A DNA stretch of 64,000 nucleotides from Spiribacter vilamensis (lineage in GTDB: Bacteria > Pseudomonadota > Gammaproteobacteria > Nitrococcales > Nitrococcaceae). Shown piece after piece: positions 1 to 64,000 of the stretch (positions are counted from its first letter, which is position 1; each line of letters starts with the position of its first letter). The stretch is from positions 310,001 through 374,000 of the forward strand of contig NZ_SHLI01000001.1 in the NCBI RefSeq assembly GCF_004217415.1, read 5' to 3'. The translations under genes were made by a program, and so were the position numbers. A model generated the notes under the pieces. The model was not told the DNA's origin and ran no database searches. It saw nothing but the letters and a program-made list of their open reading frames with translations.

Positions 1-100
1 GGTCATGACCGTCGAAGTGGCCGATGTCGATCAGTTGAGCCGTGTCATGCAGCGAATGGTCGGTCTGCGCAACATTCGTGATGTCCACCGTGCGGTCTGA
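1..100 (+). CDS. spoT: RelA/SpoT family (p)ppGpp synthetase/hydrolase, C-terminal end only
   Basis: Only the last 32 codons are in the window, read in the frame that starts at base 2 and stops with TGA at 98-100. The peptide (VEVADVDQLSRVMQRMVGL... ending in VHRAV) matches the final strand-helix-strand of the ACT regulatory domain at the C-terminus of RelA/SpoT proteins, which make or degrade the alarmone (p)ppGpp. The following gene begins inside this one at 81, so they may be co-transcribed. The assignment rests on a short stretch. It cannot separate RelA from SpoT, although the ending resembles SpoT more. Confidence 0.6.
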   Translation, partial: VMTVEVADVDQLSRVMQRMVGLRNIRDVHRAV

Positions 101-1727
101 TTTCTGGCTGCCGGCAGCCATCGTCATGGCCCTGCCGGGCCTGGCGATGGCATCCACTGAGCCGAGCTGCGGCGCCTCGGGTTCGACATCGCTGGCGGAT
201 GTCCGTGGCCTCGACGGGCCCGCCGTCGCCGAGGGGCGACAGATCGAGGTGGAGGCCGTCGTGAGCGGCCGCTTCCCGGGCGATCAGGGGCTCAATGGCT
301 TCTACCTTGCAGCGGACTCCCCGGCGGCGGGGCTGTTTGTCTACGCCCCGGATCTGACGCCGGCAACAACGCCGGGGCGTAACGAGCGCTGGCGGATTCG
401 AGCCCACAGTGGTCGCTACCGGGGAGATGTTCAGCTCGAGCGCATTGTGTCGATGGTTTACTGCGGGCCGGAGACGGTGACGCCCGCTGCATTCGAACCC
501 GATGACGATGCGGCCTATGAACGCCTGCACGATCGACTCGTGCGCATTGACGGACCGCTGAGCGTCGCCGAGGTCTACGATCTGGGGCGCTACGGCACCC
601 TGCGGCTGGCACGGGGCGAGCGGTCCTTCCATCCGAACAATGGCGTCGGCGGCGGCGAGCGACTGGATCTGCTCGTGGACGATGGCAGCTATCAACGTGA
701 TCCGCGCCCCGTTCCCCATACCGATAACGGTGTTCGACGCGCGGGGGATCGCGTTGAATCGGTAACCGGGATCCTTGCCCGGGCTTTCGGGCGCTGGCGA
801 ATCCACCCGACTCGACCGCCCACCTTCCGCGCCGCGAATCCCCGCCCGAGTCCTCCACCGGGCGGGGAGGGGATTCGCGCGGTGCAGCTCAACCTGCATA
901 ACTACTTTACCGATCGCAGTGGTCGAGGGGCCCGAACCGAGGCGGCGTTCCAGCATCAGCGGGAACGTCTGCGCCGTTTCGTGCGCGCCCTTGACCCGGA
1001 TCTCATCGCGCTCCACGAGATCGAGAACAATCCGGCGACGATGGATGATCTGACGGGTCTGTTGAATGACGGCCTGCAGGTGTCCGAGGCGTATCAGGCG
1101 GCGGTCCGGGGCCGCAGCGATGCGGTCATTCGCAGCGCGCTGCTCTATCGCCCCGTCCGGCTGTCCCGGGTCGATGGGGCGCACCAGGTCGATCCTGTTC
1201 ATCCGCGGGATCCGATCCAGGCGCGCTTCCGCACCGCGAGCGGAATCGGCTTTCGCGTTGCGGTTGCCCATTTCAAGTCCCGCGGCGGCTGTCCCGACCA
1301 CGGTGATATCGACCGCGGGGAGGGCTGCTGGGCCGAGCGCCGACAGGCCCAGAGCGAGGCCATGCTCGACTGGCTGGAGGATACCGGCGAACCGAAAGCC
1401 GCGGATCAGCCGCCGCTACTGGTGATGGCCGACTTCAATGCCTATCCGCAGGAAGAGGCCCTGTCCCGCTGGACGTCAGCGGGCTACACGGATCTGCTGG
1501 CCCGCTATGTGAAGCCGATGGCACGCTACACTTACAACTATCACGGGCGGGCAGGCTACCTTGATCATGCGCTGGCGAATCCGGCCCTGCTCGAGCACGT
1601 CGCCGATGTGGAGCTCTGGTCGATCAATGCCGATGAACCGGCCTACTTGAGGCGCGAGGGAAAGGGATACTGGCGACTATCTGACCACGACCCCGTCATC
1701 GTCGATATGTTCGCGCCGGCACCCTGA
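81..1727 (+). CDS. Secreted endonuclease/exonuclease/phosphatase-fold protein, ExeM/NucH-like
   Basis: This 548-residue protein resembles the extracellular deoxyribonucleases of the ExeM/NucH group. I chose ATG 81 because it gives a clean Sec signal peptide (about residues 1-24, ending ALPGLAMA). An upstream in-frame ATG at 42 would add a non-signal-like leader. Residues about 40-235 look like the OB-fold found before the catalytic domain in this group. The EEP nuclease domain begins near residue 270 and carries the expected motifs: the QLNLHNYF start, a metal-binding Glu in ALHEIENNP, MADFNAYPQ, and the terminal SDHDPV. A role in using or clearing extracellular DNA is inferred from the family. 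The start overlaps the SpoT stop by 20 bp, and no strong ribosome binding site precedes it. Confidence 0.8.
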   Translation: MSTVRSDFWLPAAIVMALPGLAMASTEPSCGASGSTSLADVRGLDGPAVAEGRQIEVEAVVSGRFPGDQGLNGFYLAADSPAAGLFVYAPDLTPATTPGRNERWRIRAHSGRYRGDVQLERIVSMVYCGPETVTPAAFEPDDDAAYERLHDRLVRIDGPLSVAEVYDLGRYGTLRLARGERSFHPNNGVGGGERLDLLVDDGSYQRDPRPVPHTDNGVRRAGDRVESVTGILARAFGRWRIHPTRPPTFRAANPRPSPPPGGEGIRAVQLNLHNYFTDRSGRGARTEAAFQHQRERLRRFVRALDPDLIALHEIENNPATMDDLTGLLNDGLQVSEAYQAAVRGRSDAVIRSALLYRPVRLSRVDGAHQVDPVHPRDPIQARFRTASGIGFRVAVAHFKSRGGCPDHGDIDRGEGCWAERRQAQSEAMLDWLEDTGEPKAADQPPLLVMADFNAYPQEEALSRWTSAGYTDLLARYVKPMARYTYNYHGRAGYLDHALANPALLEHVADVELWSINADEPAYLRREGKGYWRLSDHDPVIVDMFAPAP

Positions 1728-1798
1728 GTGGACAGGGCGACATCGCCATGCTGCACTGCTAACCTTGTCACACAAACGTCATGGCCCGGGGATGCTGC

Positions 1799-2593
1799 AT
1801 GGATGAGGCCGCGATCGAGCTGCGCGGGATTTACAAGCGCTTTGGTGATCTGGAGGTCATCAAGGGGATTGATCTCACCGCCCGGCGCGGAGAAGTCGTG
1901 GCGCTGATCGGCACCAGTGGTTCGGGCAAGAGCACGCTGCTGCGTTGCGTCAACCTCCTCGAGCAACCCGATGCCGGCGAGATCGTTTTCAACGGCGAGA
2001 CCCTCGATCTTCGTCCCGGACGTGATGGCACGCTCTGTCCAGCGAGTAATGATCAGATCACCCGTGTTCGGGCGGGCATCGGATTCGTGTTCCAGAACTT
2101 CAATCTATGGCCACACATGAATGTCCTCGAGAACGTGATCGAGGCGCCCGTGCATGTGTTGGGAATATCCCGGCAACAGGCCGTTTCGGAGGCGGAGGTC
2201 CTGCTCGAGAAAGTCGGCCTGGGCAACAAGAAAACCGCCTACCCGGCCTTCCTCTCCGGCGGTCAGCAACAGCGCGCCGCCATTGCCCGGACGCTGGCCA
2301 TGAAACCCGCCGTCATCCTGTTCGACGAGCCCACCTCGGCGCTCGATCCGGAGCTGGTCGGCGAGGTCCTCGGCGTGATTCGCCAGCTGGCGGAAGAGGG
2401 CCGGACCATGCTCATCGTGACTCACGAAATGCGCTTTGCCCGTGATGTCGCCCACCGCGTTATTTTCCTCGACGCCGGTCGCATCGAGGAGGAGGGGCCG
2501 CCCTCCGAGGTATTCGAAAGTCCCCGATCGGAGCGCTGTCGCGCATTCCTTGCCACCCATCTGTCGGAATCAAAAGGAGTGACATTGTCATGA
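1799..2593 (+). CDS. Basic/polar amino acid ABC transporter ATP-binding protein (HisP-like)
   Basis: This ATPase (264 residues from ATG 1799) energises import by the binding protein and two permeases that follow. It has the Walker A motif GTSGSGKST, the signature [15 protein letters not shown], Walker [14 protein letters not shown] and the switch histidine in VTHEM. The insert between Walker A and the Q-loop is typical of the HisP/ArtP polar amino acid subfamily. An in-frame ATG lies at 1781, but GGGGA sits 8 bp before ATG 1799, so I prefer the shorter form. Its stop overlaps the next start (ATGA at 2590-2593), which indicates translational coupling. The substrate, probably lysine, arginine, ornithine or histidine, is inferred from the family. 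Confidence 0.92.
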
Positions 2594-3327
2594 TCCGTCC
2601 AATACTCGGTCTGCTGCTGGGCAGCTTCCTCGCCTTCCCCGTGTTTGCTCAGGACACCCTCCGGATTGCCACCGAGGGGGCCTATCCACCCTTCAACGTC
2701 ATCGACTCCTCGGGCGAGCTGAAGGGTTTTGACGTCGACATCGCCAACGCCCTGTGCGCGGAAATGGGCGCCGACTGCGAACTCGTCACCCAGTCGTGGG
2801 ACGGGATTATCCCGGGCCTGATTGCCGGTCGGTACGACGCCATCATCGCGTCCATGTCGATTACCCCCGAGCGCCAGGAGGCGGTCACCTTCAGCGAGCC
2901 TTACTACTCCAACAAGCTGCAGTTCATCGCGCCGAAAGAGAGCGATTTCGGTCCCGGCGATGCCGCCGATGCCGTGATCGGTGCCCAGCGCGCCACGATC
3001 GCCGCCCAGTGGCTCGAGGATAACGTCCCCGAGGCCGAACGCCGCGTCTATGACACCCAGGAGAACGCCTACCTCGATCTGGAAAGCGGTCGACTGGATG
3101 CCGTACTCGCCGACGTCTATGTCAGTTATGAGTGGCTGGAAAGCGACGAAGGCGCTGCCTACGAGTTCAAGGGCGATCCCGTCTACGATGACGACAAGAT
3201 CGCCGTTGCCGTGCGCAAGGGTAATGACGAGCTGGCCGAGCGGTTCAGCGATGCAATCGAGGCCATCCGGGCCGACGGGACGTATCAGGCGATCAACGCC
3301 GACTACTTCCCCTTCGATATCTACTGA
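2590..3327 (+). CDS. Periplasmic amino-acid-binding protein (HisJ/ArgT family)
   Basis: This 245-residue family 3 solute-binding protein is exported by a signal peptide of about 20 residues (MIRPILGLL...FPVFAQ). The mature part opens with [13 protein letters not shown], the classic start of lysine/arginine/ornithine and histidine binding proteins. It continues with [11 protein letters not shown] and the ligand-binding SMSITPERQ segment, where Ser and Arg grip the alpha-carboxylate. It delivers ligand to the permease pair encoded immediately downstream. The gene starts within the ATPase stop codon and is 18 bp before the first permease, so all four genes form one operon. Confidence 0.93.
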
Positions 3328-3345
3328 TCCGACAGGCGTCTGCGC

Positions 3346-4038
3346 ATGGATCTTCAGGGGTTTGGCGCGCAGCTCGCCTCCGGAACGTGGATCACGGTGC
3401 AGCTTGCCATCGTCAGCATGGTCTGCGCCGTGGTTCTGGGTCTGCTCGGGGCCGGCGCGAAAACCGCCGGTCCCGCCCCGCTGAGGTGGCTGGGTACCCT
3501 CTACACCGGGACGGTGCGCGGGCTCCCGGAACTGCTGGTCATCCTCCTGGTGTACTTCGGCGCGGCCAATATCATCAACCAGGTCGCCAACGCCTTCGGC
3601 TACAGCGATTACATTGCGCTTTCGCCATTCATGGCGGGCGTGATCGCGCTGGCATTCAATTACGGCGCGTATATGACCGAAGTCTTTCGTGGTGCGCTGG
3701 CGACGATACCTTCCGGGCATCGTGAGGCGGGGCTCGCACTCGGAATGGGCCGGGCGCGGATTTTCCGCCGCATCGTCCTGCCCCAGGTCTGGCGGGTGGC
3801 GCTGCCGGCAAGCGGCAATATTTTCCTGTCTCTGCTCAAGGACACTGCCCTGGTGTCGGTGATCGGCCTCCAGGATCTCATGCGCGAGACCTCCATTGCG
3901 GTCGGCTACAGCAAGGCGCCGTTCACCTTCTACGTCGCTGCCGCGTTCATTTATCTCGGTTTAACCGCCGTGGCGTCGCTGGGTATTCACTGGCTTGAAC
4001 GGCGAACCACTCACGGCATGCGGACGCTGACCGAATGA
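3346..4038 (+). CDS. Amino acid ABC transporter permease (HisQ-like)
   Basis: This 230-residue inner-membrane subunit has about five membrane segments. The first is near residues 20-40, after an amphipathic start, and the last is near residues 190-212. The cytoplasmic EAA loop that contacts the ATPase is visible as HREAGLALGMGRARIFRRIVLPQ around residues 125-147. It pairs with the following permease as the HisQ/HisM type heterodimer. Its stop overlaps the next ATG by 4 bp at 4035-4038. Confidence 0.92.
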   Translation: MDLQGFGAQLASGTWITVQLAIVSMVCAVVLGLLGAGAKTAGPAPLRWLGTLYTGTVRGLPELLVILLVYFGAANIINQVANAFGYSDYIALSPFMAGVIALAFNYGAYMTEVFRGALATIPSGHREAGLALGMGRARIFRRIVLPQVWRVALPASGNIFLSLLKDTALVSVIGLQDLMRETSIAVGYSKAPFTFYVAAAFIYLGLTAVASLGIHWLERRTTHGMRTLTE

Positions 4039-4721
4039 ACTGGTCGGTGATGATCGAGAGTCTTCCCGCGCTCGCGGAAGGCGCATTGCTGACGCTCGAA
4101 CTGGTGGCGGTTTCCGGTGTGCTGGGTTTCATGTTGGCGGTCCCCGTCGCCATGGCCCGCGTCTCGGATCGATGGTGGATACGTCTGCTGCCGATGGCGC
4201 ATATCTACTTTTTCCGCGGGACGCCATTGCTCGTGCAGATCTACCTCGTCTACTACGGGACCGGGCAGTTCGAGGCGATCCGCTCATCCATCCTCTGGCC
4301 CTATCTCAGTCAGGCCTACTGGTGTGCGATTATCGCTTTCACGCTGAATACGTCCGCCTACACCGCTGAAATCCTCAGGGGCGCCATACAGGCCGTTCCC
4401 CGGGGCGAGGTGGAGGCGGCCAGGGCGGTTGGCATGGGGTCTGCACTTATCTGGCGCCGCATCCGACTGCCCCGCGCGTTTCGTATCGCACTGCCGGCCT
4501 ACAGCAACGAGGTCATCCTCATGCTCAAGGGCAGTGCGCTCGCCAGTACCATTACGCTCATGGATCTGACCGGAGTCGCGCGAACGATCATCGCGCGGAC
4601 TTATACTCCCATGGAGCTGTTCCTCGCGGCCGGACTGGTCTACGGGGTGCTGACCGTCATCATCCTGAGCGGTTTTCGATTGCTTGAGCGGCGCCTGAAC
4701 CGCCATCTGCAGCCGCACTGA
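4035..4721 (+). CDS. Amino acid ABC transporter permease (HisM-like)
   Basis: This second permease (228 residues) has the FFRGTPLLVQIYLVYYG segment characteristic of HisM/ArtM proteins. Its EAA loop reads EVEAARAVGMGSALIWRRIRLPR. It completes the importer encoded from 1799. The last 62 bp overlap the 3' end of the convergent acetyltransferase gene on the other strand, an unusually long tail-to-tail overlap even for this compact region. Confidence 0.92.
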   Translation: MNWSVMIESLPALAEGALLTLELVAVSGVLGFMLAVPVAMARVSDRWWIRLLPMAHIYFFRGTPLLVQIYLVYYGTGQFEAIRSSILWPYLSQAYWCAIIAFTLNTSAYTAEILRGAIQAVPRGEVEAARAVGMGSALIWRRIRLPRAFRIALPAYSNEVILMLKGSALASTITLMDLTGVARTIIARTYTPMELFLAAGLVYGVLTVIILSGFRLLERRLNRHLQPH

Positions 4722-5349
4722 ATGCATTGACGGCCTGTTGGCCGGTCCATGGCAAATCCACGGCATTGCCCGCGGTGGCATCCAGCAAACCGCGGCGTCG
4801 AGGGTCAATCACCCATTCCAGCCGGGTAGCGAAAATCCGGAAACCCGCTCGCTGATAGAAACCGAGCGCCGCTTCGGAGTCTTCACTGCAGGTATGCAGC
4901 CAGACCCGCCGTGCGCCCAGCGCATGGGCACCGGCCAGTGCGCTATTGATTAGGCGCTGTCCCAGGCCGCGACCGCGCGCTGCGGAGATGAGGCCGCAGT
5001 GCAGGATCTCGGCCTCGGCCGGTGATCGGGCGATCAACTCGCAAAAGCCCGCCAGTCTGTGTCCTTCATCGATGCGCCAGCAGCGCTGACGGGGGTCCAT
5101 GAGGTCGCGCTCGATGCGATCCCGCCCCATGGCCAGTCGGTCAGACCACAGCCAGGGCGCACCGACGCGGTGATAAGCGTCGAGGTAATCGTCGATACCC
5201 GGGAACCATGGGTCGGCCTGATCGGCCGAATATTCAGCTGGGTCAACCATTCGTTCCAGGAAAACGACGCGGGAGCTGTAACCGAATCGATCGGATCGAT
5301 GGCGGCGCTGGAACGGGTCAAGCCGGTGCTGTTTGATCATGGGCGGCAT
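4660..5349 (-). CDS. GNAT family N-acetyltransferase, substrate unknown
   Basis: This protein has about 229 residues. Its GNAT core carries the acetyl-CoA pyrophosphate-binding loop as ISAARGRGLGQRLINSAL (Q/R-x-x-G-x-G/A pattern), followed by the WLHTCSEDSEAALGFYQRAGF segment typical of the C-terminal half of the fold. The start is uncertain. ATG at 5349 or 5340 both fit, and an ORF extension to 5418 would run through the promoter of the divergent gene at 5449. The last 60 or so residues beyond the GNAT fold are Ala/Gly-rich and overlap hisM. No neighbouring gene points to a substrate. Confidence 0.75.
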   Translation of the reverse strand: MPPMIKQHRLDPFQRRHRSDRFGYSSRVVFLERMVDPAEYSADQADPWFPGIDDYLDAYHRVGAPWLWSDRLAMGRDRIERDLMDPRQRCWRIDEGHRLAGFCELIARSPAEAEILHCGLISAARGRGLGQRLINSALAGAHALGARRVWLHTCSEDSEAALGFYQRAGFRIFATRLEWVIDPRRRGLLDATAGNAVDLPWTGQQAVNAFSAAADGGSGAAQAIENRSG

Positions 5350-5375
5350 AATAACCCGAACGGCATGAGGGATTG

Positions 5376-5404
5376 TTGACACGACAGCGCAGCAAGCTGA
5401 TAAC
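5376..5404 (+). promoter_or_regulatory. Sigma-70-type promoter for the Tat-type coiled-coil protein gene
   Basis: A perfect -35 hexamer TTGACA lies at 5376-5381. A 17 bp spacer separates it from a -10 hexamer GATAAC at 5399-5404 (4 of 6 matches). Transcription would begin near 5411, about 38 bp before the ATG at 5449. Confidence 0.6.
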
Positions 5405-5448
5405 TTGCCGGTATTCACGCGATCTAAACAGATAAAATGGAGTCACTG

Positions 5449-6027
5449 ATGTCGACATTATCCCTTGGTAACTGGACGCGACGTACGTTCCTGACGCTCG
5501 CCGTATCGGCGGCTGGCGTAGCGGGGATCGCTGCGGCCCAGAACACCGATGGTCCCTCCGCGCAGCGCCAGGAGCTGCAGTCGCTCCAGGAGTCCCTGGC
5601 GTCGATTCGTGAAGAGGCCATCAACGAAAACCCCAACCTGGGTGACCGTCAGGAGTCTCTCGAGGATCGGATGATGTCGCGGATGCGTGATCAGGGCGTC
5701 AATCCGCGGGAGGACGTCAAACGGCTTCAGGACATCGCTCGCCAGCTCCGTGGCGGCGACGTGGCCGAGGAAGAGCGGGCGACTCTGATGGAGGAGTACC
5801 AGAGCAAGCGTCAGTCGCTGCTTGAAGCCCGCCGGACCGCCATGCAGGACAGCGGTATCCAGGAAGATCAGGCCCAGTTGCAGGATGACATCGTCAGTGC
5901 GATGAGCGATATCGACGGTGAAGTGCCCGATATGATCGAGCGCTTCCAGGACCTGCGTTCCGAGGTCCAGGGCCAGCGGCGCTCCGGTTCCGCGGGTGGC
6001 GCCGGTAACGGTGCTGGCGCGCAGTAG
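5449..6027 (+). CDS. Secreted helical (coiled-coil) protein of unknown function with a Tat-like signal
   Basis: I do not recognise the family. The start is ATG 5449, not the in-frame ATG at 5437, because GGAG at 5439-5442 is a well-placed ribosome binding site. The 192-residue product opens with a twin-arginine motif (TRRTFLTL), a hydrophobic stretch (LAVSAAGVAGIAAA) and a cleavage-like AAAQ, so Tat export is plausible. The mature part is charged, rich in Gln, Glu and Arg, and predicted to be almost entirely helical. It ends in a Gly/Ser/Ala-rich tail (GSAGGAGNGAGAQ). It has no cysteines and no cofactor motif, so folding before export is not explained by a metal site. A good promoter precedes it. 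Confidence 0.75.
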   Translation: MSTLSLGNWTRRTFLTLAVSAAGVAGIAAAQNTDGPSAQRQELQSLQESLASIREEAINENPNLGDRQESLEDRMMSRMRDQGVNPREDVKRLQDIARQLRGGDVAEEERATLMEEYQSKRQSLLEARRTAMQDSGIQEDQAQLQDDIVSAMSDIDGEVPDMIERFQDLRSEVQGQRRSGSAGGAGNGAGAQ

Positions 6028-6048
6028 CGGTATCGAGGGCGAACGGAG

Positions 6049-6444
6049 ATGGAACTCACGCTGGGAACGCCGTCCCTGTTGTTTCCGGCGGTATCCCTTC
6101 TGCTGCTCGCTTACACGAATCGATTCCTGGCGCTGGCGTCGCTAATCCGTGACCTGCAGGCCAGGTATTCATCGACCCAGCGTCGCAGCCTGCTGGAGCA
6201 GATTGACAACCTTCGGCGCCGGGTTCGGCTCATCCAGTACATGCAGGCCGCCGGCGTTGGTAGTCTGCTGGCCTGCGTCATCAGCATGTTTCTGTTGTTC
6301 GGCGGCTTTATACCCGTAGCCCGCTGGCTGTTCGGGCTCAGCCTGATCCTGATGATGGCCTCCCTGACCCTTTCTGTTCGCGAGATCTGGATCTCCGTCA
6401 ACGCCATCAATATCCAGCTCGCCGAACTGGAGTCGGAAAAGTGA
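6049..6444 (+). CDS. DUF2721 family membrane protein
   Basis: This 131-residue protein matches the DUF2721 pattern: an N-terminal membrane segment reading LLFPAVSLLLLAYTNRFLALASLIRDL, a basic cytoplasmic helix around residues 40-60, and two further membrane helices at about residues 65-88 and 92-112. The molecular function of the family is unknown. It starts 21 bp after the previous gene, and its stop overlaps the GTG start of the diguanylate cyclase (GTGA at 6441-6444), so the two are probably translationally coupled. Confidence 0.75.
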   Translation: MELTLGTPSLLFPAVSLLLLAYTNRFLALASLIRDLQARYSSTQRRSLLEQIDNLRRRVRLIQYMQAAGVGSLLACVISMFLLFGGFIPVARWLFGLSLILMMASLTLSVREIWISVNAINIQLAELESEK

Positions 6445-7508
6445 GGCCTTCGCTGGGCGTGGTGGTGCCCCACGATGATCCGCGCCAGTCGTTGCGGGTG
6501 CGCCGCTTTTTGCTGGCAGCGACCGTCTACACGCTCGCGGTGGCACTCATGGGATTTTATGTCCGCCAGGGGCTGCTCGCGGTGTCCGAGTGGCATTTTC
6601 TGAGCCTGGTCGTGCTGACCGTCAACGCCGGACTTTACGCGTTGCTGCGTAGTGGCCGTAACGAGCGCTTCGCCGATCCCAGCCTGACCGGCCTGCAGAT
6701 GTTCATGGTCTGCCTGCTCATGGGCGTCACGATGTATCTGCTCGACGGCGGACGGGGCGGGCTGCTGCTGCTGTTCCTCGTGCTGTTGATGTTTGGTGTG
6801 CTGCGGCTTAACGCACGGCAGTTCACCGCCCTCGGCGGATTCGCGCTGTTCTGCTATGCCGTGGCACTGGGAGCGGTCTGGCATCAGCGCCCGGATGCGT
6901 TCGATGCCCAGGTCGAGCTGCTGCATCTGGCGGCGCTGAGCACGCTGGTCCCCTGCGGAGGCTTTTTCGCCAGTCATGTCAGTCAGCTGCGGCGGTTGCT
7001 GCGTGACCGCCAGATCGACCTCCAGCGGGCCCGCGAGGAGGCCCATGATCTGAAGGTGCTCGATCCGCTGACCGGGATCAGCAACCGCAGCGCGATCATT
7101 GCCTTCCTCGACCAGGAGTGTCAGCGCGCGGAGCGGCTCGGGCAACCGCTGGCGGTGATATTCATGGATCTGATTCACTTCAAACGCATTAACCGCGAGT
7201 ACAGCCATGCCATCGGGGATGAAATCCTCCGCGAAGTGGCACGACGACTCCGCGGTTGCGTGAGGGACATAGACGGACTGGGCCGCTATGGCGGGGAGGA
7301 ATTCCTCATCGTGCTCCCTGATGCAACGGAGGAAGAGGCGAGCCGGGTGGCCGAAAAGCTGCGCACCTCCGTCGAGAGCCGACGCTTTGCACCATTACCG
7401 GCGCGACAGCGCATGCGCTGCGTAGTGGGGATCAGCTCGTACCAGTCATCGGATACCGATATCTGGCAGGCCATCGAGCGAGCCCGTATTGATACGGAAT
7501 CCGCATAG
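6441..7508 (+). CDS. Membrane-bound diguanylate cyclase (GGDEF domain)
   Basis: This protein (355 residues, GTG start) would make cyclic di-GMP from two GTP. About six hydrophobic helices fill residues 17-175. A GGDEF domain starting near residue 205 (DPLTGISNRSAI) contains the active-site loop as GGEEF. An inhibitory I-site RDID sits exactly five residues before GGEEF, so product feedback is expected. The usual DxD before HFK is DLI here: the first Asp, which binds metal, is retained, but the second is Ile. The Asn in the following KRIN is retained, so activity is still likely. No periplasmic ligand domain is evident. Confidence 0.88.
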   Translation: MRPSLGVVVPHDDPRQSLRVRRFLLAATVYTLAVALMGFYVRQGLLAVSEWHFLSLVVLTVNAGLYALLRSGRNERFADPSLTGLQMFMVCLLMGVTMYLLDGGRGGLLLLFLVLLMFGVLRLNARQFTALGGFALFCYAVALGAVWHQRPDAFDAQVELLHLAALSTLVPCGGFFASHVSQLRRLLRDRQIDLQRAREEAHDLKVLDPLTGISNRSAIIAFLDQECQRAERLGQPLAVIFMDLIHFKRINREYSHAIGDEILREVARRLRGCVRDIDGLGRYGGEEFLIVLPDATEEEASRVAEKLRTSVESRRFAPLPARQRMRCVVGISSYQSSDTDIWQAIERARIDTESA

Positions 7509-7527
7509 GGCGTTAAGGGGACTATTG

Positions 7528-9057
7528 ATGGCGGATGACCAACCGGGAGCGATCGACTCGGCCAGCGAGGCGGATGAGGTCGCCGCTGTTGATCTTGGTT
7601 CGAACAGCTTTCACATGATCATTGCCCGACCGGAGGAATCGGGACTGCGCACTCATGATCGGCTGCGTGAATCGGTCCGACTCGCCGCCGGCCTGAATGA
7701 CGACAAACAGTTATCCGCCGAGGCGCGCGAGCGGGCGCTTGCCTGCCTGGAGCGTTTCGGCCAGCGCGTGCGTACCCTGCCTCAGGGGGCGGTCCGCGCC
7801 GTGGGCACCAACACCCTGCGCCAGTCCCGCAACGCGCGGGAATTCCTCCGCGAGGCCGAGAGCGCGCTGGGGCATCCGATTCAGATCGTCTCCGGCTATG
7901 AAGAGGCGCGGCTGATCTACCTGGGTGTCGCGCACAGCATTGCCGATGATGACGACCGTCGGCTGGTGATGGATATCGGCGGGGGCAGTACCGAGTTCAT
8001 TATCGGCGAGCACTTCGTTCCGCGTGAGATGGAGAGCCTGCATATGGGCTGCGTGAGCACCACACGGCGGTTTTTCTCCGACGGCGGCATCACCGACAAG
8101 CGCCTGCGGAATGCCGAGATCGCCGCGCGTCGCGAGCTCGAGCCAATCTCCGATCGCTACCGCCGACTGGGCTGGGATCGGGTCATTGGCGCCTCGGGTA
8201 CGATTCGTGCGATCGAGCGCTGCCTTCGCGAGAACGGCTGGACCTCGAGCGGGATCGATCTTCGCGGTCTGGAGAAGCTGCGTCGCGCGCTGGTGAAGGC
8301 CGGGAATATCAAGCGACTCAAACTCAATGGCGTCGGCGCTGCCCGTGCCGAGGTGCTGCCCGGCGGGCTTGCGGTTCTGCTGGGGGCTTTCCGGCAACTG
8401 GGCCTGGAGCACATGGAGGCCGCCGACGGGGCGCTTCGGGAGGGATTGCTGCTTGATCTGATCGGGCGGATCCGGCATGCCGACGTTCGTACGGAGAGCA
8501 TTGATGCGATGGCGGAGCGCTATCACGTCGATATCGATCAGGCCCGCCGGGTGGCCCGATCCGCGGAGTACCTTCGAAGCCAGGTAGCAAACGACTGGGA
8601 ACTGAATACCCTGACGGCGAGGGACACGCTCAACTGGGCCGCCTGGATCCACGAGATCGGCCTTGATCTCTCCCATAGCCAGTATCACAAGCATGGCGAG
8701 TACATTGTTCGTCATAGTGATCTGGGCGGTTTTACGCGCGAGGAGCAACAGGTGTTGGCGACCCTGGTTCGCGCTCATCGGCGCAAATTCCCGCGTAATG
8801 TGTTCCGTGAGCTCCCGGAGGACTGGCAGCAATCGTCAACCCGGCTTGCCGTCTTGCTGCGCCTGTCCGTCGGGCTCTATCGGGCGCGCAGTGACGAGCC
8901 GTTACCGCCGCTGTCCCTCAGTGCCTCGGGCCGCAGTCTCACGATGGGTTTCCCGGCGGGTTGGCTGGAGGACAACCCGTTGGTAGAGGCCGATCTCAAT
9001 GAAGAAGCCGGCTATCTCGAGGCGGCCGGGTTTCAGCTGCAGATCGTCGAGGACTGA
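7528..9057 (+). CDS. ppx: Exopolyphosphatase / Ppx-GppA phosphatase
   Basis: This 509-residue protein removes terminal phosphates from polyphosphate or pppGpp. The ATPase-fold signatures are clear: AAVDLGSNSFHMIIAR (phosphate 1 loop), the Glu-containing GYEEARLIYLG, and MDIGGGSTEF (phosphate 2 loop). The C-terminal half is the HD-like helical region (WAAWIHEIGLDLSHSQYHKH). I chose ATG 7528 because AAGGGGA lies 7 bp before it; the in-frame ATG at 7489 is inside the cyclase gene. The stop codon directly abuts that of ppk on the other strand. Its pairing with ppk points to polyphosphate as the main substrate. Confidence 0.93.
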   Translation: MADDQPGAIDSASEADEVAAVDLGSNSFHMIIARPEESGLRTHDRLRESVRLAAGLNDDKQLSAEARERALACLERFGQRVRTLPQGAVRAVGTNTLRQSRNAREFLREAESALGHPIQIVSGYEEARLIYLGVAHSIADDDDRRLVMDIGGGSTEFIIGEHFVPREMESLHMGCVSTTRRFFSDGGITDKRLRNAEIAARRELEPISDRYRRLGWDRVIGASGTIRAIERCLRENGWTSSGIDLRGLEKLRRALVKAGNIKRLKLNGVGAARAEVLPGGLAVLLGAFRQLGLEHMEAADGALREGLLLDLIGRIRHADVRTESIDAMAERYHVDIDQARRVARSAEYLRSQVANDWELNTLTARDTLNWAAWIHEIGLDLSHSQYHKHGEYIVRHSDLGGFTREEQQVLATLVRAHRRKFPRNVFRELPEDWQQSSTRLAVLLRLSVGLYRARSDEPLPPLSLSASGRSLTMGFPAGWLEDNPLVEADLNEEAGYLEAAGFQLQIVED

Positions 9058-11136
9058 TCAGTTGCCCTCGCCGTAGCCCTCTAGCAGGGCATGCTGCGCA
9101 TTGACGACCTCCTCATCGTCACCGGGCGTCAGCCGCTCGTAATGCCCATTCGAATCCAGCACCCAGGCCTGGGTATTGTCCGCCAGATAGGTTTGCAGAT
9201 CGGCTAATACCCGATCCCGCAGCTCGGTATCGAGTACGGGGAAAGCGGCCTCGACACGGCGGAAGAAATTCCGCTCCATCCAGTCGGCGGAGCTGCAGAA
9301 AAGCTCCGGGTCGCCATTATTCGCAAAGTAGAACACCCGGGTGTGCTCGAGGAACCGACCGATAATCGAGCGCACGCGAATGGTCTCGCTCACACCCTCG
9401 ACGCCGGGTCGCAGGCAGCACATACCGCGCACGATCAGATCGATTTCAACGCCAGCCTGCGAGGCGGCGTACAGAGCCCGGATGACTTTCGGCTCGACCA
9501 GGGCATTCACCTTGACGATGATCCGCCCGGGACGTCCGGCCTCGGCGTGGGCCTGCTCGCGGGCGATTTTGTCGAGCATGCCCGGGTGCAGCGTGAACGG
9601 TGACTCCAGCAGGTGATTCAGCGCCGAGACCTTGCCGAGGCTGGTGAGCTGCAGAAAGACGCGATGGACGTCCTCACCGATGGCGGTGCGGGTGGTCATC
9701 AGGCCGTAGTCGGTGTACAGCCGCGCGGTGCGGGAGTGATAGTTGCCGGTGCCCAGATGCACGTAGTGCTGGAGGCGGCGCCCCTCGCGACGGACGATCA
9801 GCATCATCTTGGCGTGGGTCTTGTGGCCCACCACCCCGTAGACGACGTGCGCGCCGGCTTCCTGTAACCGGTTCGCCAGACCGATATTCGCCGCCTCGTC
9901 AAAACGGGCGCGCAGTTCGACGACGACGGTCACCTCCTTGCCGGCGCGAGCCGCCGTAACCAGGTGATCGACCACGGCGGAGTCGGGCCCGGTCCGGTAG
10001 AGGGTCTGCTTGATCGCCAGCACCTCCGGATCCTGCGCCGCCTGGCGGAGCAGTTCGATGACCGGTGCGAATGATTCGAAGGGGTGGTGGAGCAGGACAT
10101 CGCGCCGACGCATGACCTTGAAGATATCCCCGCTATAGCCGAGTTCGCCTGGCAGTCCCGGTGTGAATCCGGGGTATTTCAGATCGGGGCGATCGACCAG
10201 ATCGCAGACGGCGAGCAGGCGGCTGAGATTGACCGGGCCGTTGACCTGGTAGAGCGCCTCGGGCTCGAGCTCGAATTCCTCGAGCAGAAAGTTGGCCATA
10301 TGTTCGGGGCAGTTCACCGCCACCTCGAGCCGAACCGCATCGCCATACCGCCGCGAGGGTAGCTCGCCTTCCATCGCCCGGAGCAGATCGTCGATCTCCT
10401 CCTCGTCGACGTAGAGATCGGAGTTGCGGGTGACACGAAACTGGTAGCAGCCGGTTGTCTTCATGCCCGGGAAAAGGTCGGTGACATGGGCATGAATGAT
10501 CGATGACAGGAACACGAAATCACAGGCGCCCCCGCCATCCAGCTCGGACGGCAACTGGATAATGCGCGGCAGCGCCCGGGGGGCCTGAACCACCGCCATG
10601 CCACTGCTACGCCCGAAAGCATCCTTGCCCTCCAGCGAGACAATGAAGTTGAGACTCTTGTTGAGTACCTGCGGGAAGGGGTGGGCCGGATCCAGCCCCA
10701 GCGGACTCAGGATGGGCAGCAACTCCGTCTCGAAATAGGCACGGATCCAGTCCTGCTGTTCGCGTGTCCATTCATTGCGGCGTAGAAAGCGGATGCCCGC
10801 CTCGGCCAGTGCCGGCGTGACCTCGTCGTTGAGAAGCCGGTACTGCTCGTCCACCAGTGCATGGGTGCGCTCGCTGATCTCCCGCAGGACCTGCTGGGGC
10901 GTCCGGTTGTCCGGCCCGGACTGCCCGACGCCCATTTCCCGGGCCTGTCGCAGTCCGGCCACCCGGATCTCGAAGAACTCGTCGAGGTTGGAGCTGGCAA
11001 TGCACAGGAATTTCAGTCGCTCGAGCAGCGGATTCGACAGGTCGGCGGCCTGCGCCATGACGCGTTCATTGAATGCCAGCAGGCTGAGCTGGCGGTTGAG
11101 GTAGAGGGCGGGTTGGTGGAGGTTGTCGGCTTGCAT
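9058..11136 (-). CDS. ppk: Polyphosphate kinase 1
   Basis: This 692-residue enzyme reversibly transfers the gamma-phosphate of ATP to inorganic polyphosphate. The N-terminal domain begins LYLNRQLSLLAFNERV. The phospholipase-D-like catalytic core contains YVHLGTGNYHSRTARLYTDYG with the autophosphorylated His region, and later the paired segment LIVRGMCCLRPG with SADWMERN. ATG 11136 follows AGGGACACG and is preferred to the ATG at 11166, which lacks a binding site. The gene faces ppx tail to tail with no base between their stop codons. Confidence 0.94.
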   Translation of the reverse strand: MQADNLHQPALYLNRQLSLLAFNERVMAQAADLSNPLLERLKFLCIASSNLDEFFEIRVAGLRQAREMGVGQSGPDNRTPQQVLREISERTHALVDEQYRLLNDEVTPALAEAGIRFLRRNEWTREQQDWIRAYFETELLPILSPLGLDPAHPFPQVLNKSLNFIVSLEGKDAFGRSSGMAVVQAPRALPRIIQLPSELDGGGACDFVFLSSIIHAHVTDLFPGMKTTGCYQFRVTRNSDLYVDEEEIDDLLRAMEGELPSRRYGDAVRLEVAVNCPEHMANFLLEEFELEPEALYQVNGPVNLSRLLAVCDLVDRPDLKYPGFTPGLPGELGYSGDIFKVMRRRDVLLHHPFESFAPVIELLRQAAQDPEVLAIKQTLYRTGPDSAVVDHLVTAARAGKEVTVVVELRARFDEAANIGLANRLQEAGAHVVYGVVGHKTHAKMMLIVRREGRRLQHYVHLGTGNYHSRTARLYTDYGLMTTRTAIGEDVHRVFLQLTSLGKVSALNHLLESPFTLHPGMLDKIAREQAHAEAGRPGRIIVKVNALVEPKVIRALYAASQAGVEIDLIVRGMCCLRPGVEGVSETIRVRSIIGRFLEHTRVFYFANNGDPELFCSSADWMERNFFRRVEAAFPVLDTELRDRVLADLQTYLADNTQAWVLDSNGHYERLTPGDDEEVVNAQHALLEGYGEGN

Positions 11137-11215
11137 CGTGTCCCTGTCCTTTGAATCGACGCCCAAGCATAGACCAGATTGGTTGCCGTGAGGTTACGGT
11201 GGCACCCGGCGCGGA

Positions 11216-12613
11216 TCAGGTGACGCGGTTGTAGCCGTTGAGCGCGGCAACCCGGTAACCCTCCGCCATGGTCGGGTAGTTGAACGTCGTATTCAGGAAG
11301 TAGCGCAGTGTATTGTTGGGTGCGGGCTGCGCCATGATCGCCTGTCCGATGTGCACGATCTCGGCGGCCTGATCGCCGAAACAGTGAATGCCGAGCAGCT
11401 CCAGCGTATCGGTGTGGAATAGCAGCTTGAGCATGCCCATGGTCTGACCGGAGATCTGCGCCCGTGCCAGGTCCTTGAAGAACGCATGCCCGATCTCGTA
11501 GGGCACCTGGGCGTCCGTGAGCTCGCGCTCGGTGCGGCCCACGGAACTGATTTCGGGGATCGTATAGATGCCGGTCGGGACGTCGTGAGCGAGTCGATAG
11601 TCGCACTGCCCGTCGAGCATATGCGTTGCCGCGTACCGGCCCTGATCATAGGCGGCGCTGGCAAGGCTCGGATAGCCGATGACATCGCCGATCGCATAGA
11701 CATGCGGTTGCGCGGTCTGGAAGCTGTCGTTGACCCGGACCTGGCCGCGGCCGTTGGGCTGTATGCCGATGGCCTCCAGGCCCATTCCGTCGGTGTTGCC
11801 GCTGCGCCCGTTGGCCCAGAGCAGGAGATCGCCTCGCACCCGTTTGCCGGACTGCAGCGCCAGGGTCACGCCGTCATCGTCGCCCTGGATGGACTGATAC
11901 TGCTCGCGGTGACGGAGGATCACGCCGTGCTCGCGAAGATGATACGAGATCGCGTCGGATATCTCGTCGTCGAGGAATTCGAGCATCCGCTCCCGCGTGT
12001 TGATGAGGTCTACCTTGACGCCCAGGCCGCGAAAGATCGACGCGTATTCGCTGCCGATGACGCCCGCTCCATAAATGATCACGCTACGCGGCGTGTGCTC
12101 GAGCGACAGTATCTGATCGCTGTCATGGATCCGCGGATGGGTGAAATCCACGTCCACCGGTCGATACGGACGTGAGCCGGTGGCAATCAGGAAATGCCCG
12201 GCGGTCAGCCTTTGAGTCCGACCATCACCCCCGGTCAGTGCCAGTGTATGTTCATCCTCGAAGCGGGCGGCGCCGGTGAGAACGGGAACGTCATTGCGCT
12301 GGTAGAATCCGCTCCTCATGCCGACCTGCTGGTCGATGACATTGCGGGCATGATTGAGCATCGTCTGAAAGGACAAATGACGCGGCTCCCCCGCCTCCCG
12401 GAATAGCGGCGAGCTATTGTATTCCATGAGCCGGCGAACATTGTGGCGCAATGACTTCGACGGGATGGTGCCCCAGTGGGTGCAGCCGCCACCCACTTCA
12501 CGCAGACGCTCCACCATCGCCACGCGCTGGCCGCCCTTGGCGAGTTGCATCGCCGCGCCTTCGCCGGCGGGGCCGCTGCCGAGGACGAGTGTGTCGTAGT
12601 GCGAGTCATTCAT
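11216..12613 (-). CDS. sthA: Soluble pyridine nucleotide transhydrogenase
   Basis: This FAD flavoprotein exchanges hydride between NADPH and NAD+. It follows E. coli SthA along its whole length: FAD dinucleotide motif [27 protein letters not shown](P) motif [24 protein letters not shown], and the C-terminal [20 protein letters not shown] dimer region. As in other SthA proteins, the second cysteine of the disulfide seen in related disulfide reductases is replaced (CTHWGT instead of CxxxxC). ATG 12613 (465 residues) has better spacing from GAGGG than the ATG at 12622. It is divergent from glcB. Confidence 0.95.
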
Positions 12614-12700
12614 GGGGTTCATCCCTCAGTCGTTCTGCTTTATTTTAGCTGCACGACATTAAAGAACAAAATTCACATGAATCATGACGGGGATGAGTCA

Positions 12701-14878
12701 ATGACGGAGCGTGTTCAAAAAGCGGGGCTGCAGGTGGCGAAGCCACTCCATGACCTTATCAGCCAGTCGGCCATTGTCGGCACCGGCGTCGACGAGGCGC
12801 ATTTCTGGGAGGGTCTGGCCACGCTGGTCAGTGAGCTTGGTCCGCGCAACCGCGCCCTGCTGGCCCAGCGCGACACGCTTCAGGCGCGCATCGACGAGTG
12901 GCACCGTCAGCATCCGGGGCAATACGCCGACAGGGCCTATCGGGATTTCCTCGAGGAGATCGGCTACCTGCAGCCACCGGCGGATGAGGTCGAGGTAATC
13001 ACGGCCCATGTGGATGCCGAAATCGCCGAGACTGCCGGTCCGCAGCTGGTCGTCCCGCTCAACAACGCACGCTACGCGCTGAACGCCGCCAACGCGCGCT
13101 GGGGGAGTCTCTACGATGCCCTCTATGGCACCGACGTGATCCCGGATAATGAAGGTATCGAGCGCGGTAATGCCTTCAACCCGGAGCGCGCCCGCCATGT
13201 AGTGGCCTGGGCGACGGCGTTTCTGGACGCCAATTTCCCGCTGGCGGCCGGCAGCCATGGCGATGTCACTGCCTACCACATCGCCGCCGGCGATGCCGGA
13301 CACACTCTGCGCGTGACCATTGGCGAAGGTGGCGAAACCGGGCTTGCAGATCCGGCCCAGTGGGTCGGTTTTGCCGGCGAGGCATCGGCACCGACCGCCG
13401 TTCTATTGCGCCGCCACGGCCTCCATGTCGAAATCAGCATCGATCCATCCGATCCCATCGGTCGAACCCATCCGGCAGGCGTTCGTGACCTGGTCATGGA
13501 ATCGGCTGTTACCTCCATCCAGGACTGCGAGGACTCCGTTGCCGCCGTGGACGGCGAGGACAAGGCACTCGTCTATGCCAACTGGCTGGGCCTGATGCGC
13601 GGCGATCTCGAGGAGCGTTTCTACAAGCAGGGGCGGGAGGTAATCCGCACCCTCAATCCGGACCGGGACTACACGGGTGCCGATGGCGAGCCGCTCAGCC
13701 TCCAGGGGCGGAGCTTGATGCTGGTGCGCAACGTCGGCCATCTGATGACCACACCGGCGGTACTCGACGCCGACGGCAACGAGATCCCCGAAGGCATTCT
13801 CGATGCCCTGTGCACGTCGCTGATCGCCATGCACGACCTCCAGCGTGAGGGCGGCAACAGCCGGGCCGGGAGCGTGTACATCGTCAAGCCCAAGATGCAC
13901 GGCCCGGATGAGGTGGCCCTCACGGTGGCGCTGTTTGCCCATGTCGAGCAGATCCTCGGGCTCGCCGAGAATACCCTCAAGATCGGCGTCATGGACGAAG
14001 AGCGGCGGACCACGCTCAACCTCAAGCGCTGCATCCACGAGGCCCGGGAGCGCCTGATCTTCATCAACACCGGGTTCCTCGACCGCACGGGGGACGAGAT
14101 TCACACGAGCATGGAGGCCGGTCCGATGATCCGGAAGGCCGCCATGAAACAGTCACGCTGGCTTAACGCCTACGAGGACTGGAACGTCGATACCGGGCTC
14201 GCCTGCGGGCTGCAGGACCATGCCCAGATCGGCAAGGGCATGTGGCCCATGCCGGACCGGATGGCCGACATGCTCGGCGCCAAGATCGGCCATCCGCGGG
14301 CCGGTGCCAACTGCGCGTGGGTGCCGTCACCCACGGCGGCCACGCTGCATGCAACGCATTATCACCAGGTCGACGTGCGGGCGCGGCAGGCCGAACTCGC
14401 CGGGCAGTCGCGGGCCGATATCGATGACCTGCTGACAATCCCGGTCGCCACTGATACCGACTGGAGCGAGGCGGAGATCACCGCGGAGCTCGACAACAAC
14501 TGCCAGGGGATCCTCGGCTACGTGGTGCGCTGGATCGATCACGGCGTGGGCTGCTCGAAGGTGCCGGATATCAATGACATCGGCCTGATGGAGGATCGCG
14601 CGACACTGCGCATCGCCAGTCAGCATATCGCCAACTGGCTCTATCACGGGATCGTGACCGAGGCGCAGGTCATGGAGACGATGAAGCGGATGGCGGCGGT
14701 CGTGGATCGTCAGAACGCCGATGATCCGACCTATACGCCGATGGGTCCGGCGTTCCACGGGACGGCCTTTGTGGCGGCCTGTGATCTGGTGTTCAAGGGT
14801 CGGGAACAGCCGAGCGGCTATACCGAGCCATTGCTGCATGCCCATCGCCTGGCTCTGAAGGGCAGCACGGCAGCCTGA
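12701..14878 (+). CDS. glcB: Malate synthase G
   Basis: This 725-residue monomeric enzyme condenses glyoxylate with acetyl-CoA to malate. It is colinear with E. coli Glc[114 protein letters not shown], and [20 protein letters not shown] with the catalytic Asp region. I chose ATG 12701 because GGGGA lies 8 bp upstream; the frame stays open to 12476 only as a read-through of antisense sthA sequence. No isocitrate lyase or glycolate oxidase gene is in the window, so the glyoxylate source is not visible here. Confidence 0.95.
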
Positions 14879-14920
14879 TCACGCCGCGCGTCACGTCGAT
14901 CACGCGCATCATTCGCGCAT

Positions 14921-14950
14921 AAAAAACCCGGCCATTCGGCCGGGTTTTTC
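14921..14950. terminator. Bidirectional rho-independent terminator between glcB and acnA
   Basis: A GC-rich inverted repeat (cccggcc-att-cggccggg, slightly offset) is flanked by a run of A on the left and a run of T on the right. It can therefore stop transcription of glcB on the plus strand and of acnA on the minus strand. Confidence 0.88.
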
Positions 14951-14972
14951 GTATCACACCCTTGAACGGGCG

Positions 14973-17726
14973 TTACGCCGCCTGGTGGCTGCGCTGGGCC
15001 AGGTCCCGCAGGACATAGTGGAGGATGCCGCCGTTGCGGAAGTAGCTCCACTCGGTGGATGTGTCGATCCTCACCATCGCCTGGAAGCTCTTCACCTCGC
15101 CATCCGGTGTCACCGCGCGGACCGTTACCGTGGAAGGCTGGGTATCGAGGCTGCCAATGCTGAAGGTCTCCTCACCGGTGAGGCCGAGGCTTTCGGCATT
15201 CTCACCCTCGGCGAACTGGAGCGGGACAACACCGAAGCCGACCAGGTTGGAGCGGTGGATGCGCTCGTAGCTCTCGGCCAGGACGAATCGAACGCCCAGC
15301 AGCGCGGTTCCCTTGGCGGCCCAGTCCCGGCTCGATCCGGTGCCATACTCCTTGCCGGCCAGTACCATCAGCGGTGTCGACTCCTCCTTGTAGCGCATGG
15401 CGGCGTCGTAGATGGAGGTCTGTTCGCCGGTGGGGAAGTAGGTTGTCCAGCTCCCCTTGGTCCCGGGTGCAAGCTCGTTTTTAAGCCGCACGTTGGCGAA
15501 CGTCCCGCGCATCATGACCTCGTGGTTTCCGCGCCGCGAGCCGTAGCTGTTGAAGTCCTGCGGTAGGATGCCAAGTGACCGCAGATACTCGCCCGCCGGG
15601 CTGTCGGCCTTGATGGCGCCCGCCGGCGAGATGTGGTCGGTGGTAATGGAGTCGCCGACCTTGACCAGACAGCGGGCCTGCCGGATCTCGGAAATATCGC
15701 CGGGCTCCATATCCATACCCTCGAAGTAGGGTGGATTACGGACATAGCTCGAATCCGGCCACTCGTAGTTCTCGCCCTCCGGCGCCGGGAGCTCCCGCCA
15801 GGTCTGCGATCCATCGAACACGCTCGCGTACTGATCGCGGTACATCTTGGAGTTGATGTGCTCCTCGATGATGTCGGAGATCTCCTTCTGACTCGGCCAG
15901 ATATCCTTCAGATAAACCGGATTGCCATCGCGATCGACATCAATCGGTTCGCTGGAAATATCCTTCGCGACGCTGCCGGCGAGGGCATAGGCGACCACCA
16001 GCGGCGGCGATGCCAGGTAGTTGGCGGGCACATCCGGATGGATGCGGCCTTCAAAGTTGCGGTTACCAGAGAGTACGCCGGCGACGTTGAGCTCTCCGTC
16101 ACGGATGGCGTCGCTTACCGGCTCCGGCAGCGGACCGGAGTTACCGATACAGGTCGTGCAGCCAAACCCGACGACATCAAAGCCGAGCGCCTGGAGCGGC
16201 TCCATCAGGCCGGCCGCCCCCAGATAGGCGGGGACCACCTGTGACCCGGGGGCAAACGAGGTCTTCACCCAGGGCTTGCTGGTCAGACCCCGCTCGTGGG
16301 CCTTTTTCGCGACCAGGCCCGCAGCGACCAGTACCGCGGGGTTCGAGGTGTTGGTGCAGGAGGTGATCGCGGCGATGACCACATCGCCATGCTTGAGCAT
16401 GAACTCCTGATCCGCGTAGTTCACCTTGACTGCGCCCTTTTCATGCCACAGCTCGTGACCGGCCGCAGTGGCGCCGCCTTCGCCCTCGAACCGGGCCTCC
16501 TCGTCGTCCGGCATGGCGCCGCGGGAGGTGAGTTCCTCCTCGAGATACTCGAGGAAGGCCGGTTTCGCGTGAGTGAGCGGGATACGATCCTGGGGCCGTC
16601 GCGGTCCGGCGATGCTGGCCTCGACCTCGCCCAGGTCGAGCTCGACCACATCGCTGTACTCAGCTTCGCGGCAACCGGTCTCGCGCCACATGCCCTGCTC
16701 GCGGGCATAGGCCTCGACCAGGTCGATGGTCTCTTCATCACGCCCCGAGACCCGGAGGTACTCGATGGTTTCGCTGTCCACCGGGAAAATCGCACAGGTC
16801 GCGCCGTACTCGGGAGACATATTGCCAATGGTCGCGCGGTCGGCCAGCGGCAGATTGTCGAGGCCGTCGCCGAAGAATTCGACGAACTTACCAACAACCC
16901 CCTTCTTGCGGAGTTTTTCGGTGACCGTCAGGACCAGGTCCGTGGCGGTCGCACCCTCGCGCAGCTCACCACTCAGTCGAAAGCCGACAACCTCGGGGAC
17001 GAGCATGGTGATCGGCTGACCGAGCATGGCTGCCTCGGCCTCAATGCCACCGACGCCCCAGCCCAGAACGCCGAGACCATTCACCATCGTAGTGTGGGAG
17101 TCGGTGCCCACCAGCGTATCCGGATAGGCCAGGGTGCCGGTCTCGGTCTCCTTGGTGAATACCGTCTTGGCGAGATATTCGAGATTGACCTGATGGACGA
17201 TGCCTGTCCCCGGCGGCACGACCCGGAAGTTGGAGAACGCCTTCTGGCCCCAGCGAAGGAACTTGTAACGCTCCTCGTTGCGCTTGAATTCGATCTTGCT
17301 GTTCAGATCGAGCGCGTCGCTGGTACCGAAATGATCCACCATGACCGAATGATCGATGACCAGGTCCGCCGGTTCGAGCGGATTGATCAGATTCGGATCG
17401 CCGCCCAGACGTTTCATCGCATCGCGCATGGCGGCCAGATCGACCACCGCCGGCACCCCGGTAAAATCCTGGAGCAACACCCGCGCCGGCATGAACGCGA
17501 CCTGTCCGCCCGGGCCGCCGTTCGGATCCCATTCGCAGATCGCCCTGATCTGCTCCGGACCGACATTCTGGCCATCTTCCTTGCGCAGCTGGTTTTCGAG
17601 CAGGACCTTCAGCGAGAACGGCAGCCGATCGATGTCGTACTGGTCCTTGAGGGCATCGAGTCGGTAGATCTCGTACTGCTTACCCTTGACGTCCAGTGTT
17701 CCGCGGGCATTGTAGCTATTGGTCAT
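14973..17726 (-). CDS. acnA: Aconitate hydratase A
   Basis: This 917-residue enzyme isomerises citrate and isocitrate with a [4Fe-4S] cluster. The three cluster cysteines lie in the family motifs [10 protein letters not shown] and [11 protein letters not shown]. The N-terminal domain has [18 protein letters not shown] and VDHFGTSDA, and the C-terminal swivel domain has [19 protein letters not shown] and [13 protein letters not shown]. Length and order match AcnA/IRP-type aconitases rather than AcnB. ATG 17726 is preceded by a strong GGAGGA. The gene shares a terminator with glcB, so two enzymes handling TCA/glyoxylate intermediates face each other. Confidence 0.95.
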
Positions 17727-17855
17727 GACTTCCTCCCGGAATCGGCGTGCGCACCATGCACGACCGTTGTATTAGGTCTATCGACCCGTCTGAGTTCTTC
17801 ATTTTACATGACGCGACACCACAAGGGCATGCGCTTTACGAGCGACTGATAGCAG

Positions 17856-18473
17856 TTATCGCGCATTGAGTGCCGCCCGGGCGGATTCGACAATAGCCCG
17901 GCGGCCGAAGACGAGCCGCAGACGACCGCCACCATTCATCTGCCAGAGCCCCGCCGCGCGAATCGCGGCGAGCAGCAATGCACGAATGATGGCCGCGTTG
18001 CGCGTTTCCTGGAGATACGCCGCGTGGCCCTGGACGATAATCCGTGGCCGCAGCGGGCTGATGTGCTCGCTGTAGAGATCGGCGAGATGGTGGATGACGC
18101 TGTCATGGCCAATTCGGCCGAAATAGTCCGCCTGGTTCCGGGTGCGCTCGAGGCCGGCGGCCAGTGTTTGCAGGCGGTTCCTGTCGCGCCGGAGCCGGCG
18201 CTCGAGCTGCAGGACGCCAATCACGTAGCGGGTCAGATGCATGGACTCGGGCTTCGAGAGATGATCGGCCAGCGCCCTCAGGCCCGTGTCAAGGGCGCCA
18301 GGGCCGCCGTAGAGCGTTTCCACCGAGCCGGAGTAATCACCCAGCAAGCCGAGCAGGCAGGTTTCAGTGCGCGCCGGATCGTGCTGTCCACGCTCGGCAA
18401 TCGCCCGGACTTCACCCAGGGCCTGGAAGACCGCGCCAAGTGCCTGTGTGCGCTCCTGCTCAGGCGACGCCAC
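17856..18473 (-). CDS. hflD: HflD-family protein (high-frequency lysogenization regulator homologue)
   Basis: This 205-residue all-helical protein resembles HflD. It has the N-terminal QALGAVFQALGEVRAIA, the middle LTRYVIGVLQLERRL and the SPLRPRIIVQGHAAYLQ segment typical of the family. In E. coli, HflD sits at the inner membrane and influences lambda lysogeny; its native role is unclear. The GTG start overlaps the mnmA stop by 14 bp, the same mnmA-hflD order seen in other gammaproteobacteria, which supports the call. Confidence 0.85.
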   Translation of the reverse strand: MASPEQERTQALGAVFQALGEVRAIAERGQHDPARTETCLLGLLGDYSGSVETLYGGPGALDTGLRALADHLSKPESMHLTRYVIGVLQLERRLRRDRNRLQTLAAGLERTRNQADYFGRIGHDSVIHHLADLYSEHISPLRPRIIVQGHAAYLQETRNAAIIRALLLAAIRAAGLWQMNGGGRLRLVFGRRAIVESARAALNAR

Positions 18474-19581
18474 TGATCGGGCTCTCTGCCACCGGGGTAC
18501 GGGTTTCGATGATGCCGCCGCCGAGGCAGCATGCTCCGCTATACACCACGACCGACTGTCCCGGCGTCACGGCACGCTGCGGGTGGTCAAAGGTCAGTCT
18601 TCGTCGACCTGCCGTGAGTGGCGTAAGCCAACCGGGCTGGTCGATCTGGCGATGACGGAGTCTGGCGGTGCAGCGAATCGGCGCATCGGGGCCATGTCCA
18701 TCGATCCAGTGCCAGTGATCCGCGACCAGGCCATCACTCATGAGCGCCGGGTGGTCATGGCCCTGCACAACGATGAGCTGATTGGTTTCCATGTTCTTGT
18801 CCGCTACATACCAGGCTAGTCCCGGACGCTTCGCATCGCCACCCAGGTTCAGGCCGCGACGCTGACCGAGGGTGTAGAACGCAAGCCCCTCGTGCTGGCC
18901 CACCGTTTCGCCGTCGGGGGTCGCGATCGGCCCGGGACGGCTATCGATGTACCGGCCGAGGAAACCGCGGAAGTCGCGTTCGCCGATGAAGCAGATGCCG
19001 GTGCTGTCAGGCTTGTCGAAGTTGTTGAACCCGGCCTGGTCCGCCAGGCGCCGCACCGCCGGCTTGGTCAGACCGGCGAGCGGAAAGATCGCCGCCTCGA
19101 GCTGTTCCTGACCGAGCGTGTAGAGGAAATAGGTCTGGTCCTTCTCGGTATCGGTCGCCCGTCGCAGTGTTCTTGCGCCCGGTTCGCCCCCGACACTGGC
19201 GTAATGGCCCGTGGCGACGGCATCGGCACCCAGACGTCGGGCATGATCGAGAAAAGCTCTGAACTTGATACGCTGATTACACAGGATGTCCGGATTCGGC
19301 GTGCGGCCGGCGCGGAACTCGCGCAGGCAATGGTCGAACACCTCGGCCCGGTACTGTGCGGCGAAGTTGGCCCGATGCAGGGGAATGCCCAGGGCATCGG
19401 CGACCTGTCGGGCATCGGCATAATCGGCTTCGGCGCTGCAATGGCTCTCGGTGTCGTCGTCCTCCCAGTTCTTCATGAACAGGCCTTCGACCCGGTAGCC
19501 TTGCTCCCTGAGCAGCCAGGCACTGACCGCGGAGTCGACGCCACCCGAGAGGCCGACAATGATGTGTGATGTACGCTGCAT
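18460..19581 (-). CDS. mnmA: tRNA-specific 2-thiouridylase MnmA
   Basis: This 373-residue enzyme adenylates and then thiolates uridine 34 of the Glu, Gln and Lys tRNAs. The PP-loop SGGVDS is at residues 11-16. The catalytic pair of cysteines lies in NPDILCNQRIKF and DSTGICFIGERDF. MKNWEDDDT near residues 36-44 and ATGHYA complete the family pattern. It begins an operon with hflD and is divergent from clpS. Confidence 0.95.
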   Translation of the reverse strand: MQRTSHIIVGLSGGVDSAVSAWLLREQGYRVEGLFMKNWEDDDTESHCSAEADYADARQVADALGIPLHRANFAAQYRAEVFDHCLREFRAGRTPNPDILCNQRIKFRAFLDHARRLGADAVATGHYASVGGEPGARTLRRATDTEKDQTYFLYTLGQEQLEAAIFPLAGLTKPAVRRLADQAGFNNFDKPDSTGICFIGERDFRGFLGRYIDSRPGPIATPDGETVGQHEGLAFYTLGQRRGLNLGGDAKRPGLAWYVADKNMETNQLIVVQGHDHPALMSDGLVADHWHWIDGHGPDAPIRCTARLRHRQIDQPGWLTPLTAGRRRLTFDHPQRAVTPGQSVVVYSGACCLGGGIIETRTPVAESPISGVA

Positions 19582-19675
19582 GGTGGAATAATAACATCGG
19601 GGATCCCGGATGGACCTTTTACTCGACGGGAAGTGTCCTCATATCAGGAGATGAAGCCTTGGGGATAATCGGTTG

Positions 19676-19996
19676 ATGAGCGAAGAGAACGATCCGAAAC
19701 GCGACGACGATCTATCGGTCAAAGAAAGTGAGCCGAGTGTCAAGCAACCACCGCTGTACCGAGTCGTGCTCCTGAACGACGATTACACGCCAATGGAATT
19801 CGTCGTGGAGGTGTTGCAGACCTTCTTTCGCATGGACCGCGAGCAGGCCACGCAGGTCATGCTCCACGTCCATACCCGCGGCAAGGGTGTCTGCGGAGAA
19901 TTCAGTCGCGACGTCGCGGAAACCAAGGTGGATCAGGTCAATGATTACGCACGTGAGAACGATCACCCGCTCATGTGTACGCTCGAACCGGCCTGA
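19676..19996 (+). CDS. clpS: ATP-dependent Clp protease adaptor ClpS
   Basis: ClpS (106 residues) delivers proteins bearing N-degrons to ClpA. Its N-degron pocket residues are in [20 protein letters not shown], and [20 protein letters not shown] forms the ClpA-binding face. An acidic flexible N-terminal extension of about 25 residues is present, as expected. ATG 19676 is preferred to the TTG directly before it at 19673. It lies 59 bp before clpA, forming the usual clpS-clpA pair. Confidence 0.94.
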
Positions 19997-20055
19997 TCGC
20001 TGTATTCAACCCGGTGCAGCCGGGTTTTCCCAACAAGATTGCAAGTGAGATATCG

Positions 20056-22326
20056 ATGCTGAGCAAAGAGCTGGAATTCACGTTGAACCTCGCCTTCAAG
20101 GAAGCGCGTGACAAGCGTCATGAGTTCCTTACCGTGGAGCATCTCCTCCTCGCGCTGACCGATAACCCGGCAGCGCTCGAGGTGTTGCGTGCCTGCGAGG
20201 CCGATCTCGAGACCCTGCGACAGGATCTCGAGGCATTCCTCGACGAAACAACACCACTACTGCCGGCCAACGATAACCGTGAGACTCAGCCCACGCTGGG
20301 ATTCCAGCGGGTGCTGCAGCGCGCGATTCTGCATGTCCAGTCGTCGGGCAAGAAGGAAGTGAGCGGCGCGAACGTGATCGTCGCCATGTTCAGTGAACAG
20401 GAGTCGCAGGCCGTGTATTTCCTCCATAAGCAGAATATCTCCCGGCTCGATGCCGTGAATTTCATCTCCCACGGCGTCTCGAAGGGCAGCAGTGAGGAAG
20501 GCGGCGGCGAATCCGAGCCGTCCCGCGAAGAGGGCGAGACCAGCGAGGATGGTGAGAGCACCAATCCGCTCGAGAGCTTTGCCACCAATCTCAATGTCCG
20601 GGCTCGCCAGGGGCGGACCGACCCGCTGATCGGGCGCAAGTTCGAGGTCGAGCGGACCATTCAGATCCTCTGCCGCCGGCGCAAGAACAACCCGCTCTAC
20701 GTGGGTGAGGCCGGCGTGGGCAAGACCGCCATTGCCGAAGGGCTTGCCAAGCTCATCGAGGATCAAGAGGTGCCCGAGGTGCTCTCCGACGCCACGATCT
20801 ACTCCCTCGACATGGGCGCACTGGTGGCCGGCACCAAGTATCGGGGCGATTTCGAAAAGCGCCTGAAAGGTCTGCTTGCGCAGCTGAAAAAGCAGAAGCA
20901 CGCCATCCTCTTCATCGACGAGATCCACACCATCATTGGTGCCGGATCGGCCTCGGGCGGCGTGATGGATGCATCCAATCTCCTCAAGCCCATGCTGGCG
21001 AGCGGCGAACTCAAGTGCATCGGCTCGACGACCTATCAGGAATATCGCAGCGTGTTCGAGAAAGACCGCGCACTGGCGCGGCGTTTCCAGAAGATCGATG
21101 TCGCCGAACCCACTGTCGAGGAGACCGTGCAGATCCTGCGCGGGCTCAAGGATCGGTTCGAAAAGCATCATGGCGTTCGGTTCACGCATCCGGCACTGGA
21201 ATCGGCGGCGGAGCTGGCGGCGAAGTACATTAGCGACCGGTTCCTGCCCGACAAGGCCATCGACGTCATCGACGAGGCGGGCGCCAACCTTCGTCTGCTG
21301 CCGCCGTCGAAGAAGAAAAAGACGGTCAGCGTGAGCGATGTCGAGACGATTATCGCGAAAATCGCCCGCATCCCCCCGAAGCGGGTGTCGACGTCGGACA
21401 TGCGGTTGCTTGAAACGATCGAGAAGGATCTCAAGCGGACCATTTTCGGCCAGGACGAAGCGATTGATACGCTGGCTACGACGATCAAGATGTCCCGTGC
21501 CGGGCTGCGTGATACGGGCAAACCCGTGGGCAGTTTCCTGTTCGCCGGCCCCACGGGTGTTGGCAAGACCGAGGTCACGAAGCAGCTTGCCGAGACCATG
21601 GGCATCAATCTGATCCGCTTCGACATGTCGGAGTACATGGAGCGGCATACGGTGTCGCGGCTGATTGGTGCGCCGCCGGGATATGTCGGCTTCGATCAGG
21701 GCGGGCTGCTCACCGAGGAGGTGCTCAAGCATCCCCACTCGGTCGTGTTGCTCGACGAGATCGAGAAGGCGCACCCCGACGTCTTCAACCTGCTGCTACA
21801 GGTTATGGATCATGGCTCGCTCACGGATAACAATGGTCGGCATGCCGACTTCCGCAACGTGATCCTTGTGATGACCACCAATGCCGGCGCCGAAGAGCAG
21901 AGCCGGCGGACAATCGGTTTCACGCCGCAGGATCAGAGCAGCGACCAGATCGAGGTGATCCGCAAGCAGTTCACGCCGGAGTTCCGGAACCGGCTGGATG
22001 CCATCATCCAGTTCAACGGCCTGGCGCCGGAGGTAATCCAGCGGGTGGCCGACAAGTTCATCCGTGATCTGCGTCACCAGCTGGCTGACAAGCGGGTCAC
22101 GCTGGAAGTGAGCGATCCCGCTCGCGACTGGCTGGCCGAGCAGGGCTACGACCCGAAGATGGGTGCTCGGCCGATGGCCCGTCTTATCCAGGATCGGCTC
22201 AAGCGTGAGCTGGCGGATGAGTTGCTGTTTGGCAAGCTGACCAATGGCGGGCATGTTGCGGTCGATCTGGACGAGACCGGCGAAGCGCTGGCCTTCCATA
22301 TCGACACGCCAGAGCCGGTTGAGTAA
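20056..22326 (+). CDS. clpA: ATP-dependent Clp protease ATP-binding subunit ClpA
   Basis: This 756-residue unfoldase (E. coli ClpA has 758) feeds substrates to ClpP. The N-terminal double-repeat domain (LEFTLNLAFKEARDKRHEFL) receives ClpS. D1 has Walker A GEAGVGKTAIAEG and Walker B AILFIDEIHT; D2 has GPTGVGKTEVTK and VVLLDEIEKAH. The ClpP-docking loop is visible as TIGFTPQDQSSD. An acidic Ser/Glu-rich linker lies between the N-domain and D1. ATG 20056 fits the family start. The frame is open to 19975 only because it overlaps clpS. No clpP is in the window. Confidence 0.95.
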   Translation: MLSKELEFTLNLAFKEARDKRHEFLTVEHLLLALTDNPAALEVLRACEADLETLRQDLEAFLDETTPLLPANDNRETQPTLGFQRVLQRAILHVQSSGKKEVSGANVIVAMFSEQESQAVYFLHKQNISRLDAVNFISHGVSKGSSEEGGGESEPSREEGETSEDGESTNPLESFATNLNVRARQGRTDPLIGRKFEVERTIQILCRRRKNNPLYVGEAGVGKTAIAEGLAKLIEDQEVPEVLSDATIYSLDMGALVAGTKYRGDFEKRLKGLLAQLKKQKHAILFIDEIHTIIGAGSASGGVMDASNLLKPMLASGELKCIGSTTYQEYRSVFEKDRALARRFQKIDVAEPTVEETVQILRGLKDRFEKHHGVRFTHPALESAAELAAKYISDRFLPDKAIDVIDEAGANLRLLPPSKKKKTVSVSDVETIIAKIARIPPKRVSTSDMRLLETIEKDLKRTIFGQDEAIDTLATTIKMSRAGLRDTGKPVGSFLFAGPTGVGKTEVTKQLAETMGINLIRFDMSEYMERHTVSRLIGAPPGYVGFDQGGLLTEEVLKHPHSVVLLDEIEKAHPDVFNLLLQVMDHGSLTDNNGRHADFRNVILVMTTNAGAEEQSRRTIGFTPQDQSSDQIEVIRKQFTPEFRNRLDAIIQFNGLAPEVIQRVADKFIRDLRHQLADKRVTLEVSDPARDWLAEQGYDPKMGARPMARLIQDRLKRELADELLFGKLTNGGHVAVDLDETGEALAFHIDTPEPVE

Positions 22327-22332
22327 ACCGGT

Positions 22333-22551
22333 TCAACGCGCCCGGAAAACGATACGCCCTTTGTTGAGATCATAGGGCGTTAACTCGACGGTAACTTTGT
22401 CACCGCGCAGAATCCGGATGTAGTGCTTTCGCATTTTTCCGGAAATATGCGCGGTGACCACGTGGCCGTTCTCCAGCTCGACGCGGAACATGGTGTTGGG
22501 CATCACCTCGGTGATGGTGCCCTGCATGCGGATATTCTCTTCCTTCGCCAT
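22333..22551 (-). CDS. infA: Translation initiation factor IF-1
   Basis: This 72-residue S1/OB-fold protein blocks the ribosomal A site during initiation. The sequence ([20 protein letters not shown], then [20 protein letters not shown] and the end [14 protein letters not shown]) is near-canonical. It converges on clpA with only 6 bp between the stops. A likely promoter lies just upstream at 22583-22611. Confidence 0.97.
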
Positions 22552-22582
22552 TCAGCCTTTCTCTTCCTGATTAAAACACTTA

Positions 22583-22611
22583 ATTCTACCCGAGCCGGGT
22601 ACGTTCACCAA
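22583..22611 (-). promoter_or_regulatory. Putative infA promoter
   Basis: Read on the minus strand, TTGGTG at 22606-22611 and TAGAAT at 22583-22588 are separated by exactly 17 bp. The -10 matches the consensus at 5 of 6 positions, and the -35 is weaker. It would give a leader of about 25 nucleotides before the infA ATG. Confidence 0.45.
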
Positions 22612-22621
22612 TCGCGAGGTT

Positions 22622-23344
22622 CTATTCAACCGCGATCCAGCCGTCAGGTGACAGCCGCTCGTGCGGCCGGAAGCCGGTCTTGTAGTCCATCCCCGGACAC
22701 CCCTCGATCCAGTAACCCAGGTACAGCCAGTCACGCTGTCGGCGTTTCGCTTCCTCGATCTGTAGAAGTATTGCCAGAGTGCCCAGGCCACGTTCGGTCG
22801 CGGCCGGGTCGTAGAAGGTGTAAACGGCCGAGAATGCGGCTCCGGTATCGTCGGTGACCGCCACGCCGAGCAGACGATCATTGGTTGCCTCGCGGAGTTC
22901 CAGGAACTCCGTCGTGCACCAGTGCGAGGTCAGATACTGCCAGTAGAGGTCCGGATCCGCGTCGTCCATGCCGCCGCCCGGGTGGCGGGCCGAGACATAG
23001 CGGCTGTAGAGCTCGAAATGCTCGGGCCGATACCGGAATCCGACACTTGTCAGATAGACATCGGAATTGTCTCGCCGGCAGCGCCGGTGCCGGCGTCGCG
23101 GCTGGAATCGCGCCACCGGAATGCGGATGCTCTGACATAGCTGACAGCCGGGGCAGGCATTGCGGTAGAGATGTTCGCCCCCGCGTCGGAAGCCGTTTTT
23201 GAGCAGCTCGTCATAGAGTTCCGGTGTCGGCGTCAGCCGCGGGTCGACGAAGTCGAACTGCGATGGCCGATCATGGAGGTAAGGGCAGGGGCGATAGCCT
23301 GTCCCGAACAGCCGCAGTCGCCGGGTTGTATCGGCTTCGGTCAT
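22622..23344 (-). CDS. bpt: Aspartate/glutamate leucyltransferase (Bpt, arginyltransferase family)
   Basis: This 240-residue enzyme transfers leucine from Leu-tRNA to proteins with N-terminal Asp or Glu, creating a degron for ClpS-ClpA. The N-terminal cysteine cluster is present (GTGYRPCPYLHDRPSQFDF and RNACPGCQLCQSIRIPV). The C-terminal half has TFYDPAATERGLGTLAILLQ and YLGYWIEGCPGMDYK, conserved in the ATE/Bpt family. Its ATG at 23344 overlaps the aat stop (ATGA), so the two transferases are translationally coupled. Confidence 0.93.
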   Translation of the reverse strand: MTEADTTRRLRLFGTGYRPCPYLHDRPSQFDFVDPRLTPTPELYDELLKNGFRRGGEHLYRNACPGCQLCQSIRIPVARFQPRRRHRRCRRDNSDVYLTSVGFRYRPEHFELYSRYVSARHPGGGMDDADPDLYWQYLTSHWCTTEFLELREATNDRLLGVAVTDDTGAAFSAVYTFYDPAATERGLGTLAILLQIEEAKRRQRDWLYLGYWIEGCPGMDYKTGFRPHERLSPDGWIAVE

Positions 23345-24087
23345 GACGGCCACTTGCGAGTGACGTCATCGCGCGTGATAGACAGTGACCAGGCCCCCGG
23401 GCGCGTTTCTCCGCGCTGACTGGCGGCCAGCCTGAGCAGGAAGCGTTTGCGGGGGACGACCTCGGCCCCCAGGCTGAGTAGATGTTCGGTGGGCATCTGG
23501 CAGTCGAGGAAGTCGAATCCCCATTCGCCGAGCTGGCGGAGCAGCCAGGCAAGGGCGATCTTGCTGCCGTTGGTCGCATGACTGAACATCGATTCCCCGA
23601 AGAAGGCTCGGCCGGTGGAAACGCCGTACAGGCCACCGATTAAACGTTTTCCGCGCCATACCTCGATGGAATGGGCCAGCCCGAGCGTGTGCATGTCGTA
23701 GTAGGCATCGGCCATTTCCGGTGTAATCCAGGTCTCCGGCTGATCCAGCCGTGGCGCGGCGCAGGCGGCGATGACCGCCTCGAAGGCCGTATCCAGCGAT
23801 ACCTGGTAGTCGGTCTTTCGCAGTTGCCGCCTCAGCGACCGACTCATGTGAAAGCCGGACGGAGTGATGAGCGCGCGTGGATCGGGGCTCCACCACAGGA
23901 CAGGTTCGCCGGGGGAGTACCACGGGAAAATCCCGTTCCGATAGGCCGATTCCAGCCGTTGCGGTGACAGTGACGCGCCAATGGCGAGCAGGCCGTTGGG
24001 CTCGGCGAGCGCGGTTTCCGGGTCGGGCAGGGGCGTAGTCTCGTCATTCGGCGCGAGCCATGGAATCGGGAGCGCCGGCTCAGTCAC
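23341..24087 (-). CDS. aat: Leucyl/phenylalanyl-tRNA-protein transferase
   Basis: This enzyme (248 residues from GTG 24087) attaches Leu or Phe to N-terminal Arg or Lys. Family motifs include GLLAIGASLSPQRLESAYRNGIFPW, WWSPDPRALI, GLAHSIEVWRGKRLIGGLYGV and FFGESMFSHATNGSKIAL. I chose GTG 24087, which overlaps the stop of the upstream gene by 8 bp; an ATG at 24108 would put more sequence inside that gene. With bpt, clpS and clpA nearby, both bacterial N-degron branches are encoded within 6 kb. Confidence 0.94.
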   Translation of the reverse strand: MTEPALPIPWLAPNDETTPLPDPETALAEPNGLLAIGASLSPQRLESAYRNGIFPWYSPGEPVLWWSPDPRALITPSGFHMSRSLRRQLRKTDYQVSLDTAFEAVIAACAAPRLDQPETWITPEMADAYYDMHTLGLAHSIEVWRGKRLIGGLYGVSTGRAFFGESMFSHATNGSKIALAWLLRQLGEWGFDFLDCQMPTEHLLSLGAEVVPRKRFLLRLAASQRGETRPGAWSLSITRDDVTRKWPS

Positions 24088-25237
24088 GTGGCAGTTGCTC
24101 CAGCACATCGGCCCGATAGGGACCCTCCGCGGTCAGAGTCCGGGCGTATTCGGCGACGGCCGGGCGCTCGCGTGCCAGAAAGTCGTCGACGGCGGCGCGG
24201 AACTGCTCATCGCGCAGATAGTGCGCGGAATGCGTGAGCACCGGGAGGAAACCACGAGCCACCTTGTGCTCGCCCTGGGCACCGGGCTCGAACCGGTCCA
24301 TGCCCTCGCGGATGCAGTAATCGATGCCCTGGTAATAACAGGCCTCGAAGTGCAGGTCGTCATAGTCGCGGGCCGCGCCCCAGTAGCGCCCGTAGAGGGT
24401 ATCGTCGCTGCGCAGGCAGATCGCCGCCGCCACGGGATCGCCGTCCGCCTCGGCGAGAAATACCACCACTCGGTCACCGAGCCGCTCGCCCAGTTCGACA
24501 AAACAGTCCCGGCTGATCACCGGGAGGTTGCCGTGGGCATGAAAGGTGTCTTCGTAGAAGCCATGCAGCGCTGTCCAGAGCTGATGGCTGACCTCGTGGC
24601 CATGGAGCGTACGCATCTGCAGGCCCTGTTCGCTGACCCGGCGACGCTCGCGGCGGATATTCTTGCGCTTTTTGGCGCTGAGTCCGCCGAGGAAATCTTC
24701 GAAATCGCGGTAGCCGGCGTTCCGCCAGTGATACTGGCAACCATCGCGGCGGGCATAGCCCGATGTCTCGAGGGTTTCCACATCTTCCACCTGCGGGAAC
24801 AGCCAGTGCACGGAGCTGATTTCCATCGCATCGGCCATCTGTTGTGCACCCGCCGCGAGGGCCTGGCGCAGGCCTTCTTCGGAGTAGTCGGCATTCAAAA
24901 GCATGCGGGGGCCGTTCACGGGGCTGTAGGGCACGGCGATGATGAGCTTCGGGTAGTAGTCAAGCCCGTTGCGCTCGTAGGCGTGCGCCCAGGCGAAATC
25001 GAACACGAACTCGCCCCACGAGTTGCCCTTGAGGTAGGCCGGTGCCGCGGCAGCGAGCGTGTCATCGTCTTCGAGGACGAGGTGATGGGGGATCCACCCG
25101 TTATTCCGGGACACGGCACCGTGACGCTCCATCGCGTCCAGGAATTCATGTCGCAGGAACGGGTTGTCCGCACCCACAAGGGCGTTCCACCGTTCGGCGG
25201 CGATCTCGCTGATTGCTGATATGGCTTTGAGTTGCAT
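24080..25237 (-). CDS. COG3146/DUF482-type acyltransferase-fold protein
   Basis: This 385-residue protein resembles the DUF482 (COG3146) group of GNAT/FemAB-like proteins. Recognisable segments are [21 protein letters not shown] at the start, [23 protein letters not shown] in the centre, and [38 protein letters not shown] toward the end. FemAB relatives use aminoacyl-tRNA as donor, so its place as first gene of the aat-bpt operon is suggestive. No substrate is known to me for this family, and the call is structural rather than functional. Confidence 0.75.
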   Translation of the reverse strand: [385 protein letters not shown]

Positions 25238-25322
25238 GCCTCGACAGACCGCAAAGGTTGCCCTGAAGTGCCCTGTCGCTCCCCGCTGCTAAAGGCCGGG
25301 TGCCTACTGTACACTCAAGCTT

Positions 25323-27746
25323 ATGGCAGGCAAGACAACAGCGCGGCAACTGGTGGCGCCACGCACCCAGCACATCAGCCGGGTGATCCGGGAGGCGGCC
25401 CTGCTTTTGCTGCTGGCGGTGGCCGGCTTTCTCATGCTCTCGCTTCTGACCTATACCCCGGCCGACCCCGGCTGGAGCCAGTCCGGTCCGGTCCGGGGCG
25501 TTGGTAATGCCGGTGGGGTGGTGGGTGCTTACTGGGCGGATCTGAGCCTGTATCTGTTCGGTTACCTCGCCTACCTGCTGCCGGCTCTGATCGTATTACT
25601 GGCGACACTCGTGTATCGCTGGCAGCGCCATGGCGGCTCCGTTCACTGGGCGGTGATGGGGGTGAGGGTGATCGGCTTTCTGCTCACCCTGTTTGCCGGT
25701 GCCGCGGTGGCTCGCCTGCACATCCCGCCCGTCCCCGGCATCGTCCCGCTCAGCTCCGGCGGAGTGCTCGGGAACCTGGTCGGAGACTGGGGGCAGGAGG
25801 CGTTCAGCTTCACTGGCGCCACTTTGCTGGCACTGGCGGTGCTGCTGGCCGGCGTTACGCTTTTCACGGGGCTGTCCTGGATCCTGCTGATGGACCGGCT
25901 TGGGCAAATCGTCCTGGCCCAGGGTAAGTACCTGGTCGCATTGCAGGGCTGGATCCAGTCCTGCAGTGCGAGGCTGCGCGCGCAGGTCGCTCGACAAACG
26001 ACGAAGTACGCCGAGCGCCGGCAGAACCGCGAGCGCAACCGGCCGGCCATCGCGGCACCGGCCCGCGGGAAGGCGGTTGCCGGAGAACCCGCACCTGCAC
26101 CCGCACCGACATCGCCATCGCCGGCAGTGTTATCGACGCCAGCGTCACCGCCCGCTCCGGAAAAGGCCTCGCGGGCGGAGCGGCGTCGGCGCCCGGAGCC
26201 GACACCGGCGTCGGCGCCGGGTGGCCGCCCACCGGTTTCCCTGCTGGATGCACCCCAGGCGGAGCAACCCGGGTACAGCGAGGACGTGCTGGAGACGATG
26301 TCACGGCTGGTCGAGACCAAGCTGAGCGACTTCGGGGTGCAGGTCGAGGTGGTGGCGGTGCAGCCCGGCCCCGTGATCACTCGCTTCGAGCTCAGGCCCG
26401 CCGCGGGGGTCAAGGTGAGCCAGATCAGCAACCTCTCCAAGGATCTTGCCCGCGCGCTCTCGGTAACCGCGGTGCGGGTTGTTGAGGTCATTCCCGGGAA
26501 ATCGGTGGTCGGACTGGAAATCCCCAACGAGCATCGCCAGGTGATTGCCCTGTCGGAGATTATCCGCGCCGACGCCTTTGACAAGGCGGATTCACCGCTG
26601 ACCCTCGCCATCGGCAAGGATATTGGCGGTTTTACCCAGGTTGTCGACCTCGCGAAGATGCCTCATCTGCTTGTTGCCGGCACGACCGGCTCCGGCAAGT
26701 CGGTGGGCATTAACGCCATGATCATCAGCATGCTCTACAAGAACGATCCCGAGCAGGTCCGCATGATCATGATCGACCCCAAGATGCTGGAGCTTTCCGT
26801 TTACGACGGCATTCCGCATCTGCTCGCGCCAGTCGTCACCGATATGAAGGAAGCGGCCAACGCATTGCGCTGGTGTGTGGGCGAGATGGAACGTCGCTAT
26901 CGGCTGATGTCGACGCTCGGAGTGCGCAATATCGACGGTGCGAACGCGAAGATTCGCGAAGCGCGGGGGCGGGGCGAGCCGATCACGGATCCCCTCTGGG
27001 ACAAGGGCGATGGTCGAATCGAGCCGGGAATCGATGGCGAATCGCCCCAGGCCCCACTGCTCGAGCCGATGCCCTACACCGTCGTGGTGGTCGATGAGTT
27101 CGCCGACATGATGATGATGGTCGGCAAAAAGGTCGAAGAGCTTATCGCCCGGCTTGCGCAGAAGGCCCGCGCCGCCGGTATCCATCTTATCCTCGCCACC
27201 CAGCGCCCGTCGGTGGATGTGATTACCGGACTGATCAAGGCCAATATCCCGACCCGCATGGCGTTCCAGGTATCCTCCCGCGTCGATTCACGCACCATCC
27301 TTGATCAGATGGGGGCCGAATCGCTGCTCGGGCACGGTGACATGCTCTACCTCGGCCCCAGCAGTCGGGGTCTGCCGGAGCGGGTGCACGGCGCATTCGT
27401 CTCGGATGCCGAGGTGCACCGGATCGCCGAGCATCTCAAGCAGACCGGCTCGCCGGAATATGTCGACGGTATTCTCGATGAATCCGGCGCGGAAGGGGCC
27501 GGCGCCGGCGCCCTCCCCGGCGAAGCGAACGCCACGGGCGGCGAGTCCGATCCGCTCTACGACCAGGCGGTACGTATTGTGACTGAAACCCGCAAAGCCT
27601 CGATCTCGGGTGTTCAGCGGCGCCTGAAAGTCGGCTACAACCGTGCGGCGCGCCTGGTTGAGGAGATGGAGGCGGCTGGCATTGTCGGACCGCTGCAAGC
27701 CAATGGTTCGCGCGAGGTGATCGCGCCACCACCACCGGGGGATTGA
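25323..27746 (+). CDS. ftsK: DNA translocase FtsK
   Basis: This 807-residue septal DNA pump resolves chromosome dimers with XerCD. Four membrane helices occupy about residues 24-45, 76-98, 110-128 and 160-187. An Ala/Pro-rich linker spans about 225-305, much shorter than in the 1329-residue E. coli protein. The motor has Walker [15 protein letters not shown] and Walker [14 protein letters not shown]. The C-terminal gamma winged-helix ([29 protein letters not shown]) recognises polar sequences and activates XerD. A matching xerD lies at 39968. Its stop overlaps the lolA start. Confidence 0.95.
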
Positions 27747-28411
27747 TGATCAAGCTGACAGGCAGTCTATGTGGGCGAATGTTCGTCCTGTTAGTCGGCG
27801 TACTCGTGATGTTCGGGGATGTCTCGGCGACGACGAAAACGGATTCATCGGCGTCGCAACCCGAGGCATTGCGGGAGCTCGAGCGATACTTCGTTGCCAT
27901 CGAGACGCTCCAGGGCGAGTTCCGCCAGGTCACGATGGACGAGACCGGCACCGTCGTTGAGGAGGCGGAGGGCTCTTTCGTGATTGCCCGCCCGCAGCGG
28001 TTTGTCTGGGACTATCGAACGCCCTACGAGCAGGTAATCGTCGCCGACGGTGAGCAGCTCTGGGTCCACGATGTGGCGCTCGACCAGGTCGTTGTGCGTC
28101 CGCTGGACGAGGCGCTGGGCGTGGGCGCGGCGCAGCTGTTGAGCGGTGACTTCGCCAACCTCCAGGCGCAGTTCGATCTTTCCGTGGCGGATGATGGCCG
28201 GATTCTCATGAAGCCGACCGATCCGGCCTGGGATTTCCAGCGTGTCCACCTCACCCTTGATGACGGCGTGCCGACCGCCATTGAGGTGGCGGATGGCATG
28301 GGCCAGCGCATCGTCGTGGAGTTGCTCGATGTCGTGCGTAATCCGGCGATCGAATCGGAGCGATTCGATTTCGAGCCTCCCGAGGGCGTCGATGTCATGC
28401 GGGGTTCATGA
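27746..28411 (+). CDS. lolA: Outer-membrane lipoprotein carrier protein LolA
   Basis: This 221-residue periplasmic chaperone ferries lipoproteins from LolCDE to LolB. After the signal peptide it shows the LolA pattern: [54 protein letters not shown], and [12 protein letters not shown] 27746 overlaps the ftsK stop (TGATG), and its own stop overlaps the rarA start, which fits the conserved ftsK-lolA-rarA operon. The acceptor LolB is not in the window. Confidence 0.92.
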
Positions 28412-29706
28412 TCGACCGTACCCGTCCGCTCGCCGACCGGATGCGGCCTCGCAGCGCCGATGAGTTCGCGGGGCAGGGGCATCTGCTCGATCCCGGACGA
28501 CCGCTGTGCGAGGCGCTGGCGGTGGGCCGGCCGCATTCCATGGTCCTGTGGGGGCCGCCCGGCACCGGCAAGACCACACTCGCCCGGATGGTGGCCGCAG
28601 CGGCGGATGCCGAGTTCCTGACGCTGTCCGCGGTCATGGCAGGCGTCAAGGATATCCGCGAGTGCGCGGCCCGTGGCAGCGCCAACCGTGAGGCCGGACG
28701 ACAGACGCTGTTGTTTGTCGACGAGGTTCACCGTTTCAACAAGGCTCAGCAGGATGCCTTCCTGCCCTACATCGAGAACGGCACCCTCCTTTTTATCGGT
28801 GCAACGACCGAGAATCCGTCCTTCGAGCTGAACAACGCACTGCTCTCGCGGGTACGGGTCTATGTCCTCCGTGCCCTCGAGCCGGTGGCGATTGGTGAAC
28901 TGATTGATGCGGCGATGAGCGATGCCGAGCGGGGTCTGGGTGACACCGACCTGAGCCTGAGTGAGGCGGCACGGGAGGCCCTGACCCAGCTCGCCGACGG
29001 GGATGCCCGCACCGCGCTCAGCCTGCTCGAGGTGGCTGCCGATCTCGCCGATGACGCCGGCGTGATTGATGTCGACCGGATTCGAGAGGCGGCAGCGGGA
29101 GGACGGGCCCGTTTCGACAAGGGCGGGGATGCCTTCTACGACCTGATCTCGGCGCTGCACAAGTCCGTACGGGGTTCCGCGCCTGATGCGGCACTCTACT
29201 GGTTTGCCCGCATGCTCGACGGCGGTTGTGATCCGCTCTACATCGCCCGCCGGGTGGTACGCATCGCCTCGGAGGATATCGGTAATGCCGATCCCCGGGC
29301 GCTGCAAGTCGGGCTCGATGCCTGGCAGGCGCAGGAGCGTCTGGGATCTCCCGAGGGTGAGCTGGCCATTGCTCAGGCGATCAGCTACATGGCGGCCGTC
29401 CCGAAGAGCAATGCGGTTTACCGCGCCTACAACACCGCGATGGCGGACGCCCGCTCCGAGGGATCGCTAGAGGTGCCGGTGCATTTGCGCAATGCCCCGA
29501 CCCGGCTGATGAAAGCCCTCGGTTACGGTCATGACTATCGCTATGCCCATGACGAGCCCCATGGTTATGCCGCCGGCGAGACCTATCTGCCGGAGGCCCT
29601 GGCCGGGCGCCGTTACTATCAGCCCACCGATCGCGGAATGGAGCGGCGTATCGCCGACCGGCTCGCGTGGCTGGCCGAGCTTGACGAGGCGGCGCGCCAC
29701 AGCTGA
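28408..29706 (+). CDS. rarA: Replication-associated recombination protein RarA (MgsA)
   Basis: This 432-residue AAA+ clamp-loader-like ATPase acts at stalled forks. It has [20 protein letters not shown], Walker [10 protein letters not shown], Walker [21 protein letters not shown], sensor 1 [13 protein letters not shown], and the C-terminal tetramerisation region with [12 protein letters not shown] and YLPEAL. It begins within the lolA stop codon (ATGA). Confidence 0.95.
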
Positions 29707-29770
29707 TCGCTACGATCGTGATCGTGATTCGCGTACACTCTGGCCGTCTTGTGAGTCAGGGGGCGGATCA

Positions 29771-30154
29771 ATGGCGTTCGTCGGTGAAGCTGCGGCCGTT
29801 GCCGCCGGCGGGGCGATCGGTGCCGTCATGCGCTACGGCGCCACGATGCTGGCGACCGGCTGGCTGCCGCGCGGTTTCCCCTGGGGGACGCTTTCCGTCA
29901 ACGTGCTGGGCAGCCTTTTAATGGGTATCGCTTTCGTCCTGCTCGTCGAAAGGGGAATGCCCGGCTCCGGCTGGCGGCTTTTCTTCGGTGTCGGACTGAT
30001 CGGGGCGTTCACGACATTCTCGACGTTCTCACTCGATGTCATCGCACTGTACGAGGCCGGCGCCAGCCTTCGCGCGGGGCTCTATGTGCTGGCGAGCGTG
30101 GCCACCTGCCTGCTGGCCACGCTCGCGGGCATTATTATCACCCGAAGTTTCTAG
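29771..30154 (+). CDS. crcB: Fluoride ion channel CrcB (Fluc)
   Basis: This 127-residue protein has four membrane helices and belongs to the Fluc family that exports fluoride as an antiparallel dimer. Signature residues are GGAIGAVMRYG, the pore segment WGTLSVNVLGS with the conserved Asn, and GAFTTFSTFSLD with the phenylalanine track and the Na+ site Thr/Ser. ATG 29771 follows a GGGGCGG stretch. Only 64 bp separate it from rarA, and I saw no crcB-type fluoride riboswitch there. Confidence 0.92.
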   Translation: MAFVGEAAAVAAGGAIGAVMRYGATMLATGWLPRGFPWGTLSVNVLGSLLMGIAFVLLVERGMPGSGWRLFFGVGLIGAFTTFSTFSLDVIALYEAGASLRAGLYVLASVATCLLATLAGIIITRSF

Positions 30155-31835
<1,681 letters not shown>

Positions 31836-31839
<4 letters not shown>

Positions 31840-32507
31840 CGGTGGGCGGTCTGCAGGTGGACACGGCCGTCCGGCCCGAGCACCCGGCGCCGTAGCCACC
31901 CCAGCAAGAGCCCGTAGGCGGGGATGAACAGCAGCAGCGAGATGGTGATCTTGAGGGCGTAGTCCACCGCTGCGATTTCCGGCCAGTTGGCGGCCATGAA
32001 GGCATCGGGGCCGCGATGGAATGCGATGCCGAAGAACGCGATCGTGTCGGCGAGATTACCGAACACGGTGGAAACCGCCGGGGCAATCCACCAGTGCGCC
32101 GCGCGTCGGAGGCGGTCAAACACGTGGATGTCGAGCAACTGACCGAGTGCATAGGCCATGAAACTCGCCAGCGCGATTCGGCCTACGAAGGCATTGAGCG
32201 ACAGCAGCGCGTCAGCCCCCTGGAAGCTGCCCTGCTGAAACAGCACGCCGAGCAGGTAGGACACCAGCAGGGCGGGCCCCATGGCAAAGAAGATGATCCG
32301 CCGGGCCGAAACCTTGCCGAAGACCCGAACCGCAAGGTCAGTAGCCAGGAAAATGAACGGGAAGGAAAACGCGCCCCAGGTGGTCTGTACGCCCAGCAGC
32401 GAGACCGGCAGCTGCACGAGATAGTTGCTGGCGGCAATGATGACGATGTGCGCGCCCGCGAGGATGAGGAGGGCGCGACGATACTGTTCGGGGGTGATTG
32501 TTTTCAT
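31836..32507 (-). CDS. yhhQ: Queuosine precursor transporter (YhhQ/VUT family)
   Basis: This 223-residue protein has about six membrane helices and belongs to the family that imports queuosine precursors (preQ0/preQ1) used to modify tRNA. Characteristic segments are IIAASNYLVQLPV, the FPFIFLATDLAVRVFGK signature, and STVFGNLADTIAFFGIAF. It overlaps the small GNAT gene tail to tail by 4 bp, and its start codon overlaps the start of the divergent MATE gene, leaving no promoter space between them. Confidence 0.85.
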
Positions 32508-33858
32508 GGCGCCGGATTATAGCAGCCCGGCCAATGGTCGCACGGGATTGTCGCCACGCCGAAGGGTGTTCGCGCTCGCCTGGCCGCTGATCGTCTCCAA
32601 TCTGACCGTACCGTTGCTCGGACTGGTGGACACCGCCGTTGTCGGGCATCTGCCGGATAGTCGGTTTCTCGGAGGCGTGACCCTGGGGGCGACGTTGTTC
32701 AGCTTCCTTTACTGGGGGTTCGGCTTCCTGCGCATGGGGACGACCGGGCTCGCAGCGCAGGCCTGCGGCCGCGATGACCTCGATGACCTCATCCGGTTGC
32801 TCGGGCAGAGCCTGATGCTGGCGGGGTTGATTGGCATTGTGCTGATCTCGCTCCATCCGTTGCTGATCCCGCTCGGACTTCAGTTGCTCGACGGCAGCGC
32901 CGCCGTCACCGCCGAGGCGGATCGCTATGCCCGGATTCGCATCCTGAGCGCGCCGGCAGTGCTTGCCAACTATGCCCTGATTGGCTGGTTCCTGGGACGT
33001 GGTTACAGCCGCATCACGCTCCTGCTCATGATCGTCAACAACGCTGCCAACATCGTCCTCGATCTGGCGTTCGTGGTCGGACTCGGGATGACGACCGATG
33101 GCGTGGCGCTGGCAAGTGTGATCGCGGACTACCTGACCATGGCCGTGGGAATCGGGCTGGCATTGCGGGCCTGGCAGGGATGGGCGTGGCGTCGTGTCTC
33201 CGGCGTTATCGCAGCGATCGGCGACTATCGGCGGCTGATCGGTGTCAACCTGGCGCTGTTCATCCGTACGCTCTGCCTGCTGTTCGCGTTTGCGTTCTTC
33301 CACTCCCGGGGTGCCCAGCTGGGTGATGTCACCCTGGCTGCCAACGCGGTGCTGCTTCAGTTTGTATTGCTCGCCTCCTACGGGCTCGATGGATTTGCCC
33401 ACGCCACGGAATCACTGGTTGGTCAGCAGATCGGCGCCAACGATCGCGACGGCTTCCGCCGCGTGGTGCGTGCGGCCATTGAATGGTCGCTGGCAACGGC
33501 GGTGCTGGCGAGTCTCGGCTTCGCGCTGGGGGGTGAGGCCCTGATTGCGCTGTTAACGGATCTGCCCGATGTGCAGGCCGTGGCGGGCCGATTCCTGCCG
33601 TGGATGATCGCGATGCCGATCCTTGCGGTGGGGAGCTATCTTCTTGACGGGCTTTTCATCGGTGCCACCCGAACCCGGGCCATGCGCGACACGATGATTA
33701 TCGCGGTTGCGGGCTTCTACCTGCCGGTCTGGTGGTTGACACAGGGCCTCGGTAACCATGGCCTGTGGCTCGCATTCGTGAGCTTTACCGTGGCGCGCAG
33801 TCTACTGCTGGGCGCGGTGTTCTGGCGATCCTGGCGGCGTGGCAGCTGGTTTGCCTAG
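32506..33858 (+). CDS. MATE family efflux transporter, DinF type
   Basis: This 450-residue protein has about twelve membrane helices and starts like DinF (WPLIVSNLTVPLLGLVDTAVVGHL). It continues with GFLRMGTTGLAAQACGRDD and later YGLDGFAHATESLVGQQIGA, both typical of DinF-type multidrug and toxin extruders driven by cation gradients. ATG 32506 is the only ATG near the right place, and GGGGTGA is about 9 bp upstream. It would be translated from a message that begins inside the yhhQ coding region, so the start should be regarded as provisional. Confidence 0.85.
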   Translation: MAPDYSSPANGRTGLSPRRRVFALAWPLIVSNLTVPLLGLVDTAVVGHLPDSRFLGGVTLGATLFSFLYWGFGFLRMGTTGLAAQACGRDDLDDLIRLLGQSLMLAGLIGIVLISLHPLLIPLGLQLLDGSAAVTAEADRYARIRILSAPAVLANYALIGWFLGRGYSRITLLLMIVNNAANIVLDLAFVVGLGMTTDGVALASVIADYLTMAVGIGLALRAWQGWAWRRVSGVIAAIGDYRRLIGVNLALFIRTLCLLFAFAFFHSRGAQLGDVTLAANAVLLQFVLLASYGLDGFAHATESLVGQQIGANDRDGFRRVVRAAIEWSLATAVLASLGFALGGEALIALLTDLPDVQAVAGRFLPWMIAMPILAVGSYLLDGLFIGATRTRAMRDTMIIAVAGFYLPVWWLTQGLGNHGLWLAFVSFTVARSLLLGAVFWRSWRRGSWFA

Positions 33859-34931
33859 CGGTTGAGCTGTACCCGTAGCGACTCGAGCAGCGCGTCGTTC
33901 TGTTCGGGCGTCCCCACCGAAATCCGCAGGTGATCCCGCAGTCGCGGTGTATCGAAGTGCCGCACCAGAATGCCGTCGGCCTTGAGTCCGGCATGGAGTG
34001 TCGCCGCGCTGGCGGGGGCGTCGGCAGGGACGCGGGCCAGGCAGAAGTTGGCCTCGCTGTCCGGTACCTCGAACCCTCGGTCGCGAAGCGTTTCCGTCAG
34101 CCGCTGGCGTTCGCGCCGAACCGCGATCCAGCTTGCCCGCGCCGTCTCCTGGTCAGCCAGGGCGGCGGCACCGAGTCGGTCGGCCACCGCATCCACGCTG
34201 TAGCTGTCGCGCGTCTTGGCGGCGATGGGGCGGATCAGGTCCGCCGGCCCGATACCGTAGCCCAGTCGCAACCCGGCCAGTGAATAGCCCTTGGAGAGCG
34301 TCCGCAGGATCATCAGGTTGTCGTGATTCGCGATCAGGCTCACGACATCATGGCCGGGATCAGCGAAGTCGACATAGGCCTCGTCCACCAGCAGGACACC
34401 CTTCAGGGCGCTCGCGAAAGTGGCGATCGTCGCTGCATCGAGGAGTCGGCCGCTGGGGGCATGCGGGTTGACCAGCAGTGTGAGGGGGACGTTGGCGTCA
34501 TTCAGTTCTTCTGCGAATCCGCCGGGCAGCGACCAGTCATCGTCCAGTGTGATGCGATGCACGGGGCTGTCATGAATGGCGGCGAGCACCGGATAGAGCG
34601 AATAGCTCGGCTCGGCGATTGCGATCGGGCGGCCCGGCGGGACGAAGGTCGTAATCGCCAGGCGCAGCAGTTCATCGCCGCCGTTGGTAGCGACCAGCTG
34701 CTCGGCGCTGACGCCGTGCAGGGCTGCTGCCTCGCCAAGGAATGCCGCGGCGCTCGGTGACGGATACCGGCGCAGCGACTCGGCACCCACGGCGGCCAGT
34801 GCGTCGACGACATGCGGTGATGGTGGCCAGGGGTTCTCGTTGGTGTTGAGTTTGATGACGCCCGTATCGGCGGGCTGCTCGCCCGGGGCGTAGCCGGCCA
34901 TGCGGCGGATGATGTCGCGTTCGTAAGTCAT
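33855..34931 (-). CDS. hisC: Histidinol-phosphate aminotransferase
   Basis: This 358-residue PLP enzyme converts imidazole acetol phosphate to histidinol phosphate in histidine synthesis. The start VIKLNTNENPWPPSP, the pocket TNGGDELLRL, the Asp in LVDEAYVDF, and the Schiff-base Lys in RTLSKGYSLAGLRLGYG are all present. No other his gene is in the window, so it is detached from a his operon here. It overlaps the MATE gene by 4 bp tail to tail (CTAG). Confidence 0.92.
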   Translation of the reverse strand: MTYERDIIRRMAGYAPGEQPADTGVIKLNTNENPWPPSPHVVDALAAVGAESLRRYPSPSAAAFLGEAAALHGVSAEQLVATNGGDELLRLAITTFVPPGRPIAIAEPSYSLYPVLAAIHDSPVHRITLDDDWSLPGGFAEELNDANVPLTLLVNPHAPSGRLLDAATIATFASALKGVLLVDEAYVDFADPGHDVVSLIANHDNLMILRTLSKGYSLAGLRLGYGIGPADLIRPIAAKTRDSYSVDAVADRLGAAALADQETARASWIAVRRERQRLTETLRDRGFEVPDSEANFCLARVPADAPASAATLHAGLKADGILVRHFDTPRLRDHLRISVGTPEQNDALLESLRVQLNR

Positions 34932-34986
34932 AACGATATGATACCGCCGCCGGGGGTGAGCGTCAGCGCCGAACCGGGCCGACGGG

Positions 34987-35015
34987 CTGAAAAAGCGGAC
35001 TGAGGCGAGTATGAT
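34987..35015 (+). promoter_or_regulatory. Putative promoter of the iron permease gene, with a weak Fur-like match
   Basis: CTGAAA at 34987-34992 (4 of 6) and TATGAT at 35010-35015 (5 of 6) are spaced by 17 bp. The -10 region sits inside GAGTATGATTCTGG, which matches the 7-1-7 Fur consensus at only 8 of 14 positions. A short inverted repeat GGACC-AATAA-GGTCC follows at 35019-35033. Regulation by Fur is plausible from the gene's role but weakly supported by this site. Confidence 0.4.
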
Positions 35016-35058
35016 TCTGGACCAATAAGGTCCTCATCCAGCTTTCGGAGTAACAACC

Positions 35059-36753
35059 TTGGCGGCCTCTGCGCACTCGCTCTCCCTGCTCCCCCGGCTG
35101 CTGCTCGCCTCGCGGCGCATGGGCATCTGGACAGTCATCATGGCCGTGATTGCGCTGCTGGTAGCGCTTCCGGTCCTCACCGTCCTTGTGCAGGTCTTTG
35201 TGCCCGCCCCCGATATCTGGTCGCATCTGGCAGCGACGGTCCTGTCACGGTATCTCCTGAATACCGCGGGCCTGGTCCTGGGCGTGGGCGTCGGTGTTCT
35301 CGTGATGGGTGTTGGAACGGCATGGCTGGTGGTGATGTGCCGGTTCCCGGGGCAGCGTATCTTCGAGTGGGCGCTGTTGCTGCCGCTCGCGGTGCCCACG
35401 TACGTGATCGCCTATGCCTATACCGACTTCCTGCAGTTTGCCGGACCGTTGCAGAGTTTTCTGCGCGACATGTTCGGGTGGGGTGCCGGTGACTACTGGT
35501 TCCCGCCGGTTCGCTCTCTCGGCGGTGCGATCGCGTTGCTGTCGCTGGTCCTCTATCCCTACGTCTATCTGCTGACCCGTGCCGCCTTTCTCGAACAGTC
35601 GGTCTGCGTGCTGGAAGTGGGACGGACGCTGGGGCGCGGACCCTGGCGACTGTTCAGTACGATTGCGATACCGCTGGCCCGGCCCGCGATTGCCGGTGGT
35701 GCGGCGCTGGCCCTGATGGAGACGCTGAACGAGTTCGGTGCGGTCCAGTTTTTCGCCCTCGACACCTTTACGACGGGAATCTATCGAACCTGGTTCGGCC
35801 TGGGAGAGCGCACCGCCGCGGCGCAGCTCGCCGGCGTGCTGTTGCTGTTCGTCCTGGCGCTGCTGCTGATCGAACGGGCATCGCGTGGCAAGGCGCAATA
35901 TTTCCACACTTCGAGTCGCTATCGCGAACTGCCACAGTACGAGCTGGCGGGCTGGCGGCGATGGCTGGCGGTGGCCGGTTGCGGTCTGCCCGTGCTGCTG
36001 GGTTTCATCCTGCCAGCGCTGCTGCTGCTCGAGATGAGCATCACGAACGGGGATGCACAGTTCGGCGCGTCTTTCCTGCCCTACATTTTCAATAGTGTAA
36101 GCCTCGCGGCGGTGGCGGCGCTGGGTGCGGTCGGCCTGGCGGTCGTGCTCTCCTACGGGGTGAGGCTCGCGCCATCGCCACTCACCGAGGCGGCGGTGCG
36201 CGTATCGGCGATGGGGTATGCCGTGCCCGGTGCGGTGATTGCCGTGGGCATCCTGATCCCGCTCGGCTGGATGGATCAGCGGATCTACGGGGTTCTCAAC
36301 GGTGAGTTCGGCTGGGATGTCGGCCTGGTGCTCACGGGCAGTGGGTTCGCCCTGGTCTATGCCTACCTGGTGCGTTTCCTGGCGGTGTCCTACAACACGG
36401 TTCAGGCGAGCATGAGCAAGGTGACACCGACCATGGACGCGGCGTCCCGGACCCTGGGAAAGACGGCCGGCGGTACGCTGCGCCGGGTCCATGCCCCGAT
36501 CATGCGGGGCAGTCTGCTCGGCGCGGGCATCCTGGTATTCGTCGATGTCATGAAGGAGTTGCCCGCCACCATTATCCTGCGGCCGTTCGATTTCACGACG
36601 CTCGCGGTGCGCTCCTACGAGCTGGCATCGGACGAGCGCCTGAGTCAGTCATCGACGGCCTCGCTCACCATCGTGGTGGTCGGGATTATCCCGGTCATCC
36701 TGCTGAGCCGGGCAATACGACGCTCCCGTCCCGGATATGACGAAAACGGCTGA
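35059..36753 (+). CDS. Ferric iron ABC transporter permease (FbpB/SfuB-like, fused double permease)
   Basis: This 564-residue inner-membrane protein contains two permease halves in one chain, each with about six helices, as in FbpB/AfuB. EAA-like loops are visible around GRTLGRGPWRLFSTIAIPLARPA (first half) and SRTLGKTAGGTLRRVHAPIMRGS (second half). The segment DVMKELPATIILRPF is diagnostic for the ferric permeases. Translation appears to start at TTG 35059, since GGAG ends 8 bp upstream. It converges on the ATPase gene with directly abutting stop codons. Confidence 0.92.
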   Translation: MAASAHSLSLLPRLLLASRRMGIWTVIMAVIALLVALPVLTVLVQVFVPAPDIWSHLAATVLSRYLLNTAGLVLGVGVGVLVMGVGTAWLVVMCRFPGQRIFEWALLLPLAVPTYVIAYAYTDFLQFAGPLQSFLRDMFGWGAGDYWFPPVRSLGGAIALLSLVLYPYVYLLTRAAFLEQSVCVLEVGRTLGRGPWRLFSTIAIPLARPAIAGGAALALMETLNEFGAVQFFALDTFTTGIYRTWFGLGERTAAAQLAGVLLLFVLALLLIERASRGKAQYFHTSSRYRELPQYELAGWRRWLAVAGCGLPVLLGFILPALLLLEMSITNGDAQFGASFLPYIFNSVSLAAVAALGAVGLAVVLSYGVRLAPSPLTEAAVRVSAMGYAVPGAVIAVGILIPLGWMDQRIYGVLNGEFGWDVGLVLTGSGFALVYAYLVRFLAVSYNTVQASMSKVTPTMDAASRTLGKTAGGTLRRVHAPIMRGSLLGAGILVFVDVMKELPATIILRPFDFTTLAVRSYELASDERLSQSSTASLTIVVVGIIPVILLSRAIRRSRPGYDENG

Positions 36754-37911
36754 TCAGGCGGGGAAGACGAACGCCTGGGTCTGATCGAGGTGGATATCGA
36801 TCGGGTCGTCGCGCTGAGGCAGGAAGACCCCGGGCATGTGGGCATGCATGTGGTATTCGTCATTGCCCTGATGGACGCAGAGATGGATGAAGCTGGCGCC
36901 GCCTAGCAGACGCGACATCAACACATGGCTGTGGCGAGGGTCGACCGGGCCCGAGCGCCGCTCGACGCGCAGCGCCTCGGGTCGAATCAGGACCTGCGCA
37001 TTGGTCCCATCGGCGAGGTGGCCGGCGTCCACGGGGCCCAGCGGCGTGTCGACGCGGCCATCGCTCACCACGCCGCGGACCTCGTTGACGTCCCCGAAAA
37101 AACGCACCACGAACGGGTCCTGCGGATTGCAGTAGATATCAGTGGGCGTGCCCTGCTGGACGATGCGGCCATCTCTCATAACGGCGATACGATCCGCCAT
37201 GAACAGGGCCTCTTCCGGGTCATGCGTCACCAGTAGCGTCGCGGTTCCGTTGCGCTTGAGTAAATGCAATGTGTCGTCGCGAATGCGATCACGGAGCCGG
37301 GCATCGAGGCCTGAGAAGGGTTCGTCGAGGAGCATGATCCGGGGCGAGGGGGCAAGGGCGCGAGCCAGCGCGACCCGCTGCTGCTGCCCGCCGGAGAGGA
37401 CATGCGGAAAGCTCTCGGCGAAGGGCGCGAGACCGAGCTGCGCGAGCAGTGCCCGCGAGCGCTGCTCGCGCTCGCGAGGCGCCACCTTGGGCAATCCGAA
37501 CCCGACGTTATCGAGTACGCTCAGGTGCGGAAACAGAACGGCGTCCTGGAACACCAGACCGACCTGCCGCTGCTCCGGCGGCGTCCAGGTGCCGTCAGCG
37601 GCGTCGGACATCAATGTATTGCCGATGCGTACCCGCCCCTGCTGGGGTCGCTCCAGCCCCGCCGCGAATCGTAGCAGCGTTGTCTTGCCACAGCCCGATG
37701 GGCCCAGAAGGCAGAGGAGTTCTTCCGGTTCGACATGCAGGGTGACGTCGTCGGCGGCCGTGACGCTGCCGAACTGGTGGCTGATCGCCTCGAGCTGGAG
37801 TGCTTCACCGGAGGGCGCAGGGCAGGGTGCCCGGGTCGCCGATACGCCGCCGGCGGGGAAACGGGAAACCAGATCATGCTGCTGTGCGCTCATATTAGAA
37901 GTTTCCGTCAT
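36754..37911 (-). CDS. Ferric iron ABC transporter ATP-binding protein (FbpC-like)
   Basis: This ATPase (about 385 residues) drives the ferric importer. It has Walker A GPSGCGKTT, Q-loop VFQDAVLFPH, signature [15 protein letters not shown], Walker B IMLLDEPFSGLD, switch VTHD, and a C-terminal TOBE-like regulatory region from about residue 260. The start is uncertain: ATG 37911, ATG 37893 and TTG 37929 are all in frame, and none has an ideal ribosome binding site. The N-terminal 45 residues before LEAISHQFG are unusually long. A Fur-like sequence lies directly upstream. Confidence 0.9.
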   Translation of the reverse strand: MTETSNMSAQQHDLVSRFPAGGVSATRAPCPAPSGEALQLEAISHQFGSVTAADDVTLHVEPEELLCLLGPSGCGKTTLLRFAAGLERPQQGRVRIGNTLMSDAADGTWTPPEQRQVGLVFQDAVLFPHLSVLDNVGFGLPKVAPREREQRSRALLAQLGLAPFAESFPHVLSGGQQQRVALARALAPSPRIMLLDEPFSGLDARLRDRIRDDTLHLLKRNGTATLLVTHDPEEALFMADRIAVMRDGRIVQQGTPTDIYCNPQDPFVVRFFGDVNEVRGVVSDGRVDTPLGPVDAGHLADGTNAQVLIRPEALRVERRSGPVDPRHSHVLMSRLLGGASFIHLCVHQGNDEYHMHAHMPGVFLPQRDDPIDIHLDQTQAFVFPA

Positions 37912-37925
37912 CGCTCCGGGTTTTT

Positions 37926-37941
37926 GCAAGCGATTCTCATT
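37926..37941 (-). promoter_or_regulatory. Half-conserved Fur-box-like sequence upstream of fbpC
   Basis: On the minus strand this reads AATGAGAATCGCTTGC. The left half AATGAGAAT plus the central C fit the classic Fur repeat exactly, while the right half is degenerate. It lies just before the ATPase start region and upstream of the -35 of the divergent promoter, so one bound repressor could affect both units. Confidence 0.35.
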
Positions 37942-37946
37942 GGTGG

Positions 37947-37975
37947 TTGACGCGCCGTCATGTTTTCGCTGTAAT
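37947..37975 (+). promoter_or_regulatory. Promoter of the ferric-binding protein gene
   Basis: TTGACG at 37947-37952 (5 of 6) and TGTAAT at 37970-37975 (5 of 6) are separated by exactly 17 bp. The expected transcription start near 37982 lies directly before the palindrome at 37987-38001. This is a strong vegetative promoter layout. Confidence 0.65.
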
Positions 37976-37986
37976 CACCCAACAGT

Positions 37987-38001
37987 TGCGAATGATTCGC
38001 A
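37987..38001 (+). promoter_or_regulatory. Fur-box-like palindrome before the ferric-binding protein gene
   Basis: TGCGAAT-G-ATTCGCA is a perfect 7-1-7 inverted repeat and matches the Fur consensus TGATAAT-N-ATTATCA at 10 of 14 positions. It lies just downstream of the predicted transcription start, where an iron-loaded repressor would block initiation. Confidence 0.55.
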
Positions 38002-38033
38002 TCTGCAATCAATCGGACAACCAGGAGAAAACG

Positions 38034-39059
38034 ATGTCCAGAATGATCCACAGTACAGCCCTGCTGATTGGCGTCGGTCTGACTGTCGGTGTCAGTGTCG
38101 CTGGCGCACAGAGCCTGAATCTCTACACGGCGCGTCACTACGACTCCGACGACGCCCTCTACGACGCGTTCGAACAGCGCACGGGTATCGAGGTCAACGA
38201 GCTGCAGGGCGATTCGGATCAGTTGATCGAGCGTATTCGCCGCGAAGGCGCCGCCAGTCCGGCCGATGTCTTCATGACGGTGGACGCCGCCCGTCTGCAG
38301 CGTGCCGAGGAGGCGGGCCTCTTTGCACCGACGCAGTCCGATGTGCTCGCGGAGCGTATCCCCGACCCGCTGCGTGATCCGGACAACCTCTGGTACGGCT
38401 TCAGCGAGCGTGTCCGCATCATCTTTTACGACACCGAGCAGTATGACGAGGCACCGCTGGAGCGTTACGAAGAGCTGGCGGACCCGCGCTTCAAGGGCGA
38501 GGTCTGTATCCGCTCGTCCAACAACGATTACAACCAGTCGCTGGTTGCCTCAATGATCGCCGAACATGGCGTTGAAGCGACCGAGGAGTGGGCCAACGGT
38601 CTGGTCAACAACATGGCGCGCTCGCCCCAGGGCGGTGATACCGACCAGATTCGTGGCGTGGCCTCTGGTGAATGCGGTGTCGCAGTCGCCAATCACTACT
38701 ACTGGGTCCGTCTCTCGCTGTCGGACAGTGCAGGGGACCGGGCCGTGGCGGATCGCGCAGGGCTGATCTTCCCGAACCAGGACGGTCGTGGCACCCACCG
38801 CAACATCGGTGGAGCAGGCATGGTGGAGGGTGCGCCCCATCCGGACGCGGCTCAGCAGTTCCTCGAGTTCCTTGCCACGGATGAGGCGCAGAAGCTGTTC
38901 TCGGCCGGAAATAACGAGTTCCCGGCGGTTGAAGGCGTCGAGCCGGTCGCAGCCATCCAGCCGTTTACGGGCAACAAGTTCGATGACGTCAACATGAGCG
39001 TGCTCGGCGACAATAACGCCGAAGCCGTGCGTGTGATGGATCGCGCCGGCTGGCGTTAA
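38034..39059 (+). CDS. Periplasmic ferric iron-binding protein (FbpA-like)
   Basis: This 341-residue protein belongs to the Fbp/transferrin-like binding proteins. A signal peptide of about 23 residues (ending VSVAGAQS) precedes LNLYTARHYDSDDALYDAFEQRTG. The adjacent tyrosines that bind Fe3+ are seen in VANHYYWVRL, and NEFPAVEGV near the end is typical. ATG 38034 follows AGGAGA with good spacing; the frame is open to 37947 without biological support. It is divergent from the ATPase gene and ends at a clear terminator. Confidence 0.93.
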   Translation: MSRMIHSTALLIGVGLTVGVSVAGAQSLNLYTARHYDSDDALYDAFEQRTGIEVNELQGDSDQLIERIRREGAASPADVFMTVDAARLQRAEEAGLFAPTQSDVLAERIPDPLRDPDNLWYGFSERVRIIFYDTEQYDEAPLERYEELADPRFKGEVCIRSSNNDYNQSLVASMIAEHGVEATEEWANGLVNNMARSPQGGDTDQIRGVASGECGVAVANHYYWVRLSLSDSAGDRAVADRAGLIFPNQDGRGTHRNIGGAGMVEGAPHPDAAQQFLEFLATDEAQKLFSAGNNEFPAVEGVEPVAAIQPFTGNKFDDVNMSVLGDNNAEAVRVMDRAGWR

Positions 39060-39090
39060 GCTGGTCGACTTTCCCACCCCTTGATGACCT

Positions 39091-39126
39091 GGCCGCGGCG
39101 GGGAGAACCCTGTCGCGGCCTTTTTT
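39091..39126 (+). terminator. Rho-independent terminator after the ferric-binding protein gene
   Basis: The arms GGCCGCG and CGCGGCC flank a second stem GGG-AGAA-CCC, and a run of six T follows at 39121-39126. It isolates the binding protein gene from the slipin gene. Confidence 0.85.
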
Positions 39127-39162
39127 GTCTTAATATATATGGGTGTTTTACAGGAAAGTCAT

Positions 39163-39975
39163 ATGCTGATTCCCAGTCTGATCGTCGCTGCCACGATCGC
39201 CATCATCCTTTTCGCGTCGTTCCGGGTGTTCCGGGAGTACGAACGCGGTGTCGTGTTCCTCCTGGGCCGTTTCTGGCGGGTCAAGGGACCCGGGCTGCGC
39301 CTCATCATTCCGTTCATACAGCAGGCGGTGAAGACCGACCTGCGGATAATAACGCTGGATGTGCCCTCCCAGGATGTCATCTCGAAGGACAATGTCACCG
39401 TCAAGGTGAACGCGGTGCTCTACTACCGCGTCATGGATCCCGAGCGTGCCATCATTCATGTCGAAGACTTCAATGCCGCGACCAGTCAGCTGGCACAGAC
39501 CACGCTGCGCTCGGTTCTCGGCAAGCACGATCTCGATCAGATGCTCTCCGAGCGGGACAAGCTCAATTCCGATATCCAGGAGATCCTCGATGACCAGACC
39601 AATTCCTGGGGCATCAAGGTGGCCAACGTCGAGATCAAGCACGTCGACCTCGACGAATCGATGATCCGGGCCATCGCCCGCCAGGCCGAGGCGGAGCGTA
39701 ATCGACGGGCCAAGGTGATCCACGCCGAGGGCGAATACGAGGCCTCGCAGCAGCTGCTCAACGCGGCCAACGTGCTGGCCGAGAATCCGCAGGCCATCCA
39801 GCTGCGATACCTCCAGACGCTGAGCGATATCTCGGTGGATAATGCCTCGACCATTGTCTTCCCGGTGCCCATGGAGATGATGAAGGCGTTGGGACCGGGT
39901 GGGCTGCAGACCGGTGGCGCCCCGTTCAATGTCGCGCCCACCACGGCCAGCACCGCCGCCGGTACGGATGGCTGA
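39163..39975 (+). CDS. Slipin / stomatin-like SPFH (Band 7) protein
   Basis: This 270-residue protein has one N-terminal membrane segment (residues 1-20) followed by the SPFH domain: [51 protein letters not shown], and later a helical region ending [20 protein letters not shown]. Slipins form membrane microdomain scaffolds and are often beside an NfeD protease partner, but none is adjacent here. AGGAAAG precedes ATG 39163. It overlaps the start of xerD by 8 bp. Confidence 0.88.
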
Positions 39976-40882
39976 GTCGACCGGGGCCGAAGAAGATACC
40001 GCCATTATCGAGGCCTTTCTCGACGGTCTCTGGATGGAGCGCGGGCTTGCGAACAACACGCTCTCCGCCTATCGCAGCGATCTGCAGGCATTCGCCCGCT
40101 GGCTGCGAGCCGGTGAGAGACCAACGCTGCTCCGGATAGGGCGAGCCGACGTGATGGGCTATCTCTCGGCCCGGGTCGCGGCCGGCTCGAGTCGCCGCAG
40201 TGGTGCCCGGCTGCTATCGACGCTGCGGCGTTTCTACCGGTTCCAGGTCCGACAGGGGGCAATGGAGCATGACCCCACCGCTCGTGTCGATGCACCCAGG
40301 GCCGGTCGCCCCCTCCCGGCATCCCTTGATGAGGATGAGGTGGAGTGCTTGCTGGACGCACCGGATGGCGAGACAACGCTGGGGCTGCGTGATCGGGCGA
40401 TGCTCGAGGTGCTGTACGCGACCGGCTTGCGGGTCTCCGAGTTGGTATCGCTTCGCATGGATCAGATCAATCGCCGACAGGGCGTTGTTCGGGTGACGGG
40501 CAAGGGGGGCAAGGAACGATTGGTACCTCTCGGCGAGGCGGCGCTGGCGGCTCTCGATAACTACCTGGACGGGGCGAGGGGGGTAACGCCCGCGGCCTCG
40601 ACAACGTCGGCCGTTTTCATCACCGGTCGAGGCCAGGGCATGACGCGGCAGGCCTTCTGGTATCGCATTCGCGATCACGCCCGAAATGCCGGCATCCACA
40701 AGTCACTGTCACCGCATACGCTACGCCACTCGTTTGCCACTCACCTGCTCAATCACGGCGCTGACCTGCGGGTCGTCCAGCTTCTGCTGGGACACAGCGA
40801 TCTCTCTACCACCCAGGTTTACACCCACGTGGCCCGGGCGCGGCTACAGGCGTTGCATGCCGGGCACCACCCTCGCGGTTAG
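39968..40882 (+). CDS. xerD: Tyrosine site-specific recombinase XerD
   Basis: This 304-residue recombinase works with XerC at dif to resolve chromosome dimers. It follows E. coli XerD closely: [35 protein letters not shown], and catalytic residues Arg in ATGLRVSEL, His-x-x-Arg in [21 protein letters not shown], His in [11 protein letters not shown] and nucleophile Tyr in VYTHV. It is a housekeeping enzyme, not a phage integrase. FtsK, which activates it, is at 25323. Its stop overlaps the fdxA stop by 4 bp. Confidence 0.93.
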
Positions 40883-41202
40883 CGCTCGAGGTGCTCGAGC
40901 TTGTTGGGTACGCCGTCCCACTGCTCGGCGTCCGCCGGCGAGTCCTTCATCTCTGTAATGACCGGCCACTTCTGCGCCAGCTCGGCGTTGAGACCGAGGA
41001 AATGGGCCATTTCGCCAGGCAGGTCGTCCTCCGAGTAGATCGCTTCGGCGGGGCATTCGGGCTCGCAGAGCGTGCAGTCGATGCACTCGTCCGGGTCGAT
41101 GGCGAGGAAGTTGGGGCCCTCGTGGAAGCAGTCGACGGGGCAGACCTCGACGCAATCGGTGTATTTGCACTTGATGCAGTTATCGGTGACGACGTACGTC
41201 AT
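40879..41202 (-). CDS. fdxA: 7Fe-type ferredoxin FdxA
   Basis: This 107-residue electron carrier holds a [3Fe-4S] and a [4Fe-4S] cluster. The cysteines are in [21 protein letters not shown] and [16 protein letters not shown]. The C-terminal extension after residue 60 ([24 protein letters not shown]) is the Azotobacter-type tail. It sits downstream of mutS, a pairing common in gammaproteobacteria. Confidence 0.93.
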
Positions 41203-41267
41203 GGTTCTCTCCGGCGTGTAAGCGTTGAATACCCACGAGACTAGGCGGGAGGTCGGGTGGCATCAAC

Positions 41268-43877
41268 CTACGTGCGCTGGGGTTGGGCGCCCTGATCATC
41301 GCTTCCGCTTATCTCGTCGCAAAGCGCATATAAAAGCTCCTGTGCCTGGCGAGGTGTCAGCGCATCGGGGTCGATCGCTTCCAGGCGTTCCCTGACGGCG
41401 CTGGCCTGCGGATCCGCCGGGGCGGGTGCCGGGTTCCTCGCAGGCTCGGCGAACAACGAGAGCTGCGGAGCGGTCGGTTCACTGGCCTCGAGCCGGGCGA
41501 GCTTGTCACGGGCGGTGCGAATGACCGTGTCGGGCACGCCGGCGAGAGCGGCGACCTGCAGCCCGTAGCTTTGACTGGCCGGTCCGTCGCGGACGCTGTG
41601 CAGGAAAACGATCCGCTCGGCGTGCTCGACGGCCTCGAGGTGGACGTTTGCGGCACTCGGATACTGGTCGGGTAGTGTCGTCATCTCGAAATAGTGCGTG
41701 GCGAACAGAGTAAAGGCACGGATCCGCTCGCAAAGCGCCTCGGCGGTTGCCCAGGCAAGGGCCAGGCCATCGAAGGTGCTCGTCCCCCGGCCGATCTCGT
41801 CGAGCAGGACCAGGCTCTCGCGGGTGGCGTTGCGGAGGATGTTCGCCGTCTCGGTCATCTCCACCATGAATGTCGAGCGCCCGCCGGCGAGGTCGTCGGA
41901 GGCGCCGATGCGGGTGAAGATGCGATCGACCGGGCCGAATGTCGCCGTTGCCGCAGGCACGAAGCTGCCGATATGGGCCATCAGCGTGATCAGGGCGATC
42001 TGGCGCATGTACGTGGATTTGCCACCCATGTTGGGGCCCGTGATCATCAGCATCCGTCGTCGATCATCGAGCGCGATGTCGTTGGGGATGAACGGGCTCT
42101 CGGTGCTGCGCTCGACGACCGGATGCCGACCCTCGCTGATCGTGATCCCCGGCGTCTGTACCAGGGTCGGTTGGCTGTAGCCGAGACTGTCGGCCCGCTC
42201 TGCAAGGGTGCTCAGGGTATCCAGTTCAGCGAGCGCTGCGGCAAGATCAAGCAATCCGCCGAGATGCTCGCCGAGCCAGCGCACCAGTTCATCGTAGAGG
42301 GCCTTCTCCCGGGCCAGTGCGCGTTCGCGGGCAGACAGCACTTTGTCCTCGAACGCCTTGAGCTCCGGGGTGATGTAGCGCTCGGTACTCTTCAGGGTCT
42401 GTCGTCGTGTGTAGCGGGTGGGTGCCTCGCCGCTCTGGCTGCGGCCGATCTCGATGTAGTAGCCGTGGACCCGGTTAAAACCCACCTTGAGCGAGCTGAG
42501 CCCCGTGGCCTCCCGCTCGCGGACTTCCAGATCCGCGAGATAGTCGTCGGCATTGCGCGACAGATCGCGGAGCTCATCGAGGGTGTCGTCGTATCCATCG
42601 GCGATCACGCCGCCATCGCGGATCACCACCGGGGGTTGCGCGACGAGGGCCCGTTGCAGCGCATCGGCCGGGACCGGCAGCGGCGCGGCATCGCGGCCGA
42701 GTGCCTGCAGGCGCGGCTCTTCGAATCCCTGCAGGTCAGCGGCGAGATCCGGCAGCACCTCGAGCGTGTCGCGCAGTCCGGTCAGATCGCGCGGGCGGGC
42801 GGACCCCATCCCGACGCGGGCGCTGATCCGCTCGACGTCGGCGCAGCGTCGCAGCTGTTCGCGCAGCGGGGCGGGATCGTGCTCGATGAGCGCGGCAATC
42901 GCCGCCTGGCGATCCCGAAGCACGGCCTGATCGCGCAGCGGGCGATTGATCCAGCGCCGCAGGGTGCGGCCACCCATGGCGGTAACGGTGGTATCGAGCA
43001 CCGCAGCGAGGGTGTGATCGCTCCCGCCGGCGAGGTTGGTCTCGAGCTCGAGATTGCGACGGCTGGCGGCATCAATGGTGATCGCGGCGTCGGTCTGCTC
43101 GACGCGCAGTTCGCGGATATGCGGCAGTGCCGAGCGCTGTGTATCGGCGACGTACTGCAGGATAGCGCCGGCGGCGCCGATTGCCCGGGGCATCGAGACG
43201 ACACCGAAACCGCTCAGATCGCGAGTACCGAAGTGGCGGACGAGGGCACGCTCGCTGGCCTCGCGCTCGAAATGCCAGGGTGGCCGACGGGTCAGGCTCG
43301 CACAGCCGTCCCAGCCGGCCGGTGGCTCCGCCGTTTCCGCGACCAGTAGCTCGGTAGGTGAGAGGCGCTCGAGCTCGGCGCTCAGCTCGGCCGCTCCCCG
43401 CCCTTCGCTGACCGTGTACCGGCCGGCGGCCAGTTCCAGGCTGGCGACTCCCCAGTCATCGCCGTCGCGGGCGAGGGCGGTGAGCAGGTTGCTGCGCCGA
43501 TCCTCCAGCAACGCCTCGTCGGTGACCGTCCCCGGTGTAACGACCCGGACTACCTGGCGCTCCACGGGACCCTTTGCGGTGGCCGGATCGCCTATCTGCT
43601 CGCAGATCGCCACGGATTCGCCCCGCGCCAGGAGCCGCGCCAGGTAGCCCTCGTAGCTGTGGATCGGTACACCGGCCATGGGGATCGGTGCCCCGGCCGA
43701 CTCGCCGCGCTGAGTCAGGGTGATGTCGAGTAACGCCGACGCCCGCCGGGCGTCCTCGTAGAAGAGCTCGTAGAAGTCGCCCATTCGATAGAACAGCAGG
43801 ATATCGGGGTGCTCCGCCTTGATGCGGAGGAACTGCTGCATCATCGGCGTATGTCTGGATGATTCGCTGGAAGCCAT
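41268..43877 (-). CDS. mutS: DNA mismatch repair protein MutS
   Basis: This 869-residue protein recognises mismatches with the Phe-x-Glu of [12 protein letters not shown] near residues 31-42. It hydrolyses ATP through [13 protein letters not shown], with the Walker [22 protein letters not shown]. All expected domains are present, including the connector, the lever clamp ([35 protein letters not shown]) and the C-terminal helices. It begins 7 bp after the YhaN-like gene and so probably shares its message. MutL is not in the window. Confidence 0.96.
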
Positions 43878-43884
43878 ATCAGTA

Positions 43885-46800
43885 CTACAGGTCGTCCGTG
43901 CCGGCAGCCAGCCACTGGCTGATTCGCTGGATCAGGACGGGATCCGCCCTGTGACCGAGTTGATCGAGCAGGCGGCGGGTCAGGGTATCGGCATCAAGGC
44001 GGGGCCGCGGATCGAGATAGTCGTTTTCCTGCAGCCATGATTCGAATGCGTTGATGTGATCCTGCTGGAGGCGGCGTACGGTACCTCCCCTCAGGGTATC
44101 GAGCAGCGCCGCCGGATCGCCAGCGAGCCTGTCCGCCTGTTCCGCGACTCGCTCGCCCATTTTCGCCGAGAAACTCCCGGCAGTCTCGATCACTGCCCGA
44201 TCCACGGGATGATCGCGCCCCTCGCGCGCGAGCTCGTGCCAGGCGCGCGCAATCAGCAGACGCTCGCCGAGGCTGTCGCCCGATGCCAGTGGCTGGCGGC
44301 CCACCCCGCCAGCCGGTGTCTCCAGCCATGCCGCGAACGGTCCGAGGCGCGAAAGCCGCCACTGGCTCATGAGTGTATAGAGGCCCTCGAGGTCGTCGCG
44401 TAGCAGGTGAAACAGGTGAATCATGCCGGCTTCCTCGAGCGGATCAATCGCAGGTACCTGCAGCAGTTCGCCGTACTCCACCGCGTCGCAGTCACCCGGC
44501 GCCGGTGGCTGGCGGGAGGGCGATGCTGCGGACAGTCTGGGCGCCCGGTCGGTCACGCCACGCAGCACGCCCAGGTCGATACAATGCGGCGCCTCCCCGA
44601 CGCTCTGTTGCCAGAGGTCCAGATCCTCGTGCCGCGCAGTCAGGTAGAGAATCTGTCGCCCCTCGTCCTGGGTAAGCGTCTCGAGATTCCGGGCAATCGC
44701 CGCGAACCGGTCGGCATCGGTGTTGGTGAGTGCTTCGTCGAGCACCAGCGGCAGGGGGGACCCATGACCCTCCTGATCCCGGGCCCACGCGATGCGGGCG
44801 GCGAGGAGCAGCTGCATCCGTGTGCCGGATGAGAGGGCCGTCAGTGGCCGGCGCACATCCCGGCTGAGGTCCCGCGCCACCGGTCGGTGCGCGGCATCGA
44901 CCTCGAACGACCACTGATGATGGGTGAACTGCTCGAACCGCTCACGGGCGTCGCGGAGGAGGCCCGGTTCATGACGCTTGCGGTAATCCGCCTCGATATC
45001 CGTCAACAGCCAATCCCCCAGGCTCGCCTGCAGGTAGCCGTCGTACCGATCGCTCAGGGATCGGGCCAGGGCTTGCTCGCTGGCCATGGCCCCGGCCAGC
45101 GTGTCATCGCTGCCGGCACGCTCGAGTTCCGCGTCGAGATCGGCAAGCTCGCGGGTCAGCGGCTCGAGTCGCTCGGCTGTTTCCTGCTTTTCCTCGATGG
45201 CCGTGGCGATGGTGCCGGGCTCCGCGCGGGTGCACCATTCAACCAGATCGGGGTGGTTTGCCAGCGGGGCCTCCAGCTGCTTCTCCACTACCCGCGCCTG
45301 CTCGAGTGCCCGCTCGTTGTCCATGTAGCGATGCTGATCCGCGAGTCGTTCATTAAGGCCCGAGCGATCGTCACTGGAAAGCGCCGCTTTCGCGTAGATC
45401 GACGCCTTGCGGTTCCGGCAGTCGTCGAGGTCGGCCTGCAGGCGATCCTCTTCGCGGCGGGACTCGTCGATCGCTCGCAGGCAGTCCCGGGCGCGATCCA
45501 GCCGCTCGTCCAGCGATTCCAGGGCGGTCTGCAAGGCAGGTGTATCGGCGGTCTCCCCGACATCAATCCACGCGGCCAGCCGCTCACGAAGCCGGGCCTG
45601 CGTGGTTGCGATCTGACGATCCCGCTCCGCGACTCTTGCCGCCTCGCGGTCATGCTCGAGCCGTGCCCGATCGAGCGCGCTTACCAGATCAAGGAAGCGT
45701 GCAAGCCCCAGCTCGACATAGTCCAGGTGCGCCAGCCCGGCCCGGCCAAGCGTTGTATCGAGCTGGTCGCGCGCCTCGGCAGTCACCACCTCGAAGCCAG
45801 CGCTGGTGGTGCGTTGACTCAACCGTAGCCGGACGGCGGCCGCCGCCGCGGCGAGACCCGCGACCAGTGCGCCAGTGGCCGTCAGCAGTTGGCCGGTCAG
45901 GCCGTCCGCGATGCCAGCGCCCAGTCCGCTGGCAGTGGCGAGCGCCAGGCAAGCCAGGGTGATGCGATCCGTTGATCGCGCCGGCGTGCGTGTCCGCGCC
46001 TCCATCTCCCGGGCAGCGCGGTATTCGCGCAGGGCCTCGCCGACCGAATCCACCGTAGCGGGATCGAGGGCGGGTGCCGTGGCTGTGTCCACATTCAGTG
46101 CCGCGGCGGCATGGTCGCGTTCAGTCGCGGCCACGGCCTGCGCCTCGGCGGCGTGGGCACGGGTCTGTTCGGCGCTGCGCAACGCTTCGAGCCGCTGCCG
46201 GCAGTCACTGATCAGCCCGCGATCCGGCTGGCGCTCGGCGAGACCGGTGGCGGCCAGCGTGGTGTCTTGTCCCACCCGCGTGCGTGCCAGGTCGCGAAGC
46301 TCCTGCCGGAGGGTATCGATGCGCTGATCGAGGGCATCGATCTGCTCGGCCTCATTGCCCTCCAGCGCCCGCAGAACCGCCGGAAACTCTGCCTGGCGGG
46401 CCTCCAGCGCCCGGCGTTGATCCATGGCCTCCTTGAGCCGGTAACACTGGTTAAGGCGCTCGAGGCTGTCCCGCGCCGCTCGGGCGTCTGCCTGTTGCCG
46501 GGCAAGATTCGGCCGGCGTGCGCGCTGTTCCTCCAGATCACGGTAATGGCGTTCGGTATCCTCCCGGTGGCGGATTGCGGCCTGCCACTCGCTGCGCTCA
46601 TTGCGCGGGAATGCCGCCGGGATCAGGCCGGCGTCTTCGCGCACGCGATCGAGGTCAATGCCGCCGGCCAGGGCCTCGCGCAAGCGTCGCTCGAGCGCCG
46701 GATCGCTGTCTCCGTCCGGCGAGATCAGTGTCTCCGCCCGCAGCCAGTAACAGTGCAGCGTGTCGGGGGTGGGCAGTGACGGCGGGTCGCCGGGCTCGTC

Positions 46801-47058
46801 GTCCCGAAGCCAGCGGCGGTGCTGGCCGTTACGCTGTGCCTGCCAGTGATGCTGCCCGTCGTTGAACCGGGCGCTGATCGAGAGCGCGGACGGATCGCCG
46901 GGACGCGCGTCGGCAAGCAGATAATGCAGGGCCCGGATGAGGCTGCTCTTGCCGATTGCATTGGGACCAGTGATGAAATTCGTGCCGGGGCGCAGGTCGG
47001 TGACTTGTATCGGGTCGATACCGGGAAGCAGCTCGATGTCGATGCGGGATAGCTGCAT
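43885..47058 (-). CDS. YhaN-like AAA/SMC-type ATPase (SbcC/Rad50-like) with membrane hairpin and C-terminal extension
   Basis: This 1057-residue ATPase belongs with the YhaN/SbcC group that partners an Mre11-like nuclease. Walker [10 protein letters not shown] is at residues 31-39, the ABC-type signature [17 protein letters not shown] at about 742 and Walker [13 protein letters not shown] at about 771. Long coiled coils span about 160-365 and 425-700. Where SbcC/Rad50 carries a CxxC zinc hook, this protein has two hydrophobic segments (about 366-384 and 389-410), so it is probably anchored in the membrane. About 222 residues follow the ATPase core (from about 836), mostly helical and unrecognised. 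Its ATG overlaps the stop of the nuclease gene. Confidence 0.8.
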
Positions 47059-48347
47059 CAGTCCCGCTCCTGGGCAAGCATGGCGCGCAGCGCATTCTGC
47101 CCGCTTTCACGCAGCCATTCGGCGACGATGTCGGTCTCCGGCGGGCGGCCGGGCAGCTGCTCCCAGCGCGATCGGGTGGCTGCGGACTGCAGGTGTTGTG
47201 TCGCCGCTTCGAGCAGGGCGCGGCGATCCGCGTCGTCGGCGTCGCGCTGCAGGATCAGCAACCGTCTCGCGAGTAGCCCGGGCTGATCGTCCCGCTCGGC
47301 TAGGCGCGTCAGCGGCGTCACCGGCCGCGTGTCAATGCGCCACGATTCGATATACCACTGGATGGAGGACCCACCCGGCAGGCCCAGGCTACGGTCGGTT
47401 TCGGGCATTGCCGCACGAATGTCCGCTTCGGTCAGATCGCATTCGCCGATCAGGCGTAGCCGCAGGGCCACGAGGTCCGGCTGTTCCCGATCGTCGCCAA
47501 GCCGTGTTGCAAGCGCCGCCAGTGCATCGCTGAGCCGCTGGGTGACCTCCTCGCTCGTCGTGGCGTCACTGAGATCGATATCCATGCGCTCCCAGCGCAT
47601 GGGAGCGATGGTGCGCTGATCGAAGCGCTGGATACGACCACTGCTGATCTCGATGAGCCAGGGACCGCGAGGACCGGCCTCGCCGGCATCCAGGCCGACC
47701 ACCGTGCCCAGGTAGCCGGTCGGCCGGGTCGGAGTGAGCGGGTCGGGCTGATGGATATGCCCGAGGAGCCAGGCGTCGAACCGGGCACCGCGGAGCTCGT
47801 CGCTGGTGACCGGGGCATAGGGGCTTCCGGCCTGATCCCGATCGCAGTGAAGGAGCCCGAGCAGCGGCCCCGTCCCGCGGTCTGCTGGCAGCTGCGCGAG
47901 GGGGCTGGTGTTCACCCGATCGGTGGGAAAGGACCACCCCCAAAGCGTTGCGCTGTCACTGCTCTCGCCGGACGGGTCGGATAGCCGTACAGACTCCCAC
48001 TGTCCGTCGCGACCCAGGAGCCGGGCCCCGGGGACACGCTCGAGTAGCTGTGGCAGGACGTTGACATCGTGATTGCCGCTAACGGCAAAGGTCTGGATAC
48101 CGGCACTTGCGAGATCGGCGATCCCGGCCTGCAGACGCGGCAACGCCTCGAAATAGTCATGGCTGGATTCGGCGACATCACCGGCAAGCAGAACGGCTGC
48201 GACGTGCTCCCGGATTGCCAGATCGACCGTGCGTCGCCAGGCCGTGGCCGGTGAGAAGTCATCGCTGCGTTGCGCCAGGTCGTCGGGTAATCGGGTGGGC
48301 CGGTGGCCGAGGTGCAGGTCGCCTACGGCGAGAAGTTTGAGGGTCAT
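47058..48347 (-). CDS. Mre11/SbcD-like DNA repair metallophosphoesterase (YhaO-like)
   Basis: This 429-residue protein has the calcineurin-like nuclease motifs: AVGDLHLGHR (metal Asp and His), LLAGDVAESSHDY, VSGNHDVN, GLLHCDRDQAG and LLGHIHQPD. The motifs and the tight ATGA overlap with the following Rad50-like gene indicate a nuclease-ATPase pair acting on DNA ends or hairpins, as in SbcCD. The C-terminal half (about residues 250-429) is helical and likely docks on the ATPase. The order is nuclease, ATPase, mutS, ferredoxin on one strand. Confidence 0.85.
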   Translation of the reverse strand: MTLKLLAVGDLHLGHRPTRLPDDLAQRSDDFSPATAWRRTVDLAIREHVAAVLLAGDVAESSHDYFEALPRLQAGIADLASAGIQTFAVSGNHDVNVLPQLLERVPGARLLGRDGQWESVRLSDPSGESSDSATLWGWSFPTDRVNTSPLAQLPADRGTGPLLGLLHCDRDQAGSPYAPVTSDELRGARFDAWLLGHIHQPDPLTPTRPTGYLGTVVGLDAGEAGPRGPWLIEISSGRIQRFDQRTIAPMRWERMDIDLSDATTSEEVTQRLSDALAALATRLGDDREQPDLVALRLRLIGECDLTEADIRAAMPETDRSLGLPGGSSIQWYIESWRIDTRPVTPLTRLAERDDQPGLLARRLLILQRDADDADRRALLEAATQHLQSAATRSRWEQLPGRPPETDIVAEWLRESGQNALRAMLAQERD

Positions 48348-48385
48348 GCACCCAATGCTCGAAGATCAGACCGCAATAAACAAGT

Positions 48386-48417
48386 CGACCGCCGGTGTTT
48401 TATGCCACCGGCGGTCG
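48386..48417 (-). terminator. Strong hairpin between the DUF1127-like gene and the YhaO-like gene
   Basis: GACCGCCGGTG at 48387-48397 pairs perfectly with CACCGGCGGTC at 48406-48416 around an 8-base loop, and one more pair is possible outside. On the minus strand the stem is followed by GACTTGTTTATT, a weak T-rich tail. It probably ends the small gene's transcript, or acts as an mRNA-stabilising stem before the repair operon. Confidence 0.5.
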
Positions 48418-48442
48418 GTCGGAGCCTCGCAGATCGGGGAAA

Positions 48443-48796
48443 TTAGTGGCGCGTATCCTGTACGCGGCGGCCAATGGTCCGATGCTGCTCCGCGGGGGCG
48501 CCACTCTGCCGGCTCAGCCGGATCTGTCCCAGCGGCTGGGAATAGATCCGTGTCAGCTCCCGCTCGCCCAGGCGGTGGTCGTCGCGGGTGTTGATGCCGA
48601 TGTCGGCCTTCAGATGGCTGTTCAGCCGGGTCGGGTCGGCTGCACCGTGGTGCCGACGGCGGCCCCGCAGCCACTGCCCGATGGCCCGCGACAGGCCGAC
48701 GGGCGGCATGGCCGGCAGGCAGAGCCCGATGTTGTTTTTCTCCGTCTGTTCACGGAGGTTAATGGTATGGGTGTTTCGATCGGTATTGTTGATCAT
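48443..48796 (-). CDS. Small basic protein with DUF1127-like motif
   Basis: This 117-residue protein is not clearly assigned. Residues about 58-78 (TRLNSHLKADIGINTRDD) resemble the DUF1127/YjiS motif in which a helix ends in L-x-D-I-G-hydrophobic-x-R. The remainder is basic and low in hydrophobic residues. The gene looks real: GGAGG lies 9 bp before ATG 48796, and it is divergent from a LysR regulator. Pairing of a DUF1127 protein with a LysR gene suggests that the regulator controls it. Confidence 0.6.
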   Translation of the reverse strand: MINNTDRNTHTINLREQTEKNNIGLCLPAMPPVGLSRAIGQWLRGRRRHHGAADPTRLNSHLKADIGINTRDDHRLGERELTRIYSQPLGQIRLSRQSGAPAEQHRTIGRRVQDTRH

Positions 48797-48856
48797 CGTC
48801 GTAGACCTCCGTTGAGTCGTGTGACGGCTTTCATAAGCAGCCTTTCCGCTGCATTG

Positions 48857-48907
48857 ACTATATTGTCCCGCCGAGCATTTGTTCAGACAAACGAATAAGA
48901 ATAAACT
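48857..48907. promoter_or_regulatory. Divergent control region of the DUF1127-like and LysR genes
   Basis: On the minus strand a TATAGT -10 (positions 48857-48862) has a plausible TGAACA -35 17 bp upstream. On the plus strand TTGTTC (48879-48884) and TAAACT (48902-48907) form a weaker pair. Both -35 elements overlap the inverted repeat TTTGT-TCAG-ACAAA at 48878-48891, a good place for the LysR protein to bind and control both genes. Confidence 0.4.
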
Positions 48908-48952
48908 TTCAATTGAATTTTAATGATCCACATGGACGGATAGGAGCTGTCG

Positions 48953-49882
48953 ATGTCGACACCGACGTCACCGAATTCACCCCAGGGCCTGCCACTGCTG
49001 GATATGGAAATCCTGCGGACTTTTCTCGCCATCTCCGAGACCGGAAGCTTCTCGCGCGCCGCACAGCAGATCTATCGGACGCCGTCGGCGGTAAGCATGC
49101 AGATCAAGCGTCTCGAGGAGATGCTGGGGCGGGCCCTGTTCGTGCGCGAGCCGCGCCAGGTCCATCTCACGCCCGAAGGAGAGACGATGCTGGGTTTCGC
49201 CCGGCAGCTACTGGAGATCAACGACGAGGCGGTGGGGCAGTTTCTCTCGCCGCAGGTCGGGGGCACTGTCCGGCTGGGGGCGCCGGACGATCTGGGGACA
49301 CGCGTTCTGCCCGGCATTCTGTCGCTGTTCAGTCGCAGCTATCCGGCCGTCCAGGTCAATGTGCGCGTGGGTCGAAGCCCGGATTTGATGCGGCGTCTCG
49401 ATATCGGTGAGCTGGATCTGGCCCTGCTGATTGCCGAGGCCGGCAATCGCCCCCACCGGCTTGCCGAACCGGTCTATCGCGAACCGCTGGTCTGGGCGGG
49501 TCGCGAGGGCGGTGTCGCCCTGCAGCGAACACCTCTGCCCATCGCCGTCGCCGATCGTGGCTGCCCGTGGCGACGCATGGCGCTGGAATCGCTGAGTCGC
49601 AGCGGCCATCGTTACCGTATTGCCTACACCTGCGAGCACACCGCGGCGCAGGAGGCCGCTACCGGGCAGGATATCGCGATCACGCCGCTGCCCCGCGGAC
49701 TCGTGCGGCCCCCGCTACGGGTGATCGAGGAAGATGAAGCCGGCCTGTCACCGCTGGGGGATTACGAGGTGCTCATGCTGCGTATGCCCGCCCGGGGGGC
49801 GGCCGTTGAGGCGCTCGCCCAGCACATCATGGATCACTTCGCGGGTACTCCCAACGGTGCGGCTGCCTCGGCGACGGGGTGA
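48953..49882 (+). CDS. LysR-type transcriptional regulator
   Basis: This 309-residue regulator has the winged helix-turn-helix at residues about 17-76 (LDMEILRTFLAISETGSFSR, then AVSMQIKRLEEMLGRALFVR) and a LysR effector domain from about residue 100. The DNA-binding domain resembles the LrhA/HexA-like branch. AGGAG precedes ATG 48953. The cofactor is unknown. The shared control region with the small gene at 48443-48796 makes that gene its most likely target. Confidence 0.88.
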   Translation: MSTPTSPNSPQGLPLLDMEILRTFLAISETGSFSRAAQQIYRTPSAVSMQIKRLEEMLGRALFVREPRQVHLTPEGETMLGFARQLLEINDEAVGQFLSPQVGGTVRLGAPDDLGTRVLPGILSLFSRSYPAVQVNVRVGRSPDLMRRLDIGELDLALLIAEAGNRPHRLAEPVYREPLVWAGREGGVALQRTPLPIAVADRGCPWRRMALESLSRSGHRYRIAYTCEHTAAQEAATGQDIAITPLPRGLVRPPLRVIEEDEAGLSPLGDYEVLMLRMPARGAAVEALAQHIMDHFAGTPNGAAASATG

Positions 49883-49890
49883 TCAGCCCA

Positions 49891-50931
49891 TCATGGGCAG
49901 GGATTGGGCGCCTCTGCATGAATCGCCTCGATGGCGTCGAGCACATCATCGTCGAGCCTGAGGTCGGCGCTGTCGATGTCGTTCTCGAGCTGCTCCATCG
50001 TGGTCGCGCCAATGATGTTGCTGGTTACGAATGGCCGTGAGGTCACCCATGCCAGCGCCATTCGGGCCGGATCAAGATTATGCTCCTGTGCGAGCTGGAC
50101 GTAGGCCTCGGTGGCGCGAACGCCCGGGGCCTTCGTGTAGCGCGAGAAACGCTCGAACAGTGTAAGCCGGGCGTTCTCCGGCTGGCGGCCGTTCAGATAC
50201 TTACCGCTCAGCACGCCGAAGGCGAGGGGTGAATAGGGCAGAAGCCCCACATTTTCCCGGTGCGATACCTCCGCAAGTCCGACCTCGTAGCTGCGGTTCA
50301 ACAGGTTGTAGGGGTTCTGCACGCTCACCATGCGCGGCAGCCCGTGCCGTTCCGCGAGCTCGAGGAATTTCATGGTGCCCCAGGCGGATTCATTGGAGAG
50401 CCCGACGTGGCGAATCTTGCCCGCCTGCACCAGTTCCCCGAGAGTTGTCAGCACAGCGAGCATGTCCTCGGCCGGATCGCTCTCGTCGCCACGCGGCGTG
50501 TAGCCGAGTTTGCCGAAGAAGTTGCTGTTTCGGGCGGGCCAGTGCAACTGGAAGAGATCGATAAAGTCGGTCTGCAGCCGTTGCAGCGACTCATCCACCG
50601 CAAGCCGGATGTTCTCGGGGCTGTAGTCGCCCTTGCCACCGCGCACGGTGCTCAGGCCGGGGCCGGAGATCTTGGTGGCGATGACCAGATCGTCGCGACG
50701 GCGGCGGTTGGCAAGCCAGTGACCGATCATGGTCTCGGTATCACCCTGGGTTTCCGTTTCTGGCGGAACGGGGTACATCTCCGCGGTATCAATGAAGTTG
50801 ATGCCGCGCTCTACCGCATAGTCGAGTTGCGACGAGGCGTCCTGCTGCGTGTTCTGCTTGCCATAGGTCATGGTGCCAAGACACAGCGCGCTGACCTCGA
50901 TGTCGGTATGGCCGAGTTTGCGGTATTCCAC
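49891..50931 (-). CDS. Aldo/keto reductase, Tas-like
   Basis: This 346-residue NADPH-dependent TIM-barrel enzyme resembles E. coli Tas. Catalytic Asp and Tyr are in INFIDTAEMYPVPP, Lys in VIATKISGPG, and His in LFQLHWPARNSNFFG. The cofactor-binding end has NIIGATTMEQLENDI. The long loop PETETQGDTETMIGHWL after the catalytic Tyr is a Tas feature. The natural substrate is unknown. Confidence 0.88.
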   Translation of the reverse strand: MEYRKLGHTDIEVSALCLGTMTYGKQNTQQDASSQLDYAVERGINFIDTAEMYPVPPETETQGDTETMIGHWLANRRRRDDLVIATKISGPGLSTVRGGKGDYSPENIRLAVDESLQRLQTDFIDLFQLHWPARNSNFFGKLGYTPRGDESDPAEDMLAVLTTLGELVQAGKIRHVGLSNESAWGTMKFLELAERHGLPRMVSVQNPYNLLNRSYEVGLAEVSHRENVGLLPYSPLAFGVLSGKYLNGRQPENARLTLFERFSRYTKAPGVRATEAYVQLAQEHNLDPARMALAWVTSRPFVTSNIIGATTMEQLENDIDSADLRLDDDVLDAIEAIHAEAPNPCP

Positions 50932-51056
50932 TCATTGGCTCCTGTTGAACGGGGTTGGATAGATCAAATCACAGTTTGCGGCGCCATGCCGTATCAGTCG
51001 ACCCGCTCAGTCCGGTTTCGCTACACTCGATTGTCTATGCTTCAAGGACAGATGCT

Positions 51057-51971
51057 ATGGCCACTATCCACCCGTTCCGTTTCGTCACCTCGATGGCGCT
51101 CGCCCTCGGCGTCGGTGCGGCCCAGGCCCAGTCACCGGTCGTGGTGTCGTCGAAGATCGATACCGAGGGATCGGTGCTCGGCCAGCTGATCATCCAGACG
51201 CTCGAGGCCAATAACGTGCCCACCGAGAATCGCCTCCAGCTCGGCACAACGAGCATCGTCCGCGGGGCGATCAAGGCCGGCGAGATCGATCTGTATCCGG
51301 AATACACGGGCAATGGCGCCTTTTTCTTCGATCGCGCCGATCAGCCCGGCTGGAACGATGCCGAAACGGCCTACGAGACAGTCCGCGAGCTCGATGGCGA
51401 GCGCAATGACCTGGTCTGGTTACAGCCCGCTCCGGCGAACAATACCTGGGCGATGAGCGTGCGTCGCGACCTTGCCGAGGCCGAAGGGCTCGAGTCGCTG
51501 GATGACCTGGCCGACTATCTCAACGATGGTGGCGAATTCCGTTTCGCCGCCAGTGCCGAATTCGTGGATTCGGAATCGGCATTGCCGGCCTTCCAGTCCG
51601 CCTATGGCTTCGAGCTGACGGCCGACGAACTGCTCGTCCTCTCCGGCGGGGACACGGCGGCCACCCTGCGCGCGGCGGCACGTTCGGACAATGACGTCAC
51701 CGGCGCCATGACTTACGGGACCGATGGCGGCGTAAGCGCGCTGGGACTGGTGGTCCTGGAAGATAACCGTGGTGTCCAGCCGGTCTATCAGCCATCACCG
51801 GTGGTCCGGGCGCCTGTGCTCGAGGCGCATCCGTCGATTGCCGATCATCTCGAGCCACTGTTTGCCGAACTTGATCTCGAGACGCTACAGATCCTCAATG
51901 CCCGCGTCGCGGTCGAGGGGCAGTCGGCCCACGCGGTTGCGTCGGGCTTTCTCGAGCAGTTGAAACGTTAA
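51057..51971 (+). CDS. Orphan OsmF/ProX-type quaternary-amine-binding protein
   Basis: This 304-residue periplasmic protein belongs to the OpuC/OsmF class of betaine/choline-type binding proteins. A signal peptide of about 23 residues (ending GAAQAQ) precedes VVVSSKIDTEGSVLGQLIIQTLEA, then GEIDLYPEYTGNGAFFF, both hallmarks of the class. AAGGA lies 8 bp before ATG 51057. No permease or ATPase gene is adjacent. It converges on the TelA-type operon, whose own fifth gene encodes a different betaine-type binding protein. Confidence 0.82.
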   Translation: MATIHPFRFVTSMALALGVGAAQAQSPVVVSSKIDTEGSVLGQLIIQTLEANNVPTENRLQLGTTSIVRGAIKAGEIDLYPEYTGNGAFFFDRADQPGWNDAETAYETVRELDGERNDLVWLQPAPANNTWAMSVRRDLAEAEGLESLDDLADYLNDGGEFRFAASAEFVDSESALPAFQSAYGFELTADELLVLSGGDTAATLRAAARSDNDVTGAMTYGTDGGVSALGLVVLEDNRGVQPVYQPSPVVRAPVLEAHPSIADHLEPLFAELDLETLQILNARVAVEGQSAHAVASGFLEQLKR

Positions 51972-52009
51972 GTCGGTTGTTGTCCTGGCGCTCGTGCTGT
52001 ATCCCGTGA

Positions 52010-52678
52010 TCACCTCAGCGGATCCTGGCGATTAAAGCGCTCCTCGAGGAACCGGCCGTGGGCGGCCAGGTCCTGAGCATTGCCGAGATGAACCTCCTCC
52101 GCGATGGATTCAAGCTCCTCGGCAATGGTGCGTAACTGTTCGACCACCAGATCACGGGGCGTGGCGCCGTCGCGGATTTCGCGCTCGATGGCGAAGCGCC
52201 GGGGCAGTTTGAGATAGCGCTCGAGTGTATCCGGCACGTAGCGGGTGATTGTCGCCCGCAGCGTATAATCGAGCTCTGCGCCTGCCCCCGCCTGGTCCCA
52301 GACAGCAAGCACCGCATCGACACCCGCCACGATCCGGTCGAGCTCTTTTTGTACCGGGGCGGTTACCTGCTCGCGAACGGCACCGACACTCAGTTGCAAT
52401 GCATTGCGGAGCGTTTCCGGATCATCGTCGGCGAGGTGGGGACGTAGCGGATCATCGAGTCCGAGCCAACGCTCGATGAGGCCCGGTCGTGTGGGCCACG
52501 CGAGGCGAATACCGACATAGACCGTGACGGAGACCGCCGCCTCCAGCGCCAGATCCACCGCGGGCAACTGCCAGTGTGGAAAGCCGAGAGAATAGTGGCT
52601 GAGCAGGAAGGCAGCGGCGGCCATCGATCCGGCGGAGAGTTCGCGAAGCCACTCCCGGCCGCTCAGGACGCCACCCAC
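52010..52678 (-). CDS. XpaC-like membrane protein, last gene of the TelA operon
   Basis: This protein of about 222 residues starts at GTG 52678, one base after the ProX stop. Two membrane segments lie at about residues 15-30 and 38-58. The rest is helical, with a segment YVPDTLERYLKLPRRFA and a later LRTIAEELESIAEEVHLGNAQDL. That architecture resembles the XpaC (5-bromo-4-chloroindolyl phosphate hydrolysis protein) family, whose genes occur with TelA-family genes, for example the xpaC-yaaN pair of Bacillus. The similarity is my reading of the pattern, not a search result. Enzymatic activity has not been established for the family as far as I know. Confidence 0.5.
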   Translation of the reverse strand: MGGVLSGREWLRELSAGSMAAAAFLLSHYSLGFPHWQLPAVDLALEAAVSVTVYVGIRLAWPTRPGLIERWLGLDDPLRPHLADDDPETLRNALQLSVGAVREQVTAPVQKELDRIVAGVDAVLAVWDQAGAGAELDYTLRATITRYVPDTLERYLKLPRRFAIEREIRDGATPRDLVVEQLRTIAEELESIAEEVHLGNAQDLAAHGRFLEERFNRQDPLR

Positions 52679-52679
52679 G

Positions 52680-53561
52680 TCACTCGCCTTCAATCCAGCC
52701 GCGGACCCGCTCGGAATGGGTATTGAGCCAGTCACGAATCGCCTGTCGGTGTCCGTTGCGCTGGGCATCGGCCATCAGCGCCTGGAGCTCATCGAGATCG
52801 AAGTCGATACGCTCGATCAGCCCGGCAACCCGGGGATGATCGGCGCTGAAACCGGTGCGAGCCATCGCATGAACCGACTCGACGCTGTCATAGATCCCCC
52901 TGGGGTCTTCGAGGTAGCGGAGATCGTACTCGGCCCATTTCCAGTGCGGCCGCCAGGCCGTCACCACCATGGGTTGATTCTGTTCGATCGCCCTGCCGAG
53001 CCGCTGCGCCATGCGCGGACCACTGCCCTCGCGCAGCTCGAAGCCGTCCAGCCCGTAGGCCTCCATCGCCTCCTCGGTGAGTCCCATCACCCCGGCCGTT
53101 GCACCAATGCCCTCGATGCGATTGTCGAATCGATCCGCATTCGCCGCCAGGTCACCGATGGTCCGGATGGACGGGTCAACGTAGTCCGGGACTGCCAGAC
53201 CCACATCGGCTCCGTTGTAGAGGGTGCCGAGGTCTTCCAGCCGCGCCCCGTAGGCCTCCAGATATCGGGCGTGGGTCTGCGGCTGCCACGACATCAGCAT
53301 CACGTCCAGATCGTCATTGGCGATGGCCTTGTACTGCGCCGACACGTCGGCCAGCGTCAGTTCGGCATCGAGCCCCAGGCGTGTGAGCATGAAGTAAGTC
53401 ATCTTGCTGATTACTTCCGCATCGCTCCAGGCGGTCCAGCCGATACGAATATCCGGTTCACGGGCGTTTGCCGGGGCAATGGCGACCAGAAAGGCCAGAA
53501 AGAGGGCGGCAAAGGCGGCAATGCCCCGCCCGTGGCCGTGCCACTGACGATCAGTTCTCAT
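52680..53561 (-). CDS. Glycine betaine/proline-type periplasmic binding protein (OpuAC/ProX family)
   Basis: This 293-residue protein has a signal peptide of about 33 residues (ending APANA) and then the OpuAC fold starting IRIGWTAWSDAEV. Tryptophans W42 and W45, W92 in LMSWQPQTHARYL, and W203, W207 and W209 in TAWRPHWKWAEYDLRYLEDP are placed like the aromatic cage that binds quaternary amines. ATG 53561 has GGAGGA 5 bp upstream and overlaps the VWA gene by 11 bp. No ProV or ProW is present. Its position inside a TelA/VWA operon suggests ligand sensing. Confidence 0.85.
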   Translation of the reverse strand: MRTDRQWHGHGRGIAAFAALFLAFLVAIAPANAREPDIRIGWTAWSDAEVISKMTYFMLTRLGLDAELTLADVSAQYKAIANDDLDVMLMSWQPQTHARYLEAYGARLEDLGTLYNGADVGLAVPDYVDPSIRTIGDLAANADRFDNRIEGIGATAGVMGLTEEAMEAYGLDGFELREGSGPRMAQRLGRAIEQNQPMVVTAWRPHWKWAEYDLRYLEDPRGIYDSVESVHAMARTGFSADHPRVAGLIERIDFDLDELQALMADAQRNGHRQAIRDWLNTHSERVRGWIEGE

Positions 53562-54318
53562 GGAAATCCTCCAGGGGTTCGAACGCCGTGGACTCTGCCA
53601 GGACACGGGAGAGCCCCTGCGCCAGTTCCGCGGGATTGTTCGCTGACTGGTAATTAACCCAGCCGGGCCGACGCAGGGCACTGTCGTCGATGCAGAACCC
53701 GATCGTATGCAGTTCCACCGGGTTGGCCGGGTTGGTGACGATGGTTTCGATGATGGGAGCCGGATCCTCGCCGGAGGAGTGAGCGCCATCGGTGACAACG
53801 ATCAGTTGATAGCGCCCGTACCCGAGCTGGCGTCGGCCCTGCGCCGCCAACAGCTCGTGGGCCTCCTGCAGCGACGAGCGCAGCGGCGTCCCGCCACCCG
53901 GTCGAGTCGTGCCGACAGCGCGCCGAAAGGCCTCGCGATTACCTGTCCCGGGCGATACGGCCACCTCCACGCCAGCGGCGTCGAATGTCACCAGCCCGAG
54001 GTTGGCATCGTCCGGTACCGACTCGATCCAGCGCCCCATCGCGACACGCGCGGCGGCCGCCTTGTCGCGATGCTCGCCGGCGCAGCGGCTTTCCGCCATC
54101 GAGCCGGACATGTCCAGCACCACGGCAATATTGACGCGCCCGGGGTTGATGTCGAGATCGGCCTCCGTTGCCGGTGCTTCGTTCCGGGGTGGCCACTGCT
54201 GCTCGGTAATCGCCGACCAGCCCATCTCCGATGGTGTGGGAGCGGGTTCCGGCGTATCCGGTTGATCACTGCAGGCGGCGATCAACAGCACGACGGGTAC
54301 AAGCAATATGCGGGTCAT
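53551..54318 (-). CDS. Von Willebrand factor A domain lipoprotein
   Basis: This 255-residue protein starts at ATG 54318 with a lipoprotein signal (VVLLIAAC, lipidated Cys16). The residue after the Cys is Ser, which favours the outer membrane. The VWA domain begins near residue 58 and has a complete metal-ion-dependent adhesion site: DMSGSM, the Thr in GGGTPLRSSL, and the Asp in IVVTDGAHSSGED. Such domains bind protein partners through a divalent metal. The upstream gene ends 14 bp before it, and its end overlaps the ProX start. Confidence 0.85.
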   Translation of the reverse strand: MTRILLVPVVLLIAACSDQPDTPEPAPTPSEMGWSAITEQQWPPRNEAPATEADLDINPGRVNIAVVLDMSGSMAESRCAGEHRDKAAAARVAMGRWIESVPDDANLGLVTFDAAGVEVAVSPGTGNREAFRRAVGTTRPGGGTPLRSSLQEAHELLAAQGRRQLGYGRYQLIVVTDGAHSSGEDPAPIIETIVTNPANPVELHTIGFCIDDSALRRPGWVNYQSANNPAELAQGLSRVLAESTAFEPLEDFHEN

Positions 54319-54332
54319 CGCCTGTGCCTCAC

Positions 54333-56048
54333 TTACCACGAGTTGGGCGGCGAGAAGCTCGAGCTCTCGGCCTCGACCTGCACGGCACGGAAGACGACCC
54401 GCATGTTCGATCGCCACTCCGCCTCCGTCTCTGGTGGGCAGGGATCGCCCCCGCAAATCCCGGTCCGCGGATCGGAAAAGCCCAGGCCCTCGGTGACGAA
54501 CTGCGAGGCATCCAGACTGACGTCCTGCTGTTCGGCATAGTCGATAATCTGATCGCGCACCGAAACGGCGCGATTGCGGCTGAGATTGCGTGCAGACTGC
54601 CGGATCGAGCGCAGCGTACTCAGATCCGCGCCGTTTTCCTTGCGCCGCAGGTAGGCGAGGGGGTCGGCATGCCCTTCCACGGTAAAGACCGCGCCGCCGT
54701 ATTCGGTCGCCGCCTCGGCGATCGTCGCGAACTCCTCCCGGTACTCGTCGATGGGGAACGTGGACTGGTTGGGCTCGAACTGGATGCGGAACTCCGCGAT
54801 TGTGCGGGCCTCCAGATCGCCGGCGTCACGCTGCTCGCTGACCATGCGCGTTGCGGCATCCCGATTGAAGGAGGGCAGGGAGACGCGGCGCTTGTCGAAA
54901 ACGCCCTCCGCCAGGGCGCTGTAGTCGTAGTTGGCCAGACGCACGGAGCGCGCGGTATCCAGCACGCCCAGCGGGACCAGGGTATTGGCGAGCCGGTTGT
55001 TCACCGCCGCAAACGCCCGCGGATGATCGTCGCTGGACCAGTCGCTGTTGCCCTGCATGCCGACGGTTTGCACCCGGCGCCACAGATCGGCGGCTTCATC
55101 CGCCACGGCCGGGTCGCCGAGGAGCTGGCCGGCGACCGCCTCCCAGTCAACGATCAGCTTTTTGACGTCCTCGCGCACCTGTTCCTCGGCGCGGAGCAGG
55201 CCGGTGATGAAGCGTTTGAGTTGCTCCCGGTTGGCCTCGAGATAATCGGCCCGCACCACGTAGACCTCGGACATCGCGCGGCTGGCGGCCTGGGTCGAAA
55301 ACCGGATTTCCGCGCCGCGCACCGACCCCTCCGCGCCGGTGCCTGTCTCTCCGCCGCTGGTCAGCACGTCCGCGTCGGGCCGAGTGACCAGCGCGGCATC
55401 GATCGTGTCATCGGCGTAGAAACGCGCCCCGGGTGTGTCGCCGTCGAGCCCCACCTGGTCATCGGTGTAGACCAGCTCCGGATCGGTCCAGGATACGTTC
55501 GCATCCTCTGCCCGGTTTTTCGCCGCCTCGATCGTGCTCACCAGCAGGTCGAGCTGGGGGGCATACGACTGCAGCGCGATCGTGGCGCCCGAGAGATCGG
55601 CCAGCGAATCGACGCTGTCCCGCGTGACCAGCGCATCCGCCCCGCTCGAGTAGCCGTGCTGGTAGATCGCCACCATTTCGGTGCGTGGATCGTCACCGGT
55701 CAGCGCGCCTGCGAGCAGCATCTGGGCCTGGGTGAGGCGCATGACGGGTGTCTCGCAGCGCAGATAGGCGGCGAGCTGTTGATCCAGATCGTTTTCCAGC
55801 GCGAGGTCGACTTCCACATCCTGCTCGGCGAACGGACTGTTGCCGGCGGTTTCCTGCGCATAGCCATTGGCGTAGAGCGGGACCAGGTCGAGGCCGGACG
55901 TGCGCAGCGGCACGTTGAGCGTGTCGCTGGCGCTGCAGTCGCGGATCGCCACATCAACCGCCTGCCGGAGGGATTCCGTGTCGCCGGCATGCACCGTGCC
56001 CGCAAGCATCAGCGTAGCGCCCAGTGCGATAAACGATTTCCTGACCAT
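54333..56048 (-). CDS. Periplasmic substrate-binding domain fused to an OmpA-type peptidoglycan-binding domain
   Basis: This 571-residue protein is exported by a signal peptide (MVRKSFIALG... ending VHAGD). Residues about 25-400 resemble a family of solute-binding proteins (PstS/NMT1-like) with SLADLSGATIALQSYAPQLDL and DAALVTRPDADVL. From about residue 418 an OmpA C-terminal domain follows (FEPNQSTFPIDEYREEF, EGHADP, LSRNRAVSVRDQI), with the peptidoglycan-binding Asp and Arg retained. ATG 56048 follows CGGAG. A binding domain tied to the cell wall cannot shuttle to a transporter freely, so a sensing or scaffold role is inferred. Confidence 0.78.
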   Translation of the reverse strand: MVRKSFIALGATLMLAGTVHAGDTESLRQAVDVAIRDCSASDTLNVPLRTSGLDLVPLYANGYAQETAGNSPFAEQDVEVDLALENDLDQQLAAYLRCETPVMRLTQAQMLLAGALTGDDPRTEMVAIYQHGYSSGADALVTRDSVDSLADLSGATIALQSYAPQLDLLVSTIEAAKNRAEDANVSWTDPELVYTDDQVGLDGDTPGARFYADDTIDAALVTRPDADVLTSGGETGTGAEGSVRGAEIRFSTQAASRAMSEVYVVRADYLEANREQLKRFITGLLRAEEQVREDVKKLIVDWEAVAGQLLGDPAVADEAADLWRRVQTVGMQGNSDWSSDDHPRAFAAVNNRLANTLVPLGVLDTARSVRLANYDYSALAEGVFDKRRVSLPSFNRDAATRMVSEQRDAGDLEARTIAEFRIQFEPNQSTFPIDEYREEFATIAEAATEYGGAVFTVEGHADPLAYLRRKENGADLSTLRSIRQSARNLSRNRAVSVRDQIIDYAEQQDVSLDASQFVTEGLGFSDPRTGICGGDPCPPETEAEWRSNMRVVFRAVQVEAESSSFSPPNSW

Positions 56049-56071
56049 GTACCACTCCGATCCCTTGCGTT

Positions 56072-56503
56072 TCACTGCAGTTGCAACCTCACCTCAGTGC
56101 GTCTGAGTCGGTCGCGGTAGGCACGATCCGTCTCATCGGCCTGCCTTTCAAGCGGCTCTTTACCGCCAACCGAATGCGTCGTGATGCGCTCGGGCTCGAT
56201 GCCCGATGCTTGCAGCGCATCGCGAACCGTTCGAGCGCGGCGTTCACCCAGTGCGTAGTTGGCTTCAGCCTCGCCCCGGGTGCCGGTATGTCCGACGAGA
56301 CTCGCCCGGTAGCCTGACTGTCGATCCATGGTGGCCGCGACCCGCTCGACGGTTCGCTCACCAGCGGCCGTTAGTGACGTACCGCGCTCGAATCCCACGG
56401 TATAGGTGCGCGGTGCATGATCGCGACCGATCCAGTCCAGTGTCAGGGCGGCGGCAATGGCGACCGCCAGCAGGGTCAGGCCGACGTAGCGTTTCGGATC
56501 CAC
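56072..56503 (-). CDS. Small membrane-anchored OmpA-like protein
   Basis: This 143-residue protein has one N-terminal membrane helix (about residues 6-25) and an OmpA-like domain: FERGTSLTAAGERTVERVA, VGHTGTRGEAEANYALGERRARTVRDAL. The Asp that normally follows GHT and binds peptidoglycan is Gly here, while the later Arg is present, so cell-wall binding may be weakened. It starts 6 bp after the TelA stop and ends 23 bp before the fusion protein. Confidence 0.78.
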   Translation of the reverse strand: MDPKRYVGLTLLAVAIAAALTLDWIGRDHAPRTYTVGFERGTSLTAAGERTVERVAATMDRQSGYRASLVGHTGTRGEAEANYALGERRARTVRDALQASGIEPERITTHSVGGKEPLERQADETDRAYRDRLRRTEVRLQLQ

Positions 56504-56509
56504 CGCCGA

Positions 56510-57721
56510 TCAGAGCTCCAGCCCGCTGGCGGGTCGACTGGCACTGTCCGACTCGAGGGCATCCTGCGCCTCTTCCTGCTGGACACGATCCATTCGCTCG
56601 CGGGCCTTGCCGATCTGCCCGTCGAGGGTGTCCACGGTCTGTTTCATGCTCTCGAGCGCCCGGCTCTTGTAATCGGACATCTCGTCCATGGTCGCGTAGA
56701 TATTCGAGAACGCATTCTCGAGTTTGTCGAGCTCGATGGTCGAGTCGGCGGCCTGCTCGTGGATCTGCGCCGACTGATCGCGCATCAACTCACTGGTGCC
56801 CTGGATCACGTCGCCGGTCGTCTCATTGAGGGCCTTGATCTGCTCGAGGACGAGGCGCTGGTTGGTCAGTGCCTGCGCGACGATCGTCGCGGTGCGCAGC
56901 GCCGAAATCGTCACACTGGTGGCGCGTTCGACGCCCTTGATCAGTTCGAGGTTGTTCTTGCGGATCATGTCCAGCGCCATATAGCCCTGCACGGAGACCG
57001 CCAGCTGGCTCTGCAGGTCCTGCACCTTCTGCCGGGCGTAGAACAGGAGCTCCTCGCGAACCGCACGCGCCTTGTGCTCGCTATGCTTCTCGATTTCGGC
57101 GATACGCTGCTCCAGTCCGGCGTCGATCTGCCGGCCCAGGTAGACATACTCCTCGAGCGTCTGCATCAGCCCCCAGAGATTGCGTTTCTCCTCATCGATG
57201 GAGGCGTTATCGCGCTGGAGTTCGTCGCGCCCCTGGTAGAGCGACTGAATGATTGCATCGATATGGGACTGCGCCGACTGATACTCGCGGAAGTAGTCGT
57301 TCAGCTTGTTGCCCCAGGGGATGAAGCCGAGTAGCTTTTTGGGCTCGAACAGGTTGCCGCGCCGCGAGGGATCGAGCTCTTCGACGGTGCTGCGCAGCTC
57401 CAGGAGCGATTTGGAGACATCGCTCTCGCCAGACAGCGCGCCCTGATCCATCGACTTGACCGGTTTGTCGAGCAGCCGGTTGGAGACATTGGCGGCGTCG
57501 CGCATGGATGCGTTGCCCATCTGATGGGCGCTGCGTACCGCTTCCCTGAAGTCGTCGCTCTCCGGGTCGGATTCCACCACCCGCGTGACAAAGGCCGTCG
57601 CCTGCTCGGCCAGTTTGTCCTGGCGTTCCGCGGGCAGCGGCACCTTGCGCTCCGCCTCCTCGGGCTCGACGGCGGGTGCCGGCTCGGGTGGCTGGAGCGC
57701 CTGATCGGCGGAAGTGCTCAT
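56510..57721 (-). CDS. TelA/KlaA family protein (toxic anion resistance PF05816 type)
   Basis: This 403-residue cytoplasmic coiled-coil protein resembles the TelA family. Hallmarks are the Pro/Glu-rich start, FIPWGNKLNDYFREYQSAQSHIDAIIQSLYQGRDELQRDN in the middle, and DMIRKNNLELIKGVERATSVTISALRTATIVAQALTNQ toward the end. Family members are linked to tellurite and other envelope or chemical stresses, but the mechanism is unknown. It is the first gene of a six-gene operon, and its neighbours span membrane, periplasm and outer membrane. Confidence 0.88.
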   Translation of the reverse strand: MSTSADQALQPPEPAPAVEPEEAERKVPLPAERQDKLAEQATAFVTRVVESDPESDDFREAVRSAHQMGNASMRDAANVSNRLLDKPVKSMDQGALSGESDVSKSLLELRSTVEELDPSRRGNLFEPKKLLGFIPWGNKLNDYFREYQSAQSHIDAIIQSLYQGRDELQRDNASIDEEKRNLWGLMQTLEEYVYLGRQIDAGLEQRIAEIEKHSEHKARAVREELLFYARQKVQDLQSQLAVSVQGYMALDMIRKNNLELIKGVERATSVTISALRTATIVAQALTNQRLVLEQIKALNETTGDVIQGTSELMRDQSAQIHEQAADSTIELDKLENAFSNIYATMDEMSDYKSRALESMKQTVDTLDGQIGKARERMDRVQQEEAQDALESDSASRPASGLEL

Positions 57722-57826
57722 GATTCAAATCCTCTTGTCACTGCCAGGGCGGACAAGCCGTCGCTCCGGCTAAACCGTCATCGTAGCGGGAGACTGGCGT
57801 CATGGCGAGGAGGGAAGGCGCGGCTG

Positions 57827-59071
57827 CTAGACAACCAGGGGCGCCGTAAACGGCTCGACCTCAACGATTTCACCGGCCTCGACATCGCCACGCTCGACGG
57901 GCAGGACGATAAAGCAGTCGGCCTCGCTCATGGATCGCAGGACCCCCGAGCCCTGGTGCCCCGCGCTGACCACCTCGAGCGTGCCGTCGGCGCCCTCGAC
58001 GAGGCGTCCCCGCTGGAAATCCTGGCGGCCGGGTTTTTTCCCCAGTGCGCTGCGGGTGGTCACGCTCAGGCGTCGAGCGGGGCGAGGGGCTTCCCCCGCC
58101 AGCCGGCGCAGGGCAGGCGTGGCGACCTGAGTAAACGTGGTCATCACCGAGACCGGGTTACCGGGCAGCCCGAAGTACCAGGCAGTGCCGAATCGCCCGA
58201 CGGTGACGGGCCGCCCCGGCTTCATGGCGATGCTCCGGAAGCGTAGTTCGCCGTGGCGCTCCAGCAGTGTCGGCAGATGGTCGGTATCGCCGACCGAGAC
58301 ACCGCCCGAGGTGACGATCGCGTCCGCCTCGTGAGCGGCCTGCGCAAGCGCGCCCGCGAGGGTGTCCGGCTCGTCTTTGACAACGCCCAGATCGAGAACC
58401 TCGACACCCAGGTTGGTGAGCATGCCGTAGAGGCTGTAGCGGTTGCTGTCATAGATGTCCCCCGGCCCGAGCGGCTCACCGACCCCGCGCAGCTCGTCCC
58501 CGGTGGAGAAAAACGCCACTCGGAGCGGGCGTCTTACCTCCAGCTCGGCGCGGCCGGTGGAGGCGATCACACCCAGGTCGGCCGCGGTCAACCGGCGCCC
58601 GGGGTCGAGAATGCGATCACCGGCCTGTAGGTCCTCGCCCGCGCGTCGAATGTTATTGCCGGCCGCGGGCCACTGGGTGGGGGTGATGACGTCGCCATCG
58701 ATGGTCACCCGCTCCTGCATGACCACGGCATCGGCGTCGGGCGGCACGACGGCACCGGTCATGATGCGCACGCACTCGCCCGGGCCGATTTCGCCCGGGT
58801 AGGGATGCCCGGCGGCGGCCGTGCCCACAATGCCGAGCCGGACATGGCCGGCATCGGCATGGCGCAGTGCATAGCCGTCAACGGCCGAGTTGTCATGCGC
58901 CGGCACCGAAACCGGCGTGCTCAAGGGTTCGGCCAGGATCTGACCCAGTGCAGCGCGCAGGGCAACACGGCGGTATCCGGTGATGGGCTCGATCGCCGTA
59001 ACCAGATCGTGGAGGGCTGCTGCCAGTGAGCGGTCCGATCCGTGGGGGTCACCATGAGTGGCGTCCGTCAT
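57827..59071 (-). CDS. moeA: Molybdopterin molybdenumtransferase MoeA
   Basis: This 414-residue enzyme inserts molybdate into adenylylated molybdopterin. MoeA motifs are clear: VPAHDNSAVDGYALR, RIMTGAVVPPDADAVVMQE, VAFFSTGDEL, DSNRYSLYGML, IVTSGGVSVGDTD and FGLPGNPVSVM. Its ATG overlaps the mobA stop by 4 bp (ATGA), so it ends a yqeC-mobA-moeA operon. Confidence 0.94.
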   Translation of the reverse strand: MTDATHGDPHGSDRSLAAALHDLVTAIEPITGYRRVALRAALGQILAEPLSTPVSVPAHDNSAVDGYALRHADAGHVRLGIVGTAAAGHPYPGEIGPGECVRIMTGAVVPPDADAVVMQERVTIDGDVITPTQWPAAGNNIRRAGEDLQAGDRILDPGRRLTAADLGVIASTGRAELEVRRPLRVAFFSTGDELRGVGEPLGPGDIYDSNRYSLYGMLTNLGVEVLDLGVVKDEPDTLAGALAQAAHEADAIVTSGGVSVGDTDHLPTLLERHGELRFRSIAMKPGRPVTVGRFGTAWYFGLPGNPVSVMTTFTQVATPALRRLAGEAPRPARRLSVTTRSALGKKPGRQDFQRGRLVEGADGTLEVVSAGHQGSGVLRSMSEADCFIVLPVERGDVEAGEIVEVEPFTAPLVV

Positions 59072-59664
59072 CTCGCTTCCTTTTGCCAGCCGAGCAGTCG
59101 TGCCTCCATCCGGGCGTGCTGCTCAGGTGTATTGACGTTGTCGAATGCGTCCCGGTGGTTGGAGAAGTCAACAGTTGCCGTATCGATGGCCGCGTACCAG
59201 TCATGCATTCGTCGCCCGCCACGGGCCAGGAATGTCTCGAGCCGATCGGCCGCCGAGGCCCTCAGCATGGCATGGGCGGGTTGCAGGCGTTGACCATCGT
59301 GGGCTACCGCTGCCTCGGCGCCGTTGATCCCGTCCGCCAGGCGCTGGATCAGCACGGCCGGGACACGGGGTGTGTCGCAGGGCATCGTCACCAGCCACTC
59401 GCTGCGGCACCCGATCAGCCCGGCGGCGATGCCGGCCAGCGGGCCGGCGGCCCCGGTGACGTGGTCAGTGATGACCGGGTAGCCGAGCGCCTCGTAGGCC
59501 TCGATGTTGCGATTGGCGTTGATGATGACGGCGTCGGCTTGAGAATCAATAGCCTCGATCACCCAGCTGATCATCGGCCGGCCGGCAAGGGGGATCAGCC
59601 CCTTGTCCTGGCCCCCCATGCGGGTCGCCAGACCGCCGGCGAGGATCATCGCGGTCACGGTCAT
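59068..59664 (-). CDS. mobA: Molybdenum cofactor guanylyltransferase MobA
   Basis: This 198-residue enzyme attaches GMP to the molybdenum cofactor, giving the MGD form used by DMSO-reductase-family enzymes. The nucleotide-binding start MILAGGLATRMGGQDKGLIPLAG is canonical, and the metal Asp lies in VTMPCDTP. A bis-MGD enzyme of exactly this type appears to begin at 63971. Both ends overlap neighbours by 4 bp. Confidence 0.94.
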   Translation of the reverse strand: MTVTAMILAGGLATRMGGQDKGLIPLAGRPMISWVIEAIDSQADAVIINANRNIEAYEALGYPVITDHVTGAAGPLAGIAAGLIGCRSEWLVTMPCDTPRVPAVLIQRLADGINGAEAAVAHDGQRLQPAHAMLRASAADRLETFLARGGRRMHDWYAAIDTATVDFSNHRDAFDNVNTPEQHARMEARLLGWQKEAR

Positions 59665-60455
59665 TCCTGGCTGCCGGGCGTTGCGTCGGCCGGCTCCAGG
59701 ATCTCGATCACCGGCTGTGCCGCGGTCATCGCCGTTAGCACGACCCGGTCGGGGGGATGGTGACCTGCGAACGCGGCCCGGGCCGCGCGACGTGCGGGGT
59801 CGAGCCGGCTGGCGTCATCCACCTTGTTGATCACCCCGATCAGGCGTGCCGTGCCGACATGCTGGCGGGCGCCGGCCGGCTCGCTCAGCAATCGACCGAT
59901 GTGCTCGGGCGTGATCGGCTGGCCGGGCGCCAGATCCAGTAACGCCGATAGCTCGGGGATTCGATGTGCGATAGATGCATCCAGCGGCTGACCGATCACA
60001 TCAGCGGAGACCAGGAAAAGCACCGTGCAACAGCCGGGTACCAGCAGAGGTTCATCGGGCCTGGGGGCCTTGATGCCCCGCATTCGTGCACCGTCGGCCT
60101 TCACCAGCGTGGCTTCGAACGCTGATCGGGCGTGGATCTCGGCGATGGCATCGGGCGGCACACCCCCATAACGGCCGGGCTTTTGCCCCGGGCAGGCAAA
60201 TCCCACCCGCAGTGCGGTCCCTGCCGCCTCCGGGACATCGCGCATCAGCTCCTCCGGGGCTGCCACGTGTTGCGCGTCGAGCAATGCCGGAGGCACCGGC
60301 GTCAGCGCGGTAGTGGCGGTCAGGCCGACGCGGGCGGAGATCTGCTCGAGTATTCGGTAAAGCGTGGTCTTCTTGCCGCCGGCGCCCACCGCGCAGATGA
60401 TGCCGGTTCGAGCCTCGAGGGCATCGGGTAATGCAAGGCTGGATAGGCTGGCCAT
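59661..60455 (-). CDS. yqeC: YqeC-like putative molybdenum/selenium enzyme accessory protein
   Basis: This 264-residue protein resembles YqeC, a family annotated as an accessory to selenium-dependent molybdenum hydroxylases. It has a P-loop-like CAVGAGGKKTTLYRIL near residues 21-36, VKADGARMRGIKAPRPDEP in the middle, and a GTPase-like VINKVDD near residues 209-215. No selenium genes are visible in this window. Its operon with mobA and moeA suggests instead a general role in molybdenum cofactor handling here. Confidence 0.72.
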   Translation of the reverse strand: MASLSSLALPDALEARTGIICAVGAGGKKTTLYRILEQISARVGLTATTALTPVPPALLDAQHVAAPEELMRDVPEAAGTALRVGFACPGQKPGRYGGVPPDAIAEIHARSAFEATLVKADGARMRGIKAPRPDEPLLVPGCCTVLFLVSADVIGQPLDASIAHRIPELSALLDLAPGQPITPEHIGRLLSEPAGARQHVGTARLIGVINKVDDASRLDPARRAARAAFAGHHPPDRVVLTAMTAAQPVIEILEPADATPGSQE

Positions 60456-60552
60456 AAGGCTATGCTCGGCTCACAATCGATTGCGAGACTTTACACGGGT
60501 AGCGGTTGATCCCGCCAAACCGGTATTTCGTTGCGGCAAAAGGTTGATAAAA

Positions 60553-60906
60553 ATGGGCGATAAACTTCCGTCTCGCGCCGGCGATCTGGCAGATGACCAC
60601 CCGGAGATCTGGGATGCCTACAGCAAGTTGGGGCGCGCCTGCGCCCATGCGGGACCGCTGGACGAGCGCGAACGCCGCCTCGTGAAGCTGGCTATGGCGA
60701 TGGCCCGTGGCAGCGAGGGAGCAACCCATTCCCATGTCCGACGCGCCACGGGTGAAGGATTTACCGGCAATGAGCTGCGGCAGGTCGCCCTGCTGGGTAT
60801 ACCCACAATGGGCTTCCCGGCGTCGATCGCGGCCCTGACCTGGGTGGATGACATCCTTGGCGCGGCAGGCGGGACGGACAATGGCGATCAGGACGGCATC
60901 GACTGA
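60553..60906 (+). CDS. Carboxymuconolactone-decarboxylase-like (AhpD-fold) protein without catalytic cysteines
   Basis: This 117-residue helical protein fits the CMD/AhpD fold: LDERERRLVKLAMAMARGSEGATHSHVRRATGEGFTGNELRQVALLG. In AhpD-type members the motif is GC-x2-C-x3-H. Here the cysteine positions are Ala and Ser or absent, while the His is kept, so thiol redox chemistry is unlikely. ATG 60553 is the only good start. It lies 13 bp before the moaA start and may be co-transcribed with it. Confidence 0.7.
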   Translation: MGDKLPSRAGDLADDHPEIWDAYSKLGRACAHAGPLDERERRLVKLAMAMARGSEGATHSHVRRATGEGFTGNELRQVALLGIPTMGFPASIAALTWVDDILGAAGGTDNGDQDGID

Positions 60907-60919
60907 AAAGGAGTTGATC

Positions 60920-61933
60920 TTGGCTACCAGAGACATCTTCAACCGGCCGCTGCAGGATCTACGGATCTCCGTTACGGACCGCTGCAATTTCCGGTGTGTC
61001 TATTGCATGCCCAAAGAGATTTTCGGTTCGGATTACCCGTTCCTGTCACGCCGGGAACTGCTCACCTTCGAGGAAATTACCCGGCTGACGCGCATCTTCG
61101 CCGATCTGGGCGTGCGCAAGCTGCGCATCACCGGCGGCGAACCCCTGGTGCGTAAGGATCTGCCCGATCTCATCGAGATGCTCGCCGGCATCGATGGCAT
61201 CGACGACATTACCCTGACTACGAATGCATCTTTGTTGCCCCGGCACGCGCAGGATCTGGTCAATGCCGGGCTTAACCGCGTCACCGTGAGCCTTGATGCC
61301 ATTCATGATGACGTCTTCAAGGCCATCAACGACGTCGACTATCCGGTGCAGCCGGTGCTCGACGGCATCGAAGCCGCCGCTCAGGCGGGCCTGAACCCGG
61401 TGAAGGTCAACATGGTGGTCAAACGCGGCATGAACGAGGGACAGATCGTGCCCATGGCGGAGCACTTCCGCCATACGCCCCATATCCTGCGTTATATCGA
61501 GTTCATGGACGTCGGCAACAGCAATGGCTGGCGGCTGGACGAGGTGGTCACCGCCGCGCAGATTCGGGATGCCCTCAACGCCACTTGGCCGATCGAGCCC
61601 CTCGACCCGAACTACACTGGCGAAGTCGCCAGCCGGTACCGCTATCGTGATGGCGCCGGCGAGATCGGCATCATCTCGTCGGTGAGCGAGCCGTTCTGCA
61701 GCACCTGCACCCGCGCTCGCCTGGCTTCCCAGGGGCAGCTGTTTACCTGCCTTTTCGGTAGCCAGGGCTTTGATCTGCGCACGCCGCTGCGCGACGAAAC
61801 CGTCAGCGACGGCGATCTCGCGGAGATCGTCCAGGGTGTCTGGCACAAACGCCGGGATCGCTATTCGGAGCAGCGCACCAGCGAGACGGCACCCCTGCAA
61901 TACAAAGTGGAGATGTCCCACATCGGCGGGTAG
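60920..61933 (+). CDS. moaA: GTP 3',8-cyclase MoaA
   Basis: This 337-residue radical SAM enzyme starts molybdopterin synthesis from GTP. The SAM cluster motif is CNFRCVYC, the C-terminal [4Fe-4S] site uses CSTCTRARLASQGQLFTC, and the chain ends in the conserved Gly-Gly (MSHIGG). I chose TTG 60920 because AAAGGAG ends 6 bp before it; upstream ATGs at 60848 and 60881 lie inside the CMD gene. Partner MoaC is not in the window. Confidence 0.93.
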   Translation: MATRDIFNRPLQDLRISVTDRCNFRCVYCMPKEIFGSDYPFLSRRELLTFEEITRLTRIFADLGVRKLRITGGEPLVRKDLPDLIEMLAGIDGIDDITLTTNASLLPRHAQDLVNAGLNRVTVSLDAIHDDVFKAINDVDYPVQPVLDGIEAAAQAGLNPVKVNMVVKRGMNEGQIVPMAEHFRHTPHILRYIEFMDVGNSNGWRLDEVVTAAQIRDALNATWPIEPLDPNYTGEVASRYRYRDGAGEIGIISSVSEPFCSTCTRARLASQGQLFTCLFGSQGFDLRTPLRDETVSDGDLAEIVQGVWHKRRDRYSEQRTSETAPLQYKVEMSHIGG

Positions 61934-61999
61934 CGACCAAGGCCTTGTCCACCGTCGGGTTGTTCACGAAGTCCTCCAACGCTTTCAACCTACTGAGTC

Positions 62000-62040
62000 T
62001 TGATCCAGATCAATGCCGCGTTAAATGCAGCGAATATTTG
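62000..62040 (+). promoter_or_regulatory. FNR/Anr box and promoter of the Tat-iron-sulfur reductase operon
   Basis: TTGAT-CCAG-ATCAA at 62000-62013 is a perfect FNR/Anr site. A -10-like TATTTG lies at 62035-62040, so transcription would start near 62047, placing the box centre (62006.5) about 41 bp upstream. That is the classic class II activator position. Activation under low oxygen is therefore expected. The leader to the ATG at 62111 is about 65 bp. The 177 bp between moaA and that ATG holds no gene that I can see. Confidence 0.8.
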
Positions 62041-62110
62041 ATTTACGGCAGTTTGTGGCGACCGCTAGGTTGTCCGTGAACATGCTGTCAAATCACATTG
62101 GAGTCGTGGC

Positions 62111-62875
62111 ATGGACATTTCGCGCAGGGAATTTCTTGGCAAGGCGGCGTCGGTTACTGCCGGCATTGCCGTAATGCCCCTCTCGGAGGCCGAGGCCGGC
62201 CTCAACGATCAGCCACCGCGTCGCGGCGGGGATCCCGGAAAGCGCTATGGCATGGCCATCGACCTGCGACGTTGCATTGGCTGTCAGGCCTGCACGGTCA
62301 GCTGTTCGGTCGAAAACCAGCCGCCGGTGGGCCAGTTCCGCACGATCGTTCATCAGTACGAGGTAACGGATAAGGCCACCGAAGAGACAGCGGCCATGAT
62401 GCTGCCGCGACTCTGTAACCAGTGCGATAACCCGCCCTGTGTGCCGGTGTGTCCGGTGCAGGCTACCTGGCAGCGCAAGGACGGGATTGTGGTGGTCGAC
62501 AGCGATCAGTGTGTTGGCTGTGGTTATTGCGTCCAGGCCTGCCCTTACGACGCCCGTTTCATCAATCACGAGACGCAGGTTGCTGATAAATGCAACTTCT
62601 GCGTCCACCGCCTCGAGGCCGGGTTGCTACCCGCATGCGTCGAGAGCTGTGTCGGCGGTGCCCGCATCATCGGCGACCTCAACGACCCCGACAGCCACAT
62701 CAACCGCGTCCTCAACGAAAACTACGATGACGTCAAGGTGCTCAAGCCCGAGCTCAACACCCGTCCGCATGTCTTCTACATCGGGATGACGGACGCATTC
62801 ATCGAGCAAATCCAGGGCGAAAGTGGTTTGTGGTTTGATTCCGAACACGGTGGTGTCATGGGGGCCACGTCATGA
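62111..62875 (+). CDS. Tat-exported four-cluster ferredoxin subunit (TtrB-like) of a molybdopterin reductase
   Basis: This 254-residue electron-transfer subunit begins with a Tat signal (SRREFLGKAASVTAGIAV). Four [4Fe-4S] sites are provided by CIGCQACTVSC, CNQCDNPPCVPVC, CVGCGYCVQAC and CNFCVHRLEAGLLPACVESC. The Tat signal on the B subunit and the gene order B, C, A match the tetrathionate reductase (TtrBCA) and selenate reductase (SrdBCA) arrangements. The true electron acceptor cannot be told from this subunit. Its stop overlaps the next start by 4 bp. Confidence 0.85.
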   Translation: MDISRREFLGKAASVTAGIAVMPLSEAEAGLNDQPPRRGGDPGKRYGMAIDLRRCIGCQACTVSCSVENQPPVGQFRTIVHQYEVTDKATEETAAMMLPRLCNQCDNPPCVPVCPVQATWQRKDGIVVVDSDQCVGCGYCVQACPYDARFINHETQVADKCNFCVHRLEAGLLPACVESCVGGARIIGDLNDPDSHINRVLNENYDDVKVLKPELNTRPHVFYIGMTDAFIEQIQGESGLWFDSEHGGVMGATS

Positions 62876-63978
62876 ACATCGCTGAAATCATCGTCCCGCA
62901 GCAGGAGGTCGCCTGGCTGCCCTGGGCCGTTCAGTATTTCTTTCTCGTCGGGATAGCAGCGACCGCGGCCATCGTGGTCGGCATCGGGGAGTTTATCCGG
63001 GGGGGACGCTGGCAGCGTCTGCAGGCGCCGGCCCTTATCGTCGCCGTGTCGACCGGAGTGATTGCGCCCATTGCGCTGCTGGCGGATCTGCATCAGCCCG
63101 GACGCTTCTATCATTTCTATACCGATATAACGCCGTGGTCCTGGATGTCGCTGGGCGCGCTGATCCTGCCGGTGTTTCTGGTCGGCCTCCTCGGCTACTG
63201 GGTGCTTTGGCAGCGGGCCGTTTTCAAAGACGAAGGGGCGCCGCGCTGGCTCTCATTGTGGGCGGCAGGTCGCTGGTCCGGGCGGTCCCTCATGCCATGG
63301 CTGGCCGGCGTCATGCTGATCGGCTCGCTGGGGATCCTGATCTACACCGGCTCCGAGGTAATGATCGTAAAGGCAAGGGCGCTCTGGCACACCGAATGGA
63401 TGATCGTGAATCTGGCCCTGACCGCTTTCATGGCCAGTCTGGCCGCCATCGTTTTTACCCAGGCGCGAATTGTCTCGGCAGCACCCGGTGATCAGCGCTT
63501 CACGCTGCGGCTTCTCGTGCTGGCGTTGATCGGTACGGGTCTCGGCGCTGTTGGCTGGGCGGTGAGTGGCTGGGTGAATGGTTCGGTATCGTTCCAGGAA
63601 TTCCTGCGGCTTGTCGAACAGTTCGCTTACTGGCGAATCGTCCTTGCGCTCTCGGTAGCGGTGGGCGGCGGATTGCTGCTCGCGGCACTGTGGATGTTGC
63701 GCACCCCCCGGGGCGTAGCGCGGTCGTGGTGGCTGGCGCCAGTGGCGCTGCTGGCCGCCTGGTCATTTCGCTGGGCAGTCCTGATGGACGTTCAGACCGT
63801 CCCGAAATACGGGGCAGGGCTCTATCCCTACCAATTGCCGCTGGGCAGCGACGGGTTGCTTGGCATTCTGGGTGTATTCGGTCTCTGGGTCGCGGTGTTA
63901 ATGGTCCTTCCGGGGATCATCGCCAACCGCGGTGCCGTTCACCCGACCCGAACAATGAGTGAGGTGGCTCATGGATAA
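62872..63978 (+). CDS. NrfD/PsrC-family membrane quinol-oxidising subunit (TtrC-like)
   Basis: This 368-residue inner-membrane protein has about nine hydrophobic helices. Family features include ADLHQPGRFYHFYTDITPWSWMSLGA near residues 66-91 and YTGSEVMIVKARALWHTEW near residues 160-178. It would take electrons from the quinol pool and pass them to the ferredoxin subunit on the periplasmic side. It begins in the stop codon of that gene, and its own stop overlaps the following ATG. Confidence 0.87.
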   Translation: MNIAEIIVPQQEVAWLPWAVQYFFLVGIAATAAIVVGIGEFIRGGRWQRLQAPALIVAVSTGVIAPIALLADLHQPGRFYHFYTDITPWSWMSLGALILPVFLVGLLGYWVLWQRAVFKDEGAPRWLSLWAAGRWSGRSLMPWLAGVMLIGSLGILIYTGSEVMIVKARALWHTEWMIVNLALTAFMASLAAIVFTQARIVSAAPGDQRFTLRLLVLALIGTGLGAVGWAVSGWVNGSVSFQEFLRLVEQFAYWRIVLALSVAVGGGLLLAALWMLRTPRGVARSWWLAPVALLAAWSFRWAVLMDVQTVPKYGAGLYPYQLPLGSDGLLGILGVFGLWVAVLMVLPGIIANRGAVHPTRTMSEVAHG

Positions 63979-64000
63979 AAAACGTCGCAACCTTCTGAAG
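63971..64000 (+). CDS. Start of the next gene, probably the Tat-exported molybdopterin catalytic subunit
   Basis: Only ten codons are present (MDKKRRNLLK). The basic KKRRNLLK looks like a twin-arginine export signal. The ATG overlaps the stop of the NrfD-like gene, so the three genes are one operon. By analogy with ttrBCA, the A subunit carrying bis-MGD is expected here, which would explain the nearby moaA, mobA and moeA. The identity is inferred from context only. Confidence 0.5.
   Translation, partial: MDKKRRNLLK

Follow-up and report, generated by a model that had tools for sequence, protein, structure and literature searches.

A TelA-containing envelope operon of Spiribacter vilamensis as a possible trans-envelope solute-sensing and stress module

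The Operon and Its Site

The window analyzed here is a 64,000-nt stretch of the Spiribacter vilamensis genome. Positions 52010-57721 hold a minus-strand operon of six genes, all of whose ORFs are open and intact, and neither a permease nor an ATPase is among them. With starts read from the DNA, the spacing between consecutive genes is 6, 23, 14, -11, and 1 bp, exactly as an earlier note on this DNA had given it. Promoter patterns at the site numbered two against 1.0 expected, and terminator patterns one against 2.4 expected.

The neighbor outside the operon is a plus-strand osmF gene (50955..51971) for a betaine-type binding protein (NF049931, E 2.8e-130). The gene order osmF-permease-ATPase-permease is present in two relatives. 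In a sister genome, osmF is followed by permease-ATPase-permease at the place that the operon takes up here, which leaves the osmF of the window an orphan whose own permease and ATPase genes are missing. A stretch in the 38-bp gap next to the operon was considered as a candidate scar of the lost permease of osmF; it matched at 19 of 24 bases, but 3.5% of 200 shuffles reached an equal score and it was rejected. GC content was uninformative as a sign of transfer (0.649 in the operon vs. 0.642 in the window). Across the 13 remaining genomes from the host genus, a full copy of the fusion of a substrate-binding protein to an OmpA domain (SBPO) was not found, one weak partial match aside, and the module is therefore accessory in this genus.

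Proteins Encoded by the Operon

The first gene, telA (56510..57721, minus strand), encodes a 403-aa TelA-family protein (PF05816, E 1.9e-88, 297 bits against a cut-off of 30), a predicted cytoplasmic coiled-coil protein with no hydrophobic segment, which is 74-77% identical to the TelA of two Halomonas loci of class B (the clade described below). It is followed by a gene for a small OmpA-like protein of 143 aa (56072..56503, minus strand; PF00691, E 1.4e-15), in which an N-terminal membrane anchor (hydrophobic segment 7-25) precedes the OmpA domain. This protein resembles the OmpA half of PSTO, an SBP-OmpA protein of the class A operons described below (PSTO profile E 7e-25). In the OmpA domain of A. 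baumannii, an Asp and an Arg are reported to contact diaminopimelate (DAP); in the small protein the Arg is kept and the usual DAP-binding Asp is replaced by Gly, so its placement on the wall is doubtful.

The third gene (54333..56048, minus strand) encodes the SBPO, a 571-aa protein with a signal-peptide-like N-terminus, a TauA/SsuA-type binding domain, and a C-terminal OmpA domain. Both domains score below the curated cut-offs (SsuA-family E 8e-5; OmpA E 2e-4, a score of 22 against 27.2), and the AlphaFold model (pLDDT 90.3) has a fold that matches TauA/SsuA. The DAP-type residues Asp471 and Arg502, counted from a start at 56075, are invariant in alignments of 32 and 39 rows, and many residues of the binding domain are conserved across the aligned copies.

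The VWA protein (255 aa; 53551..54318, minus strand; PF13519, E 1e-11) has a complete MIDAS metal site, with the DxSxS motif and the T and D metal ligands, and a lipobox-like IAAC followed by Ser. Among 85 VWA ORFs, the five MIDAS positions (D/S/S/T/D) are kept in 84, 85, 85, 85, and 85, and a lipobox-like pattern is found in 36 of the 85, with starts left untrimmed. The OpuAC betaine-type binding protein (293 aa; 52680..53561, minus strand) is a strong family member (PF04069, E 3.9e-61, 207 bits against a cut-off of 21.2) with a signal-peptide-like N-terminus, and it aligns with the OpuAC structure 2b4l at E 1.9e-41. Three Trp positions of OpuAC are retained in seven copies from the clade described below, and these residues are reported to have a role in the binding cage (PMC5818414). 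Betaine is the putative ligand of the operon's OpuAC.

The last gene (52010..52678, minus strand) encodes a 222-aa membrane protein in the position that XpaC takes in related loci. The earlier note had called it XpaC-like, a label that stands only as a weak one: profile comparison (hhalign) with the XpaC proteins of related loci gave a probability of 94% and E 1.4e-7 over only about 67 residues, the membrane hairpin, while no Pfam family, PF10112 included, matched at E 1 (HMMER filters may drop weaker matches) and no NCBIfam family matched at E 0.01. The remaining assignments of that note, namely a TelA-family member, a membrane-anchored OmpA-like protein, a fusion of a binding protein to OmpA, a VWA protein with an intact metal site, and a betaine-type OpuAC protein, all agree with the results above.

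A Conserved Gene System With and Without a Transporter

With the SBP-OmpA fusion as seed, 84,980 species genomes were scanned for the system, which gave 112 relatives, of which 80 loci were kept; the weak matches L015-L018 were not counted as members, and L014, a duplicate of L069, was left out of the counts. Full flanks were available for 44 loci, 38 of class A and six of class B, including the window, whose flanks were set by hand to 10 kb, and three Vibrio plasmid loci; among the plasmid loci L011 and L012 nearly duplicate each other, several close pairs occur among the other rows, and L013 shares a contig with L047, which is short-flanked and outside the 44. Downstream of the seed fusion gene, the first family match was VWA in 80 of 84 loci and OpuAC in two, the other two (contig ends or short) having none. 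The linkage of these genes is far above chance. The system is found in gammaproteobacteria, Thermodesulfobacteriota, spirochaetes, and candidate phyla, and TelA is present in 38 of the 44 full-flank loci (32/38 in class A, 6/6 in class B). The earlier note had asked whether these families co-occur or their homologs lie scattered in relatives; linked genes in many phyla were found, and the operon is a copy of a widely conserved, linked bacterial envelope gene system. A literature search, with coverage mostly outside subscription papers, found no paper describing the operon, and the conserved system is apparently undescribed. A 2012 survey of Ter/TelA genes may describe part of it.

Class A comprises SBP-OmpA, VWA, PSTO, a helical protein, TelA, a TIGR03427 SBP, a permease, and an ATPase, as on Vibrio plasmids. 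The VWA protein and an OmpA-domain partner occur in all 38 full-flank loci. Permease and ATPase accompany them in 29, a 30th, truncated at the locus end, shows the SBP and permease, and eight have no importer gene within 8-10 kb. Trees were built by a quick method; in them class B, which contains the window, is a single branch with 100% support and mixed phyla, and its TelA slot holds two deeply different TelA groups. OmpA, OpuAC, the XpaC-slot protein, and TelA are present in 6/6 full-flank loci of this class, the VWA protein is missing from two, and each system has one or two fusion proteins. A permease profile that did detect its positive controls, four importers of other types, found a permease in none of the six. 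The earlier note's 'no transporter' thus holds for the operon, for class B, and for the eight class A loci, but not for the system in general; equally, the permease/ATPase partner it had considered as a possible obligate companion of the binding proteins is frequent. A transporter is common in the system, and it is not obligate.

These distributions bear on a first alternative, in which the binding proteins, anchored to the wall, concentrate periplasmic solute and pass it to an ABC importer, with TelA and XpaC giving support, under stress, to the envelope or to the importer. Class A would carry the importer genes within the operon, and class B would have them at another place in the genome, here as the host's own OpuA-type betaine importer. 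The importer genes of class A lie near related SBP domains, and next to a permease near C1:213-214 kb the host encodes an OpuAC-type SBP that is 40% identical to the operon's OpuAC. Set against this are the permease-free class B loci, the reasoning that OmpA-fused SBPs would be badly placed for docking to a permease, and TelA, VWA, and XpaC, which transport alone leaves unexplained. We regard solute capture as possible but doubtful; since importer genes are so frequent in class A, transport may nevertheless be the ancestral role.

It could also be that class B is a decaying remnant, a class A-like operon that has lost its transporter and whose remaining genes drift or serve nothing specific. 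The patchy presence in the host genus and the variable gene order between class B loci would fit such decay, but the six intact ORFs do not, nor does the divergence of the clade (fusions 49-54% identical to that of the window) with its sites conserved, nor the retention of OpuAC in all seven class B loci reaching that far. Decay appears highly improbable.

Proteins in the membrane-partner slot also differ between loci. They are XpaC (those of the class B relatives L020, L023, L024, and L025 pass PF10112), an unrelated-looking helical family, or the type found in the window. The helical partner of class A was rejected as an XpaC (PF10112 in 0/42 members; hhalign 4.8%), and no solved structure is related to its predicted fold at E of 0.001 or less. 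Since both this slot and the TelA slot hold differing families, slots have been refilled rather than lost.

A Possible Trans-Envelope Sensing Module

The reading that we favor, with a probability of roughly 0.43, is that the operon may encode a trans-envelope solute-sensing and stress module that acts on TelA, with betaine as the solute in this host. In the periplasm, the SBP-OmpA fusion would be held on the peptidoglycan, the VWA lipoprotein would probably sit on the outer membrane, OpuAC would bind betaine in the periplasm, and the small OmpA protein would project from the inner membrane. Docking among the periplasmic proteins would depend on ligand, with the VWA metal site as the likely docking point, and the signal would pass through the inner-membrane OmpA anchor and the XpaC-slot protein to cytoplasmic TelA, which would adjust the envelope. 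The earlier note had proposed such a report to TelA by way of the membrane proteins. Most relatives combine the same core with a guanidine/'urea'-family ABC importer, and the present clade combines it with a betaine-type binder and no importer.

Several observations favor this module. The VWA and OmpA partners are constant in class A and TelA is present in most of its loci, class B has OmpA, OpuAC, the XpaC-slot protein, and TelA throughout its full-flank loci, the core persists where permease or importer genes are absent, and its slots were refilled. The MIDAS is near-universal, and both DAP-contact residues of the SBPO and the three OpuAC Trp are kept. Envelope-stress regulons of Firmicutes contain TelA/XpaC genes (PMC3498285, PMC12791056). 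Counting against the module are the 29 class A loci with permease and ATPase, the six class A loci with no TelA match, the two class B loci that lack VWA, the small OmpA protein without the canonical Asp, the minority of VWA ORFs with a lipobox-like pattern (starts untrimmed), the restriction of the XpaC link to a hairpin, and the accessory nature of the SBPO-based module.

Some of the same parts would serve a purely mechanical function, in which the module holds the outer membrane, wall, and inner membrane together and protects against envelope damage, and the binding domains are adaptors between proteins that sense no solute. The OmpA domains, VWA lipoprotein, membrane anchors, and TelA/XpaC are all envelope parts, the full-flank locus L040 has only SBP-OmpA, VWA, and PSTO, and in Halomonas ML-15 a conserved loop of the binding domain is gone from the second SBPO. 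The conserved OpuAC Trp positions and SBPO binding-domain residues argue otherwise, and that the type of SBP differs lineage-wide is consistent with use of a ligand. Tethering seems unlikely, more so than solute capture.

It is conceivable, though we think it improbable at present, that solute sensing through this module represents a new kind of sensory system, in which binding proteins of ABC-importer type, placed on the wall and outer membrane, are read by VWA and a membrane helical protein and reported to TelA. Its solute modules would be exchangeable, guanidine-type in most lineages and betaine in this clade, and its transporter dispensable. If true, this would give TelA a defined periplasmic input. 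TelA and XpaC are widespread, take their names from tellurite and dye phenotypes, and have no known mechanism. In Listeria their function is described as not well established (PMC12791056). The locus ties TelA/XpaC to named periplasmic solute binders, and the input to TelA becomes directly testable. Class B is the simplest test bed, with one betaine-type binder, one or two fusions, and no transporter whose uptake could be mistaken for sensing.

Comparison With Known Systems

The Firmicutes xpaC-yaaN (TelA) stress operons pair a TelA-family protein with an XpaC-type membrane protein. The operon of the window shares the TelA-family protein, and its XpaC-slot protein lies below Pfam detection. 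The Firmicutes TelA/XpaC genes belong to envelope and antimicrobial stress regulons (PMC3498285, PMC12791056). These operons are not known to contain periplasmic binding proteins, a VWA lipoprotein, or OmpA proteins.

Class A operons share the fusion gene, VWA, OmpA partner, and TelA with the operon of the window. They differ by a further SBP-OmpA fusion and, in most cases, an ABC importer, whereas in class B the OmpA anchor is bare, OpuAC is present, and a permease is lacking. They are known from annotation alone, and the literature search gave no description of them. Their SBP, permease, and ATPase are similar to those of the guanidine/'urea' ABC importer in the host, which is linked to a guanidine-I riboswitch and includes the host's only TIGR03427 SBP (C1:1470909). 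Median identities to the host set, with the copy of one genus relative counted among the matches, are 47% for the SBP (44 matches), 48% for the permease (47), and 47% for the ATPase (56). This importer set is absent from class B, and a TIGR03427 SBP with permease and ATPase is absent from the window operon. A scan of 19 class A loci (6, 7, and 6) for an upstream guanidine riboswitch gave none at the gathering score.

Compared with the betaine importers OpuA, ChoXWV, and ProU, the operon lacks permease and ATPase and the class B loci searched lack a permease, while the OpuAC-family binding protein and its aligned Trp positions are held in common.

Gene content and predicted placement

Re-reading of the sequence reproduces the six minus-strand open reading frames described in the earlier note, with their order and their spacings of 6, 23, 14, -11 and 1 bp. 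They start at 57721 (TelA), 56503 (OmpA-like protein, GTG), 56048 (SBP-OmpA fusion), 54318 (VWA protein), 53561 (OpuAC) and 52678 (the XpaC-slot protein, in the membrane-partner position, GTG). The fusion has a high-confidence predicted structure (pLDDT 90.3, 39-row alignment) whose N-terminal part matches TauA/SsuA-type binding proteins, and a profile search with it also retrieves TauA and the A. baumannii OmpA domain. The weakest label is XpaC-like: the protein gives no Pfam match at E 1, and its link to XpaC is a profile comparison in which the profile of the window protein and two Halomonas proteins matches that of seven XpaC-slot proteins from related loci (94%, E 1.4e-7, about 67 residues), with all six of these seven that were scanned singly passing the cut-off of the XpaC family PF10112.

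Placement was read from simple hydropathy rather than with dedicated predictors. On this basis, the OmpA-like protein has a single, N-terminal hydrophobic segment, OpuAC and the fusion have signal-peptide-like starts, the XpaC-slot protein has two hydrophobic stretches, both under the threshold used, and no hydrophobic segment was found in TelA. The window VWA protein has a lipobox-like start, a pattern present in 36 of 85 VWA ORFs with untrimmed starts, and the VWA metal ligands are kept in 84-85 of the 85 proteins. In known OmpA domains an Asp and an Arg contact diaminopimelate, and the fusion keeps both positions. In its partner, either OmpA or a second SBP-OmpA protein termed PSTO, Arg is found in 78/82 and Asp in 2/82, making wall binding by the partner doubtful. 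The window OpuAC and the B. subtilis protein align with their lobes in swapped order, an arrangement described for a related protein (PMC5818414). Three OpuAC Trp positions are common to seven class B copies (the clade of the window), and a further Trp, in a PHW motif, is Arg in both Halomonas copies.

Two classes of loci

A six-row alignment, scanned against 84,980 species genomes, retrieved 112 relatives, of which 80 were kept; each locus was mapped with called ORFs and family profiles. Flanks of at least 8 kb on either side are available for 44 distinct loci, 38 of class A, the main type, and six of class B. Every class A locus has VWA and PSTO, 37/38 have a membrane partner (35 helical, two XpaC) and 32/38 have TelA, with an unbroken fusion-VWA-PSTO-helical-TelA run in 31/38. 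A TIGR03427-type SBP is present in 29/38, as is permease plus ATPase; one locus (L032) shows SBP and permease before its end is reached, and in 8/38 no importer gene was found within the 8-10 kb examined. In class B, OmpA, OpuAC, XpaC-slot protein and TelA occur in 6/6 and VWA in 4/6; no VWA match was found in the two Halomonas loci, which carry a second fusion protein instead. In control loci the permease profile recovers four other types (labelled by us OpuA-, ProU-, osmF- and guanidine-type); it finds no permease in six class B loci (L019-L021, L023-L025), nor is there one among the window's own ORFs; a single ATPase lies about 7 kb off in L019.

Both Desulfobacteraceae class B loci have a glycosyltransferase-like gene downstream of TelA (L023:11086-12603, L024:13877-15367), trehalose-synthase-like by eye. 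An OpuAC gene (L084:5015-5992) lies about 4 kb upstream of the core-only class A locus of Oceanobacter, possibly an independent association with a betaine binder. In another class A locus (L090:3529-19345), a complete SBP-permease-ATPase set flanks the core on either side, two sets in all, and no match to TelA was found.

Slot refilling and the proposed role of TelA

The membrane-partner slot is filled in most class A loci by a helical protein, encoded upstream of TelA at L041:14022-14843 and in 34 more full-flank loci. The AlphaFold model of this family (pLDDT 92) has no relative among solved folds, and neither PF10112 nor another Pfam name was found in the 42 members scanned. XpaC fills the slot in four loci of class B and, among full-flank loci of class A, in two from spirochaetes (at one of these, L075, it is on the other strand), and the window-type protein does so in three loci. 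In a quick tree, well-supported branches force class B TelA into two deeply separate groups, one made up of the window protein and two from Halomonas (74-77% identical) and one of four others (about 52-85% to each other). This repeated refilling of both slots suggests that a TelA and a membrane partner are each required by the system.

The core persists without a permease, the solute module differs as a block between class A and class B, and the TelA and membrane slots get refilled. Sensing of solute to TelA, as the earlier note proposed, is judged somewhat more likely, with a probability of roughly 0.4, than capture of solute for uptake, a possible alternative.

Distribution and local history

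Among 23 genomes of the family, the full fusion occurs only in the host, with one weak 131-residue match elsewhere. In the class, 3/369 genomes, host included, have it at full length and three more have weak matches; TelA exceeds the cut-off in 39/369, including all three with the full-length fusion, and is thus far wider than the SBP-OmpA system. When 86 fusion proteins are placed in a tree, a branch with 100% SH-aLRT separates class B from the rest; the ten class B rows represent eight loci, two with paralogues. The sources of class B are Halomonadaceae, Saccharospirillaceae, an alphaproteobacterial MAG, two Desulfobacteraceae MAGs and the host, a mixture that implies horizontal transfer. 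Most of these source names presumably indicate salty habitats; class A, too, includes loci from marine and saline sites.

The fusion has matches in seven Vibrio plasmid records, in six of them across most of the protein. Gene order was read in three of the six, and each has one run of ATPase, SBP-OmpA, VWA, PSTO, helical protein, TelA, 'urea' SBP and permease. On large Vibrio plasmids (L010, L011, L012) the class A operon, at 8.4-18.5 kb, has a PRTRC-gene region on one side and an RctB-type replication gene on the other, and small genes of no known function flank it. On Vibrio coralliilyticus plasmid p380 (L134:4849-7894), a 'hypothetical' gene resembling the OmpA half of the fusion adjoins a vWA gene, with an integrase close by; the 12 kb shown carry no TelA annotation, and the pair is possibly a reduced form of the system.

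In the host, osmF (50955-51971, plus strand) is followed after 38 bp by the convergent six-gene operon and then moeA. The sister genome G021 has osmF (85-86% identical), permease, ATPase, permease and then moeA; G010 has the same osmF-permease-ATPase-permease order at a different place, and an aldo/keto reductase gene adjoins moeA in two other relatives (G009, G012). Elsewhere in the host, the first osmF permease has no close copy (best 31-33%). Judged by these gene orders, osmF is an orphan and the operon occupies the place expected for the permease and ATPase genes of an osmolyte importer. Replacement of those genes by the operon is the simplest reading; no scar is demonstrable in the gap (51972-52009), where a 24-base weak similarity to a relative's second osmF permease gene is not clearly above chance.

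Comparison with guanidine import

All three class A SBPs tested exceed the TIGR03427 cut-off; a single PSTO binding domain was tested and also resembles this family, below cut-off. The host's own TIGR03427 SBP belongs to a locus (L121:6814-15131) with genes that we read as arginase-like and glutamine-synthetase-like and a guanidine-I riboswitch (L121:13324-13421, plus strand, 83 bits) directly before permease and ATPase. A SAH riboswitch (RF01057, 50 bits) is also present in the host genome, at L121:1727-1812 (plus strand). No guanidine-I riboswitch was found in the 19 class A loci scanned. A guanidine-like ligand is nevertheless a lead for class A, given its TIGR03427 SBPs, the median identities of 47-48% between its SBP, permease and ATPase and the riboswitch-linked host set, and the import of guanidine by bacterial ABC transporters, as described in PMC12186494.
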